Shown: positions 1 to 64,000 of the stretch, piece by piece | Layout: each line of letters starts with the position of its first letter | How positions within the stretch are numbered: position 1 is the first letter of the stretch | Assembly: GCA_036489315.1 (NCBI GenBank) | Contig: DASXFZ010000023.1 | Span: 1-64,000, forward strand | DNA: 64,000 nucleotides | Source: Candidatus Cybelea sp. | Lineage (GTDB): Bacteria > Vulcanimicrobiota > Vulcanimicrobiia > Vulcanimicrobiales > Vulcanimicrobiaceae | Direction: 5' to 3' | Notes under the pieces: generated by a model | What the model was told of the DNA's origin: nothing | Databases searched by the model: none | The model's input: only the letters and a program-made list of their open reading frames with translations | Program-made: the position numbers and the translations under genes

Positions 1-309
<309 letters not shown>

Positions 310-430
310 ATTAAACTACGCACCGCTCTCGAGGCACTGGAAGTTCTTCTCTGTACAGCTTTACAAGGTTTCCCGACGCGATTGGCTAGAGCTCCGGCTC
401 GCCATCGCGGCGGGGATCAAGTGAAAGGTT

Positions 431-547
431 TCTGGCGCCCATGGCGGCGGGGTCCCACCCGTTCCCATCCCGAACACGGCAGTTAAGCCCGCCAGCGCCG
501 ATGATAGTCGGGCCGCAGGGCCCCTCGAAAGTAGGACGGTGCCAGAT
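431..547 (+). rRNA. 5S ribosomal RNA
   Basis: The segment is about 117 nt. Its ends pair (TCTGGC at the start with GCCAGA at the end). It contains the 5S hallmarks CCCACCCGTTCCCATCCCGAA and GAAAGTAGGACGGTGCCAG. It lies 120 nt downstream of the 23S gene and just before a strong terminator, as expected for the last gene of an rRNA operon. Confidence 0.95.
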
Positions 548-555
548 TAATGAAC

Positions 556-591
556 GAAAGGCTCGCTGGATACAGCGAGCCTTTCTCTTTT
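556..591 (+). terminator. rRNA operon terminator
   Basis: A perfect 13-bp inverted repeat (GAAAGGCTCGCTG and CAGCGAGCCTTTC) with a 4-nt GATA loop is followed by TCTTTT. This is a textbook intrinsic terminator placed 8 nt after 5S rRNA. The next gene starts about 20 nt further on. Confidence 0.93.
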
Positions 592-609
592 GGGAGACCG
601 TAGATCTTC

Positions 610-1638
610 ATGAGCGACCTTCCGAATTTTAAGTTCGATCTCGAAAATGCGAAGGGATGGAGCGGCGCCGCCGGCTCGGCACGTCAGCACACCGTCAACG
701 AGTTTCCGATTTCGCAGAGTTTCGCCGCCGTCTCGATGCGGCTGGAACCCGGCGCGCTGCGCGAGCTGCATTGGCACGCGATCGCGGCGGAGTGGGCGTA
801 CGTCATTTCGGGGCGCTGCCGCGTTACGGTGATCGCGCCCTCGGGGGACGCGGAGATCTCCGACTTCGGCCCGGGGGATGTCTGGTATTTTCCGAAAGGA
901 CACGGGCACTCGATTCAAGGGCTTGGCCCCGGCGAATGTCACTTTCTTCTGATCTTCGACGACGGCCGCTTCTCGGAGTTCGGGACGTTCAGCATTACCG
1001 ATTGGATGTCGCGGACGCCGCCCGACGTGCTGGCCCAGAATCTGAGCCTGTCGCCCGAGGCGATCGCAAAGCTTCCCAAAGAAGAAGTCTACATCGCCGC
1101 CGGCGAGGTTCCGCCGGCTGCGCCGCCGCCGGCGCTCAACCCCGATCTCGCGCCGAGTCAGCTCAAGCATAAGTTCCGGCTCGGCGTCGCGCCGCTGATG
1201 CCGTTTCCAGGTGGAAGCGAACGTCTGGTCTCACAGAAGCAGTTCCCGATTGCCACCACCATTACGGGCGTGCTGCTCACGCTTGCACCCGGCGGCTTAC
1301 GCGAACTGCACTGGCACCCGAACGCCGACGAGTGGCAGTACTACATCGCAGGACGCTCCGAGATCGGCGTTTTCGGCGCGAACGGAAAGTACCGCCAGGA
1401 CGAGTTCGGACCGGGCGACGTCGCCTTTATCAACCGCGGCTTCGGCCACTACATTCGGCAGATCGGCAACGAAGAGACGCAGGTCCTCGTCGCCTTCAAC
1501 AGCCCCGACTATCAGGAGATCTCGCTGTCGTCGTGGCTGGCGTCGAACCCGCCGCGCCTGCTCGCCGACAACTTCGGGCTCGATCTCGGCGCTGTCGAGA
1601 GGCTGCCCCACGCGGGCCGCTTCATCGTTGGGAGGTAA
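610..1638 (+). CDS. Bicupin oxalate decarboxylase family protein
   Basis: The 342-aa protein has two cupin domains like OxdC, which converts oxalate to formate and CO2 with manganese. Domain 1 (about residues 30-125) keeps the metal ligands H54, H56, E61 and H100. Domain 2 (about 205-315) has H234, H236 and E241 plus a later GFGH histidine. A FSEFGTF segment (E123) matches the OxdC lid region (SENST), where the lid glutamate favours decarboxylase over oxidase chemistry. There is no signal peptide, so it is probably cytoplasmic. The ATG start gives a family-like N-terminus. The next gene follows after 2 nt and probably shares the transcript. It could act on another small carboxylic acid. Confidence 0.85.
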   Translation: MSDLPNFKFDLENAKGWSGAAGSARQHTVNEFPISQSFAAVSMRLEPGALRELHWHAIAAEWAYVISGRCRVTVIAPSGDAEISDFGPGDVWYFPKGHGHSIQGLGPGECHFLLIFDDGRFSEFGTFSITDWMSRTPPDVLAQNLSLSPEAIAKLPKEEVYIAAGEVPPAAPPPALNPDLAPSQLKHKFRLGVAPLMPFPGGSERLVSQKQFPIATTITGVLLTLAPGGLRELHWHPNADEWQYYIAGRSEIGVFGANGKYRQDEFGPGDVAFINRGFGHYIRQIGNEETQVLVAFNSPDYQEISLSSWLASNPPRLLADNFGLDLGAVERLPHAGRFIVGR

Positions 1639-1640
1639 CC

Positions 1641-2618
1641 ATGCTGCGCATCGCGTCCGGCCTTTGTTTGGCCGCTTTCCTCGTTTTTAGCTCGAACGGC
1701 GTGGCGCTCGCGCAGGCAAGCGACGACCTGACGCGCGCCAAGCAGCTCTACGACGACGGGAAATACAAAGAGTCGGTCGCGCTGCTCACTACCTACTTGA
1801 GCGCGCACCCGGCGGACGCGTCGGCGCTCGCCGCGCGCGGTGACGACTATCAAGCGCTGGGAAACGAACAGGCGGCGATCAACGACTACAGCGGGGCACT
1901 CGCGGTCAACGGGCAATATGCGTATGCCTGGGCGTCGCGCTGCGATTCGTATCGGGCGATCGACCAAACGGCGCGCGCGTTGAGCGACTGCAACAAGGCG
2001 ATCGAGCTGGATCCGAAGATGTCGTACGCCTATCGCGTGCGCGCGCTGGTGCAGCTTTCCGCCGCTAATCCGCAAGCGGCGCTGCCCGACGCAAATCGCG
2101 CCGTCGAGCTGACGCCCAACAGCCCGTTCGCGCTGAGCATCCGCTGCCACACGTACGTCGCGCTGCAAAAATACACCCAAGCGAGCAACGACTGCAACGC
2201 CGCCTTGGCAATCGATCCGAGCAGCGACATCGCCTACTTCTACCGCGGCGAGGCCGAGCTCAACCTGGCGGAGTGGGACAAAGCAATTGCGGACTTAGAG
2301 AAATCGCGCCAGCTCAATTCCGAAGAGACGAACGCCGATTATTGGCTCGCGCTGGCTTTTATGGGGAAAGGTTCCTACCCTGAGGCGCTCACCTCGATCG
2401 ATGCCTACATCCAGTCGGACGCCGACGACGGCGACGGCTATTTGACCAGGGCGACGATCGAAGCCAAGCTGGGAAACTCATCCGAAGCGCGGCTCTCGGC
2501 GAGCAACGCGCTCAAACACTACATGATCGACAACGATCAAAGCGGTGCCGCGAAAGCACAGGCGCTCCTCACCGGGCTCAACGGCCCAACCCCTTCACCG
2601 CAGCCGCCGCACATCTAG
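1641..2618 (+). CDS. Secreted tetratricopeptide-repeat protein
   Basis: The ATG at 1641 follows a GGGAGG ribosome binding site and lies 2 nt after the oxalate decarboxylase stop, so the two are probably cotranscribed. The 325-aa product starts with a signal peptide (hydrophobic stretch to about residue 26, ending ALAQA). The rest is about eight degenerate TPR units, recognisable by the A-x4-Y/D-x7-P spacing, for example the DCNKAIELDP segment. TPRs bind other proteins, so this is probably a periplasmic scaffold. No enzymatic domain is visible and the partner is unknown. Confidence 0.85.
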   Translation: MLRIASGLCLAAFLVFSSNGVALAQASDDLTRAKQLYDDGKYKESVALLTTYLSAHPADASALAARGDDYQALGNEQAAINDYSGALAVNGQYAYAWASRCDSYRAIDQTARALSDCNKAIELDPKMSYAYRVRALVQLSAANPQAALPDANRAVELTPNSPFALSIRCHTYVALQKYTQASNDCNAALAIDPSSDIAYFYRGEAELNLAEWDKAIADLEKSRQLNSEETNADYWLALAFMGKGSYPEALTSIDAYIQSDADDGDGYLTRATIEAKLGNSSEARLSASNALKHYMIDNDQSGAAKAQALLTGLNGPTPSPQPPHI

Positions 2619-2649
2619 TAGTAGCGACCGCGGGCTTCGGGCTGCGTTT

Positions 2650-3891
2650 CTACGGGCGAGCGACGTACTCGAACTGCGCGCGGAAGGCTTCGGCGCTCAG
2701 GTTCGTCTGCGCGGCGAGCGTCGCGAGCTTCCGATCGTCGGAGAGATCCGAGGGGTCGAGGTAGACCATGTAGTCGCGAGCGACGCGATAGGCTTCGGTC
2801 GTCAGGTCGACCTGACGGGTACGGATGCGCCCGGTTTCGGGATCGAGGAGATCCCTCAGGTCGAGCGGCGTCACGTGTCCGCCCGAGAGGGCGATCAGCG
2901 CGCCGCTGCCGCCGTCGAGCAGGTAGCGCACCGCGCCGAAACCCAGCGTTCGCGTGTAGTCGACGTCGAACGCGACGGGCTTGGCGCAGCGCAGCTCGTA
3001 GCCGATGTCTTTGGTATGCGGCAGGGAGTCGACGCCGATCTCGGTGAGGCGGTCCCGCACGGCATCGCGCAGGACGATGCCCAGTGGAACGTCGGCGAGC
3101 CGAATGTTGCCGAAGGAGTCGCGCCCGAGATGCTCGACCGCGTCGCGAAGGTCGTCCCAAACGTGCTCCGCGATTCCTTCGGCGACGACGGCGATGCCGT
3201 GCTCGCGCCCAAAGGAGCGCCGCTTGACGATCGAGCCGACGATGACGTCGACGACCGATGCCAGGGTGGCGCGTTCCGCGAACTCCTCGGGCAAAACCGC
3301 GACGGTCGAGCCGGAGGCTTTGCACATGCCCAGTGCCAGGGAGCCGGACTTGCGCCCCATGCAGATGACGATGTACCAGCGCGCGGTCGTGCGCGCGTCC
3401 TCCATCAGGCTTTCGAGAATTCCCGCGCCGACCGAACGCGCGGTTTCGAATCCAAAGGTCGGTGCATTGTCGGGAAGCGGCAAGTCGTTGTCGATCGTCT
3501 TCGGTACCGTTGCGACGCCGATTCGGCCGTGCATGCGCTCGGCAATCTTGGCGGCACCGTACGTCGTATCGTCGCCGCCGATGCAGACGAGATAGCGCGC
3601 GCCCAACGCCGCGAGCGAGCTGACGCAGCGCTGCAGCGTCGCCTCGTCTCGTGCCGGATTGGTGCGCGACGTGCGTAAGATCGATCCGCCGCTGGTGTGA
3701 ATGCGCGAGACGCGATCGAAGTTGAGCTCGACCGTCTTCGGGGGCGCGCCTGCGGCGAGATCGCGATAGCCGTCGTAGATGCCGACGGGGCGCAGGCCGC
3801 ATTTGAACGCTTCCATCGCGGCCGAAGCGATGACGCCGTTGATGCCCGGCGCGGGTCCGCCGCCGACGAGAATTGCCAACGTTTCAGCCAT
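2650..3891 (-). CDS. 6-phosphofructokinase, probably pyrophosphate-dependent
   Basis: The 413-aa PfkA-family enzyme interconverts fructose 6-phosphate and fructose 1,6-bisphosphate. The donor-binding loop reads GGDDT (residues 105-109) and the catalytic loop reads PKTIDND (130-136). ATP enzymes have GGDGS and PGTIDND. Asp at the second Gly position and Lys in place of Gly are the known markers of PPi-PFK, so a reversible PPi-linked reaction is inferred. The N-terminal glycine loop is GGGPAPGIN, slightly unlike the usual GGDxPGxN. It lies 6 nt downstream of the sugar dehydrogenase-like gene, probably in one transcript. Confidence 0.88.
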   Translation of the reverse strand: MAETLAILVGGGPAPGINGVIASAAMEAFKCGLRPVGIYDGYRDLAAGAPPKTVELNFDRVSRIHTSGGSILRTSRTNPARDEATLQRCVSSLAALGARYLVCIGGDDTTYGAAKIAERMHGRIGVATVPKTIDNDLPLPDNAPTFGFETARSVGAGILESLMEDARTTARWYIVICMGRKSGSLALGMCKASGSTVAVLPEEFAERATLASVVDVIVGSIVKRRSFGREHGIAVVAEGIAEHVWDDLRDAVEHLGRDSFGNIRLADVPLGIVLRDAVRDRLTEIGVDSLPHTKDIGYELRCAKPVAFDVDYTRTLGFGAVRYLLDGGSGALIALSGGHVTPLDLRDLLDPETGRIRTRQVDLTTEAYRVARDYMVYLDPSDLSDDRKLATLAAQTNLSAEAFRAQFEYVARP

Positions 3892-3897
3892 GCACGC

Positions 3898-5106
3898 TCA
3901 CCGGCTGCGCGTCGGGCGAATGCGATAGATCGCGCCGCTCGCGTCGTCGGCAACGAAGAGGCTCCCGCGCGAGCCGACCGCGATTCCCGTAGGCCGCCCG
4001 GCTCGCGTAAGACAACCGCTTTGGAAACCCGTAACGAAGTCCGTCCATTGCGTCGCCGGGTTCGTCCAGTCGACCGGCTTGACCGGCACGTCGCCCTTCA
4101 TCGGAATGAAGACGACGCGCGGCGGCGCGACGTAACAACCGGTGCGGTCGCGATGCCAGGAACCGTGCGCGGTCGCGAAGAGCCCGCCGCGATAGCGCGC
4201 GGGAAACGCGTAGGGGCCGGCCGGCGAAAGCGGATAGAACGTCGCGCCGATGATCGTCGAGTACGCGGGAAGGACGATGAGCGGAGCCACCGTGTGCGAA
4301 CAATCCGCACCGGGCCAATACGCATGATGGTTCTCCTCGCATAGCGGCCAGCCATAATCGGCAACGCCGGCGTGCGCCGAGAGATCGTCGAGAAACTCGT
4401 ACGGATGCCCGAAGGCGAGATCGTCTTGCCCGGCCCCGCCGACCCATACCGCGTTGCTCTGTGGGTTCACGGCAAGCGCGATGCCGTTTCGAAGCCGCTT
4501 CGCGCGCTGATGAAATTCGCTGCCCGACGCTTCCATGACGGAGACCGCGGCGCGTGTCGGATCGGGTTCGACGCATGGGCTCGCTCCGCCGTTCATACGC
4601 GCGTTGCACGACGAGCCGGCGGAGACATAGACGAGCCCCTTCGAAAATGCGAGCGATGTCGTATTGTGCACGTCGCCGTCCGTACCCGGCGCCACCGGTC
4701 CGCTACGAACGTCGGCAATCCGGCGCGGCTGGAGAGGGCGCCCCGAGGTGGGATCCGCGATGGCCCAGACGTGATGCGTCGTCGCGACGAGCAGCTCCGA
4801 TCGCTGCGCAACGAAGGTGACGCCCGCAGCCAGGTCGTCGGGCAACGACGCGAGGACCCGCGCCTGGCCGGGGTTCGATTCCGCGTTGGGGACGAGATAG
4901 AGGTCGCGGCCGTTGGTGGCGACGACCAAATCGCCGTTTGGCAGCGCAGCGAGTTCTCGCGCGCCGCCGACCGAGGCGATCGACTCGATCGTAAAACCCG
5001 GAGGTACGTCTAACTTCGGGCTCGCCAGCGCGGCGCAGGCCGAGATGAGGGTTGCCGGCAGCGCGACACAACAAAAGACTCCCGCTCGTCTCGAATTAAC
5101 TCTCAC
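3898..5106 (-). CDS. PQQ-dependent sugar dehydrogenase family protein (glucose/sorbosone dehydrogenase fold)
   Basis: The 402-aa secreted beta-propeller belongs to the soluble glucose/aldose sugar dehydrogenase family, whose members oxidise sugars with PQQ. The N-terminus has a signal peptide. ISAC around residue 24 could be a lipobox, or cleavage may fall after CAALA. Family-like stretches include DGDVHNTTSLAF, with the candidate catalytic His, then GVADYGWPLC and GLFATAHGSWHR. No PQQ synthesis genes are in the window. It is first in a two-gene run with the phosphofructokinase. Substrate and PQQ dependence are inferred from the family only. Confidence 0.78.
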   Translation of the reverse strand: MRVNSRRAGVFCCVALPATLISACAALASPKLDVPPGFTIESIASVGGARELAALPNGDLVVATNGRDLYLVPNAESNPGQARVLASLPDDLAAGVTFVAQRSELLVATTHHVWAIADPTSGRPLQPRRIADVRSGPVAPGTDGDVHNTTSLAFSKGLVYVSAGSSCNARMNGGASPCVEPDPTRAAVSVMEASGSEFHQRAKRLRNGIALAVNPQSNAVWVGGAGQDDLAFGHPYEFLDDLSAHAGVADYGWPLCEENHHAYWPGADCSHTVAPLIVLPAYSTIIGATFYPLSPAGPYAFPARYRGGLFATAHGSWHRDRTGCYVAPPRVVFIPMKGDVPVKPVDWTNPATQWTDFVTGFQSGCLTRAGRPTGIAVGSRGSLFVADDASGAIYRIRPTRSR

Positions 5107-5157
5107 GGGAGCCTTACTTACCCTTGACGGCCGGCGCGCATGCCGGCGCCGCGCAAA

Positions 5158-5754
5158 CTACGCCGGGGGTTGCTGATCCGGCGGCGCTTGGCCCTGAGGC
5201 GGGCCTTGATTCGGAGGCGGGCCCTGCTCGGGCGGCCCCTGCTCTGGCGGCCCCTGCTCGGGCGGCCCCTGATTGGGTTGTCCCTGGTACTGCTGGCCTT
5301 GATCGGGCTGGCCCTGATCCGGCTGCCCTTGATAACCTTGCGGTTGCTGCTGGGGGTTCTGACCTTGGTAGTTGGCGCCTTGACCTTGGCCGCGGCGCTG
5401 CATCTGAGCGCGATGCGCTTGACGCTCCTGCTGGTATTGGCCCTGCTGATCCGAACTGAGCACGCCCATGATCTGACGGTGCAGCTCCTTGGTGGCGTTA
5501 CGATCGACGGGGCTGCCCGCCGGGTGAGACTGCGAATACTGATCGACCATCGACTGAATTCGCTGCTGCTGATCCCCGGAGAGGTTCAGGTGGCCAAATC
5601 GCTTCATCCAGCGGTGCTGGATCTTTGCGGCGCTCGGCGTCGTGTGTTGATGGCGTGTTTGTGCACCCGGCTGCTGGCTTTGCTGGGCCAAGGCAGAGAC
5701 CGGTACGGCAAGCGCCACCGCTAAGGCGCCCGCGGTAAGGAGGTTGATCTTCAT
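5158..5754 (-). CDS. Secreted Gln/Pro/Gly-rich protein with Spy/CpxP-like helical segment
   Basis: The 198-aa protein has a clear signal peptide (to ALAQQ, about residue 24). Residues 40-115 are helical and contain LNLSGDQQQRI, resembling the LTxxQ motif of Spy/CpxP periplasmic proteins. Residues 118-198 are low-complexity Q/G/P repeats (GPPEQ, QGQPDQ). A periplasmic stress or chaperone-like role is possible but unproven. The repeat tail may vary in length between strains. It is a single gene, 51 nt upstream of the sugar dehydrogenase-like gene on the same strand. Confidence 0.7.
   Translation of the reverse strand: MKINLLTAGALAVALAVPVSALAQQSQQPGAQTRHQHTTPSAAKIQHRWMKRFGHLNLSGDQQQRIQSMVDQYSQSHPAGSPVDRNATKELHRQIMGVLSSDQQGQYQQERQAHRAQMQRRGQGQGANYQGQNPQQQPQGYQGQPDQGQPDQGQQYQGQPNQGPPEQGPPEQGPPEQGPPPNQGPPQGQAPPDQQPPA
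5216..5275. repeat. 15-bp in-frame tandem repeats in the Q/P-rich gene
   Basis: About four near-identical 15-nt units (GGCGGCCCCTGCTCG on the plus strand) encode the repeated GPPEQ pentapeptide on the minus strand. The middle copies differ by one base, so slippage could change the copy number in frame. Confidence 0.85.
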
Positions 5755-5799
5755 GGGATGATCTTAGCGGTGGCCCCGGCTAGCCGCCTGAACCTGCGA

Positions 5800-7374
5800 T
5801 TAGGACCGGGCAAGCGGTTTAATCGCAACCGCATTGACCGCGTCCGAGACGTGCCCTTCGAAACGCTTGAAATTGTCGAAGAAGAGCTGCGATAGCTTGC
5901 GCGCCTGCGCGTCGTAAGCGTCCTTGTCGGCCCAGGCGTTACGCGGATTCAAAACCTCCGTCGGGACCTCCGGAACGGCGGTCGGAACCGCTAAGCCAAA
6001 GAACGGCTCGGTTTCGTACGAATCGGGAATCCGGCCCTCGATCGCGGCGTTGACCATCGCGCGGGTGTGCGCGATCGACATACGGTGGCCGACTCCGTAC
6101 GGACCGCCGGTCCAGCCCGTGTTCACCAGCCAGCACGTCACCTTGTGCTCGTCGATCTTTCGCCCGAGCAGACGCGCGTACACCGTCGGATGGTGGACCA
6201 TGAACGGTGCGCCGAAGCAGGTCGAGAACGTTGCCTGCGGCTCGCTGATCCCACGCTCCGTACCGGCAACCTTCGCGGTGTAGCCCGAAAGGAAGTGGTA
6301 CATCGCCTGTTCGGGCGTCAGCTTCGAGATCGGCGGCAGAACGCCGAATGCGTCGGCCGTGAGCATGATGATCGTTCTTGGGTGTCCCGCCTGGCTCGAC
6401 GGGACGATATTGAGAATGAATTCGAGCGGATAGGCCGAGCGCGTGTTCTCCGTTTTCGCATCCGAGTCGACGTCGAGTTGACGCGTCTGCTCGTCGTACA
6501 CGACGTTCTCGATAACGGTGGAGAAGCGATTGGTGGCCGCCCAAATCTCGGGCTCGGCCGTCGGGGAGAGACGAATCACCTTCGCGTAGCAGCCGCCTTC
6601 GAAGTTGAAGACGCCGTCGGCAGACCAACCGTGCTCGTCGTCGCCGATCAGCGGCCGGCGAGAATCGGACGAGAGCGTCGTCTTTCCGGTGCCCGAGAGG
6701 CCGAAAAGAATCGCAACGTCGCCCTGCCGGCCTTGATTAGCCGAGCAGTGCATCGGCAGCGTCTCGCGCAGCGGCAGCAGGTAGTTCATGACCGTAAATA
6801 CCGACTTCTTGATTTCGCCGGCGTAACGCGTTCCGCCGATGAGGATCATGCGCCGTGCAAAGTTTACGAGAATGAAGGTTCCCGAACGAGTTCCGTCACG
6901 CTGCGGATCGGCTTGGAAAAGCGCCGCATCGACGACCGTGAACTCCGGAACAAAATCGGCGACCGGGCGTTCCGGCGTGATGAAGAGATGGCGCGCGAAC
7001 AGATTATGCCAGGCAAGCTCCGTATAGACCCGGATCGGAACTCGATAGCGTTCGTCGGCGCCGGCGTAACAATCGAGCGAATAGACTTCACGCTCCGAGA
7101 GATAGGCGGCGACACGGTCCCACAACGCGTCGAATTGCTCCGGGGCGATCGCTTGATTCGCTTCGCTCCAATCGATGTGCGCTTCGCTCGAGGGTTCGCG
7201 AACGAAGAATTTGTCTTTGGGAGAGCGGCCGGTGTGCGGACGCGTGTCGACGATCAGCTGTCCGCTCGGGCCGAGCACGCCTTCGCCTCGCGCGATCGCG
7301 TGCTCGATCAGCGCCGGTGCGGAGAGGTTCTCCCACAGTTTAACGACCTTGAGTTTTTCGGGAAGCGAAAGAAT
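5800..7374 (-). CDS. pckA: Phosphoenolpyruvate carboxykinase (ATP), probable ATT start
   Basis: PckA converts oxaloacetate and ATP to phosphoenolpyruvate, CO2 and ADP, the first committed step of gluconeogenesis. The kinase loop [11 protein letters not shown], the IGDDEHGW motif, the [14 protein letters not shown] segment and the GRSPKDKF N-terminal motif are all present. No ATG, GTG or TTG lies where the family starts. An ATT at 7372-7374 sits 7 nt after a perfect AGGAGG and gives a 524-aa protein, the normal length. The nearest in-frame canonical start downstream (GTG in the GEGVLG segment) would remove about 30 conserved residues. The frame is open much further upstream, but only through the divergent peptidase gene. 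Confidence 0.9.
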
Positions 7375-7381
7375 GGTGACT

Positions 7382-7387
7382 CCTCCT
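7382..7387 (-). promoter_or_regulatory. Shine-Dalgarno AGGAGG supporting the ATT start of pckA
   Basis: On the minus strand AGGAGG is followed by 7 nt and then ATT in the pckA frame. It is a perfect consensus at ideal spacing and it decides the start choice. Confidence 0.75.
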
Positions 7388-7482
7388 GTATATCCTGCTA
7401 AAACGGCTTCTCTAATAGTGCTTTCCCACGCTGCATGAACGAGCCTGCAGGCGGTACTTCCATTGAGTCCAATGCAGGAAGC

Positions 7483-8601
7483 ATGCGCTGGATGCTTCTC
7501 CTGCCCACCCTTGCCGTTCTCCCTTTCCACTTCGGGTTCTTTGCGACCGGTCCGCTGGATGCGATAACCGACGTCACCGGCGTCCGCGTCGGGCATGTGA
7601 CCAAAGTCGAAGGAAGTGACGCTCGTACCGGTGCGACGGCCGTTCTTCCCAACCCGGACCCCTGGGACCACAAGGTGTCGGCTGCATTCTTCGCTTTCAA
7701 CGGCAACGGCGAGATGACGGGCACACACTGGATCGACGAGTCCGGCTATCTCGAAGAGCCGATCGTGTTGACCGACACGCTGGACGTTGGACGCGCGGCC
7801 GACGGCGTCGTCAGCTGGGTTATCCAGCACCACCCGGCGGTCGGTCGCGGCGACGACGTTCCCCTGCCGGTGGTCGCGGAATGCGATGACGGGCTACTGA
7901 ACGACATTCAGGCGCGAGCGGTCACGCCGAGCGACGTGGTCGGCTTGCTCAACTCCGCCGCGCCGGGCCAGTTCGCACGAGGCAGCGTCGGCGCCGGTAC
8001 CGGAATGAACGCGTTCGGCTTCCGCGCGGGAATCGGCTCCGCGTCGCGCGTGTTGCCGGCCGGCGAAGGCGGCTATCGCGTCGGCGTGCTGGTCAATGAC
8101 AACACCGGAAGCCGCCGGCGTCAGCTCAACATCGTCGGCGTACCCGTCGGCGAGCGTCTCGAAAGCGAGTATCGTCCGATCTATCCCAAGCGAACCGCGC
8201 TGCACGGGCGACTTGCCGAAGGAAGCATCGTGATCGTTATTGCGACCGACGCTCCGCTGAACGGCCGCCAGCTGCGTGCGTTGACGCTGCGCGCGGCGAT
8301 GGGAATGGCGAGGACGGGATTGACGTCCTCAACGGGCAGCGGCGATCTGATTATCGGGTTCTCGACATCGCACGTCTTCGAGCGGGTTGCAAACTATACC
8401 GTCGAGGCGCCGAAACAGCCGATTCTCGAGGACGACGACGCGCTCGATGCGCTCTATACGGCGACCGCAGAAGCGACCCAGGCCGCGATCTACGACGCGC
8501 TCTTCGAAGCCAAGACGATGACGGGACGTAACGGTGCGACCGTCTACGCGCTCCCAGCCCAGCGAGTGCTGGAGATGCTGCAGACGGCGCGCGCGATATG
8601 A
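7483..8601 (+). CDS. P1 (S58) family peptidase, DmpA-like aminopeptidase
   Basis: The family is made as a precursor and self-cleaves just before a serine that becomes the N-terminal nucleophile. Here the STGSGDL motif places that bond at G285-S286. Other family stretches are [11 protein letters not shown] near the N-terminus and GSVGAGTGM. The ATG at 7483 is chosen because AGGA precedes it and it leaves about 110 bp for the divergent pckA leader. An in-frame ATG at 7435 is the alternative. The first 20 or so residues are hydrophobic, so it may be exported. The 372-aa length fits the family. It overlaps the next gene by 4 bp. Confidence 0.85.
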
Positions 8602-8996
8602 AAATAGAGCTTGGCGTGGTCGGACACTTCGGACTCGCCGTGCGCGATCCGAAAGCGAGCGCGCGGTGGTGGCGGCGACTCTTCGATCTCGAGACGATCT
8701 TCGAAGGCGACGACTACGTGGGCCTATCGAACGAACACGTCACGATCGTCCTGCACGCGGGCGTGCCGCATCCGGCGACGCTCGGCCATATGTCGTTCCA
8801 TCTGCCGAGCATGGCGCGTTTGCGCGGGGCGCTCGAGCTTCTCAAACAGCATCACATCGACGTCGAAGACCCCGGCGACGAGATCGGGCCGGAGACGCCC
8901 GGCTCGCCGCACATGGGGTTGTGGTTTCACGATCCCGACGGCTATCGTTGGGAGCTTTCCGTTCAGTACGGCGGAGCGCTAGCCGGTCAGCGTTAG
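8598..8996 (+). CDS. VOC (glyoxalase/bleomycin-resistance) superfamily protein
   Basis: The 132-aa protein has two beta-alpha-beta-beta-beta modules. H10 (GHFGLAV), the mid-protein GHMSFHLPS and the C-terminal DPDGYRWELS are typical metal-ligand regions of VOC enzymes. The start overlaps the peptidase stop (ATGA), so translation is coupled. Its 3' end overlaps the convergent aldehyde dehydrogenase gene by 4 bp. The substrate cannot be told from sequence. Confidence 0.8.
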   Translation: MKIELGVVGHFGLAVRDPKASARWWRRLFDLETIFEGDDYVGLSNEHVTIVLHAGVPHPATLGHMSFHLPSMARLRGALELLKQHHIDVEDPGDEIGPETPGSPHMGLWFHDPDGYRWELSVQYGGALAGQR

Positions 8997-10648
8997 CCAG
9001 GCGATCGTGGCGAGCCGCAACGGCGACGGCTTGACTTCGAGCGCACAGAGCGCCGCTCCGATGCCGCCTGGTTGCGATGGGCGATAAACCAGGGCGGCCG
9101 TAGCGCGCGAATCGCCGGAAGGAAAGGCGCGCGCAGGACGGCCTTTTGGGTATTGGAGAGCAGCAGCGAGTTATGGACGACGCCTTGGCCGCTCGGGCTC
9201 GCCGTGCCGGTTTGGCCGCGGTAGGCGCCCCACGGAACGGCGGGCAGCAGAAAGCCGACGCCGCTCCAGATGTTGACTCCGAGGCACCCATACTGCAGTG
9301 ACGCCAGTGCCTCGTCGATCGCCCGGCGACTCTTTCGCTGCGTTTGCGGATCGACGATCAGGGTGGCGGCCAGATCCCCGCGCAGCCGCTGGTTGCAGAA
9401 GTCTACCGCGGCGCGAAGGTAACTCTCGGCGTCGCCGGCGTCGAGCGAGACGACGGCGAGGAGCGGCCCGAACGCTTCGCGCGAAAAGAGCGGCTCTCGC
9501 ATGTCGTTCGGATCGGCGGGGAGGATCGCGCGTGCGCTCCGTTCGTCTCCGGCGCCGCCGAACGTCACGGCTCCCGGGCGCCCGGCGGCGAGTGCAGCGC
9601 AACGCTCGCGCGAGGCGGGATAGTAGGCAATCCGGTCGGGCGCGGCCGCGAACGTGCGGCGCAGCTCGCCGATGAATGCTTCTCGCTGGCGCCAACGCGC
9701 GCAGAGCACGAGCACCTGCAGCGCGATGCAGTTGAAGCCGTTGTTGTGCAGCTTCGCTGAGGCGAGCTGTTCGGCGTGGAAACGCAGCGCGCGCTCGCTC
9801 CACCGTCCGGGGAGAACGATTACCGGGCTGACGTTGCCAAGCTCGCTCGTGATCGGCTTGCCGGCGGCGTTTTCAGCCGCGATGTCGCAATAGGTCGCCT
9901 CGCTACCGGTAACGTGGATCGCGTCCACCAGCGGATGCGTGCAGAGGTAGCGCCCGACGGCGGCGTCGCCGTACGCGAAACGAAGGTACCCGTCGTCGAC
10001 GAGGGGTGCGAGCGCGCCCTCGAAGATCGAAGCGAGGTAGCCGAGCAACGGGTGCACCTTCAGCACGCAGACCGCGCCCTCGGCGACCAGCTTATACAGC
10101 ACGTCGAGCAGCCCAATCGAACTGATATTTCCCGCGCCGAGGACCGCTACGACCGCCGGCGCCGCACGGCGTTGCCGGTACCAGCCGGCGACGCTTTCGC
10201 CAAGATTCTCCGCGGTGACGCCCGGCCGCATCCAGACTTCGGCGCGCAGGCCGGGCTGAAGCAGCCGCTCACGCAGCCCCGCCGGATAGACCTCGACGGC
10301 GATCTGGGACCCTCCCCGCCCGACCGGTCGTGACTTGAGGTTCGACCGTTCTCGCGCTTCGATTCGGCGAAGGGTGGCGATGAAGGCGCTCAGCGCGTTG
10401 AGCACCGCCCAGGGACCAGTGATGGCCTCCTCCCCGGCGAGGGAGGTGCCCGCCGTACCCTTTGCCTCGGCAGCGAGATCCGCCCAGCGCGGCGCAGCCG
10501 CGGCGGTCGACGCTCGGCACGCGGTCAGCAGCTCGATCTTGCGGGCGATCGGGAGCGACGTCGAGCGCCTCGCTCCCCCGCGGAGTTCGAGCAGATCGCG
10601 GTCGAGCCGGCCGGTTATCCCTCGGCCTGGTCTACGCTGACCATCCAC
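8993..10648 (-). CDS. Aldehyde dehydrogenase superfamily protein
   Basis: It oxidises an aldehyde with NAD(P). The catalytic cysteine lies in NNGFNCIALQ and the general-base glutamate in TSELGNVSPVIV. The C-terminal NIWSGVGFLLPAVPWGAY segment is typical of a longer ALDH subgroup. From the GTG at 10648 the protein has 551 aa and its 5' end overlaps the upstream VOC gene by 34 nt. No good ribosome binding site supports this start. No better canonical start precedes the conserved RLDRDLLELR helix, so the 5' end is uncertain. Confidence 0.8.
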   Translation of the reverse strand: MDGQRRPGRGITGRLDRDLLELRGGARRSTSLPIARKIELLTACRASTAAAAPRWADLAAEAKGTAGTSLAGEEAITGPWAVLNALSAFIATLRRIEARERSNLKSRPVGRGGSQIAVEVYPAGLRERLLQPGLRAEVWMRPGVTAENLGESVAGWYRQRRAAPAVVAVLGAGNISSIGLLDVLYKLVAEGAVCVLKVHPLLGYLASIFEGALAPLVDDGYLRFAYGDAAVGRYLCTHPLVDAIHVTGSEATYCDIAAENAAGKPITSELGNVSPVIVLPGRWSERALRFHAEQLASAKLHNNGFNCIALQVLVLCARWRQREAFIGELRRTFAAAPDRIAYYPASRERCAALAAGRPGAVTFGGAGDERSARAILPADPNDMREPLFSREAFGPLLAVVSLDAGDAESYLRAAVDFCNQRLRGDLAATLIVDPQTQRKSRRAIDEALASLQYGCLGVNIWSGVGFLLPAVPWGAYRGQTGTASPSGQGVVHNSLLLSNTQKAVLRAPFLPAIRALRPPWFIAHRNQAASERRSVRSKSSRRRCGSPRSPG

Positions 10649-11031
10649 TGCACGCCGAACCGGTCGGTAAGCGCTCCGAACTTCCCGCCCCAAAACGCTT
10701 GCTCCAAGGGCATGTCGACCTTGCCCGCCTCCGCCAGCGCGTTAAAGACGCGTTCGCCCTCGGCGTCGTCGGTGGTCGAGAGGCAGAGAGCGACGTCGTC
10801 CTCGCCGTCGGGTCCGGGTCCGGGCCGGCCGTCCGAGGCCATGAACCTCACGCCGTCGGCCTGGAACTTCGCGTGCATGACTTTGTCTTTGTAACTCGCG
10901 TCGACTTGCGATTCCATCGGCGATCCCGCGAAACGATTGAGGCCGGAAATTTCGCCGCGCAGGCACTCTTTGTAGAAGTTCAGCGCCTCCTCGCAACGGC
11001 CATGAAAAAAGAGATAGGGTTCGAGCTGCAT
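10615..11031 (-). CDS. PhnB-like VOC family protein
   Basis: The 138-aa protein is of the PhnB/3-demethylubiquinone-like type: QLEPYLFFHGRCEEALNFY at the start, a central FMASDGRPG turn and a C-terminal FGVQWMV. The ATG at 11031 has AAGGAG upstream and gives the family N-terminus. The frame opens 35 codons earlier, but those residues do not resemble the family. Its end overlaps the probable start of the aldehyde dehydrogenase gene. Function is unknown; many homologues have no proven activity. Confidence 0.82.
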   Translation of the reverse strand: MQLEPYLFFHGRCEEALNFYKECLRGEISGLNRFAGSPMESQVDASYKDKVMHAKFQADGVRFMASDGRPGPGPDGEDDVALCLSTTDDAEGERVFNALAEAGKVDMPLEQAFWGGKFGALTDRFGVQWMVSVDQAEG

Positions 11032-11159
11032 GTCAAGCTGGCTCCTTTCGGACGCGCTGCTTCGCGCTCGCGAAGCGGAGCTCCGTCCGTGCGCAGGCGC
11101 CTTTTCGCAGGGTCGCGCGCCGCGCATACGGTACATGTTAACCTCGTGGGAAAGCGCGC

Positions 11160-14100
11160 TTGAACCGGTTCGTCCACCTTCACGTCCATTCGGAATACTC
11201 GCTTCTTGACGGCGCTTGCCGCATCGACCGCCTCTGCCGGAGAGCCGCGGAGGAAGGAGCGACCGCCGTCGCCCTGACCGATCACGGCGTAATGTACGGC
11301 GCGATGGAGTTTTACTACACCGCGAGAGAAATGGGGCTTACTCCTATTCTCGGGTGTGAGGCCTACCTCGCGCCGCGCGGGCGCCTCGACCGCAGCGCCA
11401 GAGAAGAGGCGCACGTTACGCTGCTGGCCGCCGATCTGGTCGGCTACCGCAATCTGGTCGCGCTCGTATCCAAAGGCTTCCTCGAGGGCTACTACTACAA
11501 GCCGCGCATCGACCTCGACTTGCTCGCACAGCACAACGACGGCTTGATCGTTCTTTCCGGCTGCATGTCGGGGCTCGTCGCCGCTCCGATGCTGCGCGGC
11601 GACGAGGCGACGGCGCGACAGAACGCCAAGACGTACCGCGAAATTTTCGGCGACCGGTTCTACATCGAAGTGATGCGCCACGGGATGCCCGAGCAGGACG
11701 CGATCAACGAAGGCCTCGTCCGCCTGGCGCGCGAGCTCGAGATTCCAATCGTCGCGACCAATGATTCGCACTACCTCGAACAAAAAGACGCGGCGGCGCA
11801 CGACGTGCTGCTGTGCATCGGCACGGGCAAGACCGTCTCCGATACGAACCGGATGAGGTTCTACTCCGACCAGTTCTATCTCAAGAGCGGCGCCGAGATG
11901 TACGAGCTGTGGAGCGACTATCCGGAGGCCTGCGAGAATACGGCGCGCATCGCCGATCGGGTCGACATCCGTATTCCCGAAAAGATCTTCCACCTGCCGC
12001 AGTATCCCGTACCGGGCGAAGCGGACGACGCGGCGCGAAGCGATGCGGAATACCTGCGCGAGCTTTGCGAGCTCGGGCTGTGCGAACGGTACGGCGACGA
12101 CCGCGTCTCCAGCGACCCGAGCCTGCGTACCCGCCTGGACTACGAGCTCGACGTGATCACGAAGATGGGCTTCTCTTCGTACTTCTTGATCGTCTGGGAT
12201 TTCATCAAATACGCACGCGACTGCGGGATTCCGGTGGGGCCGGGGCGCGGCTCGGCGGTCGGCTCGCTCGTCGCGTACTGCCTAAAGATTACCGACCTCG
12301 ATCCGCTGCGCTTCAATCTGCTCTTCGAGCGCTTTCTCAACCCCGAGCGAATCTCGATGCCGGATATCGACACGGATTTCTGCGTCGAGCGGCGCGATGA
12401 AGTGATCGCGTACGTTACCGAAAAATACGGCAAGGATCGCGTCGCGCAGATCGTGACCTTCGGCACGATGGCCGCGCGGGCGGCCGTGCGAGACGCGGGC
12501 CGGGCGCTCGCCGTGCCGCTGCCCGACGTCGACCGCATCGCGAAGCTGATTCCGGCCGGCCCCGGCGGCTTGACGATCTCCAAGGCGATCGAGCAGATCC
12601 CCGAGCTGCGCTCGATCTACGCGATGCAGCCGCAGATACGCAAGCTGCTCGACACGGCCAAAGAGATCGAAGGGCTGGCGCGCAACGCGGGGACGCACGC
12701 CGCCGGCGTCGTCATTTCGGCCGGTCCGCTCACGGAGTACACGCCGCTCGTGCGCTTCGGCGACGGCGGCGTCAACACGCAGTACGACATGAACTGGATC
12801 GAGCGCATCGGCCTGCTGAAAATGGATTTTCTCGGCCTTCGCAACCTTACCGTCATGGAGAACGCGGTGCGCGAGATCCGGCGCACGATCGATGCCGAGT
12901 TCGACCTCGCAACGATCCCGCTCGACGACGCCAAGACCTTCGAAATGCTCGGGCGCGGCGAGACGATGGGCGTCTTTCAGCTCGAGTCGGAGGGGATGAA
13001 GCGAGTCTGCGCCGAGCTTCAGCCATCACGCTTCGAGGACATCGTCGCGCTCGTCGCGCTCTACCGTCCCGGCCCGATGGACTGGATTCCCCAGTACATC
13101 GCCAACAAACACGGCCGGTCGAAGCCGCACTACCTGCATCCCAAGCTCGAGCCGATACTGGCCGAGACCTACGGCACCGCCGTCTACCAGGAGCAGGCGA
13201 TGCAGCTGGCGCGCGAGATCGCCGGCTTCACGATGAGCGAAGCCGACGAACTCCGTAAGGTCATCGGGAAAAAGCAAAAGGAGAAGATCCCGCTCTATCA
13301 AGAGAAGTTCGTAACCGGCGCGATGCGAACCTCGGGAATCGATCGCGCGCTCGCGGAGAAAATCTTCCATTTCGTCGAGCCCTTCGCGGGCTACGGCTTC
13401 AACAAGTCGCACGCCGCCGCGTATGCCTGGATCGCTTTGCAGACCGCCTATCTGAAGGCCAATCACCCGCTGCAGTATCTCGCGGCGCTGATGACCTCGG
13501 TGAAGGACAAGACCGACAAGCTCGTCGAGTACATCGACGAAGCGAAGAAGATCGGCATCGAGGTGCTGCCGCCGGATGTCAACGAATCGCTGGTCGACTT
13601 TGCCGTCGTCGGTGCTTCGATACGCTTTGGTTTGGCCGCGATCAAAGGCGTCGGCGAGGCGGCGGTGCGGGCGATCATCGAGGCCCGGGATCGGGACGGC
13701 CGGTTCGGCGATCTCTTCGACCTTGCGTCGCGCGTCGATGCCAGGCACGTCAACCGACGCGTTTTGGAGGCGCTGATCAAGTGCGGTGCCCTCGACTCCA
13801 CGAGCGGAAACCGCGCGCAGAAACTGGCGGCGCTCGACACGGCTCTCGAGCTCGCCGCGCGGACGACACGCGACGCAGAACTTGGACAAGCCTCGCTCTT
13901 CGGAAGCGGCGCCGCCGATGGGCCCGTCCTCGCGCCGAAACTCCCCAGCGTCGTCGCGCCGACGACCCGCGAGATGCTGACGTGGGAGCGCGAAACGCTC
14001 GGCATCTTCGTCTCGGGCCACCCGCTCGCCGAGATCGAGCCGGCATTGCGACGCGGCGGCGCGGTCCCGATGAAAGAGCTTCCCGATCTGCAAGACGACG

Positions 14101-14627
14101 CGCCGGTTACGATCGCGGGTGCGGTTACGTCGGTCCGCCGGACGCTGACGAAGTCGGGACAGCAGCTTTTGCTGGCACAGCTCGCCGATACGACGGGGTT
14201 CTGCGACGTGGTGCTCTTTTCGAAGATGTACGCAAGCTACGCGCAGCTGTTCGAAGATGACGCCGTCCTGATCGTGAAAGGCCGGCTGCGATTTCGCGAG
14301 CGCCCGGGGGGCGCACCGGGAGACGAACCGCGCGTCGAGCTCTCGGTGGCTGCCAACGAAGTCTCGAACTTTGTTCCACCGCCCGTTGCGCTGGTCAGGC
14401 CAGGCTCCCGCGGCTGGCACGTCGACGTAACGGACCGCGAGCAGATCGACCGGCTCGCGCTCCTGATCGACGAGTGGCCGGGAGAGGTTCCCGTCGTCCT
14501 GCACGTTGCGGGCCGTTCGCAGCGCGTTGCCCGCGCGATCGCCGGCGATGCGCGCGTGCGCGGCGAGCTCGAACGTATCTTCGCACCGCACGGAGTGCGC
14601 GAAGGCACGCTGGACGCGTACGGATGA
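11160..14627 (+). CDS. dnaE: DNA polymerase III alpha subunit
   Basis: This is the replicative polymerase (1155 aa, TTG start giving the typical NRFVHLHVHSEYS N-terminus). The order is PHP domain (residues 1-270), polymerase core with the catalytic PDIDTDF loop (about 400-406), beta-binding and helix-hairpin-helix region, and a C-terminal OB fold (about 975-1060). All nine PHP metal-site positions known from mycobacterial DnaE1 are kept: H8, H10, D17, H42, E67, H85, C135, D202 and H204. An active PHP proofreading exonuclease is therefore inferred. The stop overlaps the next ATG by 4 bp, so dnaE heads a coupled run to ftsQ. Confidence 0.97.
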   Translation: MNRFVHLHVHSEYSLLDGACRIDRLCRRAAEEGATAVALTDHGVMYGAMEFYYTAREMGLTPILGCEAYLAPRGRLDRSAREEAHVTLLAADLVGYRNLVALVSKGFLEGYYYKPRIDLDLLAQHNDGLIVLSGCMSGLVAAPMLRGDEATARQNAKTYREIFGDRFYIEVMRHGMPEQDAINEGLVRLARELEIPIVATNDSHYLEQKDAAAHDVLLCIGTGKTVSDTNRMRFYSDQFYLKSGAEMYELWSDYPEACENTARIADRVDIRIPEKIFHLPQYPVPGEADDAARSDAEYLRELCELGLCERYGDDRVSSDPSLRTRLDYELDVITKMGFSSYFLIVWDFIKYARDCGIPVGPGRGSAVGSLVAYCLKITDLDPLRFNLLFERFLNPERISMPDIDTDFCVERRDEVIAYVTEKYGKDRVAQIVTFGTMAARAAVRDAGRALAVPLPDVDRIAKLIPAGPGGLTISKAIEQIPELRSIYAMQPQIRKLLDTAKEIEGLARNAGTHAAGVVISAGPLTEYTPLVRFGDGGVNTQYDMNWIERIGLLKMDFLGLRNLTVMENAVREIRRTIDAEFDLATIPLDDAKTFEMLGRGETMGVFQLESEGMKRVCAELQPSRFEDIVALVALYRPGPMDWIPQYIANKHGRSKPHYLHPKLEPILAETYGTAVYQEQAMQLAREIAGFTMSEADELRKVIGKKQKEKIPLYQEKFVTGAMRTSGIDRALAEKIFHFVEPFAGYGFNKSHAAAYAWIALQTAYLKANHPLQYLAALMTSVKDKTDKLVEYIDEAKKIGIEVLPPDVNESLVDFAVVGASIRFGLAAIKGVGEAAVRAIIEARDRDGRFGDLFDLASRVDARHVNRRVLEALIKCGALDSTSGNRAQKLAALDTALELAARTTRDAELGQASLFGSGAADGPVLAPKLPSVVAPTTREMLTWERETLGIFVSGHPLAEIEPALRRGGAVPMKELPDLQDDAPVTIAGAVTSVRRTLTKSGQQLLLAQLADTTGFCDVVLFSKMYASYAQLFEDDAVLIVKGRLRFRERPGGAPGDEPRVELSVAANEVSNFVPPPVALVRPGSRGWHVDVTDREQIDRLALLIDEWPGEVPVVLHVAGRSQRVARAIAGDARVRGELERIFAPHGVREGTLDAYG

Positions 14628-15898
14628 GGGTCATCGCCGCCGGCGATCCGAGTTCGTTGACCGGCGTCGTCTTCACCGGCTGGAGCGCGCCCGAAGCGGT
14701 GCGCACCGAAGTCGCCGGTATTCTCGCTGCGGTCGAGGCGCGCGGCGACGCAGCCGTGATCGAGTACGCGCGCCGCTTCGACGACGCGCCGTTCGACACG
14801 TCGCTGCGCGTCGCGATTCCGATGCTCGACAACCTGCGGCCGCACGTACCGCGCGAGATCGCCGCGGCCCTCGATTTGGAACGGGAACGCCTGACGCGCT
14901 TTCATCAGCGTCAGCGCCTGCCCGATATCTCCTACGTCGAAGAAGACGGATCGCGCTATGCCGTAGCGCGCCGTCCTTTGAGATCCGTCGCGGTATACGC
15001 GGCGCGCTCGGGGGCATTGAGCTCGATCCTCATGGGTGCGGTGCCGGCGAAGATAGCGGGGGTGGCGCGGATCGCGGTCTTGTCGCCGCCCGGCGCAGAC
15101 GGCTTCGATGCCGCACTGCTCTTTGCGTGCGCTCTCTGCGGCGTCGACGAGCTCTACGCCGTCGGCGGCGCGCAGGCGATCGCCGCGGCCGCGTTCGGCA
15201 CGCACTCGCTGCGCGCGGTCGATAAGATCGTTGGCCGCGGCGGTACGTGGACGACCGAGGCGAAGCGCCAGATCTACGGGCGTTGCGGCATCGACGGCTT
15301 ATCCGGTCCGCCGGAAGCCCTGATCGTCGCCGACGAGGGAGCGAGCAGCGAATACGTCGTCGGAGAGCTGCTGGCAGCCGCGGAACGGCCCGGCGTCGCG
15401 CGAGCGGTCGTGATCTCGGAGTCGCGCTCGCTGCTCGAGGCCGTCGCTCAACTGATCGACACGCTCGACCTGGAATCCCTGGAGCGCAGCGAGGCCGTTC
15501 GCAAGGTAATCGCGACCAACGCCCGGCTCGTTGCCGTCGGGTCGCGAGACGAGCTTTTCAACCTGATCAACCGGTTTGCGCCGGCGTATCTCTGCCTGCA
15601 GGTGCGCGACGCGTGGTCGTACCTCGAACGGATTACGACGGCGGGCACGATTCTGATCGGTGACTCGACGCCGTTGGTCAGCGGGGAGTACCTGGCGGGG
15701 ACCAACGCTATCGCCCCGGCCGGGGGAACCGCCCGTTTCGCTTCTTGCCTCTCGCTGGCGGACTTCACCCGCAGCTTCAGCGCGGTTGAAAACAGCGCCG
15801 AGCGGCTCGCCGCGGATGCCGGCGTTTTGGCTGCACTCGCCGAGCGCGACGGTTTCCTGCACCACGCCCAAACCGCACGAATGCGCCAAGACCGATGA
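14624..15898 (+). CDS. Histidinol dehydrogenase family protein lacking catalytic residues
   Basis: The fold matches HisD along its whole 424-aa length: VGGAQAIAAAAFGT, SGPPEALIVAD, GTARFASCLSLADF. The residues that define HisD are changed. The catalytic Glu-His pair (E. coli E326/H327, usually PEHL) is A321-Y322 in APAYL. Zinc ligands Q259, H262 and D360 are A252, R255 and E355. The GPNHVLPT-type histidine is A362. Only the C-terminal histidine region (FLHHAQ) remains. No other his gene is nearby. It is coupled by 4-bp overlaps to dnaE and the HAD gene. Oxidation of histidinol is unlikely; its function is unknown. Confidence 0.8.
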   Translation: MRVIAAGDPSSLTGVVFTGWSAPEAVRTEVAGILAAVEARGDAAVIEYARRFDDAPFDTSLRVAIPMLDNLRPHVPREIAAALDLERERLTRFHQRQRLPDISYVEEDGSRYAVARRPLRSVAVYAARSGALSSILMGAVPAKIAGVARIAVLSPPGADGFDAALLFACALCGVDELYAVGGAQAIAAAAFGTHSLRAVDKIVGRGGTWTTEAKRQIYGRCGIDGLSGPPEALIVADEGASSEYVVGELLAAAERPGVARAVVISESRSLLEAVAQLIDTLDLESLERSEAVRKVIATNARLVAVGSRDELFNLINRFAPAYLCLQVRDAWSYLERITTAGTILIGDSTPLVSGEYLAGTNAIAPAGGTARFASCLSLADFTRSFSAVENSAERLAADAGVLAALAERDGFLHHAQTARMRQDR

Positions 15899-16692
15899 TT
15901 CGGCTGGTGGCCTTCGACGTTGACGGAACGCTCGTCGGCCGAAACCTTTCGATCTCGAGCGCCGTCCGGGCAGCGATCGAACGAATGAAGGCTGCCGGCG
16001 TCTCGGGGTGTCTGGTGACCGGCCGGATGTACCGTGCAACGCTGCCCTTCGCGCGCGAGCTTGGCTTCAATGCGCCGATAATCTGCTATCAAGGCGCGGC
16101 GATCATCGACCCGGAGAGCGACGCGGTGCTGGATCATCGAGCCCTGGAAAACGACGTCGTGCGCGAGCTTGCATCGCTGGCCGAGCGGGACCGCATGCAC
16201 TTGCAGCTCTATCGGAACGACGAGTATTACTGCGAGTCGCGCAATCGCTTTTCGGAACTCTACGCGTCGCTGGCCCAGAGCGAATCCATCGTCGTACCTT
16301 CCCTGCGCGAGGCGTTTGCCGATAGTCCCGCGACGAAGGGAGTCGTCGTGGCCGACGCGCCGGAGGCCGCGGCCTACGCCGTAAAGCTGCGCGACACGCT
16401 CGGAGGACGCGCGTACGTGACGCGCAGTTTACCGGAGTTCGTCGAGATACTCGATCCGCAGGTCGACAAAGGGGCTGCGCTGCGTTTCGTTGCCGAGCGC
16501 CTTGGCGTACCGCTCGAGCAGACCGCAGCGATCGGCGACTCCTGGAACGACGCGCCGCTGTTGCGCGTTGCCGGGCTCGGGATTGCGATGGGCTCGTCGC
16601 CGCCGGAGCTGCGCGAAACCGCCGACGCCATCGTCGCCGATCTCGAACACGACGGAGTGGCCGAGGCGATCGAACGGTTCGTGCTCGCGTGA
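15895..16692 (+). CDS. Cof-type HAD family phosphatase
   Basis: The 265-aa protein has the HAD motifs: I (DVDGTL, nucleophile D8), II (LVTGR), III (the DKGAAL lysine) and IV (GDSWNDAPLL). A C2 cap lies between residues about 85 and 185. This Cof/YwpJ subgroup dephosphorylates sugar phosphates or flavin and pyridoxal phosphates; the substrate cannot be named. It overlaps the HisD-like gene and ftsQ by 4 bp on each side. Confidence 0.88.
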   Translation: MIRLVAFDVDGTLVGRNLSISSAVRAAIERMKAAGVSGCLVTGRMYRATLPFARELGFNAPIICYQGAAIIDPESDAVLDHRALENDVVRELASLAERDRMHLQLYRNDEYYCESRNRFSELYASLAQSESIVVPSLREAFADSPATKGVVVADAPEAAAYAVKLRDTLGGRAYVTRSLPEFVEILDPQVDKGAALRFVAERLGVPLEQTAAIGDSWNDAPLLRVAGLGIAMGSSPPELRETADAIVADLEHDGVAEAIERFVLA

Positions 16693-17435
16693 GCTACGCG
16701 AGGACGCGCCGGACAAAACGCTCGCCGGCGTCGCGAGTGCGCCCGTTTTGGATCCTTTTTACCCTCGCGGGGATTGTGGTCGCCGGCGCCCTCGGGTTCT
16801 TCGCAACCTGGCCCGGCTTCGATCTCGCGCACGTCGCCGTGTCGGGAAACCGCAAGGTAACGACCAGCGAGATTCTGCAAGCCGCACGGATCTCGCCCAA
16901 CCGGAGCATCTGGCTCGAGAACACCGGGGCCATCGCCGCGCGCATCGGGCGAATTCCGTACGTTGAGTCGGTGTCGATCCACCGGCTCCCGCCGGCCACG
17001 CTCAAGATCGTCGTGCGCGAGCGCGTGCCGGTCGCCGTACTGCAAGTGGACGACGATACCGCGGTCGTCGACCGCTCGCTTCGCGTGTTAGAAGAACCGG
17101 CCAGCACGCAAACCCTTCCGGTTTTGTCGCTTGGCACAACGCTTACGTTGACACCCGGCGAGTTCGTTACATCGAAGGACGCGCTGGAGCTGCGAGACGC
17201 CTACGAAACCTTATCGGGCAAAGGCACGAAGGTGACGGCGCTCTCGCTGGATCGTTACGGGGACTTGGCGGCGGAGCTTCCGGGGGGCATGCGCCTGTTG
17301 CTGGGCGCGCCCGAAAATCTAGAGAAAAAGATTGCGCTTGCCGGCGCGATCATCTCGCAAACCGGCGGCACGCAGCGAAAAATCTCGGCGCTCGACCTTC
17401 GCGCGCCGAACACGCCGGTGATCGTCTATCGCTAG
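16689..17435 (+). CDS. ftsQ: Cell division protein FtsQ/DivIB
   Basis: FtsQ links cytoplasmic and periplasmic parts of the divisome. The 248-aa protein has a basic cytoplasmic tail, one membrane helix (about residues 20-42), and a POTRA domain (about 45-115) with VSGNRKVTTSEILQAARI and the IPYVESVSIHRLPPATLKIVVRERVP segment typical of FtsQ. A beta domain follows. The GTG start overlaps the HAD stop. It precedes ftsA and ftsZ but is separated from them by a small gene on the opposite strand. Confidence 0.92.
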   Translation: MSYARTRRTKRSPASRVRPFWILFTLAGIVVAGALGFFATWPGFDLAHVAVSGNRKVTTSEILQAARISPNRSIWLENTGAIAARIGRIPYVESVSIHRLPPATLKIVVRERVPVAVLQVDDDTAVVDRSLRVLEEPASTQTLPVLSLGTTLTLTPGEFVTSKDALELRDAYETLSGKGTKVTALSLDRYGDLAAELPGGMRLLLGAPENLEKKIALAGAIISQTGGTQRKISALDLRAPNTPVIVYR

Positions 17436-17448
17436 GAGCGACAGCCGT

Positions 17449-17739
17449 CTAGTGGGTAGTGAGGTCCAAGTAGACCATGACCGTGCCGCTGATCAGCGAC
17501 AGCTTGATCTGGTCGTTCGGCTGGAGCTTCGAAAAGTCGACCGAAGCGCGCCCCGCCGCGAGCGTCACGTCGTTGCCGTTATCCATCTGGACTTGCACGT
17601 GTTTCGGATCGACGATTTTCTCGACTTTCACGGTGTACGTCCCGTCCGGCAGCGTGGTCGCGGCGACCGTCGCGGCGTGCGCGCAAAGCGGAGCAAGCGG
17701 TCCGAGCGTCAGGGCGAGCAAAGCAAACGTGCGATTCAC
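17449..17739 (-). CDS. Small secreted protein of unknown function
   Basis: The 96-aa product has a signal peptide ending CAHA (about residue 22). The mature part is about 74 residues, predicted mostly beta, with LPDGTYTVKVEKIVDPKHVQVQ and NDQIKLSLISGTVMVYLDL. It may be a small OB-like fold, but I do not recognise the family. It is convergent with ftsQ and shares its upstream region with ftsA. Confidence 0.6.
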   Translation of the reverse strand: MNRTFALLALTLGPLAPLCAHAATVAATTLPDGTYTVKVEKIVDPKHVQVQMDNGNDVTLAAGRASVDFSKLQPNDQIKLSLISGTVMVYLDLTTH

Positions 17740-17838
17740 TAAAGACTCCCGATGATAAAAAGGAGTGCGATTAACAATGGATCATACCCGATGTCGAGAC
17801 TTGCTGCCAGAGGCGGAGCGATTTTTTATCGTTGGGAT

Positions 17839-17858
17839 TTGTGCACAAGTTCTCCACA
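17839..17858 (+). promoter_or_regulatory. Two DnaA-box-like nonamers upstream of ftsA
   Basis: TTGTGCACA (17839-17847) and TTCTCCACA (17850-17858) each differ at one position from the DnaA box TTATNCACA. They face the same way, 2 bp apart, in the comparatively AT-rich gap between the 96-aa gene and ftsA. A regulatory role is inference; two weak boxes are not an origin. Confidence 0.35.
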
Positions 17859-17954
17859 CAAGTAGGCGATTTGTCCTCAAGGAGATGAGCCTGCGTGCGC
17901 TAAGGCTTGGCAATCCGCGCGGCTCCGTCTATACGTAGTAGGAGTCGAGCGAAA

Positions 17955-17976
17955 TAACCACAATATATCGTGGTTA
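17955..17976. promoter_or_regulatory. Inverted repeat upstream of ftsA, possible operator
   Basis: TAACCAC and GTGGTTA form a perfect 7-bp inverted repeat around an 8-bp AT-rich centre, 33 nt before the ftsA start. GGAGT and ACTCC flank it outside. The shape suits a dimeric regulator or an mRNA hairpin in the ftsA leader. No known consensus was recognised. Confidence 0.4.
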
Positions 17977-18008
17977 AACTCCCCCCGGAGCAACTCGAAA
18001 ACAGATAG

Positions 18009-19226
18009 GTGACGGAGCGCATGAAGCACGAGACCCTTTGCGGGCTCGATATCGGTACGACCAAGACCTGTATGGTCGTCGCGACGGCCGGCCCGACGGG
18101 CCTCGAAATCGTCGGCTTCGGTGAGGCTCCGACCCTGGGAATGCGCAAAGGGGTCGTCGTCGATTTGGACGAGACAATCAAGTCGATCGAGGCCGCGACG
18201 GAGAGGGCCGAACGGATGGCCGGGGTGCACTTCAACGAAACGCTCGTCGGCATCACCGGCGAGCACATTCGCAGCACGAATAACCGTGCCGTCGTCGCGG
18301 TCTCCAGCGAGGATCGCGAGGTAACCTCGGGGGACGTGCGGCGCGTCATCGACGCGAGCAAGATCATCAATCTTCCCAGCGACCGGCAGATCATCCACGC
18401 GCTGCCCCGGTATTTTACCGTGGACGGCCAGGAGGGCGTCAGCGACCCGATCGGGATGTCCGGCGGGCGCCTCGAGGTAGACACGCACATCGTAACCGGC
18501 AGCACCAGCTTCATCACCAACGTGCTGAAGTGCGTCGAGCGAGCCGGGCTTGAAACCAGCGGCGTCGTTTTCGAGCCCCTGGCGAGTTCGGCGGCGACGC
18601 TGCTCGCCGAAGAGAAGCAGGTTGGAGTCGTCATGCTCGACATCGGCGGCGGCACGACCGACATCGCCGTCTATTCGCTGGGCAGCGCGATTTATACGGC
18701 GACGATTCCGGTCGGCGGAAACATCCTGACCAGCGATATCTCCTTGGGCTTGAAGACGACGCTGTCGGAGGCCGAAGACGTGAAGAAACGCCATGGCGCC
18801 AGCGAGCGAGGCGAGCCCTTCTCCGTGCGCACCCTGGACGGTCGGGCTAAAAGAGAGCACTCGACCGCCGAGCTGCGCCAGATCGTCGTGCCGCGAGTTT
18901 TGGAGACGCTGCGCATGGCCCGCCAGAAGATCGTCGAAAACGTGCCGCGCGACCTCGTGCTCGGAGAGGTCGTGCTGACGGGCGGCGGCGCGTTGCTGCC
19001 CGGCATCGAACCGATCGCCGAGGAAGTCTTCAATCTGCCGATTCGGGTGGGAACGGCGAACTCGATCGGCGGATTGACCGATGCGATGGCCTCGCCGCAG
19101 TATGCGACGGCCCTCGGACTCGTCGTCTTCGGCGCAAATGGCCACGGCGAAGATGCGGTCCACGGAAGGCGGCGTAACGGCATCGGAGGGCGAATCCAGC
19201 GCTGGCTCGCAGATCTATGGACCTAG
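18009..19226 (+). CDS. ftsA: Cell division protein FtsA
   Basis: This actin-like ATPase tethers FtsZ to the membrane. The 405-aa protein has the phosphate-1 motif CGLDIGTTKT, the SHS2 (1C) domain around VGITGEHI, phosphate-2 LDIGGGTTDIAVY and the adenosine motif LTGGGALLPGI. The C-terminus (GGRIQRWLADLW) is a typical membrane-targeting amphipathic helix. GTG at 18009 and ATG at 18021 are both possible starts and neither has an ideal ribosome binding site. It overlaps ftsZ by 10 nt. Confidence 0.95.
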   Translation: MTERMKHETLCGLDIGTTKTCMVVATAGPTGLEIVGFGEAPTLGMRKGVVVDLDETIKSIEAATERAERMAGVHFNETLVGITGEHIRSTNNRAVVAVSSEDREVTSGDVRRVIDASKIINLPSDRQIIHALPRYFTVDGQEGVSDPIGMSGGRLEVDTHIVTGSTSFITNVLKCVERAGLETSGVVFEPLASSAATLLAEEKQVGVVMLDIGGGTTDIAVYSLGSAIYTATIPVGGNILTSDISLGLKTTLSEAEDVKKRHGASERGEPFSVRTLDGRAKREHSTAELRQIVVPRVLETLRMARQKIVENVPRDLVLGEVVLTGGGALLPGIEPIAEEVFNLPIRVGTANSIGGLTDAMASPQYATALGLVVFGANGHGEDAVHGRRRNGIGGRIQRWLADLWT

Positions 19227-20359
19227 AGAGACCCGATCCCTCGCTCCCTAACCTTTTTTCGACGGAGGAACCGCAAGAGATGACCGACGTACGACGTTCC
19301 GTTCAAGAGCCGGTGCATGCAGCGACGATCAAGGTGATCGGAATCGGCGGCGGCGGTTGCAATGCCGTCAACCGCATGGTGGCGGCCGGCCTGGCCGGCG
19401 TCGACTTTTTTGCGGTGAACTCCGACGTGCAGGCGCTGCGCGGCGCGCTGACCGAGAACCGCGTTCACATCGGCGGAAGCCAGACGCGAGGCCTTGGTGC
19501 GGGAGCGAATCCCACGCTCGGGCGCGAGGCGGCGGAGACTTCGCGCGAAGACCTAGCGATGATCCTCGACGGTGCCGATCTCGTCTTTCTGACGGCCGGC
19601 ATGGGCGGCGGCACCGGTACCGGCGCGGCGCCCGTGATCGCCGAGATCGCGCGCGAGTCCGGCGCGTTGACGATCGCCGTGGTTACGAAGCCCTTCGCTT
19701 TCGAAGGGAAGAAGCGCATGCAGGTCGCCGAGAACGGCATCGCCGAGCTGGAGAGCAAGGTCGACACGCTGATCACGATTCCTAACGAGCGCATCCTGCA
19801 AATCATCGAGAAGAAGACGCCGCTGAACGAGGCGTTTTCGTTCGCCGACGACGTCTTGCGCCAGGGCATTGCCGGGATCAGCGACCTGATCACGCAGCCC
19901 GGTTTGATCAATCTCGATTTCGCCGATGTGAAGGCGATCATGAGCGACGCCGGCTCCGCGATGATGGGCATCGGCGAAGGCAGCGGCGAGCATCGTGCCG
20001 CCGACGCCGCCCAAAAAGCGATTGCATCGCCGTTGCTCGAGACGACCGTCGAGGGCGCGCAGGGCGTCATCTTCAACATCACGGGCGGTCCCGACATGGC
20101 GATGTACGAGGTCAACGAGGCCGCGGAAATGATCAGCCGCGCCGTCGACCCCGACGCCGCGATCATCTTCGGTGCATCGGTCGATCCGGCGATGACTGGG
20201 CGCGTTCGCGTCACCGTACTGGCCGCGGGATTCGGCGCTCGGCGCGGCTACCGCGGCGCCCAGAGCGGCTACGCCTTCGAGCCGAATAAACTGGAGGCGG
20301 TCTCGCCGGTAACGATGGACGACATCGACGTCCCGGCGTTCCTGCGCTATCGCGGCTAG
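19217..20359 (+). CDS. ftsZ: Cell division protein FtsZ
   Basis: The tubulin-like GTPase forms the Z ring. The 380-aa protein has the GTP-binding loop GIGGGGCNAVNRM, the tubulin signature GGGTGTGAAP, the T7-loop region NLDFADVK, and a C-terminal partner peptide DDIDVPAFLRYRG that binds FtsA. The ATG at 19217 lies inside ftsA. A second ATG at 19280 with GGAGG upstream is an alternative that would drop 21 poorly conserved residues. The linker between core and tail is very short. Confidence 0.97.
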   Translation: MDLERPDPSLPNLFSTEEPQEMTDVRRSVQEPVHAATIKVIGIGGGGCNAVNRMVAAGLAGVDFFAVNSDVQALRGALTENRVHIGGSQTRGLGAGANPTLGREAAETSREDLAMILDGADLVFLTAGMGGGTGTGAAPVIAEIARESGALTIAVVTKPFAFEGKKRMQVAENGIAELESKVDTLITIPNERILQIIEKKTPLNEAFSFADDVLRQGIAGISDLITQPGLINLDFADVKAIMSDAGSAMMGIGEGSGEHRAADAAQKAIASPLLETTVEGAQGVIFNITGGPDMAMYEVNEAAEMISRAVDPDAAIIFGASVDPAMTGRVRVTVLAAGFGARRGYRGAQSGYAFEPNKLEAVSPVTMDDIDVPAFLRYRG

Positions 20360-20377
20360 ACTTTCGGCAGGGTCCTA

Positions 20378-22540
20378 GTGGCCTATAGTGCGCGCGTTTT
20401 GCTGGACTCCGTCAGCCCGGTCGGCGTCCGGCTGACGACGCTCGAGGTAACGTTCCCGCGCTTCGTTCTCGCCGAGTTTAATACGCACCGTAGCTTTTGC
20501 CTCGACGCGGAGACGAAGCTCTACTTCGACTTACCTTCGAAGCGGAAGGGCAAGACGCGGCGGTTCGCGATGACGATCGCGGAGCTTTTTGAGAAGTGGC
20601 ACCACGGTGCCACGCCGCGAGCAAATCGTGGAAAAGTAAAAAGCGCCTCGAAAATCGATCCGGATCGCGCCTATACGGCCGAAGAGTTAGCGCACCTCGC
20701 TGGATACGCCGGCTACTCGGGGATCGATCTGCTGACCCGCCGCGTGGGAATACCGCGAATCCTCCGCCACGGAGAGCGATATCGCGTACGCGGGGCCGAC
20801 TTCATCGCCTGGCATAAGGCCGCTGGCCTCAATCGTCAACCGCTGCGGTGGCGCGTTGCCGCGATGAAGCTGCGTTCCTGCAACGAGGAGAGTGGTGAGA
20901 TCTATCATACGTCGATTCGCGACGTCGTATTCTCCGGCCACAAGCCGGTCTTCCGAGTTACACTGACAAACGGCCAGAAGATCCTTTCGACCATGGACCA
21001 CCAATTTCTGACCCGCTCGGGCTGGCAGCGCTTGGAAGATGCCGTCGGGCTGCGGTTGAGTCCAGGCAACGTAGCGAGTTGGAAAAATACTCCTGAGTTT
21101 GCAGTGAATGGGATTGCCGCATACAGGGATGCGCAATGGCTGGCCGGCCTTCGCGACGCAGGATTGTCGGCGGTGCAGATCGCGGCATACGCGGGCGTTA
21201 CGCTGGATCAGATCAAGTACCAGTTTCGCAAGCATGGGTTACGGAGCACGAATCCAGAGGCAGTATGGCATCTGTCGCACGTCGAGGAGCCCTGGAATAA
21301 GGGCCGGCGTTACTCGAACCTTACGACGCGTGGCCGTCCCAGCAAGGCGCGCGTCCGGAGAGGGTCCGAGTCCCATCTTTGGCGTGGGGGCATCACACCA
21401 CAGCGCAAGTTGATTGGTGCGTGGACGGTCCAGCACGCCTTCTCTACGCACCGTGCCAATGGCTTCAAATGCGTTTTGTGCTCTTCTACCCGAGAGCTGC
21501 ACGCGCATTACGTCGATCCTGTAGCGCATAATGCAGAGCGCGCAGTCGACCCCACGAACCTGACGAGCCTCTGCAAGGCGTGCCACCGAGACTTGCATCG
21601 CCGGAACCTCGAGCTGTTATTGCTGGATCACGTTCAGAAAGGTGAATCGTTCGCATCGTTTTGGGACACCGTGGGCGGCCTTTCTCTACGAAAGCCCTGG
21701 GCTGCGCGGCCAAAATGGGCGATGGTCAGGCACTTCGTTGCGCTGGCTTGCGTTGAATACGTCGGCGTGCGCGCCACGTACGACCTCGAAGTCGAAGGGC
21801 CGTATCACAACTTCATTGCAGACGGATTTGTCGTTCATAATTCACGAAATTCGGCGAGTTCTCGTGCCGTGCCGACGGCAAAATTGATCGAACGCGTTGA
21901 GAGCGAGCCGGCCGTCCCGCTCGAATGGGGACGCAACAAAGCCGGGATGTCCGCCAGTGAGGTGCTCCGGGGCGACGAAGCAGAGCAGGCGCGGCGCGTT
22001 TGGCTTTCGGCTCGAGATGCCGCGGTAGTACATGCCCGCGCACTGCTCGACTTGCACGTGCACAAGCAGGAGCTGAATCGGCTGCTCGAGCCGTTCTTGT
22101 GGCACACGGTGATCGTTACGGCCACGGAATGGGAAAACTTCTTCGAACTACGTTGTGCGCCCAACGCTCAGCCGGAGATCCGTGCGGCGGCGCTGGCGAT
22201 GCGCGCGGCGATCGCAGCCAGCACGCCGACGCTGCTCGAATATGAGGCTTGGCACACGCCCTTGCTTCAACACGACGAGTACGAGCTCGATATTGAAACG
22301 CGATTGCGGATCTCCGCCGCTCGATGTGCGCGCGTCTCGTATCTTACGCACGAAGGCAGGCGTGAGATCGAAAAGGACCTTGACCTCTACGAGCGACTCA
22401 AGGTAGACCGGCACTTGAGTCCGTTCGAGCACGTCGCGACGCCCGCGCCCGATGACGCCTTCTATGCAAACTTTCGCGGCTGGGTTCAGATGCGCCGGGA
22501 GATCGAAGCAGAGGTCCCCTCTCCGGCTGGACCCGGCTGA
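20378..22540 (+). CDS. thyX: FAD-dependent thymidylate synthase, permuted motif order, interrupted by an intein
   Basis: ThyX makes dTMP from dUMP with FAD and methylene-tetrahydrofolate. The 720-aa precursor consists of N-extein 1-40, intein 41-488 and C-extein 489-720. The spliced enzyme has 272 aa. Joining the exteins restores the signature THRSFSRNSASSR, comparable to RHRxxSxNxxSxR, with the first Arg replaced by Thr. After it comes the WENFFELR region (585-592), and last ARVSYL (about 651-656) and SPFEH (681-685). Ordinary ThyX begins with RVSF...PFEH, so the order here is circularly permuted. The GTG start is 18 nt after ftsZ. The 3' end overlaps a convergent gene by 55 nt. Confidence 0.88.
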   Translation: MAYSARVLLDSVSPVGVRLTTLEVTFPRFVLAEFNTHRSFCLDAETKLYFDLPSKRKGKTRRFAMTIAELFEKWHHGATPRANRGKVKSASKIDPDRAYTAEELAHLAGYAGYSGIDLLTRRVGIPRILRHGERYRVRGADFIAWHKAAGLNRQPLRWRVAAMKLRSCNEESGEIYHTSIRDVVFSGHKPVFRVTLTNGQKILSTMDHQFLTRSGWQRLEDAVGLRLSPGNVASWKNTPEFAVNGIAAYRDAQWLAGLRDAGLSAVQIAAYAGVTLDQIKYQFRKHGLRSTNPEAVWHLSHVEEPWNKGRRYSNLTTRGRPSKARVRRGSESHLWRGGITPQRKLIGAWTVQHAFSTHRANGFKCVLCSSTRELHAHYVDPVAHNAERAVDPTNLTSLCKACHRDLHRRNLELLLLDHVQKGESFASFWDTVGGLSLRKPWAARPKWAMVRHFVALACVEYVGVRATYDLEVEGPYHNFIADGFVVHNSRNSASSRAVPTAKLIERVESEPAVPLEWGRNKAGMSASEVLRGDEAEQARRVWLSARDAAVVHARALLDLHVHKQELNRLLEPFLWHTVIVTATEWENFFELRCAPNAQPEIRAAALAMRAAIAASTPTLLEYEAWHTPLLQHDEYELDIETRLRISAARCARVSYLTHEGRREIEKDLDLYERLKVDRHLSPFEHVATPAPDDAFYANFRGWVQMRREIEAEVPSPAGPG
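20498..21841 (+). mobile_element. Intein with HNH homing endonuclease inside thyX
   Basis: The 448-residue insert begins with Cys (CLDAETKLYF, block A) and ends GFVVHN followed by Ser, the block G pattern of a class 1 intein. Block B is in ILSTMDHQFL (T-x-x-H) and block F in the TYDLEVEGPYHNF segment. An HNH nuclease motif lies at precursor residues 365-403 (C365, C368, H375, H377, C399, C402, H403). Two helix-turn-helix-like stretches (about 98-150 and 250-290) may bind DNA. The insertion point is between F40 and S489, inside the ThyX signature. Confidence 0.92.
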
Positions 22541-23934
22541 CTGGCGGCGGCGGCCGCGACGATCGCCGCGATCAACGCGGCCCACACCGGAACCTTGATG
22601 GCGAACCAGGCAACGTCCGGCGTGCTGCGTTGGGCGGTGTACGCTTGCCACGCGCGCTGGACAAGATCTCCAGGCGCAATAACGGGCAGCGAAGAGCCCG
22701 ACGGTACGGGCAGCTGCGGCGGGTGCAGTTCGAAGCCATAGAGTACCGCTCCAATCGCAACGAAGATGGGAACGGCAATCCGCATCTCGACGCGCATGCG
22801 CCAAAGCGTCAGCGCACAGACGAAGAGGCTTGCCGCAAAGAGCTGCTTCGTCCCCCAGGCCGCGAGCCAGGGAACGGCGACGACGCAAAGCGCGGCGATC
22901 GAGATCGTGCGCGGCCAGCCGCGCGTTTTCATCGACAGAATCGCGAGCGCGGGGAGTGCAAAGCAGAGCTCTTCTTGGTGTACGAACGAACCCCCGGCGA
23001 CCGCGCAGAGCGCCGGCAAAAAGACCAAGAGCTCGCGCCGCTTCAAACGGCTTGCGGTCGCCGATCCGAGCCAAAGGCCGGCTCCGAGCAGCACGAGATA
23101 CGAGAGCGTCCCCGCGATGCGGGCGACGTCATCGGATGCGCCGAGCCGCGCCGCTGCGTACGTGAAGCTGTACTGAAAGGGAAAGTGCGTTTCCGAGGCT
23201 GCGTGCGCGGGGATGACCCGCGTTAGATACGTAATGGTGCCGTGCGGGCCGGAGGCGGCCACGGCAACGCAGGCAAGAAGCACGAGTGCTCCCAGCAGCG
23301 TCGAGCGTGCTTTCGGCACGAAGGCCAGGGCCGCGACGGCCACCGGCAAACCCAGCGTCGGTTCGATCGCGGTGAGCGCCGCAAAGAGCCCGCCCCACGC
23401 GTCGCGCCCGCGCGCCAACGAAAGACCGCACGCAACGAGCGCGAGCAGCGCAAACGGCACGATCTGACCGGTGCGCAGCGATGCGTACAGCGTCGAAAGC
23501 AGCAGCACTGCCGCCGCGACGCTCCAGGGAATCCCGAGCGCGGCAAGCCCGAACGCCGCAGCCGCCACCGCCGCAACGATCGCGATGCCCTGCACGAAGC
23601 GCGCGCCAGAGAATGGCAGCCGCGCCAGCAGCATGTAGGGCGGAAAATCAAAGGCAGGCTGAGGGGCTGGAATCGCCAGTGCCGGGTTGGCCGCGAAGAG
23701 CCGTCCGCGGAAGGAAGAGCCTGCGTTGACGCGGTGCTCGCAGGTCCGCAACGGTTCGTACACATACGGATCGCCTCCGCGATCGAGCACCCAGCCGGCA
23801 CAATAAAAGTCCGGGAAGTCGTCCATCGTGCGCCACGGCAGTCCTTCGCCGAGCCGCGCAAAATCGCGCAGCGCTAAGAGCCCAAGCACGAGCACGAGCA
23901 ATGCGGGAAGGAGCGTGCGCGCGGAAGGCTTCAC
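22486..23934 (-). CDS. Multi-pass membrane protein, GT87 (DUF2029)-like glycosyltransferase, copy 2
   Basis: The 482-aa protein has about ten or more hydrophobic helices and no soluble domain. The first loop has DFPDFYCAG and DPYVYEPLRTCEH, like the acidic loop of GT87/GT-C mannosyltransferases that use polyprenyl-phosphate sugars. The GTG at 23934 overlaps the stop of the upstream paralogue (GTGA). Positional identity with that neighbour is clear, so the pair arose by tandem duplication. Substrate is unknown. The 3' end overlaps thyX. Confidence 0.72.
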   Translation of the reverse strand: MKPSARTLLPALLVLVLGLLALRDFARLGEGLPWRTMDDFPDFYCAGWVLDRGGDPYVYEPLRTCEHRVNAGSSFRGRLFAANPALAIPAPQPAFDFPPYMLLARLPFSGARFVQGIAIVAAVAAAAFGLAALGIPWSVAAAVLLLSTLYASLRTGQIVPFALLALVACGLSLARGRDAWGGLFAALTAIEPTLGLPVAVAALAFVPKARSTLLGALVLLACVAVAASGPHGTITYLTRVIPAHAASETHFPFQYSFTYAAARLGASDDVARIAGTLSYLVLLGAGLWLGSATASRLKRRELLVFLPALCAVAGGSFVHQEELCFALPALAILSMKTRGWPRTISIAALCVVAVPWLAAWGTKQLFAASLFVCALTLWRMRVEMRIAVPIFVAIGAVLYGFELHPPQLPVPSGSSLPVIAPGDLVQRAWQAYTAQRSTPDVAWFAIKVPVWAALIAAIVAAAAASQPGPAGEGTSASISRRI

Positions 23935-25355
23935 GTTTGCGAAGGAGGCGCGAGCGCCGCGTTCCATGCGACGCCCACGAGCGCGAGGAGCGCCGCCCAC
24001 GTGGGGATTTTGATAAGGAACCATTCCGGCGCGGAGCTGCCGATCGCGCCGACGTACGCCGCCCACGCGGTTTGCGCGAAGTCGGTGGGTGAAAACGTTG
24101 CGGCGGCGGCTGTGCTCGGAAATGCGGGGGGCGGATTGAGTTCGAAACCATAAACGACGAGTGCGACCGCGACGAACGCGAGTGCGGCGGAAAGCGGAGC
24201 GGTCTTCAACCGGAGCAGCAGCGCCGCGACGACGAAGAGCGTTGCGAGGAGCAGCTTCTTGCCGATCCATACCGCAATCCAGGGAACGGCGAGCAGCGTG
24301 ACGGCAAGCGACGCGACGAGCCTCGCCCCTCCGCGCACGGCTACCGCCAAAACCAAGGCGGCCGGTATGGCGATCGCAACGTCGATCATATGCACGTACG
24401 TTCCGCCGACGATGCCGCAGGCGGCGGGTAGATAGGCGATGAGTTCGCGGCGCTTGAGCGATTTGGCAACCCGGGCGCCGAGCCAGACTCCGGCTGCGAG
24501 CATCGCGACGTAGGAGATTTGACCCACGATGAGCGCCGGCGCTGCCGGTGTGCCCGCGCGCGACAGGAGATAGGTCAGGCTGTATTGGTAGACGTAGCTC
24601 GTCTCCGCCGCGGCTTGTGCGGGCAGCACCCCGAGAACGTACTCGCGGATGCCGGTGAGGCCCACCGAAAAAACACCGATTGCAAGCATGAGCAGCCCCG
24701 CGATCGCCGCGCCCGCGCGAGCGCGCGGCGCTAAGAGCAGCACTGCGACGAAAACGGGCAGTCCCAAGTGCGGTTCGATCAGCATGAGCGCCGCAAGCAC
24801 TCCGGCGAGCGTATCGCGCCCCCGCGCAAGCGCGACACCACAGAAGACGAGCGCCGCGAGGGCGAACGGAACGATTTGGCCTGCGTCGAGCAGCAGATAG
24901 CCGGCGGGAAAGAACAAGGCCAAAGCCGCGACGTCGACCGGGATGCCGAGCGCGGCCAAACCCGCGATCGACGCCACGACGGCAAGCACGATCGCGATCG
25001 CGGCCAGCGTGCGGGCGCGTTCGAAGCTCAGTCGGCTCAGCGCCGCAAGAGCCGGAAAATCATAGGGCGGAAGCGGCGCCGGAACGACGCGACGTGGGTC
25101 TGCGCGATAGGCAGGCGTGCGGTTAACGGCGTGTTCGCAGCCGTGAAGCGGCTCGTAGCGATAGGGGTTCGCGTGCTGGTCGACGGCGCTCCCGGCGCAG
25201 TAGAAATCGGCAAAGTCGTAGAGCCGGTTCCAGGGCAGGGAGTCGCCGAGCCGCCCCATGTCGCGGAGCGCCGCGAAGCCGAGCAAGGCGAGCGCAGCGA
25301 TCGCGACGATCTTCCGCGCCGTCATCGATGGCGCACGCGTTCGACGGAACATCAC
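23931..25355 (-). CDS. Multi-pass membrane protein, GT87 (DUF2029)-like glycosyltransferase, copy 1
   Basis: The 474-aa paralogue has the same plan as the downstream gene: an N-terminal helix, RDMGRLGDSLPWN, an acidic DFADFYCAG loop, NPYRYEPLHGCEH, then about ten helices. Two Met codons stand at the start (25355, 25352), with a third at residue 11 also possible. A polyprenyl-linked sugar transferase role for cell-envelope glycans is inferred from the fold class. It is divergent from the sigma factor gene. Confidence 0.72.
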   Translation of the reverse strand: MMFRRTRAPSMTARKIVAIAALALLGFAALRDMGRLGDSLPWNRLYDFADFYCAGSAVDQHANPYRYEPLHGCEHAVNRTPAYRADPRRVVPAPLPPYDFPALAALSRLSFERARTLAAIAIVLAVVASIAGLAALGIPVDVAALALFFPAGYLLLDAGQIVPFALAALVFCGVALARGRDTLAGVLAALMLIEPHLGLPVFVAVLLLAPRARAGAAIAGLLMLAIGVFSVGLTGIREYVLGVLPAQAAAETSYVYQYSLTYLLSRAGTPAAPALIVGQISYVAMLAAGVWLGARVAKSLKRRELIAYLPAACGIVGGTYVHMIDVAIAIPAALVLAVAVRGGARLVASLAVTLLAVPWIAVWIGKKLLLATLFVVAALLLRLKTAPLSAALAFVAVALVVYGFELNPPPAFPSTAAAATFSPTDFAQTAWAAYVGAIGSSAPEWFLIKIPTWAALLALVGVAWNAALAPPSQT

Positions 25356-25411
25356 TAGTGCCCGCTGATGCCGGTGATGAGGACATATATGCGCGTGTCG
25401 TTGAGAGCGTA

Positions 25412-25440
25412 TTGCGCTTTGTCTTTACGTACGCTATAAC
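25412..25440 (+). promoter_or_regulatory. Probable housekeeping promoter of the sigma factor gene
   Basis: TTGCGC (25412-25417), a 17-nt spacer and TATAAC (25435-25440) resemble a sigma-70 promoter. The predicted transcription start near 25447 favours the ATG at 25503 over the in-frame TTG at 25443 as the translation start. Confidence 0.5.
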
Positions 25441-25502
25441 GATTGGCAACGGTTGCAGCCCCTGGGCGGCAGCCGCAGGGTGTGCTTCTCCAACGGGGCT
25501 TG

Positions 25503-26201
25503 ATGGGTGTGGCTCTGTCTTTTTCCAGTGCGCGACAGCCGAGCGATCGCGAGCGGCTCGTCGCGGAGTATTGGTATCTTTGCCGTCGCGGCGCGCATCG
25601 GTTTATGCGGCGCGGGCTCGATCGCGCCGCTCTCGAACAGATCGCGGCGATCGGCCTCATCAAGGCGGCCGATCGTTACGACTGCGCGCAGGCAGCCCCG
25701 TTCGAGGCGTATGCGTGGCTTCTCGTGCTCGGCGAACTGATGCACTACGTACGCGACAGCGAGCGCTTCGTGCGCGCTCCCCGCAGCACGCGGGATCTCG
25801 AACGGCGCTGGAGCGCCGCAGAACGGGAGCTATGGCCCTGCTTAGGGCGCGAGCCGACCGAGAACGACGTTGCCGCGCGGATCGGTGCGGACGCCGAGCA
25901 GGTTCGCGAGGTCCGCGCGTATCGCGCGAGCGGTCAAGTGATCTCCTTCGAGGCGATCGGCGGCTCCGAGCGACGCATCGCGCGCAGCGACATCGACGAG
26001 GTCGTGGACCGGCTTACCGTCGAGCGGATACTCGCGGCCCTTTCTCCGCTGCAGCGCCAGATCGTCCGCGCGATTCATCTCGACGGAGTAAGCGTCGTCG
26101 AGCTGGCACGTCGCTTGGGCTATTCGCGCCGGCACGTGACGCGGCTGCACCGCAGTGCGCTAGAACGCTTGAAGAGCTCGTGCCCGGCGAGCGAGGGGTG
26201 A
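25503..26201 (+). CDS. RNA polymerase sigma factor, sigma-70 family
   Basis: The 232-aa protein has region 2 (about residues 15-90, AAIGLIKAADRYD and FEAYAWLLVLGELMHYVRD), region 3 (the LGREPTENDVAARIG helix-turn-helix) and region 4 (LSPLQRQIVRAIHLDGVSVVELARRLGYSRRHVTRLHRSAL). The layout is that of SigB/SigF/FliA-type alternative factors, larger than ECF. No anti-sigma gene is adjacent; the STAS antagonist at 39.7 kb is not linked. aroC starts 40 nt later but may have its own promoter. Confidence 0.85.
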   Translation: MGVALSFSSARQPSDRERLVAEYWYLCRRGAHRFMRRGLDRAALEQIAAIGLIKAADRYDCAQAAPFEAYAWLLVLGELMHYVRDSERFVRAPRSTRDLERRWSAAERELWPCLGREPTENDVAARIGADAEQVREVRAYRASGQVISFEAIGGSERRIARSDIDEVVDRLTVERILAALSPLQRQIVRAIHLDGVSVVELARRLGYSRRHVTRLHRSALERLKSSCPASEG

Positions 26202-26241
26202 CGTGAAGTAGGGGCGCCCAGAGGCGCCGAAGGGGCGCGGG

Positions 26242-27417
26242 ATGTTCTCGTATCTGACGGCCGGCGAGTCGCACGGGCCGGCGCTCGTGGGAATTCTCGA
26301 CGGAATTCCGGCGCATCTGCGCCTCGACGCCGGCGCGATCAACGAGACGCTTGCGCGCCGTCAAGGCGGTTACGGCCGTGGTGCTCGCATGCAGATCGAA
26401 CGCGACGAGGTCGAGTTTCTGGCCGGGGTCCGCGGCGGGGTGACGCTCGGATCGCCGATTGCCGTCATCGTGGGTAATCGCGATTATCTGACGCCAAAGG
26501 TTCGCGCGCTGATGGATCCGTTGACCGGCGGCGGCGATCCGCTGAGCAATCCGCGGCCGGGTCACGCAGATTACGCGGGGGCCCTAAAATATCGCCAGCA
26601 CGACCTGCGCAACGTGCTGGAGCGCGCCAGCGCGCGCGAAACGGCGATGCGGGTCTGCCTCGGAGCGATCTGCGCGCAGTTTCTCGAGGCGCTCGGCATC
26701 GTGACGCGCAGTTGCGTGGCGCGCATCGGCAGCGTCGCAGCCGGCGATCTCGACGAGTGGAAGCAGGCCGACGTCGAGAGCAGCGACGTTCGCTGTCCCG
26801 ACCCGGAAGGTGCGGCCGCGATGATCGCGGCGATCGACGCCGCAAAAGCCGCGGGCGACACCCTTGGCGGGCAGTTTCTGGTGCGGGTCGACGGGTTGCC
26901 GGTCGGAATCGGCAGCAACCGTCAGCCGAAGCAGCGGCTCGACGGGATTCTCGCGGGCGCCGTGATGGGAATGCAGACCGTTCGCGCGGTCGAGATCGGG
27001 CTCGGCGCCGAGGCCTCCTCTACTCCGGGCTCGCGCGCTCACGACGAGTTTGCGCTCGATGGTGAAAGCGTCGTGCGGCGCAGCAACAGAGCCGGCGGCA
27101 TCGAAGGCGGAATGAGCAACGGCGAGCCGATCCTGCTGCGCATATCTGTGAAGCCGATTCCTACGCTGATGAAGGCGCTGCCCTCGGTGAACTTGCATCA
27201 GAAGACCGACGCGCCCGCGACGATCGTCCGCAGCGACGTCTGCGTCGTACCCGCGGCCGCGATCGTCGGCGAGGCGATGGTGCGGCTCGCGCTGATGAGG
27301 CCCGTACTGGAAAAGTACGGCGGCGATTCGCTCGAGGAAACGCTCGATAACCTTTCCCGCAGCACCTCCGCAGCCGCCGCGCTGTTTTCGCGAGAGCACG
27401 CTGCGGATGCGCCGTGA
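26242..27417 (+). CDS. aroC: Chorismate synthase
   Basis: It makes chorismate from 5-enolpyruvylshikimate 3-phosphate using reduced FMN. The 391-aa protein opens with the family signature YLTAGESHGPAL, followed by RRQGGYGRGARM and the GGIEGGMSNGEPI motif. The length is normal. It is first in an overlapping run aroC-aroK-aroB-priA, with the GTGA junction into aroK. Confidence 0.97.
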   Translation: MFSYLTAGESHGPALVGILDGIPAHLRLDAGAINETLARRQGGYGRGARMQIERDEVEFLAGVRGGVTLGSPIAVIVGNRDYLTPKVRALMDPLTGGGDPLSNPRPGHADYAGALKYRQHDLRNVLERASARETAMRVCLGAICAQFLEALGIVTRSCVARIGSVAAGDLDEWKQADVESSDVRCPDPEGAAAMIAAIDAAKAAGDTLGGQFLVRVDGLPVGIGSNRQPKQRLDGILAGAVMGMQTVRAVEIGLGAEASSTPGSRAHDEFALDGESVVRRSNRAGGIEGGMSNGEPILLRISVKPIPTLMKALPSVNLHQKTDAPATIVRSDVCVVPAAAIVGEAMVRLALMRPVLEKYGGDSLEETLDNLSRSTSAAAALFSREHAADAP

Positions 27418-27944
27418 AGCGCCACGTAGCGCTGGTCGGCTTCATGGCGGCAGGCAAGTCGACGATCGGGCGGCGGCTCGCGCGAGAGCTCGGCTGCCCG
27501 TTCTACGACACCGACGTCCTGATCGCGCGCGCGCACGGCACCGTCGCAACGATCTTTGCCGATGAGGGCGAGGCGGCGTTTCGCCGTTACGAACGCGAAG
27601 CGATCGCCCAGGCTCTTTCCAGCGGTGAAGGCGGCGTCGTTGCGCTCGGGGGCGGAGCACTGACGGTCCCCGAGAACCGCGCGCTGCTGGCAGAACGCGC
27701 ACACCGCGTCTTTTTGAAGGCCTCCCCCGAGCAGATCTTGGCGCGCGTGCAACGGAACCGCAAGCGCCGGCCGCTCTTGGGCACACGTCCGACGATCGAT
27801 CGAATCCGCGAGCTCTACGAGGCCCGTCTGCCCGACTATGCCGCCGCCGACCACGTCGTTGAGGCGCGGCGGATGAGCGACCGCGAAGTGCTCGACGATA
27901 TTTTGTTATGGCTACGCGAAAAAAAGATAGCGCTCCAGCCCTAG
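27414..27944 (+). CDS. aroK: Shikimate kinase
   Basis: It phosphorylates shikimate with ATP. The 176-aa protein has Walker A GFMAAGKSTIGR, the shikimate-binding DTDVLI and RxxE segment (FRRYEREAI), GGGAL and the lid region RKRRPLL. The GTG start overlaps aroC by 4 bp, and aroB begins 37 nt before its end. Confidence 0.95.
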   Translation: MKRHVALVGFMAAGKSTIGRRLARELGCPFYDTDVLIARAHGTVATIFADEGEAAFRRYEREAIAQALSSGEGGVVALGGGALTVPENRALLAERAHRVFLKASPEQILARVQRNRKRRPLLGTRPTIDRIRELYEARLPDYAAADHVVEARRMSDREVLDDILLWLREKKIALQP

Positions 27945-29026
27945 GGGGGGCGGCCTCGCGCAACGACGATCTCGGCTATCCGATTTTCGTTTCGACGGAG
28001 CCCAGCTTGGAGCAGATGGCCTTTCTGAGCAGGAGCGGCCCGGTGAACCTCGTTCTGTGCGATGCACAACGCGCCGTTTACGCGCTCGCAGACGAGCTGG
28101 CCGCGACGCTGGGGCACGCGCCGGTTGCCGCGTTTGTGCTGGGAGAGGCGCGCAAGCGATTGACGACGGTCGAACGCGTGCTCGATACGATGCTCGCGGC
28201 GGGAGTCGAACGCGGTTCGCTCGTACTTGGCGTCGGCGGCGGCGTCGCGAGCGATTTGTTCGGCTTTTCCTGCGCGACATACATGCGGGGCGTTCGCTAC
28301 GCACACGTCGCGACTTCGCTCGTCGCGATGGTCGACGCAGCAATCGGCGGAAAGACGGGCGTCGACCTGCGCGGCGGCAAGAATCTCGCCGGCGCCTTTG
28401 CCGATCCGGTGGGCGTTTTCTGCAACGTCGGCGCGCTGCAAACGCTTCCCGAGGCGGCACTGCGCGAGGGTCTGGCAGAGATCGTGAAGGCCGCAATCAT
28501 CGAAGGCGGCGAGCTGTTCGAGCTCTTGGAAGAGCTCTCGCCTCACCCGCTCCGCAGCTGGCCGTGGCTGGAGGTCATCGCGGCGGCGATCAAGGTGAAG
28601 ACGATGGCTGTCGCCGACGATCGTCTCGAGGCGGGATCTCGCGCGACGCTCAACCTCGGCCACACGTTTGCACACGCGATCGAGCGGGCTTCAAAGTATC
28701 GGGTCTCGCACGGAGCGGCGGTTGCGCTGGGCCTGCGGGCGGCGGGCTTGCTGGCGCTGCGCACCGGCCGGTTCAGCCAAGCCGAGCACTTGCGCGTGCT
28801 GACGCTGCTGGCGCTGGGCGGCCTGCCGTTGCAGACGTCGCTTGCGCCCGAAGCCATCGCGGCCGCGATGCACAGCGACAAGAAACGGCGCGCCGGCAGC
28901 GCCCGATTCGTTCTGCCGCGAGCGATCGGCGACGTTGAGTACGGCGTTGTCTGCAACGATCGTACGGTGCGTGCCGTTCTGTCCGCGCTCGCACGGCCGC
29001 CCGAGAGAATCCGTGCGCGGCGTTGA
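27908..29026 (+). CDS. aroB: 3-dehydroquinate synthase
   Basis: It converts DAHP to 3-dehydroquinate with NAD and a divalent metal. The 372-aa protein has the NAD loop LGVGGGVASDLFGF, the substrate region SLVAMVDAAIGGKTGVDL, the metal-site segments LREGLAEIVKAA and LNLGHTFAHAIE, and HGAAVALGL. The ATG at 27908 gives about 25 extra N-terminal residues over the core and overlaps aroK by 37 nt. The overlap suggests coupled translation. Confidence 0.95.
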   Translation: MATRKKDSAPALGGAASRNDDLGYPIFVSTEPSLEQMAFLSRSGPVNLVLCDAQRAVYALADELAATLGHAPVAAFVLGEARKRLTTVERVLDTMLAAGVERGSLVLGVGGGVASDLFGFSCATYMRGVRYAHVATSLVAMVDAAIGGKTGVDLRGGKNLAGAFADPVGVFCNVGALQTLPEAALREGLAEIVKAAIIEGGELFELLEELSPHPLRSWPWLEVIAAAIKVKTMAVADDRLEAGSRATLNLGHTFAHAIERASKYRVSHGAAVALGLRAAGLLALRTGRFSQAEHLRVLTLLALGGLPLQTSLAPEAIAAAMHSDKKRRAGSARFVLPRAIGDVEYGVVCNDRTVRAVLSALARPPERIRARR

Positions 29027-31388
29027 TGTCCTGCCGGCCATTCGCTCCTCGCGATACGATCTGCCTTTAACCTACGATCCCGGCGATTGCGCACTGGGGA
29101 TCGGCGACGTCGTACGCATGCCGCTGGGCAATCGCGACGCGATCGGTTTTGTCGTATCGCCGGTCTACGAACTCGAGCAGCCTCGCGCGCTGCGGCCGAT
29201 CCGGGAGCGGGTCGACTGCGGTCGCGCATTCGACGAGACGGGGCTCGCGCTGGCCAGGTTCGTGGCCGAACAGTACCTCTGCACGCTCGGCGAGGCGCTC
29301 GGCGCGGTCGTTTTGGGCGGGGCGGTGCCGCGAATTCGCGACGTGCTCGCACGCACGGAAGATGCCCCCCGCGCGCCCAGATCGGTCCCGGTTCGCCTTA
29401 TCCGCTTGATCTGGGAAGAGTTCGCCGAGAGCTTCACGCTGGAGCAGCTGTTGCGCCATCCCGAAGCGCGGCGGGTCGCGGACCGCCGCACGCTGCTCGC
29501 ACACGTACGTACGCTCACCCGCCAAGGCAGCCTGCGGCGCATCCGGCGCGTTGCAGACGCCCGCCTGCGCGAGCGCCGCGTTCGTGTCTTAGAGCCCGGC
29601 GACGTGGCAATTCGAGGCCCCAAGGCCGAAGCGCTCGTGACCTTCGTCCGGGAAAATCCCGGCATCGAGCGGGCCGACGCCGTCCTCGCCGGTTTCTCCA
29701 ACGCGGTGGTCGCGCGGGCGGTAGGCGCCGGTGCGCTGCGCGAACTGCTCGTTCGCGCGGACGGTCTCTCGTCGCTGCAGCCGACCCGCGACCCGCACGC
29801 GGCGACGCCGGAGCAGCGCAAGGCGATCGCCGAAATCGGCGCCGCGTTGGAACGCGGCCGCTTCGAGACGGCCCTGCTGCACGGCGTGACGGGGAGCGGC
29901 AAAACATTCGTCTACATCGAGTCGATCCAACGCGTCGTGCAAATGGGCGGGCGCGCGATTGTCCTGGTTCCCGAGATCTCGCTGACGCCCCAAGCCGCCG
30001 CGCGATTCCGGGCGGCGTTCGGCAGCCGAGTCGCGGTCGTTCACTCGGCGCTCTCCGAGCGCGAACGTTTCGACGCGTGGGAAGCCTGTGCGCGTGGTGA
30101 GGTCGACGTGCTCGTCGGCGCGCGCAGCGCGGTCTTTGCGCCATTACGCGACGTCCGCTTGATCGTCGTGGACGAAGCGCACGACCCATCGTATAAGCAA
30201 GAGAACGTACCGCGTTATCATGCCGTCGCCGTCGCGCGCGAGCGGATGCGCTTGGAAAACGGACTGCTGCTGCTCGGGAGTGCGACGCCGTCACTCGAGA
30301 GCTACGCCGCCGCGCGATCTGGCAGGATCGCGCTTTTGACGCTGCCGAGTCGAGCGACGGCGCTGCCGCTGCCCGAAGTCAACGTCGTCGATCTGCGCGC
30401 GGAGTTCGAGGCGGGAAACCGCGCGATCTTCAGCAGCGCCCTCGTCCAGGCGCTCGGCGAGCGGTTGGAGCGTAGGGAGAAGAGCATCCTCTTCGTCAAT
30501 CGGCGCGGCAGCGCGGGCTCGCTGCTCTGCCGCACGTGCGGAGCGGCGATCCATTGTCCGCGCTGCAGCATCGCGCTCTCGGTGCATCGCAACGAACGGC
30601 TGCTGCGCTGCCACTACTGCGATTTTCAAATGCCGATTCCGTCCCGCTGCCCAAACTGCGGGGCGGAGAGTCTGCTGGATCTCGGCATTGGCACGGAGCG
30701 CGTCGCACGCGAAGTGAGCCGTCTTTTTCCACATGCTCGTGTGCTGCGGATGGACTCCGATACGACGACGCGCATCGGCGATCACGCGCGAATCCTCGCG
30801 GCGTTCGAAGCGGAGGGCGACGTATTGGTCGGCACGCAGATGGTCGCCAAGGGTCTGGATTATCCCACGGTGACGCTCGCTGCCGTGGTGGCTGCCGACC
30901 TTGGGCTCAACGTTGCGGATTTTCGCGCGGCGGAGCGCAGCTTCGCGCTGATCGCGCAGGTCTGCGGGCGCAGCGGCCGGGCGCGCCGGGGCGGGGCGTT
31001 GGTGCAGACGTACGCGCCGGATCATCCCGCGATTCGCTTTGCCGCGGCGCACGACTACGAAGGGTTTGCTGCCGCGGAGCTGGCGGAGCGGACGCAGCTC
31101 GATTTTCCGCCGGCGAGCCGGCTCGTGTACCTCGGCGTGATCGGGCGCGACCGCGCCCGCGTGCAGAGCACCGCAGAACGGTACGCGCGCATGCTGCGCG
31201 ACGCCGGCCTCGCCGAGGTCTTAGGGCCGGCGCCCTACCCGATCGCGCGCGTCAACGAGGAGTGGAGATATCGCATCGCGCTCAAGGCGCGGCGCGTCAA
31301 ACCGCTGCGGGCGTTCATTCGAGCGGAGCTCTTGCCGCTCGCGCGAGCGGACGTAAAGACTCGCCTCGCGATAAACGTCGATCCCTGA
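29013..31388 (+). CDS. priA: Primosomal replication restart helicase PriA
   Basis: PriA reloads the replisome at stalled forks. The 791-aa protein has the 3'BD domain (residues 1-100), a winged-helix domain, helicase motif I GVTGSGKT, the DEAH box, motif III GSATPSLES, and eight zinc-binding cysteines in CRTCGAAIHCPRCS and CHYCDFQMPIPSRCPNCG. GTG at 29013 is chosen because the following VLPAIRSSRYDLPLTY matches the family start. The frame is open further upstream inside aroB. It overlaps aroB by 14 nt. Confidence 0.95.
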   Translation: MRGVDVLPAIRSSRYDLPLTYDPGDCALGIGDVVRMPLGNRDAIGFVVSPVYELEQPRALRPIRERVDCGRAFDETGLALARFVAEQYLCTLGEALGAVVLGGAVPRIRDVLARTEDAPRAPRSVPVRLIRLIWEEFAESFTLEQLLRHPEARRVADRRTLLAHVRTLTRQGSLRRIRRVADARLRERRVRVLEPGDVAIRGPKAEALVTFVRENPGIERADAVLAGFSNAVVARAVGAGALRELLVRADGLSSLQPTRDPHAATPEQRKAIAEIGAALERGRFETALLHGVTGSGKTFVYIESIQRVVQMGGRAIVLVPEISLTPQAAARFRAAFGSRVAVVHSALSERERFDAWEACARGEVDVLVGARSAVFAPLRDVRLIVVDEAHDPSYKQENVPRYHAVAVARERMRLENGLLLLGSATPSLESYAAARSGRIALLTLPSRATALPLPEVNVVDLRAEFEAGNRAIFSSALVQALGERLERREKSILFVNRRGSAGSLLCRTCGAAIHCPRCSIALSVHRNERLLRCHYCDFQMPIPSRCPNCGAESLLDLGIGTERVAREVSRLFPHARVLRMDSDTTTRIGDHARILAAFEAEGDVLVGTQMVAKGLDYPTVTLAAVVAADLGLNVADFRAAERSFALIAQVCGRSGRARRGGALVQTYAPDHPAIRFAAAHDYEGFAAAELAERTQLDFPPASRLVYLGVIGRDRARVQSTAERYARMLRDAGLAEVLGPAPYPIARVNEEWRYRIALKARRVKPLRAFIRAELLPLARADVKTRLAINVDP

Positions 31389-31405
31389 CGGCTCGGCGCG
31401 CCCGT

Positions 31406-31696
31406 CTACTTCTTGGCTTTGCCGCCGCGGGTCTTCGTGGTCTTCGCGGGAGCGGCCGCCGCGCGCTTGCGCGCTTTTGCGAGGCGCGACTTCTTCCGGG
31501 CCGCCTTGTTCGGATGGACGATTCCCTTGCTGGCCGCTTTATCGTACGCGCTCTCGGCGAGCTGCGCCGCGGCGTTTTCGTCTGTATCGACGGCTCGCTT
31601 GAAAAGCGTCCGCAAACGGTTTTTCGTGCTCTTGTTACGCGTCTCGCGCTTCTCGGATTGCTTGGCCCACTTTTGCGCGGCCTTGATGTTCGGCAA
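31406..31696 (-). CDS. rpsT: 30S ribosomal protein S20
   Basis: The 96-aa basic protein has the S20 pattern PNIKAAQKWAKQSEKR, NRLRTLFKRAVD and the C-terminal NKAARKKSRLAKARKR, which binds the 5' domain of 16S rRNA. The start is TTG with AGGAG 5 nt upstream. Non-AUG starts are common in rpsT and limit its expression in E. coli. A promoter lies just upstream at the end of rsgA. Confidence 0.96.
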   Translation of the reverse strand: MPNIKAAQKWAKQSEKRETRNKSTKNRLRTLFKRAVDTDENAAAQLAESAYDKAASKGIVHPNKAARKKSRLAKARKRAAAAPAKTTKTRGGKAKK

Positions 31697-31734
31697 GAAT
31701 GCTCCTTATGCTCTATGGGGAAACGACGGCGTGT

Positions 31735-31764
31735 ATCATATCAGGGTCGCGCGACGGGTGTCCA
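31735..31764 (-). promoter_or_regulatory. Probable promoter of rpsT
   Basis: On the minus strand TGGACA (31764-31759), an 18-nt spacer and TATGAT (31740-31735) precede rpsT by about 40 nt. The element overlaps the 3' end of rsgA, so rpsT can be transcribed on its own. Confidence 0.5.
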
Positions 31765-32638
31765 GGGCGGCGAGCAAGATCCTGCGATAACTGTCGTAGC
31801 GGCTTTGGGCGATTCGGCCCTCCGTCGTTGCTCGCTTGACGGCGCAGTCGGGCTCGTTGAGATGCGTGCAATCGGTGAAGCGGCAGTCCGGCGCGAGCGG
31901 GCGGATTTCCCGAAAGCCGTAGGCCAGCGTCGGAGCGTCGATCTCCCCGAGACCGAACTCGTTGATCCCGGGGCTGTCGATCAAAAAGCCGCCCTCGAGG
32001 CGGTAAAGGCGCGCCGTCGTCGTGGTCTGCCGTCCCAGGCCGTGCCGGGAGACCTCTCCGACCGTCCCTTCCCCGCCTAAGGCGCGGAAGATCGTCGATT
32101 TGCCGACCCCCGAGTTCCCGACCAGCATCGCATGACGGCCGCGCAGCAGGTCGCGCAGCTCGTCTATCCGCTCGCCGAGCTTGGGGTTGATGCAGAGGCC
32201 GGGGTAGCGCAGCGCGCTATAGATATCGAGCAGGTCTCCGCTGCGCTGCGGTTCGGCGAGGTCGGGCTTCGTGAAGACGATGGCTGCTTCGATCTCTTCG
32301 AGCTCGGCAAAGGCAAGCAGCTGATCGAGGGTGACCGGGCGAGGCGGCGGATCGGCAAGCGCCGTGACGGCCACGAGCAGGTCGACGTTTGCCGCCATCG
32401 TTTTCGCTCGGCCGGCGGCGCTGCGCCGTTCCAGCGTTGCGGTTCGCGGTTCGATGCGCTCGACGAGGGCCTGCCCGTCCTCGAGGATGCGCGCTTGCAC
32501 CACGTCTCCGGGCACCGGCATATAGCGGCGTCCGCTCATGCGGCGAAGTTGCGCGATGCGCGGCTGCGTTTCGCCGTCGATCGATATCCATGCGGAGTTC
32601 TTTCCGGTCGAGACGACGAACGCTTGATGTAACGTGAT
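31736..32638 (-). CDS. rsgA: Ribosome small subunit-dependent GTPase A, probable ATC start
   Basis: RsgA is a circularly permuted GTPase for late 30S assembly. It has an OB fold, then G4 (FTKPDL), G1 (GNSGVGKST), G3 (DSPGI), and a C-terminal zinc site (C-x4-C-x-H-x5-C, in CRFTDCTHLNEPDC). The first ATG (32539) would delete the first OB strands, yet the residues upstream in frame (AFVVSTGKNSAWISIDG) clearly belong to the fold. The frame is closed by TAG at 32639-32641. The first codon after it is ATC at 32638, with GGTGA 5 nt upstream. This start gives 300 aa, as in homologues. Confidence 0.88.
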   Translation of the reverse strand: MTLHQAFVVSTGKNSAWISIDGETQPRIAQLRRMSGRRYMPVPGDVVQARILEDGQALVERIEPRTATLERRSAAGRAKTMAANVDLLVAVTALADPPPRPVTLDQLLAFAELEEIEAAIVFTKPDLAEPQRSGDLLDIYSALRYPGLCINPKLGERIDELRDLLRGRHAMLVGNSGVGKSTIFRALGGEGTVGEVSRHGLGRQTTTTARLYRLEGGFLIDSPGINEFGLGEIDAPTLAYGFREIRPLAPDCRFTDCTHLNEPDCAVKRATTEGRIAQSRYDSYRRILLAALDTRRATLI

Positions 32639-33164
32639 CTACTTCACCCTGAGCGTGGCAGGGCGTCCGGACGATTCACGACGCGAAGCGATCGATGCCG
32701 CCATGCGGGCCCGCGGCGGGCGCGCAACCTGGCGGGTGAGTCCTATTGCCGATCGTTCGTACGCGCTGCTCGAGACCGAGGCTCCCTTCGATCTAACGCA
32801 CATCGCCGCGGCCCCAGGCGAGAGCATATACGACGCAGCGGTCATTGCGTTGGCAGTTTTCCCTACGGTGCCGGAAGCCTTGCCGCACTTGCTCGATGCG
32901 CTCGGCGGCGAGGGACGGCCGGCGGGCGTGCTCGCCGTGCGGCCTTGTAACGGCGGCCTGATCGTCGAGTGGGACCCTGGGGTCTCCGACGTGCGCGTTG
33001 TCTCCGGCGTGATCGACGTCGAGCTGCGCCGCTTTGCCAGCGGAAGAAGAAGCGAGTTGCTATCACCCCTCCCGCCGCCGGTGCTTGCGACGATCACGGG
33101 CGACGCTCTGCAGACTCCCGAGCTCTCCGCAGAGCGCGTGCTGGAGTTGCTGATCGACCGGTGA
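32634..33164 (+). CDS. Protein of unknown function coupled to cdaA
   Basis: The 176-aa protein has no signal peptide or membrane helix. I do not recognise a family. It is alpha/beta with a loop rich in Gly-Pro around residues 60-105. The GTG start at 32634 lies only a few nt from the divergent rsgA start, so one small region drives both genes. Its stop overlaps the cdaA start (GTGA), so it should be translated with the c-di-AMP synthase. A later GTG at 32652 is a possible alternative start. Confidence 0.6.
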   Translation: MIYFTLSVAGRPDDSRREAIDAAMRARGGRATWRVSPIADRSYALLETEAPFDLTHIAAAPGESIYDAAVIALAVFPTVPEALPHLLDALGGEGRPAGVLAVRPCNGGLIVEWDPGVSDVRVVSGVIDVELRRFASGRRSELLSPLPPPVLATITGDALQTPELSAERVLELLIDR

Positions 33165-34057
33165 CACCCAGCGCGCTCTGGCAAAGCGTCGGTATCTCCG
33201 ACGTCATCGACATCATCGCGACCAGCGTCTTGGTCTACTACGTCTTGCTGCTGATTCGCGGAACGCGCGCCGTGCAGATTTTGATCGGCATTTTGGTGCT
33301 CGTTGGACTGCTCGGCCTTGCGACGCTCTTTCATCTCACCCTGCTCGGTACGATTCTGCGCCTCTTGCTCGTCGGCGCGGCGGTCACGATTCCGATCGTC
33401 TTCCAACCGGAATTGCGTCGCGCGCTGGAGCAGATCGGACGCGGCGGTCTCTTCCGGCTGCAGAGCGGCGACGACGCCGAGCTCGGACCGGGGCGCCCGG
33501 AAGACCGCGCGATGCTCACGCTGGCGAGAACCGCATTCTTCCTTAGTCAGAACCGCCGCGGCGCGCTGGTCGTCATCGAACAGCAGAGCGGATTGAAAGA
33601 GATCTGCGAGAGCGGTACGCCGCTGCACGCCGACATCTCGGAGGAGCTGCTGCTCACGATCTTCACGCCCGCCTCACCGCTTCACGACGGCGCGGTCGTC
33701 GTTCGCGAGGGAGAGATCGAGGCCGCCGGATGTTTGCTGCCGCTCGCGGAACGGCCGCTGACCGGCGTGCGCATGGGCACGCGCCATCGCGCGGCCGTCG
33801 GTTTGAGCGAGCAGACCGACGCCGTCGTGCTGGTCGTCTCCGAACAGACGGGAGCGATTCGCATCGCGCGAGCCGGCCGGCTTTCGCGTCCGGTCGACGA
33901 CGAGCAGCGGCTGGTCAAGATGCTGCTGGCGGTGACGCGGCCGCCGCGTCACGAACGCCGCCGTCCCAACGATCTCATCGCGCATCTGCGTTCCCGCTTG
34001 CGAACGCAGCGTGACGGGTCGAAACCACGCGTTTCGTGGACCGATCTCTTGCCTTAA
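33161..34057 (+). CDS. cdaA: Diadenylate cyclase CdaA (c-di-AMP synthase)
   Basis: It condenses two ATP into cyclic di-AMP. The 298-aa protein has three N-terminal membrane helices (about residues 12-85) and a DAC domain with the catalytic HDGA (D176-G177-A178) and GTRHRAA (R208-H209-R210) motifs. The GTG start overlaps the upstream unknown gene by 4 bp. It is followed by cdaR and glmM, the classic Gram-positive cda-glm order. The C-terminal tail after residue 260 is basic and longer than usual. Confidence 0.95.
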   Translation: MTPSALWQSVGISDVIDIIATSVLVYYVLLLIRGTRAVQILIGILVLVGLLGLATLFHLTLLGTILRLLLVGAAVTIPIVFQPELRRALEQIGRGGLFRLQSGDDAELGPGRPEDRAMLTLARTAFFLSQNRRGALVVIEQQSGLKEICESGTPLHADISEELLLTIFTPASPLHDGAVVVREGEIEAAGCLLPLAERPLTGVRMGTRHRAAVGLSEQTDAVVLVVSEQTGAIRIARAGRLSRPVDDEQRLVKMLLAVTRPPRHERRRPNDLIAHLRSRLRTQRDGSKPRVSWTDLLP

Positions 34058-34722
34058 TGGAGCTGATTCGGAAGAACTTCGCCCTCAAGCTGCTCGCCGT
34101 CGCCCTAGCCATCGTCGGCTGGGCCTACTTTCGATTCGCCTCGAATCCGATCTTTGACGATGGCCAGAGCGAGCAGCAGCTCTCGATTCCGATTTCGACG
34201 GCCAACCTCACTCTGGGCTACGTCGCGCACTTCGCCGACCGCGAGGCCGTCGTTACGGTGGCGGGTAAACGAGGAGAACCGGCGGTCAAGCCCGATGAGA
34301 TCAAGGCAGTGATCGATCTTTCCAATAAAGGCGCGGGCGTTTATAACGTCCCGGTGCAGCTCGTTGCCCCAGACCTCGCGGTGCAGAGCCTCAGCCCCGC
34401 TTCGGTAACGCTGACGATCGAACGGGTCGAGGAGCGCAGTTTTCCGGTCGTGCTGCACTACATGGGCCAGCCGCAGCCGAGCGTCGTCGTGAACCAGCCG
34501 CAGATCCGCCCGAACGTGGCCACGGTGCGCGCCCCGACCTCGCTGCTGGCGCAGATCGCGTCGGTCAACGCCAACGTCGCGCTTCCCGAGGGCCCAAAGG
34601 CCGTCGACGAGATGGTTCGGCCCGTCGCCGTCAACGCGAGCGGAATGGAGCTGACGGGGCTTTCCATATCGCCGAATCTGGTCCGCGTACAGATGCGCTT
34701 CGTTGCGGGCGCTGCAAAGTGA
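34057..34722 (+). CDS. cdaR: CdaR/YbbR domain protein, regulator of CdaA
   Basis: The 221-aa protein has one N-terminal membrane helix and about two extracytoplasmic YbbR repeats (for example SPASVTLTIERVEERSFPVVL and SPNLVRVQMRF). In Firmicutes CdaR binds CdaA and tunes its activity. ATG at 34057 shares a base with the cdaA stop (TAATG). A GTG at 34036 is less likely. Its stop overlaps glmM (GTGA). Confidence 0.88.
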   Translation: MELIRKNFALKLLAVALAIVGWAYFRFASNPIFDDGQSEQQLSIPISTANLTLGYVAHFADREAVVTVAGKRGEPAVKPDEIKAVIDLSNKGAGVYNVPVQLVAPDLAVQSLSPASVTLTIERVEERSFPVVLHYMGQPQPSVVVNQPQIRPNVATVRAPTSLLAQIASVNANVALPEGPKAVDEMVRPVAVNASGMELTGLSISPNLVRVQMRFVAGAAK

Positions 34723-36074
34723 GCCGGCTTTTCGGCACGGACGGCGTTCGCGGCGTGGCAAACTTGGAGCTTACACCCGAGCTTGCGTTTCGCATCGGAC
34801 GCGCCGGAGCCGTCGTGCTGCACGATGGCCCGGACGCGCAGCGCCCCATCGTCGTCGGACGCGACACGCGAGTCTCCGGCAGCATGCTCGAAGCGGCGAT
34901 CGTCGCGGGCATTACCTCGGCTGGGCGTAACGCGCTGCTCCTGGGCATCGTGCCTACGCCGGCCGTGGCGAGCGTTGCCCGGCGTACCGGGGCCGCCGCG
35001 GGCGTCATGATCAGCGCGTCCCACAATCCGGTCGCCGATAACGGTATCAAGTTCTTTAGCGGCGACGGCTTCAAGCTGCCCGACGAGCTCGAACTGGAGA
35101 TCGAACGCGCCGTCGGCGCCGACGATTTACCTCGCCCGACGGGGACGGAGGTCGGCGTCGTTCGGTCGGCGTTCAATCTCGGCCGTCACTACTACGCGGA
35201 GTTGTACGAAGGCGTCCCGAGCCTCGTGGGCCTCGAAGTGATCGTCGACGCGGGGTTTGGAGCGGCCTATGCGGTCGCACCGTACGTGATGCGTAAACTC
35301 GGCGCCCGCGTCATCGAGCTGAACTGCGAAGCGGATGGGTCGCGAATTAACGTTGCCTGCGGAACGACCGACCTGCGGCAGCTGCGCGAAGCGGTGCGTT
35401 CGCGAATCGCCGAAGGTGCCCGGCGCGTCGTCGGCGTCGCCTTCGACGGCGACGCGGATCGCGCGCTGTTCGTCGACGAGACCGGGCAAAGCATCAGCGG
35501 CGATCACGTGATGTACGCGATGGCACGCGACATGCACGAACGCGGCGAGCTGGCGAAGGATACGGTCGTCGCGACGGTCATGAGCAACATCGGATTCGAG
35601 CGCGCGCTCGCGCGCCACGAAATCGCGTTGGTTCGTACGGCGGTCGGCGACCGCTACGTTTTGGAAGCGATGCGCGAGGGCGGTTACGCGTTGGGCGGCG
35701 AGCAATCCGGACACGTGCTGGATTTTCGTTACAATAACACCGGCGACGGTCCGCGAACCGCGATGACGCTGCTCGGGATCGTTGCCGCGCGGCAGACTCC
35801 GCTGTGCGAACTCGTCAACGAAGTTCAGATCGCCCCGCAGATACTCGTCAACGTCACCAGTCGCGATCGCGGCGTACTGCAGCTGGATTCGGTGCAGTAC
35901 GAGATCGCGCAAGCGCAGGCGGCGCTCGGCAGCACGGGGCGGTTGCTGATCCGCCCGTCGGGCACCGAGCCGTTGATTCGGGTGATGGCCGAAGGCGAGA
36001 ATTTGGAGTTCATTGAGGAGATCGCGGGCCGCGTCGCAGCGCGAATCAAGCTAGAGGTTAATCGCCTACCCTAG
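34719..36074 (+). CDS. glmM: Phosphoglucosamine mutase
   Basis: It converts glucosamine 6-phosphate to glucosamine 1-phosphate for UDP-GlcNAc. The 451-aa protein has FGTDGVRGVAN at the start, the phosphoserine loop ISASHNP (S101), the magnesium loop DGDADR and the sugar-phosphate loop RPSGTEPLIRVM. The GTG start overlaps cdaR. In Firmicutes GlmM binds and inhibits CdaA, so this operon may tie wall precursor supply to c-di-AMP. Confidence 0.96.
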   Translation: MSRLFGTDGVRGVANLELTPELAFRIGRAGAVVLHDGPDAQRPIVVGRDTRVSGSMLEAAIVAGITSAGRNALLLGIVPTPAVASVARRTGAAAGVMISASHNPVADNGIKFFSGDGFKLPDELELEIERAVGADDLPRPTGTEVGVVRSAFNLGRHYYAELYEGVPSLVGLEVIVDAGFGAAYAVAPYVMRKLGARVIELNCEADGSRINVACGTTDLRQLREAVRSRIAEGARRVVGVAFDGDADRALFVDETGQSISGDHVMYAMARDMHERGELAKDTVVATVMSNIGFERALARHEIALVRTAVGDRYVLEAMREGGYALGGEQSGHVLDFRYNNTGDGPRTAMTLLGIVAARQTPLCELVNEVQIAPQILVNVTSRDRGVLQLDSVQYEIAQAQAALGSTGRLLIRPSGTEPLIRVMAEGENLEFIEEIAGRVAARIKLEVNRLP

Positions 36075-36194
36075 GCGTTAACGCCCGAATTCGGAAACGG
36101 GAAGTATCGCGGAAGGGCGTGGCGATATCGCGCCGAACGCGCCGGTCATCAAAGGTTTCCCCGAGCCCAAACAGCTTGGGAAACGTTGATGCCT

Positions 36195-36318
36195 ATCTAG
36201 GTCACTGAGTCGGGACCGAAGTCCCGAGCGGGGGATATCCCGGTAGGGGTGAGTGGGCCGGTCGGCCCTAGGGCGAATCTTTCCCGCCCGAACCCGTCAA
36301 CTAACCCCGCAAGTGTCG
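36195..36318 (+). ncRNA. Cyclic di-AMP (ydaO-yuaA) riboswitch
   Basis: The 5' leader of the NlpC/P60 gene carries conserved ydaO blocks: a CGAA segment near 36217, a GGGGGATATCCC hairpin, TAGGGGTGAGT (36244-36254), and the most conserved 3' block CCCGAACCCGTCAACTAACC (36287-36306). The element ends about 18 nt before the TTG start. Known members bind c-di-AMP, and many sit upstream of wall hydrolases as here. The 5' boundary is approximate. Confidence 0.85.
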
Positions 36319-36335
36319 TGAAAGAGGAGCGATTC

Positions 36336-36941
36336 TTGCGTCAAACGCTAGCCATTGGGGCATGTGCCCTATTCGTTACCAGTTTTAGTTCTGTCGCAGC
36401 GGCGCACACGTCCGCTGCCCCCAAAGCCGAATACGCCGCCTCCGCCGGCTCCGACGCGCAAGCGTTGAGCCCCGATGTCGCGGAGTGGACCTCCCGCCTC
36501 GTGATCTCCGCCCCAACGCCGCATCGCGCCGGGATCGGTCGCTTTGCCGGCGGGATTTTGGCGCGGACCTCACGGATCGCGGTGGGGCTGACGACCAGCG
36601 CCCTGCGGTTTCTTGGCGTCCCCTACGTTTTCGGCGGGACCAGCACGTCGGGATTCGACTGTTCGGGATTCGTGCAGCACGTCTTCGGCTTGATGGGCAT
36701 CTCGCTGCCGCGTACCGCTGACGCCCAGTACGACGTCGGGCGACCGACCTTGGGCGGGCCCCGGGCGGGCGATTTGGTCTTTTTCGACACCTACGGCGGC
36801 GTCTCGCACGTCGGGATCTACCTCGGGCATGGGAAGTTCGTCCACGCCAGCTCGAGCCACGGGGTCATGGTGAGCAAACTCTCCGATTCTTATTGGGCAG
36901 CGCGTTACGTCGGCGCGAAACGGCTGATCGCGACCCGCTAG
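36336..36941 (+). CDS. Secreted NlpC/P60 family cell-wall hydrolase
   Basis: The 201-aa protein has a signal peptide (to VAAA, about residue 23), a linker, and an NlpC/P60 endopeptidase domain (about 90-201). The catalytic residues are C109 (GFDCSGF), H158 (SHVGIY) and H170 (VHASS). These enzymes cut peptidoglycan stems, typically D-Glu-mDAP bonds. The TTG at 36336 is chosen because GAGGAG lies 6 nt upstream and it starts the signal peptide; longer starts would lie inside the riboswitch. It is the presumed output of the c-di-AMP riboswitch. Confidence 0.9.
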   Translation: MRQTLAIGACALFVTSFSSVAAAHTSAAPKAEYAASAGSDAQALSPDVAEWTSRLVISAPTPHRAGIGRFAGGILARTSRIAVGLTTSALRFLGVPYVFGGTSTSGFDCSGFVQHVFGLMGISLPRTADAQYDVGRPTLGGPRAGDLVFFDTYGGVSHVGIYLGHGKFVHASSSHGVMVSKLSDSYWAARYVGAKRLIATR

Positions 36942-36968
36942 CCCGTTCTTCGCACAAAGAGGTTCTGC

Positions 36969-37001
36969 AGCCCGATTAGCGATAATCGGGCTTGCCGTTT
37001 T
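36969..37001 (+). terminator. Intrinsic terminator after the NlpC/P60 gene
   Basis: A perfect 10-bp stem (AGCCCGATTA and TAATCGGGCT) with a GCGA loop is followed by TGCCGTTTT. It lies 28 nt after the stop codon and before tRNA-Gln. Confidence 0.85.
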
Positions 37002-37041
37002 CCCGGCCTTCTGGGAAGCTAAGTTACCGAGGCCTGCGCGA

Positions 37042-37113
37042 TGGGGTGTAGCCAAGCGGTAAGGCAGCGGACTTTGACTCCGCCATGCGTTGGTTCGAAT
37101 CCAGCCACCCCAG
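37042..37113 (+). tRNA. tRNA-Gln (anticodon TTG)
   Basis: The acceptor stem TGGGGTG pairs with CACCCCA. The D arm is around GCCAAGCGGTAAGGC. The anticodon stem GCGGA/TCCGC encloses loop CTTTGAC with anticodon TTG. The T arm is TTGGTTCGAATCCAG (TTCGAAT loop region). CCA is not encoded. It reads CAA and probably CAG by wobble. Confidence 0.93.
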
Positions 37114-37123
37114 CATTGCCCGG

Positions 37124-37149
37124 CGGAGTCGAAGTCCGCTGCCTTACCG
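37124..37149 (-). repeat. Inverted copy of the tRNA-Gln D/anticodon region
   Basis: This 26-nt stretch is the reverse complement of tRNA positions 37057-37082 with one mismatch (25 of 26). It starts 10 nt after the tRNA ends. If transcribed together, it could pair with the 5' part of the tRNA. Confidence 0.85.
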
Positions 37150-37222
37150 CAGCGCAGGCGCGCAGCGCCGCAGCGGAATCTCAAAGAGCCGGGACCCGAA
37201 GCGCGAAGCGCTTTGGGAAAGG

Positions 37223-37273
37223 GCAGCGGGCTTTGACTCCGCCATGCGTTGGTTCGAATCCAGCCACCCCAGC
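37223..37273 (+). pseudogene. tRNA-Gln 3'-half duplicate
   Basis: This repeats the anticodon arm, variable region, T arm and 3' acceptor strand of the upstream tRNA-Gln with a single A-to-G change, and similarity continues to about 37277. The 5' acceptor strand and D arm are missing, so it cannot fold as a full tRNA. Confidence 0.85.
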
Positions 37274-37411
37274 ATTGCCTCGTCCGAGTCGAGGGTGGCG
37301 CAAGCCGCGCAGCGCCGCAGCGGAATCTCAAAGAACTGGGGCGCGAAGCGCGAAACGCTTTGGGAAGTGTCAGTGGACGTTAACTGCCTCATTGAGTTGG
37401 TTCGATAGGCC

Positions 37412-38737
37412 ATGATCCGGCGTGCCGGTGAACTGGCCGAAGCTGCCGCGCGAATCGCCTGTGTTCTGGCGCTGATCCTCTGCGTATCGGCGTGCGACTT
37501 GCAGCCGGGAACCGGCCGATCGGCGATTCCGGCATCGCGTGCTGCCGCCCGCGCAGCGGCGGGGTTTACGAGCGAACGTCTCTGGGGAGCGCCCGGCGAG
37601 ACACGCTGGGAACCGGTCGTCGCCGCCGACGCTCATGCGCCATGGGTCTATCAGCTGAGCACCGGCCAGCGTCCGGATTATCTCCTCTTCCGCGCCTCGA
37701 GCGATGGCGGCAGAACGTGGGCTCCGCAGCGGCACTTGTGCCGCCGCGGCGTTCGCGTTCCGTTTCAATACGATCCCCAGATTGCCGTCACCGCGGGCGG
37801 CACGATCGACGTCGTGTGTCTCGACGGATTTCGGCCTGGGGCCGTGTTCGCGCGTTCGCGCGATCATGGCGCCACTTGGAGCAAGGCAATACGACTCGGC
37901 GGCACCTTGAAGTATAGCGACAAGCCGACGCTGGCGATCTCGCCGGACGGAAGGGACGTTTACGTCGCCTACAACTCCTATTATCGCCTGTACGTCTCGG
38001 TGTCGCACGATCACGGCGTCACGTGGGCGGCGCCCGTGCGTGCGACGGTGCACCGCCGCTGGTACTACTCGCTCTCCGGTGCCGTCGGACGCGACGGCGC
38101 CGTCTGGTTCGCGGTCGACGGGGAGACCGGCCGAGACGAAACCGGCGACGGCCACGTGAGTCTCGTGAGGTCTACCGACGCCGGCCTGACCTGGACTGAA
38201 ATCCCGTTTGTCGTCAGTCATGAAGGCGCAAAATGCAATCGGCGCAACTGCTATCCCGATTTCTACACCGCGCAGGATGCCGTTGCAGCGGACGGCCGCG
38301 GAAATCTCGTCTTCGTCTTCGCCAAGAATAACCGTTCGCAAGGGCCCAACGCGCTGTACGTCAGCCGGTCGAACGACGATGGCGCGACGTGGAGCGGCGC
38401 GGCGCTCATCTCGAATGCGGGCAACGCCATGAGCCCCGCGATCGCCGCGGCGCCCGACGGCAGCTTCCGGCTCGTGTGGCAGGACGATCGCAACGGAGAC
38501 TCGTCCTGGAACACGTGGTATTCGCACAGCGGCGACGCCGGCAGGACGTGGAGCAGGGCGGTGCGGCTCTCCGACCGCGAATCGGGCGCCGGCTACAAGC
38601 ACGCGGGCGGATATAATTTCCCGTTCGGCGATTACTTGGGGCTCGCGGTCGACGGCGACGGCGTGAACCACGTCGTATGGGGTGAGGGTTCGGCGATCTA
38701 CGTGCCGGGCGGCACATGGTGGGCGCGCGGGCAGTGA
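37412..38737 (+). CDS. BNR/Asp-box repeat lipoprotein (sialidase-like beta propeller)
   Basis: The 441-aa protein begins with a lipoprotein signal (lipobox VSAC, Cys about residue 28). At least six Asp-box motifs follow (SSDGGRTW, SRDHGATW, SHDHGVTW, STDAGLTW, SNDDGATW, SGDAGRTW), typical of six-bladed propellers of exo-alpha-sialidases. Sialidase catalytic residues cannot be assigned with confidence, so glycosidase activity is open; many such proteins only bind ligands. It overlaps the next gene by 4 bp. Confidence 0.8.
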   Translation: MIRRAGELAEAAARIACVLALILCVSACDLQPGTGRSAIPASRAAARAAAGFTSERLWGAPGETRWEPVVAADAHAPWVYQLSTGQRPDYLLFRASSDGGRTWAPQRHLCRRGVRVPFQYDPQIAVTAGGTIDVVCLDGFRPGAVFARSRDHGATWSKAIRLGGTLKYSDKPTLAISPDGRDVYVAYNSYYRLYVSVSHDHGVTWAAPVRATVHRRWYYSLSGAVGRDGAVWFAVDGETGRDETGDGHVSLVRSTDAGLTWTEIPFVVSHEGAKCNRRNCYPDFYTAQDAVAADGRGNLVFVFAKNNRSQGPNALYVSRSNDDGATWSGAALISNAGNAMSPAIAAAPDGSFRLVWQDDRNGDSSWNTWYSHSGDAGRTWSRAVRLSDRESGAGYKHAGGYNFPFGDYLGLAVDGDGVNHVVWGEGSAIYVPGGTWWARGQ

Positions 38738-39666
38738 CCCAGACCGCGGCAACGCTTCACATAACCAACGGTGACGGCGCGCTGTATCTCCTGAAGAAAG
38801 CCGGCGTTCTTGGAACGCATGTCGCATGGCACGACCCCCTCAATGTCGGCCCGGTTCCGGCCGGCTTATCGCTGGAAGAGACGACGGCGTTGCGAACTCG
38901 CTACTTGGCGGCGCGCGGCTACGACAACCCGATAAAACTGATCCACGAGTTCGAGCGGCGCGACGCGCTGCTTCGGCGAGCCGGGGAGTTCGAAGAGGTC
39001 GTCTTGTGGTTCGAACACGACCTCTTCGATCAGCTGCAGCTGCTGCAGATTCTCACCGCGCTCGACGAGCTGCGCCTTCATCCCGGTCAGGTCGCCGTCG
39101 TGCAAACCGATCACTACTTATCCGGTGTAACCGTCGACGAGATGCTCGCGCTCCTGCCGAAGCGGCGGACGGCGACCGAAGCGATTTTTCGTTCGGCCCG
39201 GCGAAGCTGGGAACGCTTCATCTCTCCGACGCCCGATGGGCTTCTTGCCGCTGCCGGAGAGGATGCAATCGGATTGCCCTATTTACGCGCCGCGCTGCGG
39301 CGCATGTGCGAGGAGTATCCCGCGACGCGGGACGGCCTCTCGCGCTCGCAGCGCCAGGCGCTCTATGCGATCGCGCAGGGACCCGCGGCAAACGACGAAC
39401 TCTTTGCGCGCTCGCAAGCGCGCGAAGAAGCGACGTTTATGAGCAAGCGCGCGTTCGCAATGATGCTCGACGACCTGCGCGCCGGAGAAGGCGCCCTGTA
39501 CGAGGGGGAAGGCCCAACGGTTGCGCTGACGGCCTTGGGCTGCCGTGTGCTCGCCGGCGATGCAGATTGGCTCGAAGAGCACCCGGTCGATCGCTGGATC
39601 GGCGGCGTGCACCTCCTTCCCGGCAGCGCCAACCGCTGGGACGACGACGCGGCGTCCTTCGTGTGA
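38734..39666 (+). CDS. DUF1835 domain protein
   Basis: The 310-aa protein starts TLHITNGDGALYLLKKAG, the DUF1835 signature, with WHDPLNVGPVP and VLWFEHDLFDQLQLLQIL following. A winged-helix-like part lies in the C-terminal third. The domain's biochemical role is not established. The GTG start overlaps the BNR gene stop (GTGA). It appears cytoplasmic. Confidence 0.78.
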   Translation: MTQTAATLHITNGDGALYLLKKAGVLGTHVAWHDPLNVGPVPAGLSLEETTALRTRYLAARGYDNPIKLIHEFERRDALLRRAGEFEEVVLWFEHDLFDQLQLLQILTALDELRLHPGQVAVVQTDHYLSGVTVDEMLALLPKRRTATEAIFRSARRSWERFISPTPDGLLAAAGEDAIGLPYLRAALRRMCEEYPATRDGLSRSQRQALYAIAQGPAANDELFARSQAREEATFMSKRAFAMMLDDLRAGEGALYEGEGPTVALTALGCRVLAGDADWLEEHPVDRWIGGVHLLPGSANRWDDDAASFV

Positions 39667-39724
39667 GGATCGCGTTGGAGCGCAAGGCCAAGCGCACGCC
39701 GGGCCCGAACCCCCGACCGCGAAT

Positions 39725-40099
39725 ATGACCAACGACGAGCTCAGCATCGATCTCAAACGCGAAGACGGCGGCGAAACCGTCGTTCTCAATGTGCGTGGAA
39801 GCATGGACATCGCGACGTCTCCGACCGTACGGGCGGCAATATCGGAGGCAATCGAGGGCGGCGCCAACGATCTCATCGTCGATCTGAGCCGGCTCGACTT
39901 TCTCGACTCGACGGGTCTCGGTGTGCTGATCGGCGCGCACCGCCGAACCGCCGAAAACAATGCTTCGCTGCGTCTGGTCGTCCGCGAGGGACCGATCTCG
40001 CGCCTGCTCAACATCACCGGCTTGATCGCGGTCTTCGCGGTCTACCATTCGCTCGACGACGCCCGCCGCGACCGCGGCCGTCTGGGGGCGCCCGTCTAG
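39725..40099 (+). CDS. STAS domain anti-sigma factor antagonist
   Basis: The 124-aa SpoIIAA/RsbV-like protein has LSRLDFLDSTGLGVLIGAHRR, in which S62 aligns with the serine that partner anti-sigma kinases phosphorylate. It would release a sigma factor by binding its anti-sigma factor. No kinase or phosphatase gene is adjacent. The only sigma factor in the window (25.5 kb) might be a distant target, but nothing here shows it. The ATG at 39725 gives the family length. Confidence 0.85.
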   Translation: MTNDELSIDLKREDGGETVVLNVRGSMDIATSPTVRAAISEAIEGGANDLIVDLSRLDFLDSTGLGVLIGAHRRTAENNASLRLVVREGPISRLLNITGLIAVFAVYHSLDDARRDRGRLGAPV

Positions 40100-41382
40100 C
40101 GGGGAGCGTACGCCTCGTCGAGCAGTTCGACGAGATGGCGCACGACCGCGCGGTTCTTGGCGCCGAGGCCTGCCGTAATTTGCAGCGCGCACCCCGGGTT
40201 GGCAGTAACCACGATGGACGCGCCGCTGCGTTCGATCGCTTCGACCTTCCGGCGCTGCAGACGCCCGGCCATATCCGGCTGATCGACGTTGTAGAGCCCG
40301 GCGCTCCCGCAGCAGACGGCGCTCTCCTCGAGCTCGACGACCCGCAGGCCTGGAATACGGGCTAACAGGCGGCGCGGCGCTTTCGCGATGCGCTGCGCGT
40401 GGACTAAGTGGCATGGTTCCTGATAAGTCGCGGTCGCGTCGATCGCGTGCGCGGGCGTCCCCAGGTCCATGGCATCGAGCACCTCGCTGACGTCGCGCAC
40501 GCGCTGCGAGAAGCGGCGAGCGCGCGCGGCCCAGTGCCCGTCGCCCGCTAGCAGCTCGGCATACTCTTTGAGCGTGCTCCCGCAGCCGGCGGCGTTGACG
40601 ACGTAGACGTCGGCCCCGCTTCGCTCGAAACTTTCGATATTGCGCCGCGCGAAGTCGCGTGCAAAATCGGGGTCGCCGTCGTGCGTGGCAAGCGCGCCGC
40701 AGCAGGTTTGGCTGCGCGGCACGACGACCGAAAGTCCCGCGCGCCGCAGCATACGTACCGTCGCTTCGTGCACGCGGCCGAACGCGACCGGCATGATACA
40801 CCCGGTGTGAAGAAAGGCGAGCCCCGCTGCATTGGGTGTCTCGAACCGCTGATCGGCGGCGACGAAGAAAGCCCCCGGAATTTGCGGGGCGAGCTGCGCG
40901 GCGCGGCGCAGGCCGAAGAGGCCGGCGAGCGACGTCAGATGGGCCTGCTGCGCGAACCGCACGAGGCGCGCCGCCGCCTGCATCAGCCGCGGGTTGCCGA
41001 CGAGCGCCCGCAGCGCCAGATCGCGCAGCCGCCGGCGCCTCCTGGGCGACGGCTGCGCCTCTTGGGAAGCCCTGCGAATCTGCGCGCGCGCGGACTCGAC
41101 GAGCTGCCCGTAGCGAACCCCGGAGGGACAGACGGCCTCGCACGCGCGGCAATCCAAGCATTGGGACATCTGCTCGACGAAGCCCGGGCTGAGCAGGTCG
41201 AGCCGCGCTTGCGCAACGTCCTTGATCAGACTAATTCTGCCGCGCGGGCCCGACGTTTCTGTCATAGTCTCCAGGTAGGTCGGGCAGGACGAAAGGCAAA
41301 GGCCGCAGCGAATGCACGAGTCGTAAATCGATGCCTGCGGCTGGTCGGAGCCGCTAAAGCTCCGGAGCGGGTGCTCGGTCAT
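40096..41382 (-). CDS. glcF: Glycolate oxidase iron-sulfur subunit-like protein
   Basis: The 428-aa protein has two 4Fe-4S motifs ([14 protein letters not shown] and [14 protein letters not shown]) and two CCG domains ([25 protein letters not shown] and [13 protein letters not shown]). GlcF passes electrons from the flavin subunit GlcD to the chain during glycolate or lactate oxidation. No glcD or glcE is next to it, so it may work with a subunit elsewhere. Its end overlaps the convergent STAS gene by 4 bp. Confidence 0.88.
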
Positions 41383-41454
41383 GCCGGATTGGTTTTCGCT
41401 CGCAGCGCGCGGGCTTTCCCGCCATCAATCGATCGCAGTAAGGACGGAGGTCGC

Positions 41455-42444
41455 GTGAAAAAACGAATGAAGGTTGCGGTTACCGGTGCCGCCGGACAGA
41501 TCGGCTACGCGCTGCTCTTTCGCGTCGCGTCGGGCCAGATGTTCGGGCCGCAGACCGAAGTCGAGCTGCAGCTGCTCGAGTTGGAGGCGGCGCTCCCCAG
41601 TCTGGCCGGCGTTGCGATGGAGCTGGAAGACTGCGCGTTTCCGCTGCTCAAGCGTGTTTGGATCGGCTCGGACGTCAACGAAGCGATGCACGGCGTCGAT
41701 TGGGCGCTGCTCGTCGGAGCGGTTCCGCGCAAGGCCGGCATGGAGCGCTCGGATCTTTTGCGCATCAACGGTCAGATCTTTACCGCGCAGGGTCGCGCCA
41801 TCAACGAGCACGCCGCCGAAGACGTCGGTGTCTTCGTCGTCGGCAACCCGGCCAACACCAACTGCTTGATCGCGATGAAGAACGCGCCGCGGATCTCGCC
41901 GGATCGTTTCTTCGCAATGACCACGCTCGACGAACTGCGGGCGCGGGCGCAGCTTGCTCGCAAAGCGGGCGTCGACACGACCGACGTGGCGCGCATCGTG
42001 GTCTGGGGCAACCATTCGACGACGCAGTTCCCGGACTTCGCGCACGCGACGATCGGCGGAAAAGCGGCGCACGAACGAATCGAGCGGCCGTGGCTCGAAA
42101 ACGACTTTCTCTCGACCGTCCAGAACCGCGGCGCCGAGGTGATCAAAGCGCGCGGCGCGTCGTCGGCCGCTTCGGCGGCCAACGCGGCAGTCGTCGGCGT
42201 GTACAACTTGACGCACGACACGCCGCCGCACGAATGGTATTCGGTCGGTCGCCGTTCCCACGGCGAATACGGCGTCGATCCCGGATTGGTCTTCTCGTTC
42301 CCGTCGCGAACCGAGAACGGCGTATCCCGGATCGTCGAAGACGTCGCGCACGACGAGTTCGGTCAGGGTAAGCTTCAGGCAACGCTCGAGGAGCTGCGCA
42401 AGGAGCGCGACGCGGTCATCGAGCTCGGTCTGATACCTGCCTGA
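41455..42444 (+). CDS. mdh: Malate dehydrogenase
   Basis: It oxidises malate to oxaloacetate with NAD. The 329-aa protein has [19 protein letters not shown], the cytosolic/mitochondrial-type ('type 2') MDH signature, [20 protein letters not shown] and the catalytic-histidine segment [12 protein letters not shown]. The GTG at 41455 follows GGAGG. It is divergent from glcF with a 72-nt gap. Upstream open frame through glcF is a shadow. Confidence 0.95.
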
Positions 42445-42486
42445 GGTGAAACGGACTCGTCCTACCCGCGAACGAACTGCCCCCCA

Positions 42487-42951
42487 ATGAGCGGTCCCCA
42501 GAAAAATCAACCGGACCTCGATCTTATCCACGTGAACGTGGCCTCGGTAGCCGGAGCCTATTCGGTCGGGAGCGTTTCATTCTTTCGCTATATCCTGCGG
42601 CTCGGTGAGCTGGGACTGGCGCTTTCGCTTGCCGACCAAGAGGCCGTGGACGTGCTCTCGGCGATCCCGCACGCGCTCGGGCCGGAAGAAGAAGTGCCCT
42701 TCGCGTCGGGCCGCGGCTGGCGTGTCGTCCCCGCCCAGGGCGAGCTCGACTGGCCCGTTCTCGAGGCGACGCCGGAGCGCTTGCACAGTGCCCTGGAACG
42801 AGCGCGCAGTCTGCTCTGGATCCACGCGGCGCGCTTTGCCGTCACCGCCGGCGAGATCGCCTCCATCGAAGAAGAACTCGACGCCGTTTACGGCGTTCTG
42901 ATGCGCGCGCAGGCCGCGGGCGTCGCCGTTAACGTTTCCTACGTAGCCTAG
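42487..42951 (+). CDS. Hypothetical protein
   Basis: The 154-aa soluble protein shows no recognisable domain. It has LIHVNVASVAGAYSVGSVSFFRY near the start, an acidic middle and a helical C-terminal half (about residues 95-145). It lies 42 nt after mdh and 22 nt before the glycosylase gene, on the same strand. Codon use matches neighbours, which supports it as real. Confidence 0.55.
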   Translation: MSGPQKNQPDLDLIHVNVASVAGAYSVGSVSFFRYILRLGELGLALSLADQEAVDVLSAIPHALGPEEEVPFASGRGWRVVPAQGELDWPVLEATPERLHSALERARSLLWIHAARFAVTAGEIASIEEELDAVYGVLMRAQAAGVAVNVSYVA

Positions 42952-42973
42952 GACAGGCTCCTCAGACCATCGC

Positions 42974-43846
42974 GTGGCGCTCCTCTGGGAGGTCCCGCTC
43001 GTCGGCGCAGGCGGAGAGCCGATTTCGTTCGCGCGCACCATCCATTCGCACGGCTGCGCGCAACTGCCGCCGGCCGAGGTGATCGCCGAGCCGCTGCAGT
43101 ATCGCCGCCGTTTGCGCCTCGGCGAACGCGTCGTCGCGCTGACGATGCAGGCGCGCGGCGACGGACTCGCGGTTGAAAGCGATCTCAAGCTGGGACGCCG
43201 CGATGCCGAGAAGGCGCGGCGCCTCGTTGCCGCAATGTTCCGCCTGCGCGACGACCTCTCGCCGTTCTACAAGCAGATCGCTGGCGACGAAAGCCTCGGC
43301 TGGGTCACCGCCGGCGCCGGACGCATCTTGGCGAGTCCGACGGTCTTCGAAGACGTCGTCAAAACGATCTGTACGACCAACTGTGCCTGGTCGGCAACGA
43401 TCCGGATGACGGCTGCGCTCGTCGAGCTCGGCGGCGGTGCGTTTCCGGAGGCGGCGCTGCTCGCGCGCACGCCGTTAAAATGGTATGACGACATCGCGCG
43501 CATGGGTTATCGTGGCCCCTACGTTCGAACGATCGCCGCCGATGTTGCCGGCGGACGGCTCGATCTGGAGTCCTTAACGCAGCGCGAACGCTACGACGAC
43601 GAAACGATCGAGGAGCTCCTGCTGGCGCTCCCGGGCGTCGGCCCGTATGCCGCCGCCCACATCATGCAGTTGCTGGGGCGCCATCGGCCTCTGGTTTTGG
43701 ACTCGTGGACGCGTCCGACCTATCTACGCTTGAGCGGCCGCAAGCGCGCCGCCGACACGACGATTCGCCGCGCCTTCGCCCGTTACGGGGAGTACGCGGG
43801 CCTCGCGTTCTGGCTCTTTCTGACGCGCAACTGGATCGAGGACTAG
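42974..43846 (+). CDS. HhH-GPD DNA glycosylase (AlkA/3-methyladenine glycosylase II-like)
   Basis: It would excise alkylated or oxidised bases. The 290-aa protein has the helix-hairpin-helix LLALPGVGPYAAAHIMQLLG and the catalytic aspartate D243 in VLDSW, about 20 residues after the hairpin as in AlkA. No C-terminal 4Fe-4S cysteines are seen, unlike Nth/MutY. The start is GTG. It converges on the recombinase gene with a 4-bp overlap. Base specificity cannot be read from the sequence. Confidence 0.83.
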   Translation: MALLWEVPLVGAGGEPISFARTIHSHGCAQLPPAEVIAEPLQYRRRLRLGERVVALTMQARGDGLAVESDLKLGRRDAEKARRLVAAMFRLRDDLSPFYKQIAGDESLGWVTAGAGRILASPTVFEDVVKTICTTNCAWSATIRMTAALVELGGGAFPEAALLARTPLKWYDDIARMGYRGPYVRTIAADVAGGRLDLESLTQRERYDDETIEELLLALPGVGPYAAAHIMQLLGRHRPLVLDSWTRPTYLRLSGRKRAADTTIRRAFARYGEYAGLAFWLFLTRNWIED

Positions 43847-44778
43847 CCCTCCATCCGGTCGCGCGGGTGCGCCTCGTCGTATGCGCGCCGTTTGTGTCCC
43901 ATCGCGAGCTGCAGGTAGATGCCCGTCGTCGCGAGGCTTTCGTGACCTAGGAGTTCGCGCACGGTCTCGAGGTCGACGCCGTTCTCGACCAGATGCGTCG
44001 CGAACGAGTGCCGCAGCGTATGGGGCGAGGCGCGCTTTTGGATGCCGCTCACGCGATAGACATCGCGAAAGATGCGCCAGATGTGCTTGGGCGTGAGCCC
44101 CTTGCCGCCGCGACCGAGAAAGAGCGCGGGGTCGCCGCTGTGCGGGCGCACTCTGAGGTAGGCGTCGATCGCCTCGGCGGCAGCGTGATTGATCACGACC
44201 GTGCGCTCCTTGTTGCCTTTTCCGGTGACGCGAATCGTACGTTCCGCGAGATCGACGTTGGCAAGCTGGACGCTCGCCACCTCGGCGCGGCGCGCGCCGC
44301 TGGCGTAGAGGAGTTCGAGGATCGCCGTGTCCCGGAGGCGGGCCGTATCGGTTCGCCCGGCGAGCGTCGTCCGCAGCAGGCGCATCACCTCATCGACCTT
44401 CAGGGGCGAGGGCTTGCGCTTGGCGACGGCGGGCCCCGGGATCGCAAACGCCGGGTCGTCGGCTAGCACCCCCGTAATCTTCAGGAATCGGTAGAGGGCG
44501 CGGATCGACGAGAGCTTCCGGCAGACGGTCCGGCTGTCGTACTTTCGCGCGTCGAACAGATAGGCGATATAGCGCCGGATGTGGGTCGCCCTTACCTCGA
44601 GCAGCGACGCGCCGGCAAACTCGTCCGGCTGCGCCTCATGCGACCGCCTGAGGAACTCCGCGAACTCCCGCAGATCCCGCTCGTACGCCGCCGCCGTCAG
44701 GGGGCTGCGCCTCCGCTCGGTCAGCAGGTACGCGCAAAGGTCTCTCACGCACCCTTCTGTTGGAATCGAATAAGACAT
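43843..44778 (-). CDS. Tyrosine recombinase of the XerC/XerD type
   Basis: The 311-aa protein has an N-terminal SAM-like core-binding domain (about 1-95) and a catalytic domain with Arg in ASGARRAEVA, Lys in TGKGNKER, HTLRHSFATHL (H-x-x-R), HES and the nucleophile Y288 (TGIYLQ). Size and motifs fit chromosomal XerC/XerD, which resolve dimers at dif. No partner xer gene is in the window. A 20-bp-arm inverted repeat lies in its leader. Confidence 0.88.
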   Translation of the reverse strand: MSYSIPTEGCVRDLCAYLLTERRRSPLTAAAYERDLREFAEFLRRSHEAQPDEFAGASLLEVRATHIRRYIAYLFDARKYDSRTVCRKLSSIRALYRFLKITGVLADDPAFAIPGPAVAKRKPSPLKVDEVMRLLRTTLAGRTDTARLRDTAILELLYASGARRAEVASVQLANVDLAERTIRVTGKGNKERTVVINHAAAEAIDAYLRVRPHSGDPALFLGRGGKGLTPKHIWRIFRDVYRVSGIQKRASPHTLRHSFATHLVENGVDLETVRELLGHESLATTGIYLQLAMGHKRRAYDEAHPRDRMEG

Positions 44779-44782
44779 AATA

Positions 44783-44853
44783 AATCTTTCATCGCATTCG
44801 CGTGGGCGGGAAGAACCCCTTTGCCTGGGTGGAGCGAATGCGATGAAAAGATT
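44783..44853. repeat. Long inverted repeat upstream of the Xer recombinase gene
   Basis: The left arm (44783-44801, AATCTTTCATCGCATTCGC) and right arm (44834-44853) are reverse complements except for one extra A. The 32-nt centre is CG-rich. The left arm ends 5 nt from the recombinase start codon. No T-run follows, so it is not a clear terminator; it may be an operator, a recombination site or an RNA hairpin. Confidence 0.8.
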
Positions 44854-44899
44854 AGGAACTGGGGGCCATGGTGGGGGGCGCGCACAGGGGGCAACGGGG

Positions 44900-45757
44900 C
44901 TACGGCTGGCGGGGCTTCTTACCGGAGGGGCAGGTTACGATCCAGGCGGTTAGTTCTAGGCGTTTGAGGATTGGGGTCACGGCGTACTGGGCGTCGCTTG
45001 CACAGGTTTGGCTGAGAAAGCGTTTTTTGCTCAGTTGGTTGGTGTACTCGACGTCTATTACGAGGCGATTTTGGTTGGTGTAAACGGTGAACTGCTTGCA
45101 CCAGCCTTGCTGGAAACACTGCTCGACGACGGCGAAGTCGTAGACCTTGACGAGGTCTTTCACTTGGCCGTTGTCGCCTTTTTGGTCGGCGGTGAGGCCG
45201 AGCAAATGCGCCTCCTTTGCGACCCACGAATCGTAGGTAAGCTGCCCGCTATACGTGAGCGGAAAGCCGGTGTGGTTCTGATAGCCGTCCAGATTGTCGG
45301 GATCGACGCCGTCGAAGCCCTTCTGTTTGCACAGCTGCAGCCGGTGCTTCATCAGGGGTTCGAGGATCGCCGTCTGGCGCACGTCGAGCCATAGCTCACC
45401 CTTCCAGTGGCCGTCTTTGTGGCCGAGGACGCTCTTGGGAAACTTGCCGGCGTCCGGACGCCAGTTTTCCCACGTGCCGACGTCGATGTAACACATTACA
45501 CGGCGGTTCATCGCGTGCAGCTGCGCTACGACCGAGGGCTTGGTTTCAAACATGTCGAGGTCGTAGATCTGCGCGTCGACGCCGAGGTCGAGCCTACCGT
45601 CGTACTGAATTTGATACGACTCCCCGGTGGTTGGAATCCAGCGCGAGGAGGTCGCGGCCGCACCCGGCGCGGGGATCGAACCGGGCGTTGGGGTCGCGCC
45701 GCCGCAAGCGGCCAGCGCGAGCGCGGCGATCGAGGCTGCGGCCGGGAACCATTTCAT
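44900..45757 (-). CDS. GH114-like lipoprotein (endo-alpha-1,4-polygalactosaminidase family)
   Basis: The 285-aa protein starts with a lipoprotein signal (LAAC, Cys 18). It then has a TIM-barrel domain with YQIQYDGRLDL, MCYIDVGTWENWRPD, WLDVRQ and the acidic GFDGVDPDNLDGY, the GH114/TM1410 motifs with candidate catalytic acids. GH114 enzymes cut galactosamine polymers such as Pel. The ATG at 45757 is preferred over the longer frame because it starts the signal. No Pel synthesis genes are in the window. Confidence 0.85.
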   Translation of the reverse strand: MKWFPAAASIAALALAACGGATPTPGSIPAPGAAATSSRWIPTTGESYQIQYDGRLDLGVDAQIYDLDMFETKPSVVAQLHAMNRRVMCYIDVGTWENWRPDAGKFPKSVLGHKDGHWKGELWLDVRQTAILEPLMKHRLQLCKQKGFDGVDPDNLDGYQNHTGFPLTYSGQLTYDSWVAKEAHLLGLTADQKGDNGQVKDLVKVYDFAVVEQCFQQGWCKQFTVYTNQNRLVIDVEYTNQLSKKRFLSQTCASDAQYAVTPILKRLELTAWIVTCPSGKKPRQP

Positions 45758-45798
45758 GGCGCCAGTATACCACCGCGGTCCCAGCGAAAGCGGCTCCG

Positions 45799-46521
45799 GT
45801 GACACGCCGTTTTCTTCTTCTTCCGCTTCTTGCGCTGCTCGCTTCGAGCTGCAGTTCGCCGCAGCCCTACGTCAATACGATCGGCGTCCTGCTGCCGGGA
45901 TCGACGATGACCGTCCATGTTGCCGATGCACCTTTATCGGCGTACGGTCCGGAAATCTCGCAGCGCCACAGCGTCTTCACGATCTCGGCGACGGCGTTGC
46001 CGAAGGGCACGCCGCCGCCGGCGCCGCAGCTGCGTTCGCAGCGCAGCGGCGTCGTCGTCGCGGCGCCCAATCCGCTAGCGGCGCTGCTGGTTCGGGTGCC
46101 GCAAAAGGTCGATCTCGTCGTCGACTCGCAGCGCGGCGACGTGACCGTTACCGACATCAGCGGCAACGTGCGCGTCAAAGCGGCTCACGGCAACGTGACG
46201 CTGATGGTACCGGGGTACGCGCAGGCGTCGACGGAACAGGGAAATCTCAAGGTGACGATGGGGGCGACCGATTGGCCCGGAACCCTCTCGTTCTCTTCGC
46301 AGCGCGGCGACGTCGAACTGTGGATCGTCACGAAGGCGTCCTTTACGGTGCACCTGCACACCGATAGCGGAACGCTCTTTACCGATTTCGGGCTGCAGGG
46401 CAGCTCGAGCGGCTCTTCGGAGACGATCGACGGCAGCGTCAACGGCGGCGGCCCGCAGCACATCGACGTCGAGACGAAGTCGGGCGCGATTCGGCTGTTA
46501 CGTTTGCAGCCGCAGGCGTGA
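45799..46521 (+). CDS. Secreted or lipid-anchored DUF4097-like beta-helix protein
   Basis: The 240-aa protein has an N-terminal hydrophobic signal ending LASSCSS, possibly a weak lipobox. The rest is repeated beta rungs such as VDLVVDSQRGDVTVTDISGNV, KAAHGNVTLMVPG and SQRGDVELWIVTKAS, the pattern of DUF4097 adhesin-like repeats. Function is unknown. The GTG at 45799 gives the signal. It is divergent from the GH114 gene (41 nt apart) and converges on panE with a 24-nt overlap. Confidence 0.68.
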   Translation: MTRRFLLLPLLALLASSCSSPQPYVNTIGVLLPGSTMTVHVADAPLSAYGPEISQRHSVFTISATALPKGTPPPAPQLRSQRSGVVVAAPNPLAALLVRVPQKVDLVVDSQRGDVTVTDISGNVRVKAAHGNVTLMVPGYAQASTEQGNLKVTMGATDWPGTLSFSSQRGDVELWIVTKASFTVHLHTDSGTLFTDFGLQGSSSGSSETIDGSVNGGGPQHIDVETKSGAIRLLRLQPQA

Positions 46522-47427
46522 GCGCCCCAACAGCGTCTCGCGCGCTTTGACAAGGCGAACCATCGCTTCGTTATAGGGCGTCGGGGTTGACGTGCGCCGG
46601 CCAAACGCGACGACCGCGCCGTTGATGTGGTCGATCTCGCTGGGATGTCCCGACTCCAGATCGTAGGCCATCGAACTCTTCGCATCGGCGCCGAGCGCGA
46701 TGACCTCCGTGACGTACTGCCAGGGGTTGACGAACGGCAGGTTGATCTTGAGCGCCGCCGCGACGTTCGCAGTCTCTTCCGCGAGCGCTTCCGCTAGACG
46801 GGCCGCGTTGGCGTCTTTCGGAATCTCGCCCGCGTCGCAGTCGAGGATCGCGGAGAGCGCATTGACCGAGGCGTTGGCGACGAGTTTTCCCCACAGGTGC
46901 GGGCGGATGTCATACACCGCCGCCGCGCGCAGGCCGCTGCTGCTGAGCAGCTCCGCGACGGTGCGCGCGACGTTCGCGGAGGCGCTCGTCGAGCCGATGA
47001 TCGTATTGCCTTGCTCCGAACTGCGGATCTGCCCGGGTGCAATCGTGTGCGACGATTCCGTCGTGATTCCCAGAATAACGGGTACGGCACCGCCCAGCGC
47101 CGTTTTGATCGCGTCTTCGTTGCCGACGCCGTTCTGCAGCGAGATGACCGGCGAGGCCGGATCGAGCTCGCCGGCGAAGGCGCGCAACGCGCGCAGCGTG
47201 TCGACGGCCTTGACGAAGAGAAAGAGCATGCGCGAACCGTAGAGATCGTGGGGCCGCTGCGCAATCGCGACCTGCCGGGCGGGTTCGTCGTTGACGCGCA
47301 GGCCGTTGCGCGCCACGGCTTGGGCGACCTCGTCGTTGTCGTCGAGCATCGTCACCTCGCAGCACCCCGCCAAGTGGTAGCCGAAGAGCGTCCCCATTGC
47401 GCCCGCGCCGATGATCCCGATGCGCAT
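46498..47427 (-). CDS. panE: 2-dehydropantoate 2-reductase
   Basis: It reduces ketopantoate to pantoate with NADPH for CoA synthesis. The 309-aa protein has GIIGAGAMGTLFGYHLAG (NADP loop), FLFVKAVDT with the catalytic-type lysine, SLQNGVGNED, and the helical C-terminal domain with LWGKLVANASVNALSAI. The ATG at 47427 starts the Rossmann fold directly. It lies 22 nt downstream of mlaD and probably shares its transcript. Other ApbA-family reductases have similar sequences. Confidence 0.85.
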   Translation of the reverse strand: MRIGIIGAGAMGTLFGYHLAGCCEVTMLDDNDEVAQAVARNGLRVNDEPARQVAIAQRPHDLYGSRMLFLFVKAVDTLRALRAFAGELDPASPVISLQNGVGNEDAIKTALGGAVPVILGITTESSHTIAPGQIRSSEQGNTIIGSTSASANVARTVAELLSSSGLRAAAVYDIRPHLWGKLVANASVNALSAILDCDAGEIPKDANAARLAEALAEETANVAAALKINLPFVNPWQYVTEVIALGADAKSSMAYDLESGHPSEIDHINGAVVAFGRRTSTPTPYNEAMVRLVKARETLLGRSRLRLQT

Positions 47428-47449
47428 CGCCACGCGTTTTGAATTCCTT

Positions 47450-49021
47450 CTAAAACTGGTACTGCACGCCGAACGTGTTGCGTCGCGAGGCGTGCGTGAT
47501 GTCACGCTGTCCGAAAAACAACTCCGCGCCGGGCGCGATGTGCAGGTTCCCGTACAGGTCGATCATCGGGTAGGTCAGATCGTAGATGCGCGTTTCGAAC
47601 CCGAAGCCGTGGAGCGGCGCGTAGGCGCCGCGAACCCCGATCTGTGAGTACAAAACGCCGCCGCCGAACTCGAAGTCACCCTTCTTCTGCTGCAGCAAGG
47701 CGTTCCACGTCGTGTTGTTGCCGATCGAGTTCGCGCCGAGCATCACGTTGGTGCTCGAGTGGGGCAGCAGGAGGAGGTTGATGTCGCCGAGCGGACCTTG
47801 ACTGCTGGTCATCACGGGATTGAGTCCCGGATTGTGCTGCGGCGAGAGGCCGCTCAAGCGAACCTGAATCGCGACCAGGCTGCGCCCCAACGATGCGAGT
47901 TTGCCCTGGAGATTCGCGCGCATCCGCGGCGATACGCCCGGCTGGACCGGTTGCGACGTCGGCGCCGCGCCCGGCTGGACCGGTTGCGACGTCGGCGCCG
48001 CGCCCGGATACGGCGAGATGCTCGGTACCGTCAGCGGTGCCGGCGTCGCGTTCTCGTCGACCCCGTAGACGCTGCTCGTGCCGCCGAGCTGCCCCAAGAG
48101 CGAGTTCGCTCGCTGCAGTACCGCGTCGAGGTTTGCGATCGTGTTGCGCATTTGAGCTTGCGTCTGCGGATCGCCGGTTACCGTGCGAAGATCCTTCGTA
48201 AGCGCGGCGAGGGTCGCCGTCGTCTCGGCAATGTTCTGAGTCGTCGCAAGGACGTTCTGCTTCAGGCGCGGGTCGGTGGCGAGTGACTGCAGCGCCGTCA
48301 TCGACTTGTTGAGCGCGACGGCGGTCGAGTTGAACTGATCCAGCAGGACGCCGACCTTCTTCGAATCCGTCGTGGCGGCGCCGTTGAGCGTCGCCGAGAG
48401 CTCCACGATGTTCTGGCTCGCGGCGCCGAGGCTGCCCTGCAGCGTATCGCCGATCGCGGCCAGCTGGCTGCGCGTCGAAATCGTCAAGGCGTTCGCGTTA
48501 TCGAGCGTCGACTGCAGCGTGTTGAGAAGCCTCGGCGTGCGCGCCTCGATTAGCGCCATGAGGCTGTTCAGACGCTTGATCTCGCCCTGCCCTTCTTGCA
48601 GCAGGTCGCCAATGCTGACGCCGTTGGTGCCGCGGGGCTGCTGCTCGATCGGAAGCACCTCGCGTGGAAGCAGGGCGATCGGCGGGGCCTGACGCGGCGG
48701 AATGATCACCAGCGCCGGACTGCCCGTTAGCGGCGCCTGGATAAGAAACTTCGAGGCCGCCGGGACGTCGATGTCGTTCTTCATCGCCAGGATGACGTCG
48801 ACGGTATTATCGGGGAGCAGTTGTACTTGATCGACCGAGCCGGCGTCGACGCCGCTGAAATAGACCTGCGCGCCGGTCGTCAGCCCGGCCGCCGATTGAA
48901 AGTGGACGCCGATCCGGTACCCGGTATGCCGCGTTCCGAAGTCGGTGATCAGGTAGAACACTCCAAAGAGTAGGAGCAAAGCCACGAGCGTGAATGCACC
49001 GACCTGAGCCTGCTTGGTCAT
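47450..49021 (-). CDS. mlaD: MCE domain lipid-transport protein (MlaD family) with outer-membrane-like C-terminus
   Basis: MlaD-type proteins carry phospholipid between membranes. The 523-aa protein has one N-terminal membrane helix (about 9-27), an MCE domain (about 30-115), a long helical region (about 150-310), a Pro/Gln/Ala-rich linker containing an exact 11-residue duplication, and a final 80 residues of alternating beta strands ending VQYQF. A terminal Phe is typical of outer-membrane beta proteins. It is far longer than E. coli MlaD (183 aa) and could span the periplasm. Confidence 0.85.
   Translation of the reverse strand: MTKQAQVGAFTLVALLLLFGVFYLITDFGTRHTGYRIGVHFQSAAGLTTGAQVYFSGVDAGSVDQVQLLPDNTVDVILAMKNDIDVPAASKFLIQAPLTGSPALVIIPPRQAPPIALLPREVLPIEQQPRGTNGVSIGDLLQEGQGEIKRLNSLMALIEARTPRLLNTLQSTLDNANALTISTRSQLAAIGDTLQGSLGAASQNIVELSATLNGAATTDSKKVGVLLDQFNSTAVALNKSMTALQSLATDPRLKQNVLATTQNIAETTATLAALTKDLRTVTGDPQTQAQMRNTIANLDAVLQRANSLLGQLGGTSSVYGVDENATPAPLTVPSISPYPGAAPTSQPVQPGAAPTSQPVQPGVSPRMRANLQGKLASLGRSLVAIQVRLSGLSPQHNPGLNPVMTSSQGPLGDINLLLLPHSSTNVMLGANSIGNNTTWNALLQQKKGDFEFGGGVLYSQIGVRGAYAPLHGFGFETRIYDLTYPMIDLYGNLHIAPGAELFFGQRDITHASRRNTFGVQYQF
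47937..48002. repeat. Perfect 33-bp tandem repeat within mlaD
   Basis: Two identical 33-nt units encode the repeated GAAPTSQPVQP in the linker of the MCE protein. Perfect identity suggests a recent duplication, and the length keeps the reading frame. Confidence 0.95.
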
Positions 49022-49150
49022 GCCGACCTATTTTCTCTTTGGCGCCCCAGAGCCTCGCAAATCCGGCGAAAGAGCGCCCGCTGCCCGGAAAGCATGGCGC
49101 CGTTCCCTTGACGGGATTTCGCGACGCGAAAATCGCAGAGGGCAACAATT

Positions 49151-49402
49151 ATGCGAAACAGACGTGACGGCCGCACAGGCAGCAGCATCTCAGAGCTCAT
49201 CGGCACGCCGGCCGATGCGCAGCGCTTCACCGTCAATATCGCCGCGGAAGTCGCCGAAGAACTGCGCAGCATCGCCGCAAAACATCGCGTCAGCGAATCC
49301 TCCGTCGTCGAGATCTCCTTGCGCCGGCTCTTTGCGCGCATCGCGCCGGCAACGATGGGCAGCTTCTTGCACGACCACGGTGCGTGCCTTCGCCGCCGGT
49401 AG
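49151..49402 (+). CDS. Ribbon-helix-helix-like small protein
   Basis: The 83-aa protein has a beta strand plus two helices in RFTVNIAAEVAEELRSIAAK followed by HRVSESSVVEISLRRLF, the pattern of Arc/CopG/MetJ DNA-binding proteins. It is transcribed against the mla genes that flank it. No toxin gene is adjacent, so an antitoxin role is unsupported; it may regulate the mla genes. The ATG at 49151 is the only good start. Confidence 0.55.
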   Translation: MRNRRDGRTGSSISELIGTPADAQRFTVNIAAEVAEELRSIAAKHRVSESSVVEISLRRLFARIAPATMGSFLHDHGACLRRR

Positions 49403-49427
49403 CGGGAAACTCAGGAGCTGACCGGCT

Positions 49428-50195
49428 CTAAATCGGGATCGGGCCGGCTTCGGAACCCTGGAGAAACTGCTGCACGATCGGGTTTGAGGAGTTACGGATG
49501 CGATCGGCGGTGTCGTAGGCGATGATCGCGCCCTCGAACAGCATCGCGATATAGTCGGCCATCGCAAAGATCGATGGAAGGTCGTGTGAGATGACGACCG
49601 CCGTGCCATTGAGTTTTGCCCGAAGCTTCAAAATCGTCTCGGTGATCAGCTTGCTGACGATCGGATCGAGCCCCGTCGTTGGCTCGTCGTAGAGCACGAG
49701 CTCGGGGCGGGTAACGATCGCGCGCGCGAAACCGGCACGCTTGAGCATGCCGCCGGAGAGCTCGGCCGGAAGATCGTCGTAGGCGTGCAGCAGGCCGACG
49801 CTATCGAGGGCATCGAGAACCGTGCGGCGGATCTCCGAACGCGAGAGCTTTGAATGCTCCTCGAGGGGCAGCGCGACGTTCTCCCCGACGGTTAGGCTAT
49901 CGAGCAGCGCCGCGAACTGAAACGAGAAGCCGATCTTCTGCCGCAGTTGATTGAGCTTCTCTTCGGACATGTGGCAGAGGTCGTGGCCGAGCAGATAGAT
50001 GTGACCCGTGTCGGGCGCAATCAAACCGTCGAGCAAACGCAGAATCGTCGACTTGCCGGCTCCGGATAGGCCGATGATGCAGGTGATTGCGCGCTCCTTG
50101 ATATCGAGGCTGCAGTTCCGCAGCACGATACGTTCGCCAAATGCGAGATCGACGTCGTCGATGCGGGCAAGAAGCTTGCGCTCTCCGTCGTTCAT
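49428..50195 (-). CDS. mlaF: ABC transporter ATPase of the Mla lipid-transport system
   Basis: The 255-aa ATPase powers the MlaE permease. It has Walker A IGLSGAGKST, Q-loop FQFAALLDSLTV, the signature AELSGGMLKRAGFARA (the Mla/Mce-type LSGGM), Walker B LVLYDEPTTGLDP and the H-loop VISHD. The ATG at 50195 overlaps the mlaE stop (ATGA). The frame is open upstream through mlaE, but that part is not conserved. Confidence 0.94.
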   Translation of the reverse strand: MNDGERKLLARIDDVDLAFGERIVLRNCSLDIKERAITCIIGLSGAGKSTILRLLDGLIAPDTGHIYLLGHDLCHMSEEKLNQLRQKIGFSFQFAALLDSLTVGENVALPLEEHSKLSRSEIRRTVLDALDSVGLLHAYDDLPAELSGGMLKRAGFARAIVTRPELVLYDEPTTGLDPIVSKLITETILKLRAKLNGTAVVISHDLPSIFAMADYIAMLFEGAIIAYDTADRIRNSSNPIVQQFLQGSEAGPIPI

Positions 50196-50965
50196 TTGTT
50201 GAAGAGCAGGAACGAGAGGACGAAGTTGGAGGCGAAGATCAGGATGATCGCCAGGACAACGGAGAAGGTTGTCGATTTGCCCACGCCCGCTGCGCCGCCG
50301 CGCGTCGAAAGCCCCTGATAGGCGCCGACCATCGCGATGATCGTCGCAAAGACGAAGGTTTTTACCAAGCCTTTGATCACGTCGACGAAGCCGATCGATT
50401 CGCGAACCGACGCCATGAACGAATCGAAGGGGATATGCGCGTACTCCTGCGCGATCCAGGCACCGCCGAGAATAGAGACGACGTCGGCGAAGATCGTGAG
50501 CAGCGGCAGCATCAGCAGCAGCGCGAGCAATCGCGGCACGACGAGGAAGCGCGAGGGTTCCAGGCCCATCGAGCGCAGCGCCTCGATCTGCTCGGTAACG
50601 ACCATCGAGCCGAGCTCCGCGGCAATCGCCGCGCCGACGCGGCCGGCGACGACGACGGCCGTCAGCATCGGCCCCAGCTCGCGCACCGAGGCGTAGGCGA
50701 CCGCACCGCCGACGAGGTTCGAAAAGCCGTACGCGACCGCTTGCTGTGCCGACTCGAGCGAGATCACCATGCCGGTGAAGAGCGAAGTGAGAACGACGAT
50801 CACCAGCGACTGCACGCCGAGCAGGGCGCACTGCGAGATCGTCTCCCCCACGCGAATGCGCAGGCGGACTAGAAAGCCGGCAGATTCGGCAGAGAGCAGC
50901 GTCAGGCCGCCGGTATATTCGAAGAAATCGTTGGTCGCGCGGCCGACGCGCGCCAGGAGCCTCAC
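50192..50965 (-). CDS. mlaE: ABC transporter permease of the Mla lipid-transport system
   Basis: The 257-aa MlaE/YrbE-family permease has five or so membrane helices. Family stretches are FTGMVISLESAQQ, SVRELGPMLTAVVVAGRVGAAIAAELGSM, VTEQIEALRSMGLEP and the end ILIFASNFVLSFLLF. It overlaps mlaF by 4 bp downstream and an unknown 113-aa gene by 4 bp upstream. No mlaB or mlaC is present nearby. Confidence 0.93.
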   Translation of the reverse strand: MRLLARVGRATNDFFEYTGGLTLLSAESAGFLVRLRIRVGETISQCALLGVQSLVIVVLTSLFTGMVISLESAQQAVAYGFSNLVGGAVAYASVRELGPMLTAVVVAGRVGAAIAAELGSMVVTEQIEALRSMGLEPSRFLVVPRLLALLLMLPLLTIFADVVSILGGAWIAQEYAHIPFDSFMASVRESIGFVDVIKGLVKTFVFATIIAMVGAYQGLSTRGGAAGVGKSTTFSVVLAIILIFASNFVLSFLLFNK

Positions 50966-51303
50966 GAGGCGGCGCCCCGCACCGTCGCGAGCGCGTGCAG
51001 CAGCGCCTGCGTCGCCTCGATTCGTTTGACCGCGACGCCGCGCTCGGCGCTGTAGTTAAAGTGAATTTGGTTCAGCCGTTCGAGCCGGCGGTCGACGTCG
51101 CGCAGATGCGCGCGCGCCTCGCGATCGAAGCCTTCGAAATAACGGCGTACGGCCTGGCAGTAAGCTGCGCACACATCGTCGGCGGGCTCGCCGGCGCCCA
51201 GCGCGGCTTCGATCGAACGCTGCGCGTCACGCATCGCACGATCGGTGATGTGGAATGCGCCGACCTGCGCGACGAGCCGTCGAAGCGCGTCGTCAACCGG
51301 CAT
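50962..51303 (-). CDS. Hypothetical helical protein between rph and mlaE
   Basis: The 113-aa protein is almost entirely alpha-helical and charged, with a likely coiled coil at about residues 60-85 ([17 protein letters not shown]). I do not recognise a family. It overlaps rph by 11 nt upstream and mlaE by 4 nt downstream, so it is made with both. Confidence 0.6.
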
Positions 51304-52026
51304 GAACGTGCGCGTTCAGCGCCGCGCGCTGCACGTCGAAGAGTTGCCGGATTCCACCCTCGGCAAGCCCGAGCAGCGCGTCGAGTTCGCGCCGGTCGAA
51401 GGGCCGTGCCTCCGCGGTGCCCTGGAGCTCGACGTATCGTCCGGCATCGGTCATGAAAACGTTCATATCGACCAATGCCTGACTATCCTCGTCGTACGCG
51501 AGGTCGAGCAGCGGCGCGCCGCCGACGATGCCGACGCTCGTCGCGGCGACCATTCCTTCCAGCGGCCACTTTGCGCGATCGGCCGGGTCGAAGCGCGTCC
51601 GCAGGGCCAGTTCGAGCGCCACGTACGCGCCGGTGACGGCCGCGGTGCGGGTTCCGCCATCGGCCTGCAGGACGTCGCAGTCAAGCCAGAGCGTGCGCTC
51701 GCCGAGCTTTGCGGTGTCGGTGACCGCGCGCAGCGCGCGGCCGATGATCCGCTGGATCTCGTGCGTTCGCCCGCCGAGGCGGCCCTTGGCGACCTCGCGC
51801 TGGTTGCGCTCTTGGGTCGCGCGGGGAAGCATTGCGTACTCCGCCGTCACCCAGCCGACGCCGCGGCCCTTCATCCACATCGGCACGCGATCTTCGACCG
51901 ACGCAGCGCAGAGCACCCGCGTGTTGCCAAGGCTAATCAGCGCGCTTCCCTCCGCGTACTTTAGGAAGCCGGGCTCGATCGAGACCGGTCGCAGTTCGTC
52001 GGACCGTCGCCGGTCGGCGCGAAGCA

Positions 52027-52027
<1 letters not shown>
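51293..52027 (-). CDS. rph: Ribonuclease PH
   Basis: It trims tRNA 3' ends by phosphorolysis. The 244-aa protein has [86 protein letters not shown] and a DYDEDS-like [14 protein letters not shown]. The ATG at 52027 shares one base with the glmS stop (TAATG), so the two are coupled. Confidence 0.96.
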
Positions 52028-53868
<1,841 letters not shown>

Positions 53869-53874
53869 GCCGGT

Positions 53875-54147
53875 TTACTTGATTCCTTCCCTCGTGCGGC
53901 GGTAGTCGATCTTTCCATCGGCGATCTCGTCGAGCGCGATCGAGACCGGCTTGTTGGGATTGATCGTCTCGCGGTCCACCAGCGGCTCGCTGGCGAAGTA
54001 CTCGCGCCGGTCGGTGGCGGGAAGCTGCTGAATGCGGATCCAGTTGTTCAACTGGCGGGCTCGTTTGGTGACGATGTTGACCAGGCTGAACTTCGAATCG
54101 GCATGCTCCAAGAGCGCGTCGAGATCCCCGAATACGGTTTTGCTCAT
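53875..54147 (-). CDS. rpoZ: RNA polymerase omega subunit
   Basis: The 90-aa protein has KFSLVNIVTKRARQLN, the omega signature helix that wraps the beta-prime C-terminus, and KPVSIALDEIADGKIDY near the end. It sits 23 nt after gmk, the common bacterial gmk-rpoZ pair, and 6 nt before glmS. Confidence 0.93.
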   Translation of the reverse strand: MSKTVFGDLDALLEHADSKFSLVNIVTKRARQLNNWIRIQQLPATDRREYFASEPLVDRETINPNKPVSIALDEIADGKIDYRRTREGIK

Positions 54148-54170
54148 AATTCCTTTCGTAACGATGACAC

Positions 54171-54791
54171 TTATGACGACTCGACGCGCTGCAGCGAGTC
54201 GTCGGGGTAGCGGTGGATGCGAAAGCGCTCCGCCTGCAAAATCGCCTCGAGGTCGCGTACGGCTTGCTCGGAACGATCCTGTTCGTTGACCACGATGTAG
54301 TCGAACTTGCGGATGAACTTCATCTCGCGAGTCGCAATTTCGAGCCGCCGGGCAATCTCCTCGTTCGTCTCGGTCCGCCGCGCAAGCAGACGCTCGCGAA
54401 GGTTCGAGAAACGGTCCGGAACGAGAAAGATCAGCACGGCATCCGGAAAAGCCGATTGCACGGCGAGCGCGCCGTTGACCTCGGGCTTCATGATGACGTC
54501 GTATCCCTCGGTCAAGCTCTGCTCGATGTAATCCCGCGGCGTCCCATAAAGGTTGCCGTTGTACTCGCGCGACTCCAGCAGGAGACCCGCGAGACGAAGC
54601 CGCTCGAACTCTTCTTGCGCAACGAAGAAGTAGTGCTCCCCGTTGAGCTCGTCGGCACGCGGTTCCCGGGTCGTCGCCGAGACCGAATACCTCAGCGTGG
54701 GCCGCCGCCGGCGCAGCGCCTCTACCAAGGTGTCTTTGCCGGCTCCAGACGGCCCCGACACCACGAACAGCAAACCCGGCCCCGTGATCAA
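54171..54791 (-). CDS. gmk: Guanylate kinase
   Basis: It phosphorylates GMP to GDP. The 206-aa protein has the P-loop GPSGAGKDTL, SVSATTREPRADELNGEHYFF, REYNGNLYGTPRDYIEQ and the lid and LIFLVPDRFSNLRERL regions. The residue after the P-loop lysine is Asp rather than the usual Ser/Thr, a feature also known from PhnN kinases. The GMP-binding motifs and the rpoZ neighbour still favour Gmk. Confidence 0.92.
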   Translation of the reverse strand: MITGPGLLFVVSGPSGAGKDTLVEALRRRRPTLRYSVSATTREPRADELNGEHYFFVAQEEFERLRLAGLLLESREYNGNLYGTPRDYIEQSLTEGYDVIMKPEVNGALAVQSAFPDAVLIFLVPDRFSNLRERLLARRTETNEEIARRLEIATREMKFIRKFDYIVVNEQDRSEQAVRDLEAILQAERFRIHRYPDDSLQRVESS

Positions 54792-54826
54792 CTGCTGGCC
54801 ACCTTCACGCTCGGCCCCTCCGTGAC

Positions 54827-57280
54827 CTATGCCGAGATGTCCAACAGAGCGAAGCCGCCCGCGCTGACGATGATGGCGATGCCATCGGAAATCGCCTGCT
54901 TGCTAAGCCGCCCAAGCTTCTCCCACTCGTTGGAAACGGTCGAAAAGAGGCGGACGTCGTAGGCATCGCCCTCGAGCGAGTCCAGCGAGGCGGACGTGAC
55001 CAGCGAACGGGTCGTTGAGTTGCCGACAAAGAGTATCGAGCCTTGCTCCCCGGTGAAGGCAACCAGCGTCGCCGAAGGCTCCGCGACCCGCGCCGAGTTG
55101 GAGATGTCCTTCGCGTACCTGGTCGTTTTGTAGCTCGAGTTGAGCTCTGAGGTCGTGAAGAGGTGGAGGCCGTCGGGCATCCGGCAGGCGATCCAGGCGA
55201 TGAAGCCGTCCCGAAAGGGGACGCTGACCGCGGCCAGCCAGCGCCACTCGTCGGCGAGCGACGGCTCGATGCGCGCCTCGGCGCCGATGATATGGAGACC
55301 GCCGGCGCCCTCGATCGCGGCCCAGAGATAGCGCGGCGCGTCCCAGGGCGAGAGCATCATCCCTTCGTTTGAGAGGATCTCGCCGTGCAGCCACTCGGCA
55401 AACTGGCCCGGCACGGTATTATTGCGCCGCGGATCGATCGAAAAGTGCCGGAAGGCGCTGGCGAGCGCCTCGGCCATCGAGCCCGGCTCGTACTTCGCCG
55501 CCGCGAAGGCAAACCAGTAGGTGACCGCTACCCAGACGCCGCCGAGCAAACCGAAGCCGTGGACCGGCCCGTACGAGAGCGCGTCGCGAGGGACCGTCCG
55601 GATCCCGGCGTCGGTCCAGAACGCGGCGTCGCGCAGCGCACCGATGATCCGCGCAGCGCGGTCCGGCGGCGCGACGCCGAAGAGCACCGGGAAGACCAAA
55701 TCGGCGGTCACCTCCGTCCGTTTGGTTCCGTCGACGTCGATCGCGAGCAGATAGAGCCCGTTCTCGGGATTGACGAGGTGGGTGTTGATCGCCGTCTGGA
55801 GCGCGTGGGCCTCGGCGAGATACTTCGCGCAGGCCGCGGACTCTCCGAGAACTCGAGCCATCTCCGCGACGGAGAGCAGCGCGGCGTAGCACTCGGAGTT
55901 GATCTCGGTCGACGCGCCGCTGATCCGGTAATTCTGGATGACGTTGCGCCAGCCGACGATGCCCCACTCCATCTCCTTGGTCGACGTACACCAGATCAGG
56001 CCGTCGTCGTTGCGTTGCGAAAGCATGTACTCCATCGCCGCCACCGCGTTGGGGTACCGCCGGCGGAGATATTCGTCGTTGCGGGTCGCGGCGTAGTGAT
56101 GCCAAAGGGCGATAACGATAAGCGGAGTGTCGTCGTTGACGTTGAGCCCGTAGTCGTCGCTTTCGTCGTTGCGCACGTCGTAGTACTCGACGATCTTCCC
56201 GCAGGGCTGCTGCAGCCGGAAATACGCGTCGAGGCACTCGCGGGCGAAGTGATGGTTGACGTAATCCGCTCCGAAGGCCATCCACGCCGTATCCCGCCCG
56301 ACGCTGTTGTTGCTGCGAGTCGGATCGTTCGTGAAGCACCAGCCGGTCGGGGCGTAGGTCTGGACCCGAAGCATGTTGGCCTTCGCCCAGAGAACGCCGT
56401 GGTTGACGTTCCGATTCGGCGTGCGCAAAACCGAGCGCTGCAGGTAACTCCAGTAGTAGTCCGTCGTTTGCTGTTTCGCTTGCGCTCCCGAAGGGCATCG
56501 GCGGCGCGCCGCGCGCAAGTCGTCGCGCGATTTGGTCGAAAGCACGCACAGGAACTCGATCCAGCGGCTGGCTCCGGGGGCGAGATCCACCGCGACCGCG
56601 AGCGCGCCGATCGGATCGTCCTGCGCCTGTACCTGGTTCGAGAGCGCGCCCGGCGAGAGCTGTGACCGCGCCTTTCCCGGATCGTCGTTGACCTCCCACC
56701 CGGCGATCTCACCCAGCGATGCAAAGAGCCGAAGCTGGTTTGGCGCCTCCTCGTTCCACGCGACGATTCCGCCGAGTTCGGCGTCGTACTCCGCGACGAG
56801 ATCGTGGCGTGTGTTTCCCCGCAGCTGCGCAAAGGCGTAGGCATCCAGACTCACCGGCTGGTTGGACGGGTTGTGCAGACGGACGCGAAAGTAGACCGCC
56901 GGCGGCGGGATGTCGTCACCCTGCCAGCGGTCGTTGTAGGCGAAGAGCTCGTCGTGAACGTGAATGCCGTTGTCGAGCGTATACACGTGATCTTGCCGCT
57001 CGGGATGAATGTGAAACTCGCCGGGAAGCGGAGTGAGACGGATGCGGCTGCGTCGATCCCAGTAGTGCACTTGGACGGCCCCGAAAAAATCGAGACCGGC
57101 ATCCGGAGTGAACACCCTCTGAATTGCGCCGGTCGGCTTGATGACCATGCAGCAGCGCGGCGCTCCGATCGTGCTTCCCTGCGCCATCTGGTCGTCGGGA
57201 AGAATGTAGGCGAAGCGCGGATCGTCGACGCCATGGTGGGTTTGGTCCGTCGATACGGGCGAGAGATCGAAGCGAGCCAC
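54827..57280 (-). CDS. Six-hairpin (alpha/alpha)6 glycoside hydrolase
   Basis: The 817-aa protein has an N-terminal beta-sandwich (about 1-290) and an (alpha/alpha)6 barrel from about 300 to 690, with GWCFTNDPTRSNNSVGRDTAWMAFG-type barrel-entry residues and TKEMEWGIVGWRN. The best guess is a glucosidase or amylo-alpha-1,6-glucosidase relative (GH15/GH63/GH94 clan). No signal peptide is visible. The GTG at 57280 is chosen at the beginning of similarity; an open frame continues upstream. It follows the lipoprotein gene by 8 nt. Confidence 0.72.
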   Translation of the reverse strand: MARFDLSPVSTDQTHHGVDDPRFAYILPDDQMAQGSTIGAPRCCMVIKPTGAIQRVFTPDAGLDFFGAVQVHYWDRRSRIRLTPLPGEFHIHPERQDHVYTLDNGIHVHDELFAYNDRWQGDDIPPPAVYFRVRLHNPSNQPVSLDAYAFAQLRGNTRHDLVAEYDAELGGIVAWNEEAPNQLRLFASLGEIAGWEVNDDPGKARSQLSPGALSNQVQAQDDPIGALAVAVDLAPGASRWIEFLCVLSTKSRDDLRAARRRCPSGAQAKQQTTDYYWSYLQRSVLRTPNRNVNHGVLWAKANMLRVQTYAPTGWCFTNDPTRSNNSVGRDTAWMAFGADYVNHHFARECLDAYFRLQQPCGKIVEYYDVRNDESDDYGLNVNDDTPLIVIALWHHYAATRNDEYLRRRYPNAVAAMEYMLSQRNDDGLIWCTSTKEMEWGIVGWRNVIQNYRISGASTEINSECYAALLSVAEMARVLGESAACAKYLAEAHALQTAINTHLVNPENGLYLLAIDVDGTKRTEVTADLVFPVLFGVAPPDRAARIIGALRDAAFWTDAGIRTVPRDALSYGPVHGFGLLGGVWVAVTYWFAFAAAKYEPGSMAEALASAFRHFSIDPRRNNTVPGQFAEWLHGEILSNEGMMLSPWDAPRYLWAAIEGAGGLHIIGAEARIEPSLADEWRWLAAVSVPFRDGFIAWIACRMPDGLHLFTTSELNSSYKTTRYAKDISNSARVAEPSATLVAFTGEQGSILFVGNSTTRSLVTSASLDSLEGDAYDVRLFSTVSNEWEKLGRLSKQAISDGIAIIVSAGGFALLDISA

Positions 57281-57288
57281 GTCGCGGC

Positions 57289-57711
57289 CTAACAGAGCGC
57301 CGATTGCATCGCGGCGGCGACGTTCGGGTCGGCCGGAACGCTCGCGGGGCGGGTGTAGGCGGCGCGCACCGCCTGCCCGTCGTGGACGGCGAAGCCCTCT
57401 TGCAGCACGCGCTCGCCGGGCAAGGTGAAGGTCGCGAGGCCGGCCGCCCCGGGGCAGGGCGCCAGTGGATTGCTGCTGCGCAGCCGCGCTCCGCGAGTCT
57501 TCAGCAATACGTCGATCGTCACTCGCGAGGAGAGATCCGAGAGTTGACCCGCAAACGTCTGCCTGCTGTACGCGTACTCTTGGCGTTGCGCGCCGCTGCC
57601 GGTCGACCAGAGATTCCTTGCTCCCGGCACCGGCGTCCAACCCTTGGGAGCCGGCGAGGCACTGCTGCACGCCGCCAGAACCAAAGCGGCAACGATGATT
57701 GGCGTCTTCAC
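57289..57711 (-). CDS. Small lipoprotein of unknown function
   Basis: The 140-aa protein has a lipobox (LAAC, Cys 15), GWTPVPGARNLWSTG and two further cysteines at the C-terminal half (Cys in APCPGA and the last residue), which could form a disulfide. No family recognised. It shares a short divergent region with rqcH and lies just upstream of the glycosidase on the same strand. Confidence 0.65.
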   Translation of the reverse strand: MKTPIIVAALVLAACSSASPAPKGWTPVPGARNLWSTGSGAQRQEYAYSRQTFAGQLSDLSSRVTIDVLLKTRGARLRSSNPLAPCPGAAGLATFTLPGERVLQEGFAVHDGQAVRAAYTRPASVPADPNVAAAMQSALC

Positions 57712-57726
57712 GAATGGGAAGGTTTG

Positions 57727-59226
57727 ATGCTAACCGATTGGGTCCTTATCGGGCGCCTCGCTCGCGAACTCGACGAGCGGCTGCGAGGCGGGCGAATCGA
57801 AGAGGCCGGGCTGCTCGACGACGGGCGCGTGGCGCTCGTCTTTCGCTCCCACCGCAGACTCCACGTGTTGGCGATCGATCTCTTCGCGTCGCCGCCGCTG
57901 CTGACGCTCGAGGAGGCCGAACTCGCAATCCTCGAAGAACCCGGCTTCGTCCGCGCGCTTTCGCGAGCGCTGCAAGGAATGGTCCTCCAAGGCATCTCCT
58001 CACGCCGCTTCGACCGGCTGTTGCGCTTGCGCTTCGCGACGCGCTCGCGCTTTGGGGTCGGCGAGGAGCTCGACCTCTACATCGAATTGGTCCCGCGTTT
58101 CGGCAATATCGTGCTGGTCAAGGGTGAGATCGTCGTCGCCGCGCGCAAAGAGTTCGCGCCGTCGGAGAACTCGCGCCGTGCCGTGCAGGTCGGCGCGCCG
58201 TACGCCGTGCCCCCGCTGCCGGCATCGCCGCGTACGCTCGCGCCGGCCGGCGACCGCGACGTCGAAACGGGCGAGCCGCTCTACGTTTACCGGCGCGATG
58301 CAAAGATCGTGGCCGCCTACCCGGTGCCGTTGGAGGCCGGCGAAGGCAGCACGGTAACCCGCGAAAACTCGCTGATCGATATCTTCGCGCAGCTTCGCCG
58401 CGAGCAGAGCGCGCGCGCGGAGAACGAACGCGGCCGGCGCCGGCGCGACGCGCTGCTCAAGCGGCTTGGCGAGCGCGACGAGCGGCTGCAGCGCGAGCTC
58501 GAGCGCTTGCGCGGCAAACGCGATGCCGCCGAACGCCGCGAGGAGATGCGTTCGCAAGGCGAAGAGATTTTTGCGACGCTGCATACGCGCACGCCGGCCG
58601 AACGAGAGCCGGCGAAGGAGCTCGCGACCGAGCTCTTCGCCGAATACCGCAAGCTAGGGAACAGCCTTCCGCACCTCGCGCAACGCCGGCGTGCGATCGA
58701 AGAATCCCGTGGAGCGATCGAGACGCTGCGCTGGGAAGCGGAGCGCACCGCGGCCGAAGATTTCGGCGACGTCGAGGCGGCGGTGGATCTCCTGCTGCGG
58801 CGCCGCGAGCCGCCGGGGCGACGCGCTGCGCGCAAGAAAAAACGCCAGGTTCTCGAGCTGCGCACCGCATCCGGCTCGCGTATCGCGATCGGACGCTCGC
58901 CCTCGGAGAACGCCGAGCTTACGTTCCGGGTCGCGCGGCCCAACGATCTGTGGTTTCACGCCAAAGGCGTGCCCGGCGCGCACGTCATCCTCTCCCGCGA
59001 CGACCGCACGAGCGTGCCCGAAAAAGATCTCGCGACGGCAGCTTCGCTGGCGGCCTTCTACTCCAAGGCCAAAGAGGCGAATGCCGCGCCCGTCGACTAC
59101 ACGCTGCGAAAGCACGTCCGAAAGCAGCGCGCCGCGCCTCCGGGCCTCGTCTGGTACACCAACGCCAAGACGATCGTCGCCCACCCGAACTCGTTGGAAG
59201 GCTTCAAAAAGGACACACCGCCGTAA
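57727..59226 (+). CDS. rqcH: Ribosome quality control factor RqcH (NFACT family)
   Basis: RqcH binds stalled 50S-peptidyl-tRNA complexes and directs C-terminal alanine tailing. The 499-aa protein has NFACT-N (about 1-180), a coiled coil (about 215-330, rich in E/R) and NFACT-R (about 365-499, with NDLWFHAKGVPGAHVIL and SKAKEANAAPVDYTLRKHVRK). D96-R97 in RRFDRLL match the Asp-Arg pair needed for tailing in B. subtilis RqcH. It is shorter than the usual 570 aa. ATG at 57727 is chosen; the frame is open upstream. Confidence 0.9.
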   Translation: MLTDWVLIGRLARELDERLRGGRIEEAGLLDDGRVALVFRSHRRLHVLAIDLFASPPLLTLEEAELAILEEPGFVRALSRALQGMVLQGISSRRFDRLLRLRFATRSRFGVGEELDLYIELVPRFGNIVLVKGEIVVAARKEFAPSENSRRAVQVGAPYAVPPLPASPRTLAPAGDRDVETGEPLYVYRRDAKIVAAYPVPLEAGEGSTVTRENSLIDIFAQLRREQSARAENERGRRRRDALLKRLGERDERLQRELERLRGKRDAAERREEMRSQGEEIFATLHTRTPAEREPAKELATELFAEYRKLGNSLPHLAQRRRAIEESRGAIETLRWEAERTAAEDFGDVEAAVDLLLRRREPPGRRAARKKKRQVLELRTASGSRIAIGRSPSENAELTFRVARPNDLWFHAKGVPGAHVILSRDDRTSVPEKDLATAASLAAFYSKAKEANAAPVDYTLRKHVRKQRAAPPGLVWYTNAKTIVAHPNSLEGFKKDTPP

Positions 59227-59270
59227 CGCGCAACACCATCGATTCGCACCGCGGATCCGAGGAGGTTTAC

Positions 59271-59387
59271 GTGAAAAATCCATTGGACTCGATCTGGGGC
59301 ACCGTCATCAGCGGCTTCGTTCTGACCGCGATTCTCTGGGCGATCGCCAGAGCAATCGTCTCGCACTCGATGGGAGCCGGTGCATGA
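59271..59387 (+). CDS. One-helix membrane peptide upstream of the PuuD-like gene
   Basis: The 38-aa ORF starts GTG, with GAGGAGG 6 nt upstream. It encodes KNPLDSIWGTVISGF followed by a continuous hydrophobic helix and a short polar tail. Its stop overlaps the next ATG (ATGA). The strong ribosome binding site and coupling argue it is real and may be an accessory subunit of the membrane protein. Confidence 0.6.
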   Translation: MKNPLDSIWGTVISGFVLTAILWAIARAIVSHSMGAGA

Positions 59388-59902
59388 CCGCGCACACCGA
59401 CTGGATCTTTCGCTGGTTCCATATCCTGGCCGGCATCATGTGGATCGGCCTGCTCTACTTCTTCAATTTCGTCAACGCCGAGGCGATGAAGGAAGCCGCC
59501 GCGGCCGGCGAGGCCGGCCCGATCTCCAAGTACGTCATGCCGCGGGCGCTCTTCTTCTTTCGCTGGGGCGCCGTCGTTACGTGGATCTTCGGCGCCGCGC
59601 TTTTAGGCAGTTATGAGGCGCCCAGCGGCAATGGTTTCGTCGCCGCGTTTACCCTGCAAGGGCCAATGGCGCCGATCGGTCTGGGAGCCTGGCTGGGCAC
59701 GATCATGCTGCTCAACGTTTGGGGCGTCATCTGGAGAAATCAGAAGAAAGTCCTAGGCCTGGTTTCTGCGACCGACGCGGAAAAGGCCAAGGCGCGGCGA
59801 GTGGCATTCCTTGGCTCTCGCGTCAATACGCTGCTCTCGATTCCGATGATCTTCTTCATGGCAACTGGGCCGACGTCGATGTCGCAATGGATCTACCACT
59901 AA
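59384..59902 (+). CDS. PuuD-like (urate oxidase N-terminal family) membrane protein
   Basis: The 172-aa protein has four or five membrane helices. It starts TDWIFRWFHILAGIMWIGLLYFFNFVNA, typical of the membrane domain of PuuD urate hydroxylases, where His residues may hold haem. The usual C-terminal cytochrome c domain is absent, so it covers only the membrane part. Urate as substrate is doubtful; no purine-degradation genes are nearby. It converges on the oxidoreductase gene with a 4-bp overlap. Confidence 0.75.
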   Translation: MTAHTDWIFRWFHILAGIMWIGLLYFFNFVNAEAMKEAAAAGEAGPISKYVMPRALFFFRWGAVVTWIFGAALLGSYEAPSGNGFVAAFTLQGPMAPIGLGAWLGTIMLLNVWGVIWRNQKKVLGLVSATDAEKAKARRVAFLGSRVNTLLSIPMIFFMATGPTSMSQWIYH

Positions 59903-60882
59903 TTCGGCGTTAGAACGAGCTTCCCGATGTGCGCGCTGCTCTCCATGCGCGCGTGAGCCTCGGCCGCGCGCGCGAACGGAAAGACTGCGTCGACGACCGG
60001 CACGATCGGATCGCGCCGGGGAAGGAGCGGCCAGATATGGCGCTCCAGTTCGCGGGCGATCGCGGCCTTCTGCTCGGCCGTACGCGGACGCAGGCTCGAA
60101 CCCATGATCGTCGCGCGCTTGGCAAGCAGCCGGTGGAGATCGATCTCGACGCCGCGTCCGCGTTGCGTCGCGATGCAGACGACGCGGCCGTCGGGCGATA
60201 GGCACTCGATGTCGCGCGCGACGTAGTCGCCGCCGACGATATCGAAGACGACGTCGACGCCGGCGCCGGAGGTCAGGCGCGCGATCTCGGCGACGAAATC
60301 GCTCGTTCGGTAATCGATTGCGGCCTTCGCTCCGAGCCGCAGGCAGGCTTCGACCTTCTCCGCACCGCCCGCGGTGGCGTAGGGCGTCGCGCCGAATGCG
60401 AGCGCGAACATAATGGCGGTCGAGCCGATTCCGCTCGTTCCGCCGTGCACGAGAACCGACTCGCCGCGTTTGAGCCGGCCTCGGGTGAAGAGGTTGTCGT
60501 AGACGGTAAACGCGTTCTCGGGCAGCGTCGCCGCTTCGACGGCGCTCCAGCCCTGTGGAATGGGCAGAACTTGTCCCTGCGCCACGGCGACGAACTCGGC
60601 GTAGCCGCCGCCGTTGGTCAGCGCGCAGACGCGGTCGCCCGCTTTCCAACGCGAAACGCTCGTACCGACCGAAGCGACGGCGCCCGCCACCTCCAGGCCG
60701 AGAATCGGCGAAGCGTCGCGCGGCGGCGGATAGTTTCCTTGGCGCTGCATCACGTCGGCGCGCGAGATGCCCGCGGCCTGAACCTCGATCAGCACCTCTC
60801 CGGGAGCCGGCTCTGGCGGCGGCCTCTCTGCGACGTGCAGAACCTCCGGCGAGCCGTAACGTTCAAACGTTACGTATCGCAT
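59899..60882 (-). CDS. NAD(P)H quinone oxidoreductase, zinc-free MDR family (PIG3/Qor-like)
   Basis: The 327-aa protein has a GroES-like half (VQAAGISRADVMQRQGNYPPP, LGLEVAGAV) and a Rossmann half with VLVHGGTSGIGSTAIMFA. It lacks the zinc-binding residues of alcohol dehydrogenases. This pattern matches PIG3/QOR quinone reductases that use NADPH. Its 5' end overlaps queA by 13 nt, making it the last gene of the ruvB-spoIID-queA run. Confidence 0.88.
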   Translation of the reverse strand: MRYVTFERYGSPEVLHVAERPPPEPAPGEVLIEVQAAGISRADVMQRQGNYPPPRDASPILGLEVAGAVASVGTSVSRWKAGDRVCALTNGGGYAEFVAVAQGQVLPIPQGWSAVEAATLPENAFTVYDNLFTRGRLKRGESVLVHGGTSGIGSTAIMFALAFGATPYATAGGAEKVEACLRLGAKAAIDYRTSDFVAEIARLTSGAGVDVVFDIVGGDYVARDIECLSPDGRVVCIATQRGRGVEIDLHRLLAKRATIMGSSLRPRTAEQKAAIARELERHIWPLLPRRDPIVPVVDAVFPFARAAEAHARMESSAHIGKLVLTPN

Positions 60883-61946
60883 CGTTGCCTCGCAACGAGC
60901 ATCGCATCGCCGAACGAGTAGAAACGGTAGCGATCCTCGACCGCCTGCGCATAGGCTCGCAAGACGTTGGCGCGGCCGGCGAACGCGCTGACCAGCATCA
61001 AAAGCGTGGAGCGCGGCAAGTGGAAGTTCGTGATCATCGCGTCGACGACGCGGAAGTCGAAGCCGGGGCGAATGAAGAGTTCGGTCGCGTGCTCACCGGG
61101 CGTTAGATGCCCGAAGGAGGCGGCGTTCCCTTCGAGCGCGCGGACGACGGTCGTTCCGACGGCGACGACGCGCCGCGCCGCGCGCTGCGCGCGGACGATC
61201 GCTTCTGCTGCCTCCGTACCGAGCGTGTAGGCCTCGGCGTGCATCGCGTGATCGTCGATTCGCTCCGCCGTCACTGGACGGAACGTGCCCAGCCCGACGT
61301 TGAGCGTCACGCGCACGACCTCGATCCCGCGCGAAGCGAGCGAAACCAGGAGCTCCGGCGTAAAATGCAGCGAAGCCGTCGGTGCCGCGACGCTTCCCGG
61401 AACGCGCGCGAAGACGCTTTGATAGCGCCCCTGCGCTTGCGCGGAGCGCCCGCGAATATACGGCGGCAGCGGCATCTCGCCCGCATCGGCCAAAAACTGC
61501 TCGAACGGCACTCGCAGGTCGAATTCGATCTCGCGTAGCCCCTCCGCGAGCTCGCCGGTAACGAGGGCTTCGCCGAACTTTTCGAAGAGAATTCGCGTCC
61601 CCGCGCGCAGGCGGCGGGCCGGTTTGGTCAAGGCGATCCAGCGCCGCGCATTACGGTCGTACGCGAGCGATCGCGCCGGATGGAGCAGCAGCAGTTCGAT
61701 ACGGGCGCTTCCGCCGGCAGAACGTCCGAAGATGCGCGCGGGAATCACGCGCGTCTCGTTGAGGACTAGGAGGTCGCCCTCGCGCAGGAGCTTCGGCAGT
61801 TCGTGAAACGCGCGATGGTCGAGGTGTGAACCGTCCAGGACCAGCAGCCGGCTGGCGTCGCGGACCGGTGCGGGTGACTGCGCGATGAGTTCCTGCGGCA
61901 GCGTGTAGTCGTAGGCGGCTGCCAGGCTCTCATCGATTGAGATAAT
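60870..61946 (-). CDS. queA: S-adenosylmethionine:tRNA ribosyltransferase-isomerase QueA, start uncertain (ATT/ATC)
   Basis: QueA adds the epoxycyclopentane ring to preQ1 in tRNA. The 358-aa protein has DYTLPQELIAQSPAPVRDASRLLVLD, LLVLNETRVIPAR, LPLPPYIRGR, TASLHFTPELL, NVGLGTFRPV, THxAxxHAEAY-like HAMHAEAYTL and MITNFHLPRSTLLMLVSAF. No ATG/GTG/TTG lies where the family begins. ATT 61946, ATC 61943 and ATC 61937 stand at the right place, overlapping the spoIID stop. A GTG at 62021 would add 25 unlike residues. Confidence 0.9.
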   Translation of the reverse strand: MISIDESLAAAYDYTLPQELIAQSPAPVRDASRLLVLDGSHLDHRAFHELPKLLREGDLLVLNETRVIPARIFGRSAGGSARIELLLLHPARSLAYDRNARRWIALTKPARRLRAGTRILFEKFGEALVTGELAEGLREIEFDLRVPFEQFLADAGEMPLPPYIRGRSAQAQGRYQSVFARVPGSVAAPTASLHFTPELLVSLASRGIEVVRVTLNVGLGTFRPVTAERIDDHAMHAEAYTLGTEAAEAIVRAQRAARRVVAVGTTVVRALEGNAASFGHLTPGEHATELFIRPGFDFRVVDAMITNFHLPRSTLLMLVSAFAGRANVLRAYAQAVEDRYRFYSFGDAMLVARQRCDT

Positions 61947-62937
61947 CGACTTTCGTTTGCGGGAAGTACTGCGCGAGGATCTCTTCGGCGCCCCGGTTCT
62001 GCAGCGCCATTCCGCGCGCACCCCACTGACAGAGGCCGACGCCGTGCCCCAACCCGCCGCCATCGACCGCGACGCCGCCTGCCACCCGCGGCTGCAGATC
62101 GAGGACGAGCAGGCTGCGCAGCGTCCGCGGGCCGACCGCCATCCGGAACGCGCTGCCTCGTACCGTAAGACTGCCGTGCTGGCCGAGCAGCGTGAAGCTC
62201 CGCGCGCGACCGCTGCCGTCGCGCGCCGCGATCGCGATGCTCGTAAGATTCCCGAACGGCGCCAATTGCGGCGCGTAGCGCGCAGCGATCGCGTCGAGCG
62301 CCAGCGTTGCGTTCCAACGATAGTTCGGCGAGTCGGTGCACCACGTGCAGACGACGCCCTGCAGGTAGGGAATCGGCGTCGTATTCCAGGCCTCAGCAGA
62401 AGCCTCGGTATGTCCGCCGCAACATGAGGAGTACGCGATCTGCGCGAAAGTACCGTTGAAGGTCAGCACCCGTCCCGCCGTCGCGTCGACGGCTGCGGTG
62501 GCATCTGCAGACTCACCCGCAACGCCGTGATAGACCTGGTTGAGCTCAGAGGGAACCAGATCGTACGCGCGGCGCGGATCGCTGCGCTGCAGGACGTACG
62601 TGCGCGAGCAGATCGCCTGCGCTTGCAGCGCCGGCGCCGGCCAGCGCGCCGCCATCTCGCTCGGAACGACGCTGTAGAGATACTCCTCGATATCGACCAG
62701 GTTTACGACCCGTCCCTCGCTGTCGCGCGTAAAGCTGCCGCGGTAGAAGCGGCCATTGTAGGAAAACGTTCCGCCGGACGACGCGGAGGCGTCGCCGGAT
62801 CCGAGCAGGACGCGCAGCGCGGGCCGCGTGGAACTGCTCGCGGGATCGGCGTCGCTCTGCGCCTGCGCTCGTCCCGTTAGCATCGGCGCAGCCGCGAGCA
62901 TCAGAAACGCCCCGCGCTTGATGTTCGTCAGCGCCAT
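61930..62937 (-). CDS. Secreted SpoIID/LytB domain protein
   Basis: The 335-aa protein has a signal peptide (to RAQA, about residue 26) and a SpoIID domain with YRGSFT, LVDIEEYLYSVVPSEMAARWPAPALQAQAICSRTYVL, CGGHTEASAEAWN and the C-terminal GHGVGLCQWGARGMA. SpoIID is a lytic transglycosylase acting on peptidoglycan during engulfment. No sporulation genes are here, so a vegetative wall role is inferred. It is 1 nt downstream of ruvB. Confidence 0.88.
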   Translation of the reverse strand: MALTNIKRGAFLMLAAAPMLTGRAQAQSDADPASSSTRPALRVLLGSGDASASSGGTFSYNGRFYRGSFTRDSEGRVVNLVDIEEYLYSVVPSEMAARWPAPALQAQAICSRTYVLQRSDPRRAYDLVPSELNQVYHGVAGESADATAAVDATAGRVLTFNGTFAQIAYSSCCGGHTEASAEAWNTTPIPYLQGVVCTWCTDSPNYRWNATLALDAIAARYAPQLAPFGNLTSIAIAARDGSGRARSFTLLGQHGSLTVRGSAFRMAVGPRTLRSLLVLDLQPRVAGGVAVDGGGLGHGVGLCQWGARGMALQNRGAEEILAQYFPQTKVDYLNR

Positions 62938-62938
62938 C

Positions 62939-64000
62939 TTACAGCAGCCGCTCCTGCGATGGTTTCCCTCCCACGATGCCTAGATGGCGGAAGGCTGCCG
63001 GCGTTGCGCGCCGGCCGCTCGCCGTGCGCGTGATGAAACCCGATTTGAGCAAGTACGGCTCGACGACGTCTTCGAGCGTCTCGGCGTCTTCGGTGAGCGA
63101 GGCCGCGATCGCCGCAATGCCCGCCGGGCCGCCGCGATACTGCACGACGAGCGTCTGCAAGAACGCGCGATCGAGCCGGTCGAGCCCGGATTCGTCGACG
63201 CCCTCGCGGTGCAGCGCCTCGTCGGCAACGGCGACGGTGATGTGTCCCTCCGCGCGGACTTCGGCAAAGTCGCGAACTCGCCGCAGCAATCGGTTGGCAA
63301 CCCGCGGGGTTCCACGGCTGCGCGCCGCGATCGTGTGCGCCGCTTCGGGGTCGATCGGCACGCCCAGAACGTTGGCCGAACGGCGGACGATCCGTTCCAG
63401 CTCCGCCACGCCGTAGTAATCGAGATGATGGACGATGCCGAAGCGCTCGCGCAGCGGTGCCGTCAGCATGCCCGCGCGCGTCGTCGCACCGACGAGGGTA
63501 AAGTGCTGCAGCGGCAGCTTCAACGTCTTTGCGTAGGTGCCGCGATCGACCACGAAGTCGATCTGAAAATCCTCCATCGCGGGGTAGAGAAACTCTTCGA
63601 CGACGCGTCCGAGCCGGTGCACTTCGTCGACGAAGAACACGTCGCCGCGCTCCAGCGAAGTGAGAATGCCGACGAGGTCCTTGGGCTTCTCCAGTGTTGG
63701 GCCGCTCGTCGGACGAAAGTTCGCGTTCAGTTCGCGGGCGATTAGGCCGGCCAGGGTCGTCTTGCCGAGGCCCGGCGGCCCGTAAAAGAGGACGTGCTCG
63801 AGCGGCTCGCCGCGGCGCTTGGCGGCGTCGATCGCGATCCGCAAGTTCTCCACGACGCGCTCTTGCCCGACGTACTCTTCGAAGCAACGGGGACGCAGGC
63901 TCGCGCCGAAGACTTCCTCCTCCAACGCGTCGTGCGGATCGACGATGCGATCGCGCGCGGATGATTGCTCCGGCTGCGGCGTGACGTCGGATGGGCCCAG
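62939..64000 (-). CDS. ruvB: Holliday junction branch migration helicase RuvB (5' end beyond window)
   Basis: The AAA+ motor drives branch migration with RuvA. The visible 353 residues include RIVDPHDALEEEVFGASLRPR, Walker A GPPGLGKTTL, the DEVHRL Walker B, GATTRAGMLT sensor 1 and the winged-helix end. The frame remains open to the window edge with no canonical start, so the gene is cut. The TTG at 63925 is inside the conserved N-terminus and is not the start. Confidence 0.96.
   Translation of the reverse strand: MGPSDVTPQPEQSSARDRIVDPHDALEEEVFGASLRPRCFEEYVGQERVVENLRIAIDAAKRRGEPLEHVLFYGPPGLGKTTLAGLIARELNANFRPTSGPTLEKPKDLVGILTSLERGDVFFVDEVHRLGRVVEEFLYPAMEDFQIDFVVDRGTYAKTLKLPLQHFTLVGATTRAGMLTAPLRERFGIVHHLDYYGVAELERIVRRSANVLGVPIDPEAAHTIAARSRGTPRVANRLLRRVRDFAEVRAEGHITVAVADEALHREGVDESGLDRLDRAFLQTLVVQYRGGPAGIAAIAASLTEDAETLEDVVEPYLLKSGFITRTASGRRATPAAFRHLGIVGGKPSQERLL

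Follow-up and report, generated by a model that had tools for sequence, protein, structure and literature searches.

Why is a homologue of histidinol dehydrogenase (HisD), the last enzyme of histidine synthesis, kept between a DNA polymerase gene and the genes for cell division, when its catalytic residues and the histidine pathway have both been lost? The question is raised by a gene, here referred to as hisD-like, that lies in the window (the whole stretch of 64,000 nucleotides that was analysed). The source genome comes from a group of uncultured soil bacteria within Candidatus Eremiobacterota and is a 3.09 Mb draft, 95% complete. An earlier note on this DNA had described the gene product as a probable HisD pseudoenzyme that selection probably maintains for another function. 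This description is supported by orthologues, by searches of the whole genome and by a dN/dS of about 0.10 after inactivation, and we consider it likely that the protein has been retained for a non-catalytic role, probably in binding or as a scaffold.

The hisD-like gene and its product

The reading frame opens with an ATG and specifies 424 amino acids that match HisD over their whole length. Profile searches returned E=2e-106 for PF00815 and 347 bits for TIGR00069 (hisD), the latter above the cut-off of 243.8. The AlphaFold2 model of the protein (mean pLDDT 88) was matched by Foldseek to Brucella HisD with a TM of 0.92 and to E. coli HisD with a TM of 0.89. The frame is thus intact and the fold appears to be whole, as the earlier note had it. 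With the E. coli (1KAE) and Brucella (4G09) enzymes the protein shares fold, length and core residues, at 32-33% identity, and the locus is orthologous to that of HisD in relatives.

The similarity does not extend to the active site. Alignment to E. coli HisD (1k75) placed A252, R255, A321, Y322, E355 and A362 at the positions of Q259, H262, E326, H327, D360 and H367, respectively, exactly the replacements that had been claimed. Unlike HisD, the protein is therefore devoid of the Glu-His pair and of three of the four zinc ligands; of these, H419 alone is kept (as H414). Y125 is kept as well. In addition, the PGG loop is altered, GPGN reads GRGG, and P230 and D409 replace S237 and E414. The same residues are missing in 10/10 copies of the window's genus, which excludes chance as the cause of the losses. 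The catalytic-pair position reads AY in nine of these copies and GY in the tenth. As judged from the alignment and the predicted structure, the protein has lost its catalytic motif and kept its fold, in the manner of a pseudoenzyme.

Since the profile score exceeds the hisD cut-off, one could suppose that the protein is still a histidinol dehydrogenase, salvaging external histidinol. With neither the catalytic Glu-His pair nor three of the zinc ligands in place, this is extremely improbable. In HpsN, a sulfopropanediol 3-dehydrogenase and active zinc enzyme that oxidises dihydroxypropanesulfonate, single Ala replacements of the equivalent Glu and His lower kcat/KM 580-fold and 240-fold, and removal of the metal lowers activity 250,000-fold (PMC11382572). 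The hisD profile cut-off is passed by a protein that is in all likelihood unable to do the reaction, a warning to annotation pipelines, and pathway reconstructions of these uncultured bacteria can be led astray.

Like the hisD-like product, HpsN is a HisD-fold protein outside histidine synthesis, an example of such enzymes having taken new substrates before (PMC11382572). With H414 and Y125 kept, the pocket of the hisD-like protein might also have been rebuilt for another substrate or metal, yielding a dehydrogenase of a new kind. However, HpsN itself retains the Glu-His pair and the zinc site: its Glu318, His319 and Asp352 (PMC11382572) correspond to A321-Y322 and E355. Moreover, pocket positions of the hisD-like protein differ among close relatives (A/Q/V at 252, R/L/V/I at 255, P/A/V/T at 230, A/R/H/S/N at 362); therefore no new site is being conserved, and we find the idea of a new enzyme highly doubtful.

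The gene had been placed in a translationally coupled run, dnaE-hisD-like-HAD-ftsQ. Indeed, stop and start codons overlap at all three junctions: ATGA at 14624 (dnaE/hisD-like) and at 15895 (hisD-like/HAD), and GTGA at 16689 (HAD/ftsQ). The dnaE/hisD-like overlap is ATGA or GTGA in 7/7 genus copies inspected. Conservation at fourfold-degenerate codons revealed no overlapping regulatory element within hisD-like that stands out against the neighbouring genes. The positions of the features are collected in Table 1.

Table 1. Coordinates of the genes and sites discussed (window positions unless stated otherwise; residue numbers of the hisD-like protein unless marked E. coli).
Feature	Position	Strand	Basis or remark
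dnaE, DNA polymerase III alpha	11160..14627	+	profile matches; stop overlaps hisD-like start
hisD-like (HisD pseudoenzyme, 424 aa)	14624..15898	+	PF00815/TIGR00069, residue loss, dN/dS, AlphaFold2/Foldseek
A252 and R255, replacing zinc ligands Q259 and H262 (E. coli)	15377..15388	+	alignment
Strand 260-265 and helix 268-280 (residues 261-285), candidate interaction surface	15404..15478	+	raised constraint
A321-Y322 codons, replacing catalytic Glu-His (E. coli E326-H327)	15584..15589	+	alignment
E355 and A362, replacing zinc ligand D360 and conserved H367 (E. coli)	15686..15709	+	alignment
HAD-IIB (Cof-type) hydrolase	15895..16692	+	profile matches; start overlaps hisD-like stop
ftsQ	16689..17435	+	POTRA_1 and FtsQ_DivIB_C
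ftsA	18009..19226	+	profile matches
ftsZ	19217..20359	+	by sequence; query for context and tree
Lone hisA	genome contig 18, 16103-16783 (L104 6098-6814)		between citrate synthase and alanine racemase

Some features of the surroundings deserve mention. Upstream of dnaE, on the opposite strand, the window encodes a divergent aldehyde-dehydrogenase-family protein (Aldedh, 50 bits; 8993-10693, minus strand). At 20378-22540 lies a ThyX (Thy1) gene split by an intein that contains an HNH endonuclease domain, the insertion point falling inside the NTHR...SRNSASSRA region. An insert of about 1.1 kb (L045 7405-8504), possibly an intein, sits in the dnaE gene of genome G096 and is missing from its relatives.

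Ancestry of the locus and loss of the histidine pathway

The earlier note had seen no his genes. Extended to the whole 95% complete genome, the statement stood for hisG, hisB, hisI and a second hisD, none of which was found. PF00815 has one match in the whole genome, the hisD-like gene, which is therefore the sole HisD homologue, with no second, intact copy. The statement did not stand for hisA: a lone gene on another contig, with its catalytic Asp residues intact, accounts for the single strong PF00977 match. The second strong match expected from hisF is missing in the genome. Every histidine-less relative tested has retained this hisA next to citrate synthase, including those that have gained a second one. 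It is unlikely to stand in for trpF, as a separate trpF is present in most of these genomes.

Relatives that have the pathway show the gene order dnaE-hisZ-hisG-hisD-HAD-ftsQ-ftsA-ftsZ. In genome G082 the genes overlap or abut from dnaE through hisD into HAD, with hisG directly upstream of hisD; the gene between dnaE and hisG is HisRS-like, as HisZ is. Residues Q259, H262, E326, H327, D360 and H419 are kept in all 35 full-length dnaE-linked HisD copies inspected, which come from genomes of other genera of the family and order that keep the pathway. Three arrangements are found within the family: intact hisZ-hisG-hisD, dnaE-hisD-like-HAD, and dnaE-HAD without hisD.

Dead HisD copies occur in two sets of genomes. 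The first dead clade comprises 10/10 gene-bearing genomes of the window's genus and 2/2 of genus g13; in these 12 genomes hisZ-hisG is gone. The second comprises seven genomes from genera g2, g24 and g31, with the same pattern at the locus. All twelve genomes that lack both hisG and hisB yet have a HisD homologue fall in the dead set. Altogether, these comparisons show that the ancestor carried hisZ-hisG-hisD between dnaE and HAD-ftsQ, and that the pathway and hisZ-hisG were later lost in this lineage. Intact orthologues in the same place, named in the earlier note as a finding that would speak against a pseudoenzyme, do occur, but only in other genera with hisZ-hisG alongside and the rest of the pathway. 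They therefore mark the origin of the hisD-like gene and do not refute the pseudoenzyme idea.

Six of the seven second-clade genomes also hold a second his cluster with an intact HisD; G034 has hisB and an intact HisD. The hisG genes in those seven genomes are mostly very divergent. Probably the second clusters were regained through gene transfer, once the original pathway had been lost. The genomes recorded as having such a cluster, in which HisD is intact and HisG mostly divergent, are G033, G034, G052, G088, G096-G098 and G107 (L041, L042, L049, L052, L057-L060).

Within the window's genus, the hisD-like gene is absent and dnaE is joined directly to HAD in five of the 15 checkable genomes (G042, G043, G044, G047 and G050). 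On the tree these absences require four or more separate losses; the gene is therefore useful and dispensable.

Selection on the inactivated copies

Because the dead pair is common to the whole genus and to g13, dN/dS estimated across the genus spans the time after inactivation. Under a codon model, the dead copies in the window's genus had a value of 0.104, and intact HisD from two other genera had values of 0.104 and 0.119. The neighbouring genes gave 0.088 (HAD), 0.062 (dnaE) and 0.162 (ftsQ). A model in which dN/dS was set to 1 was worse by 644 log-likelihood units (kappa held at 1.8). Synonymous saturation is excluded as the cause of the low values by unsaturated close pairs (dS about 0.3-1.0), for which dN/dS was 0.06-0.15 in hisD-like and 0.08-0.13 in HAD. 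The gene has thus been under purifying selection after inactivation, as a pseudoenzyme should be.

These values bear on the possibility that the gene is an operon relic, a translated bridge whose protein is idle and in which a stop or frameshift would uncouple HAD and ftsQ from dnaE. Stop-start overlaps on both sides of the gene, frames that are open throughout, and the loss of the pathway all agree with such a relic. But selection acting on the frame only predicts dN/dS near 1, against the 0.06-0.15 seen. Furthermore, relatives have deleted the gene cleanly and kept the order dnaE-HAD-ftsQ; therefore the bridge is not needed. On these grounds we regard an idle bridge as improbable.

Constraint on the second clade is looser, with dN/dS of 0.138 in g2/g24 and 0.187 in g31; the dead HisD of g31 has motif deletions, including that of the H367 loop. 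Amino-acid change relative to DnaE amounts to 2.16 in the window's genus and 3.78 in the second clade, as opposed to 1.5-1.66 in intact HisD (seven groups), so that some relaxation must have occurred in dead copies. This faster evolution, strongest in the second clade, along with the deletions in g31 and the repeated losses in the genus, would be expected if the gene were functionless, decaying and simply not yet deleted. Slow decay is nonetheless very improbable, given a dN/dS of 0.10 across the whole genus after inactivation and the finding that none of 19 dead copies, several of them partial, has a genuine frameshift or internal stop. Apparent frameshifts in G037 and G034 are both NN scaffold gaps rather than signs of decay; therefore no copy is demonstrably broken.

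The distribution of changes along the protein was also compared. Thirty-seven positions that are invariant in intact HisD have changed in the dead clade, and many of them make up the active site: the PGG loop, GPGN, S237, Q259, H262, E326, H327, D360, N366, H367 and E414 (E. coli numbers). A parsimony count over 19 active-site positions assigned to them 50/726 substitutions in the dead clade versus 3/866 in comparable intact copies (p=2e-14). Residues 261-285, a segment picked out by scanning about 40 sequence windows, changed less often in the dead clade than they did in the comparable intact set (odds ratio 0.27, p=1.6e-8). The same held for the second clade (odds ratio 0.33, p=0.0013), and the effect was weaker when the remaining intact genera were used for comparison (odds ratio 0.48, p=0.0024). 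A similar segment is already present in g6, the sister genus with intact HisD. The sequence SESRPLLEAVAQLIDTLD and its variants (SESR..L..aAQLLdT) are retained even in g31 copies without the H367 loop. In our reading, the protein still needs this segment, either as part of its surface or for its structure.

A probable non-catalytic role and its antecedents

The presence of a dead HisD, still under selection, between a DNA polymerase and cell-division genes suggests a second, non-enzymatic job. In this lineage the pathway and hisZ-hisG were lost, and the HisD that remained was stripped of the catalytic pair, the zinc site and the conserved loops for cofactor and substrate. The gene has stayed open, translation-coupled and under purifying selection as strong as that on the working enzyme, with constraint leaving the active site and rising in the strand and helix of residues 261-285. 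The protein presumably still folds and probably dimerises like HisD. Stop-start coupling would tie its synthesis, at a low level, to that of DnaE and of the division proteins, and it may bind a putative partner (a protein or other ligand) through the face bearing helix 268-280.

A precedent exists within the ancestral operon. HisZ, which resembles HisRS, is itself a pseudoenzyme, retained in histidine synthesis as a subunit without catalytic activity, and a HisRS-like gene lay beside hisG in that operon. The hisD-like product is likewise a dead enzyme that has been kept; HisZ serves the pathway, whereas the hisD-like gene has outlasted it. Bacterial pseudoenzymes in which the catalytic motif is lost and fold and selection are retained, as in the present case, have been reviewed (PMC5106787, PMC10211241). 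Pseudoenzymes are thus already known as a kind; for HisD, a classic enzyme and drug target, neither a pseudoenzyme nor any inactive, selected form was found in the literature searched. Literature searches for pseudoenzyme forms of HisD, for moonlighting by HisD and for auxotrophy in Eremiobacterota returned nothing on the hisD-like protein. The occurrence of working, dead-but-constrained and cleanly deleted copies at one locus in close relatives amounts to a natural separation of chemistry from any other role. The locus allows testing whether a biosynthetic enzyme can become a structural or regulatory factor linked to replication and division.

The dead copies may go back to one inactivation or to two. 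In a species tree built from DnaE, FtsA, FtsZ and HAD with FastTree, dead copies fall in two clades, one of them sister to the intact genus g6, and joining all of them in one clade is rejected by these housekeeping genes (log-likelihood difference 63.9, AU p=0.0023). Conceivably, Eremiobacterota HisD already had a second, non-catalytic role tied to the replication/division operon before the histidine pathway was lost, and two lineages, each on its own, gave up the chemistry but retained the role; we think this rather unlikely. If true, the hisD-like product would be linked to replication or division, and in relatives the functional HisD could likewise be moonlighting. HisD itself favours one dead clade; in its test the species order had an AU p of 0.0034, which became 0.05 without the released sites and 0.044 when genus g31 was also left out. 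Convergent relaxation, long branches or transfer of a dead gene could cause this single-clade signal.
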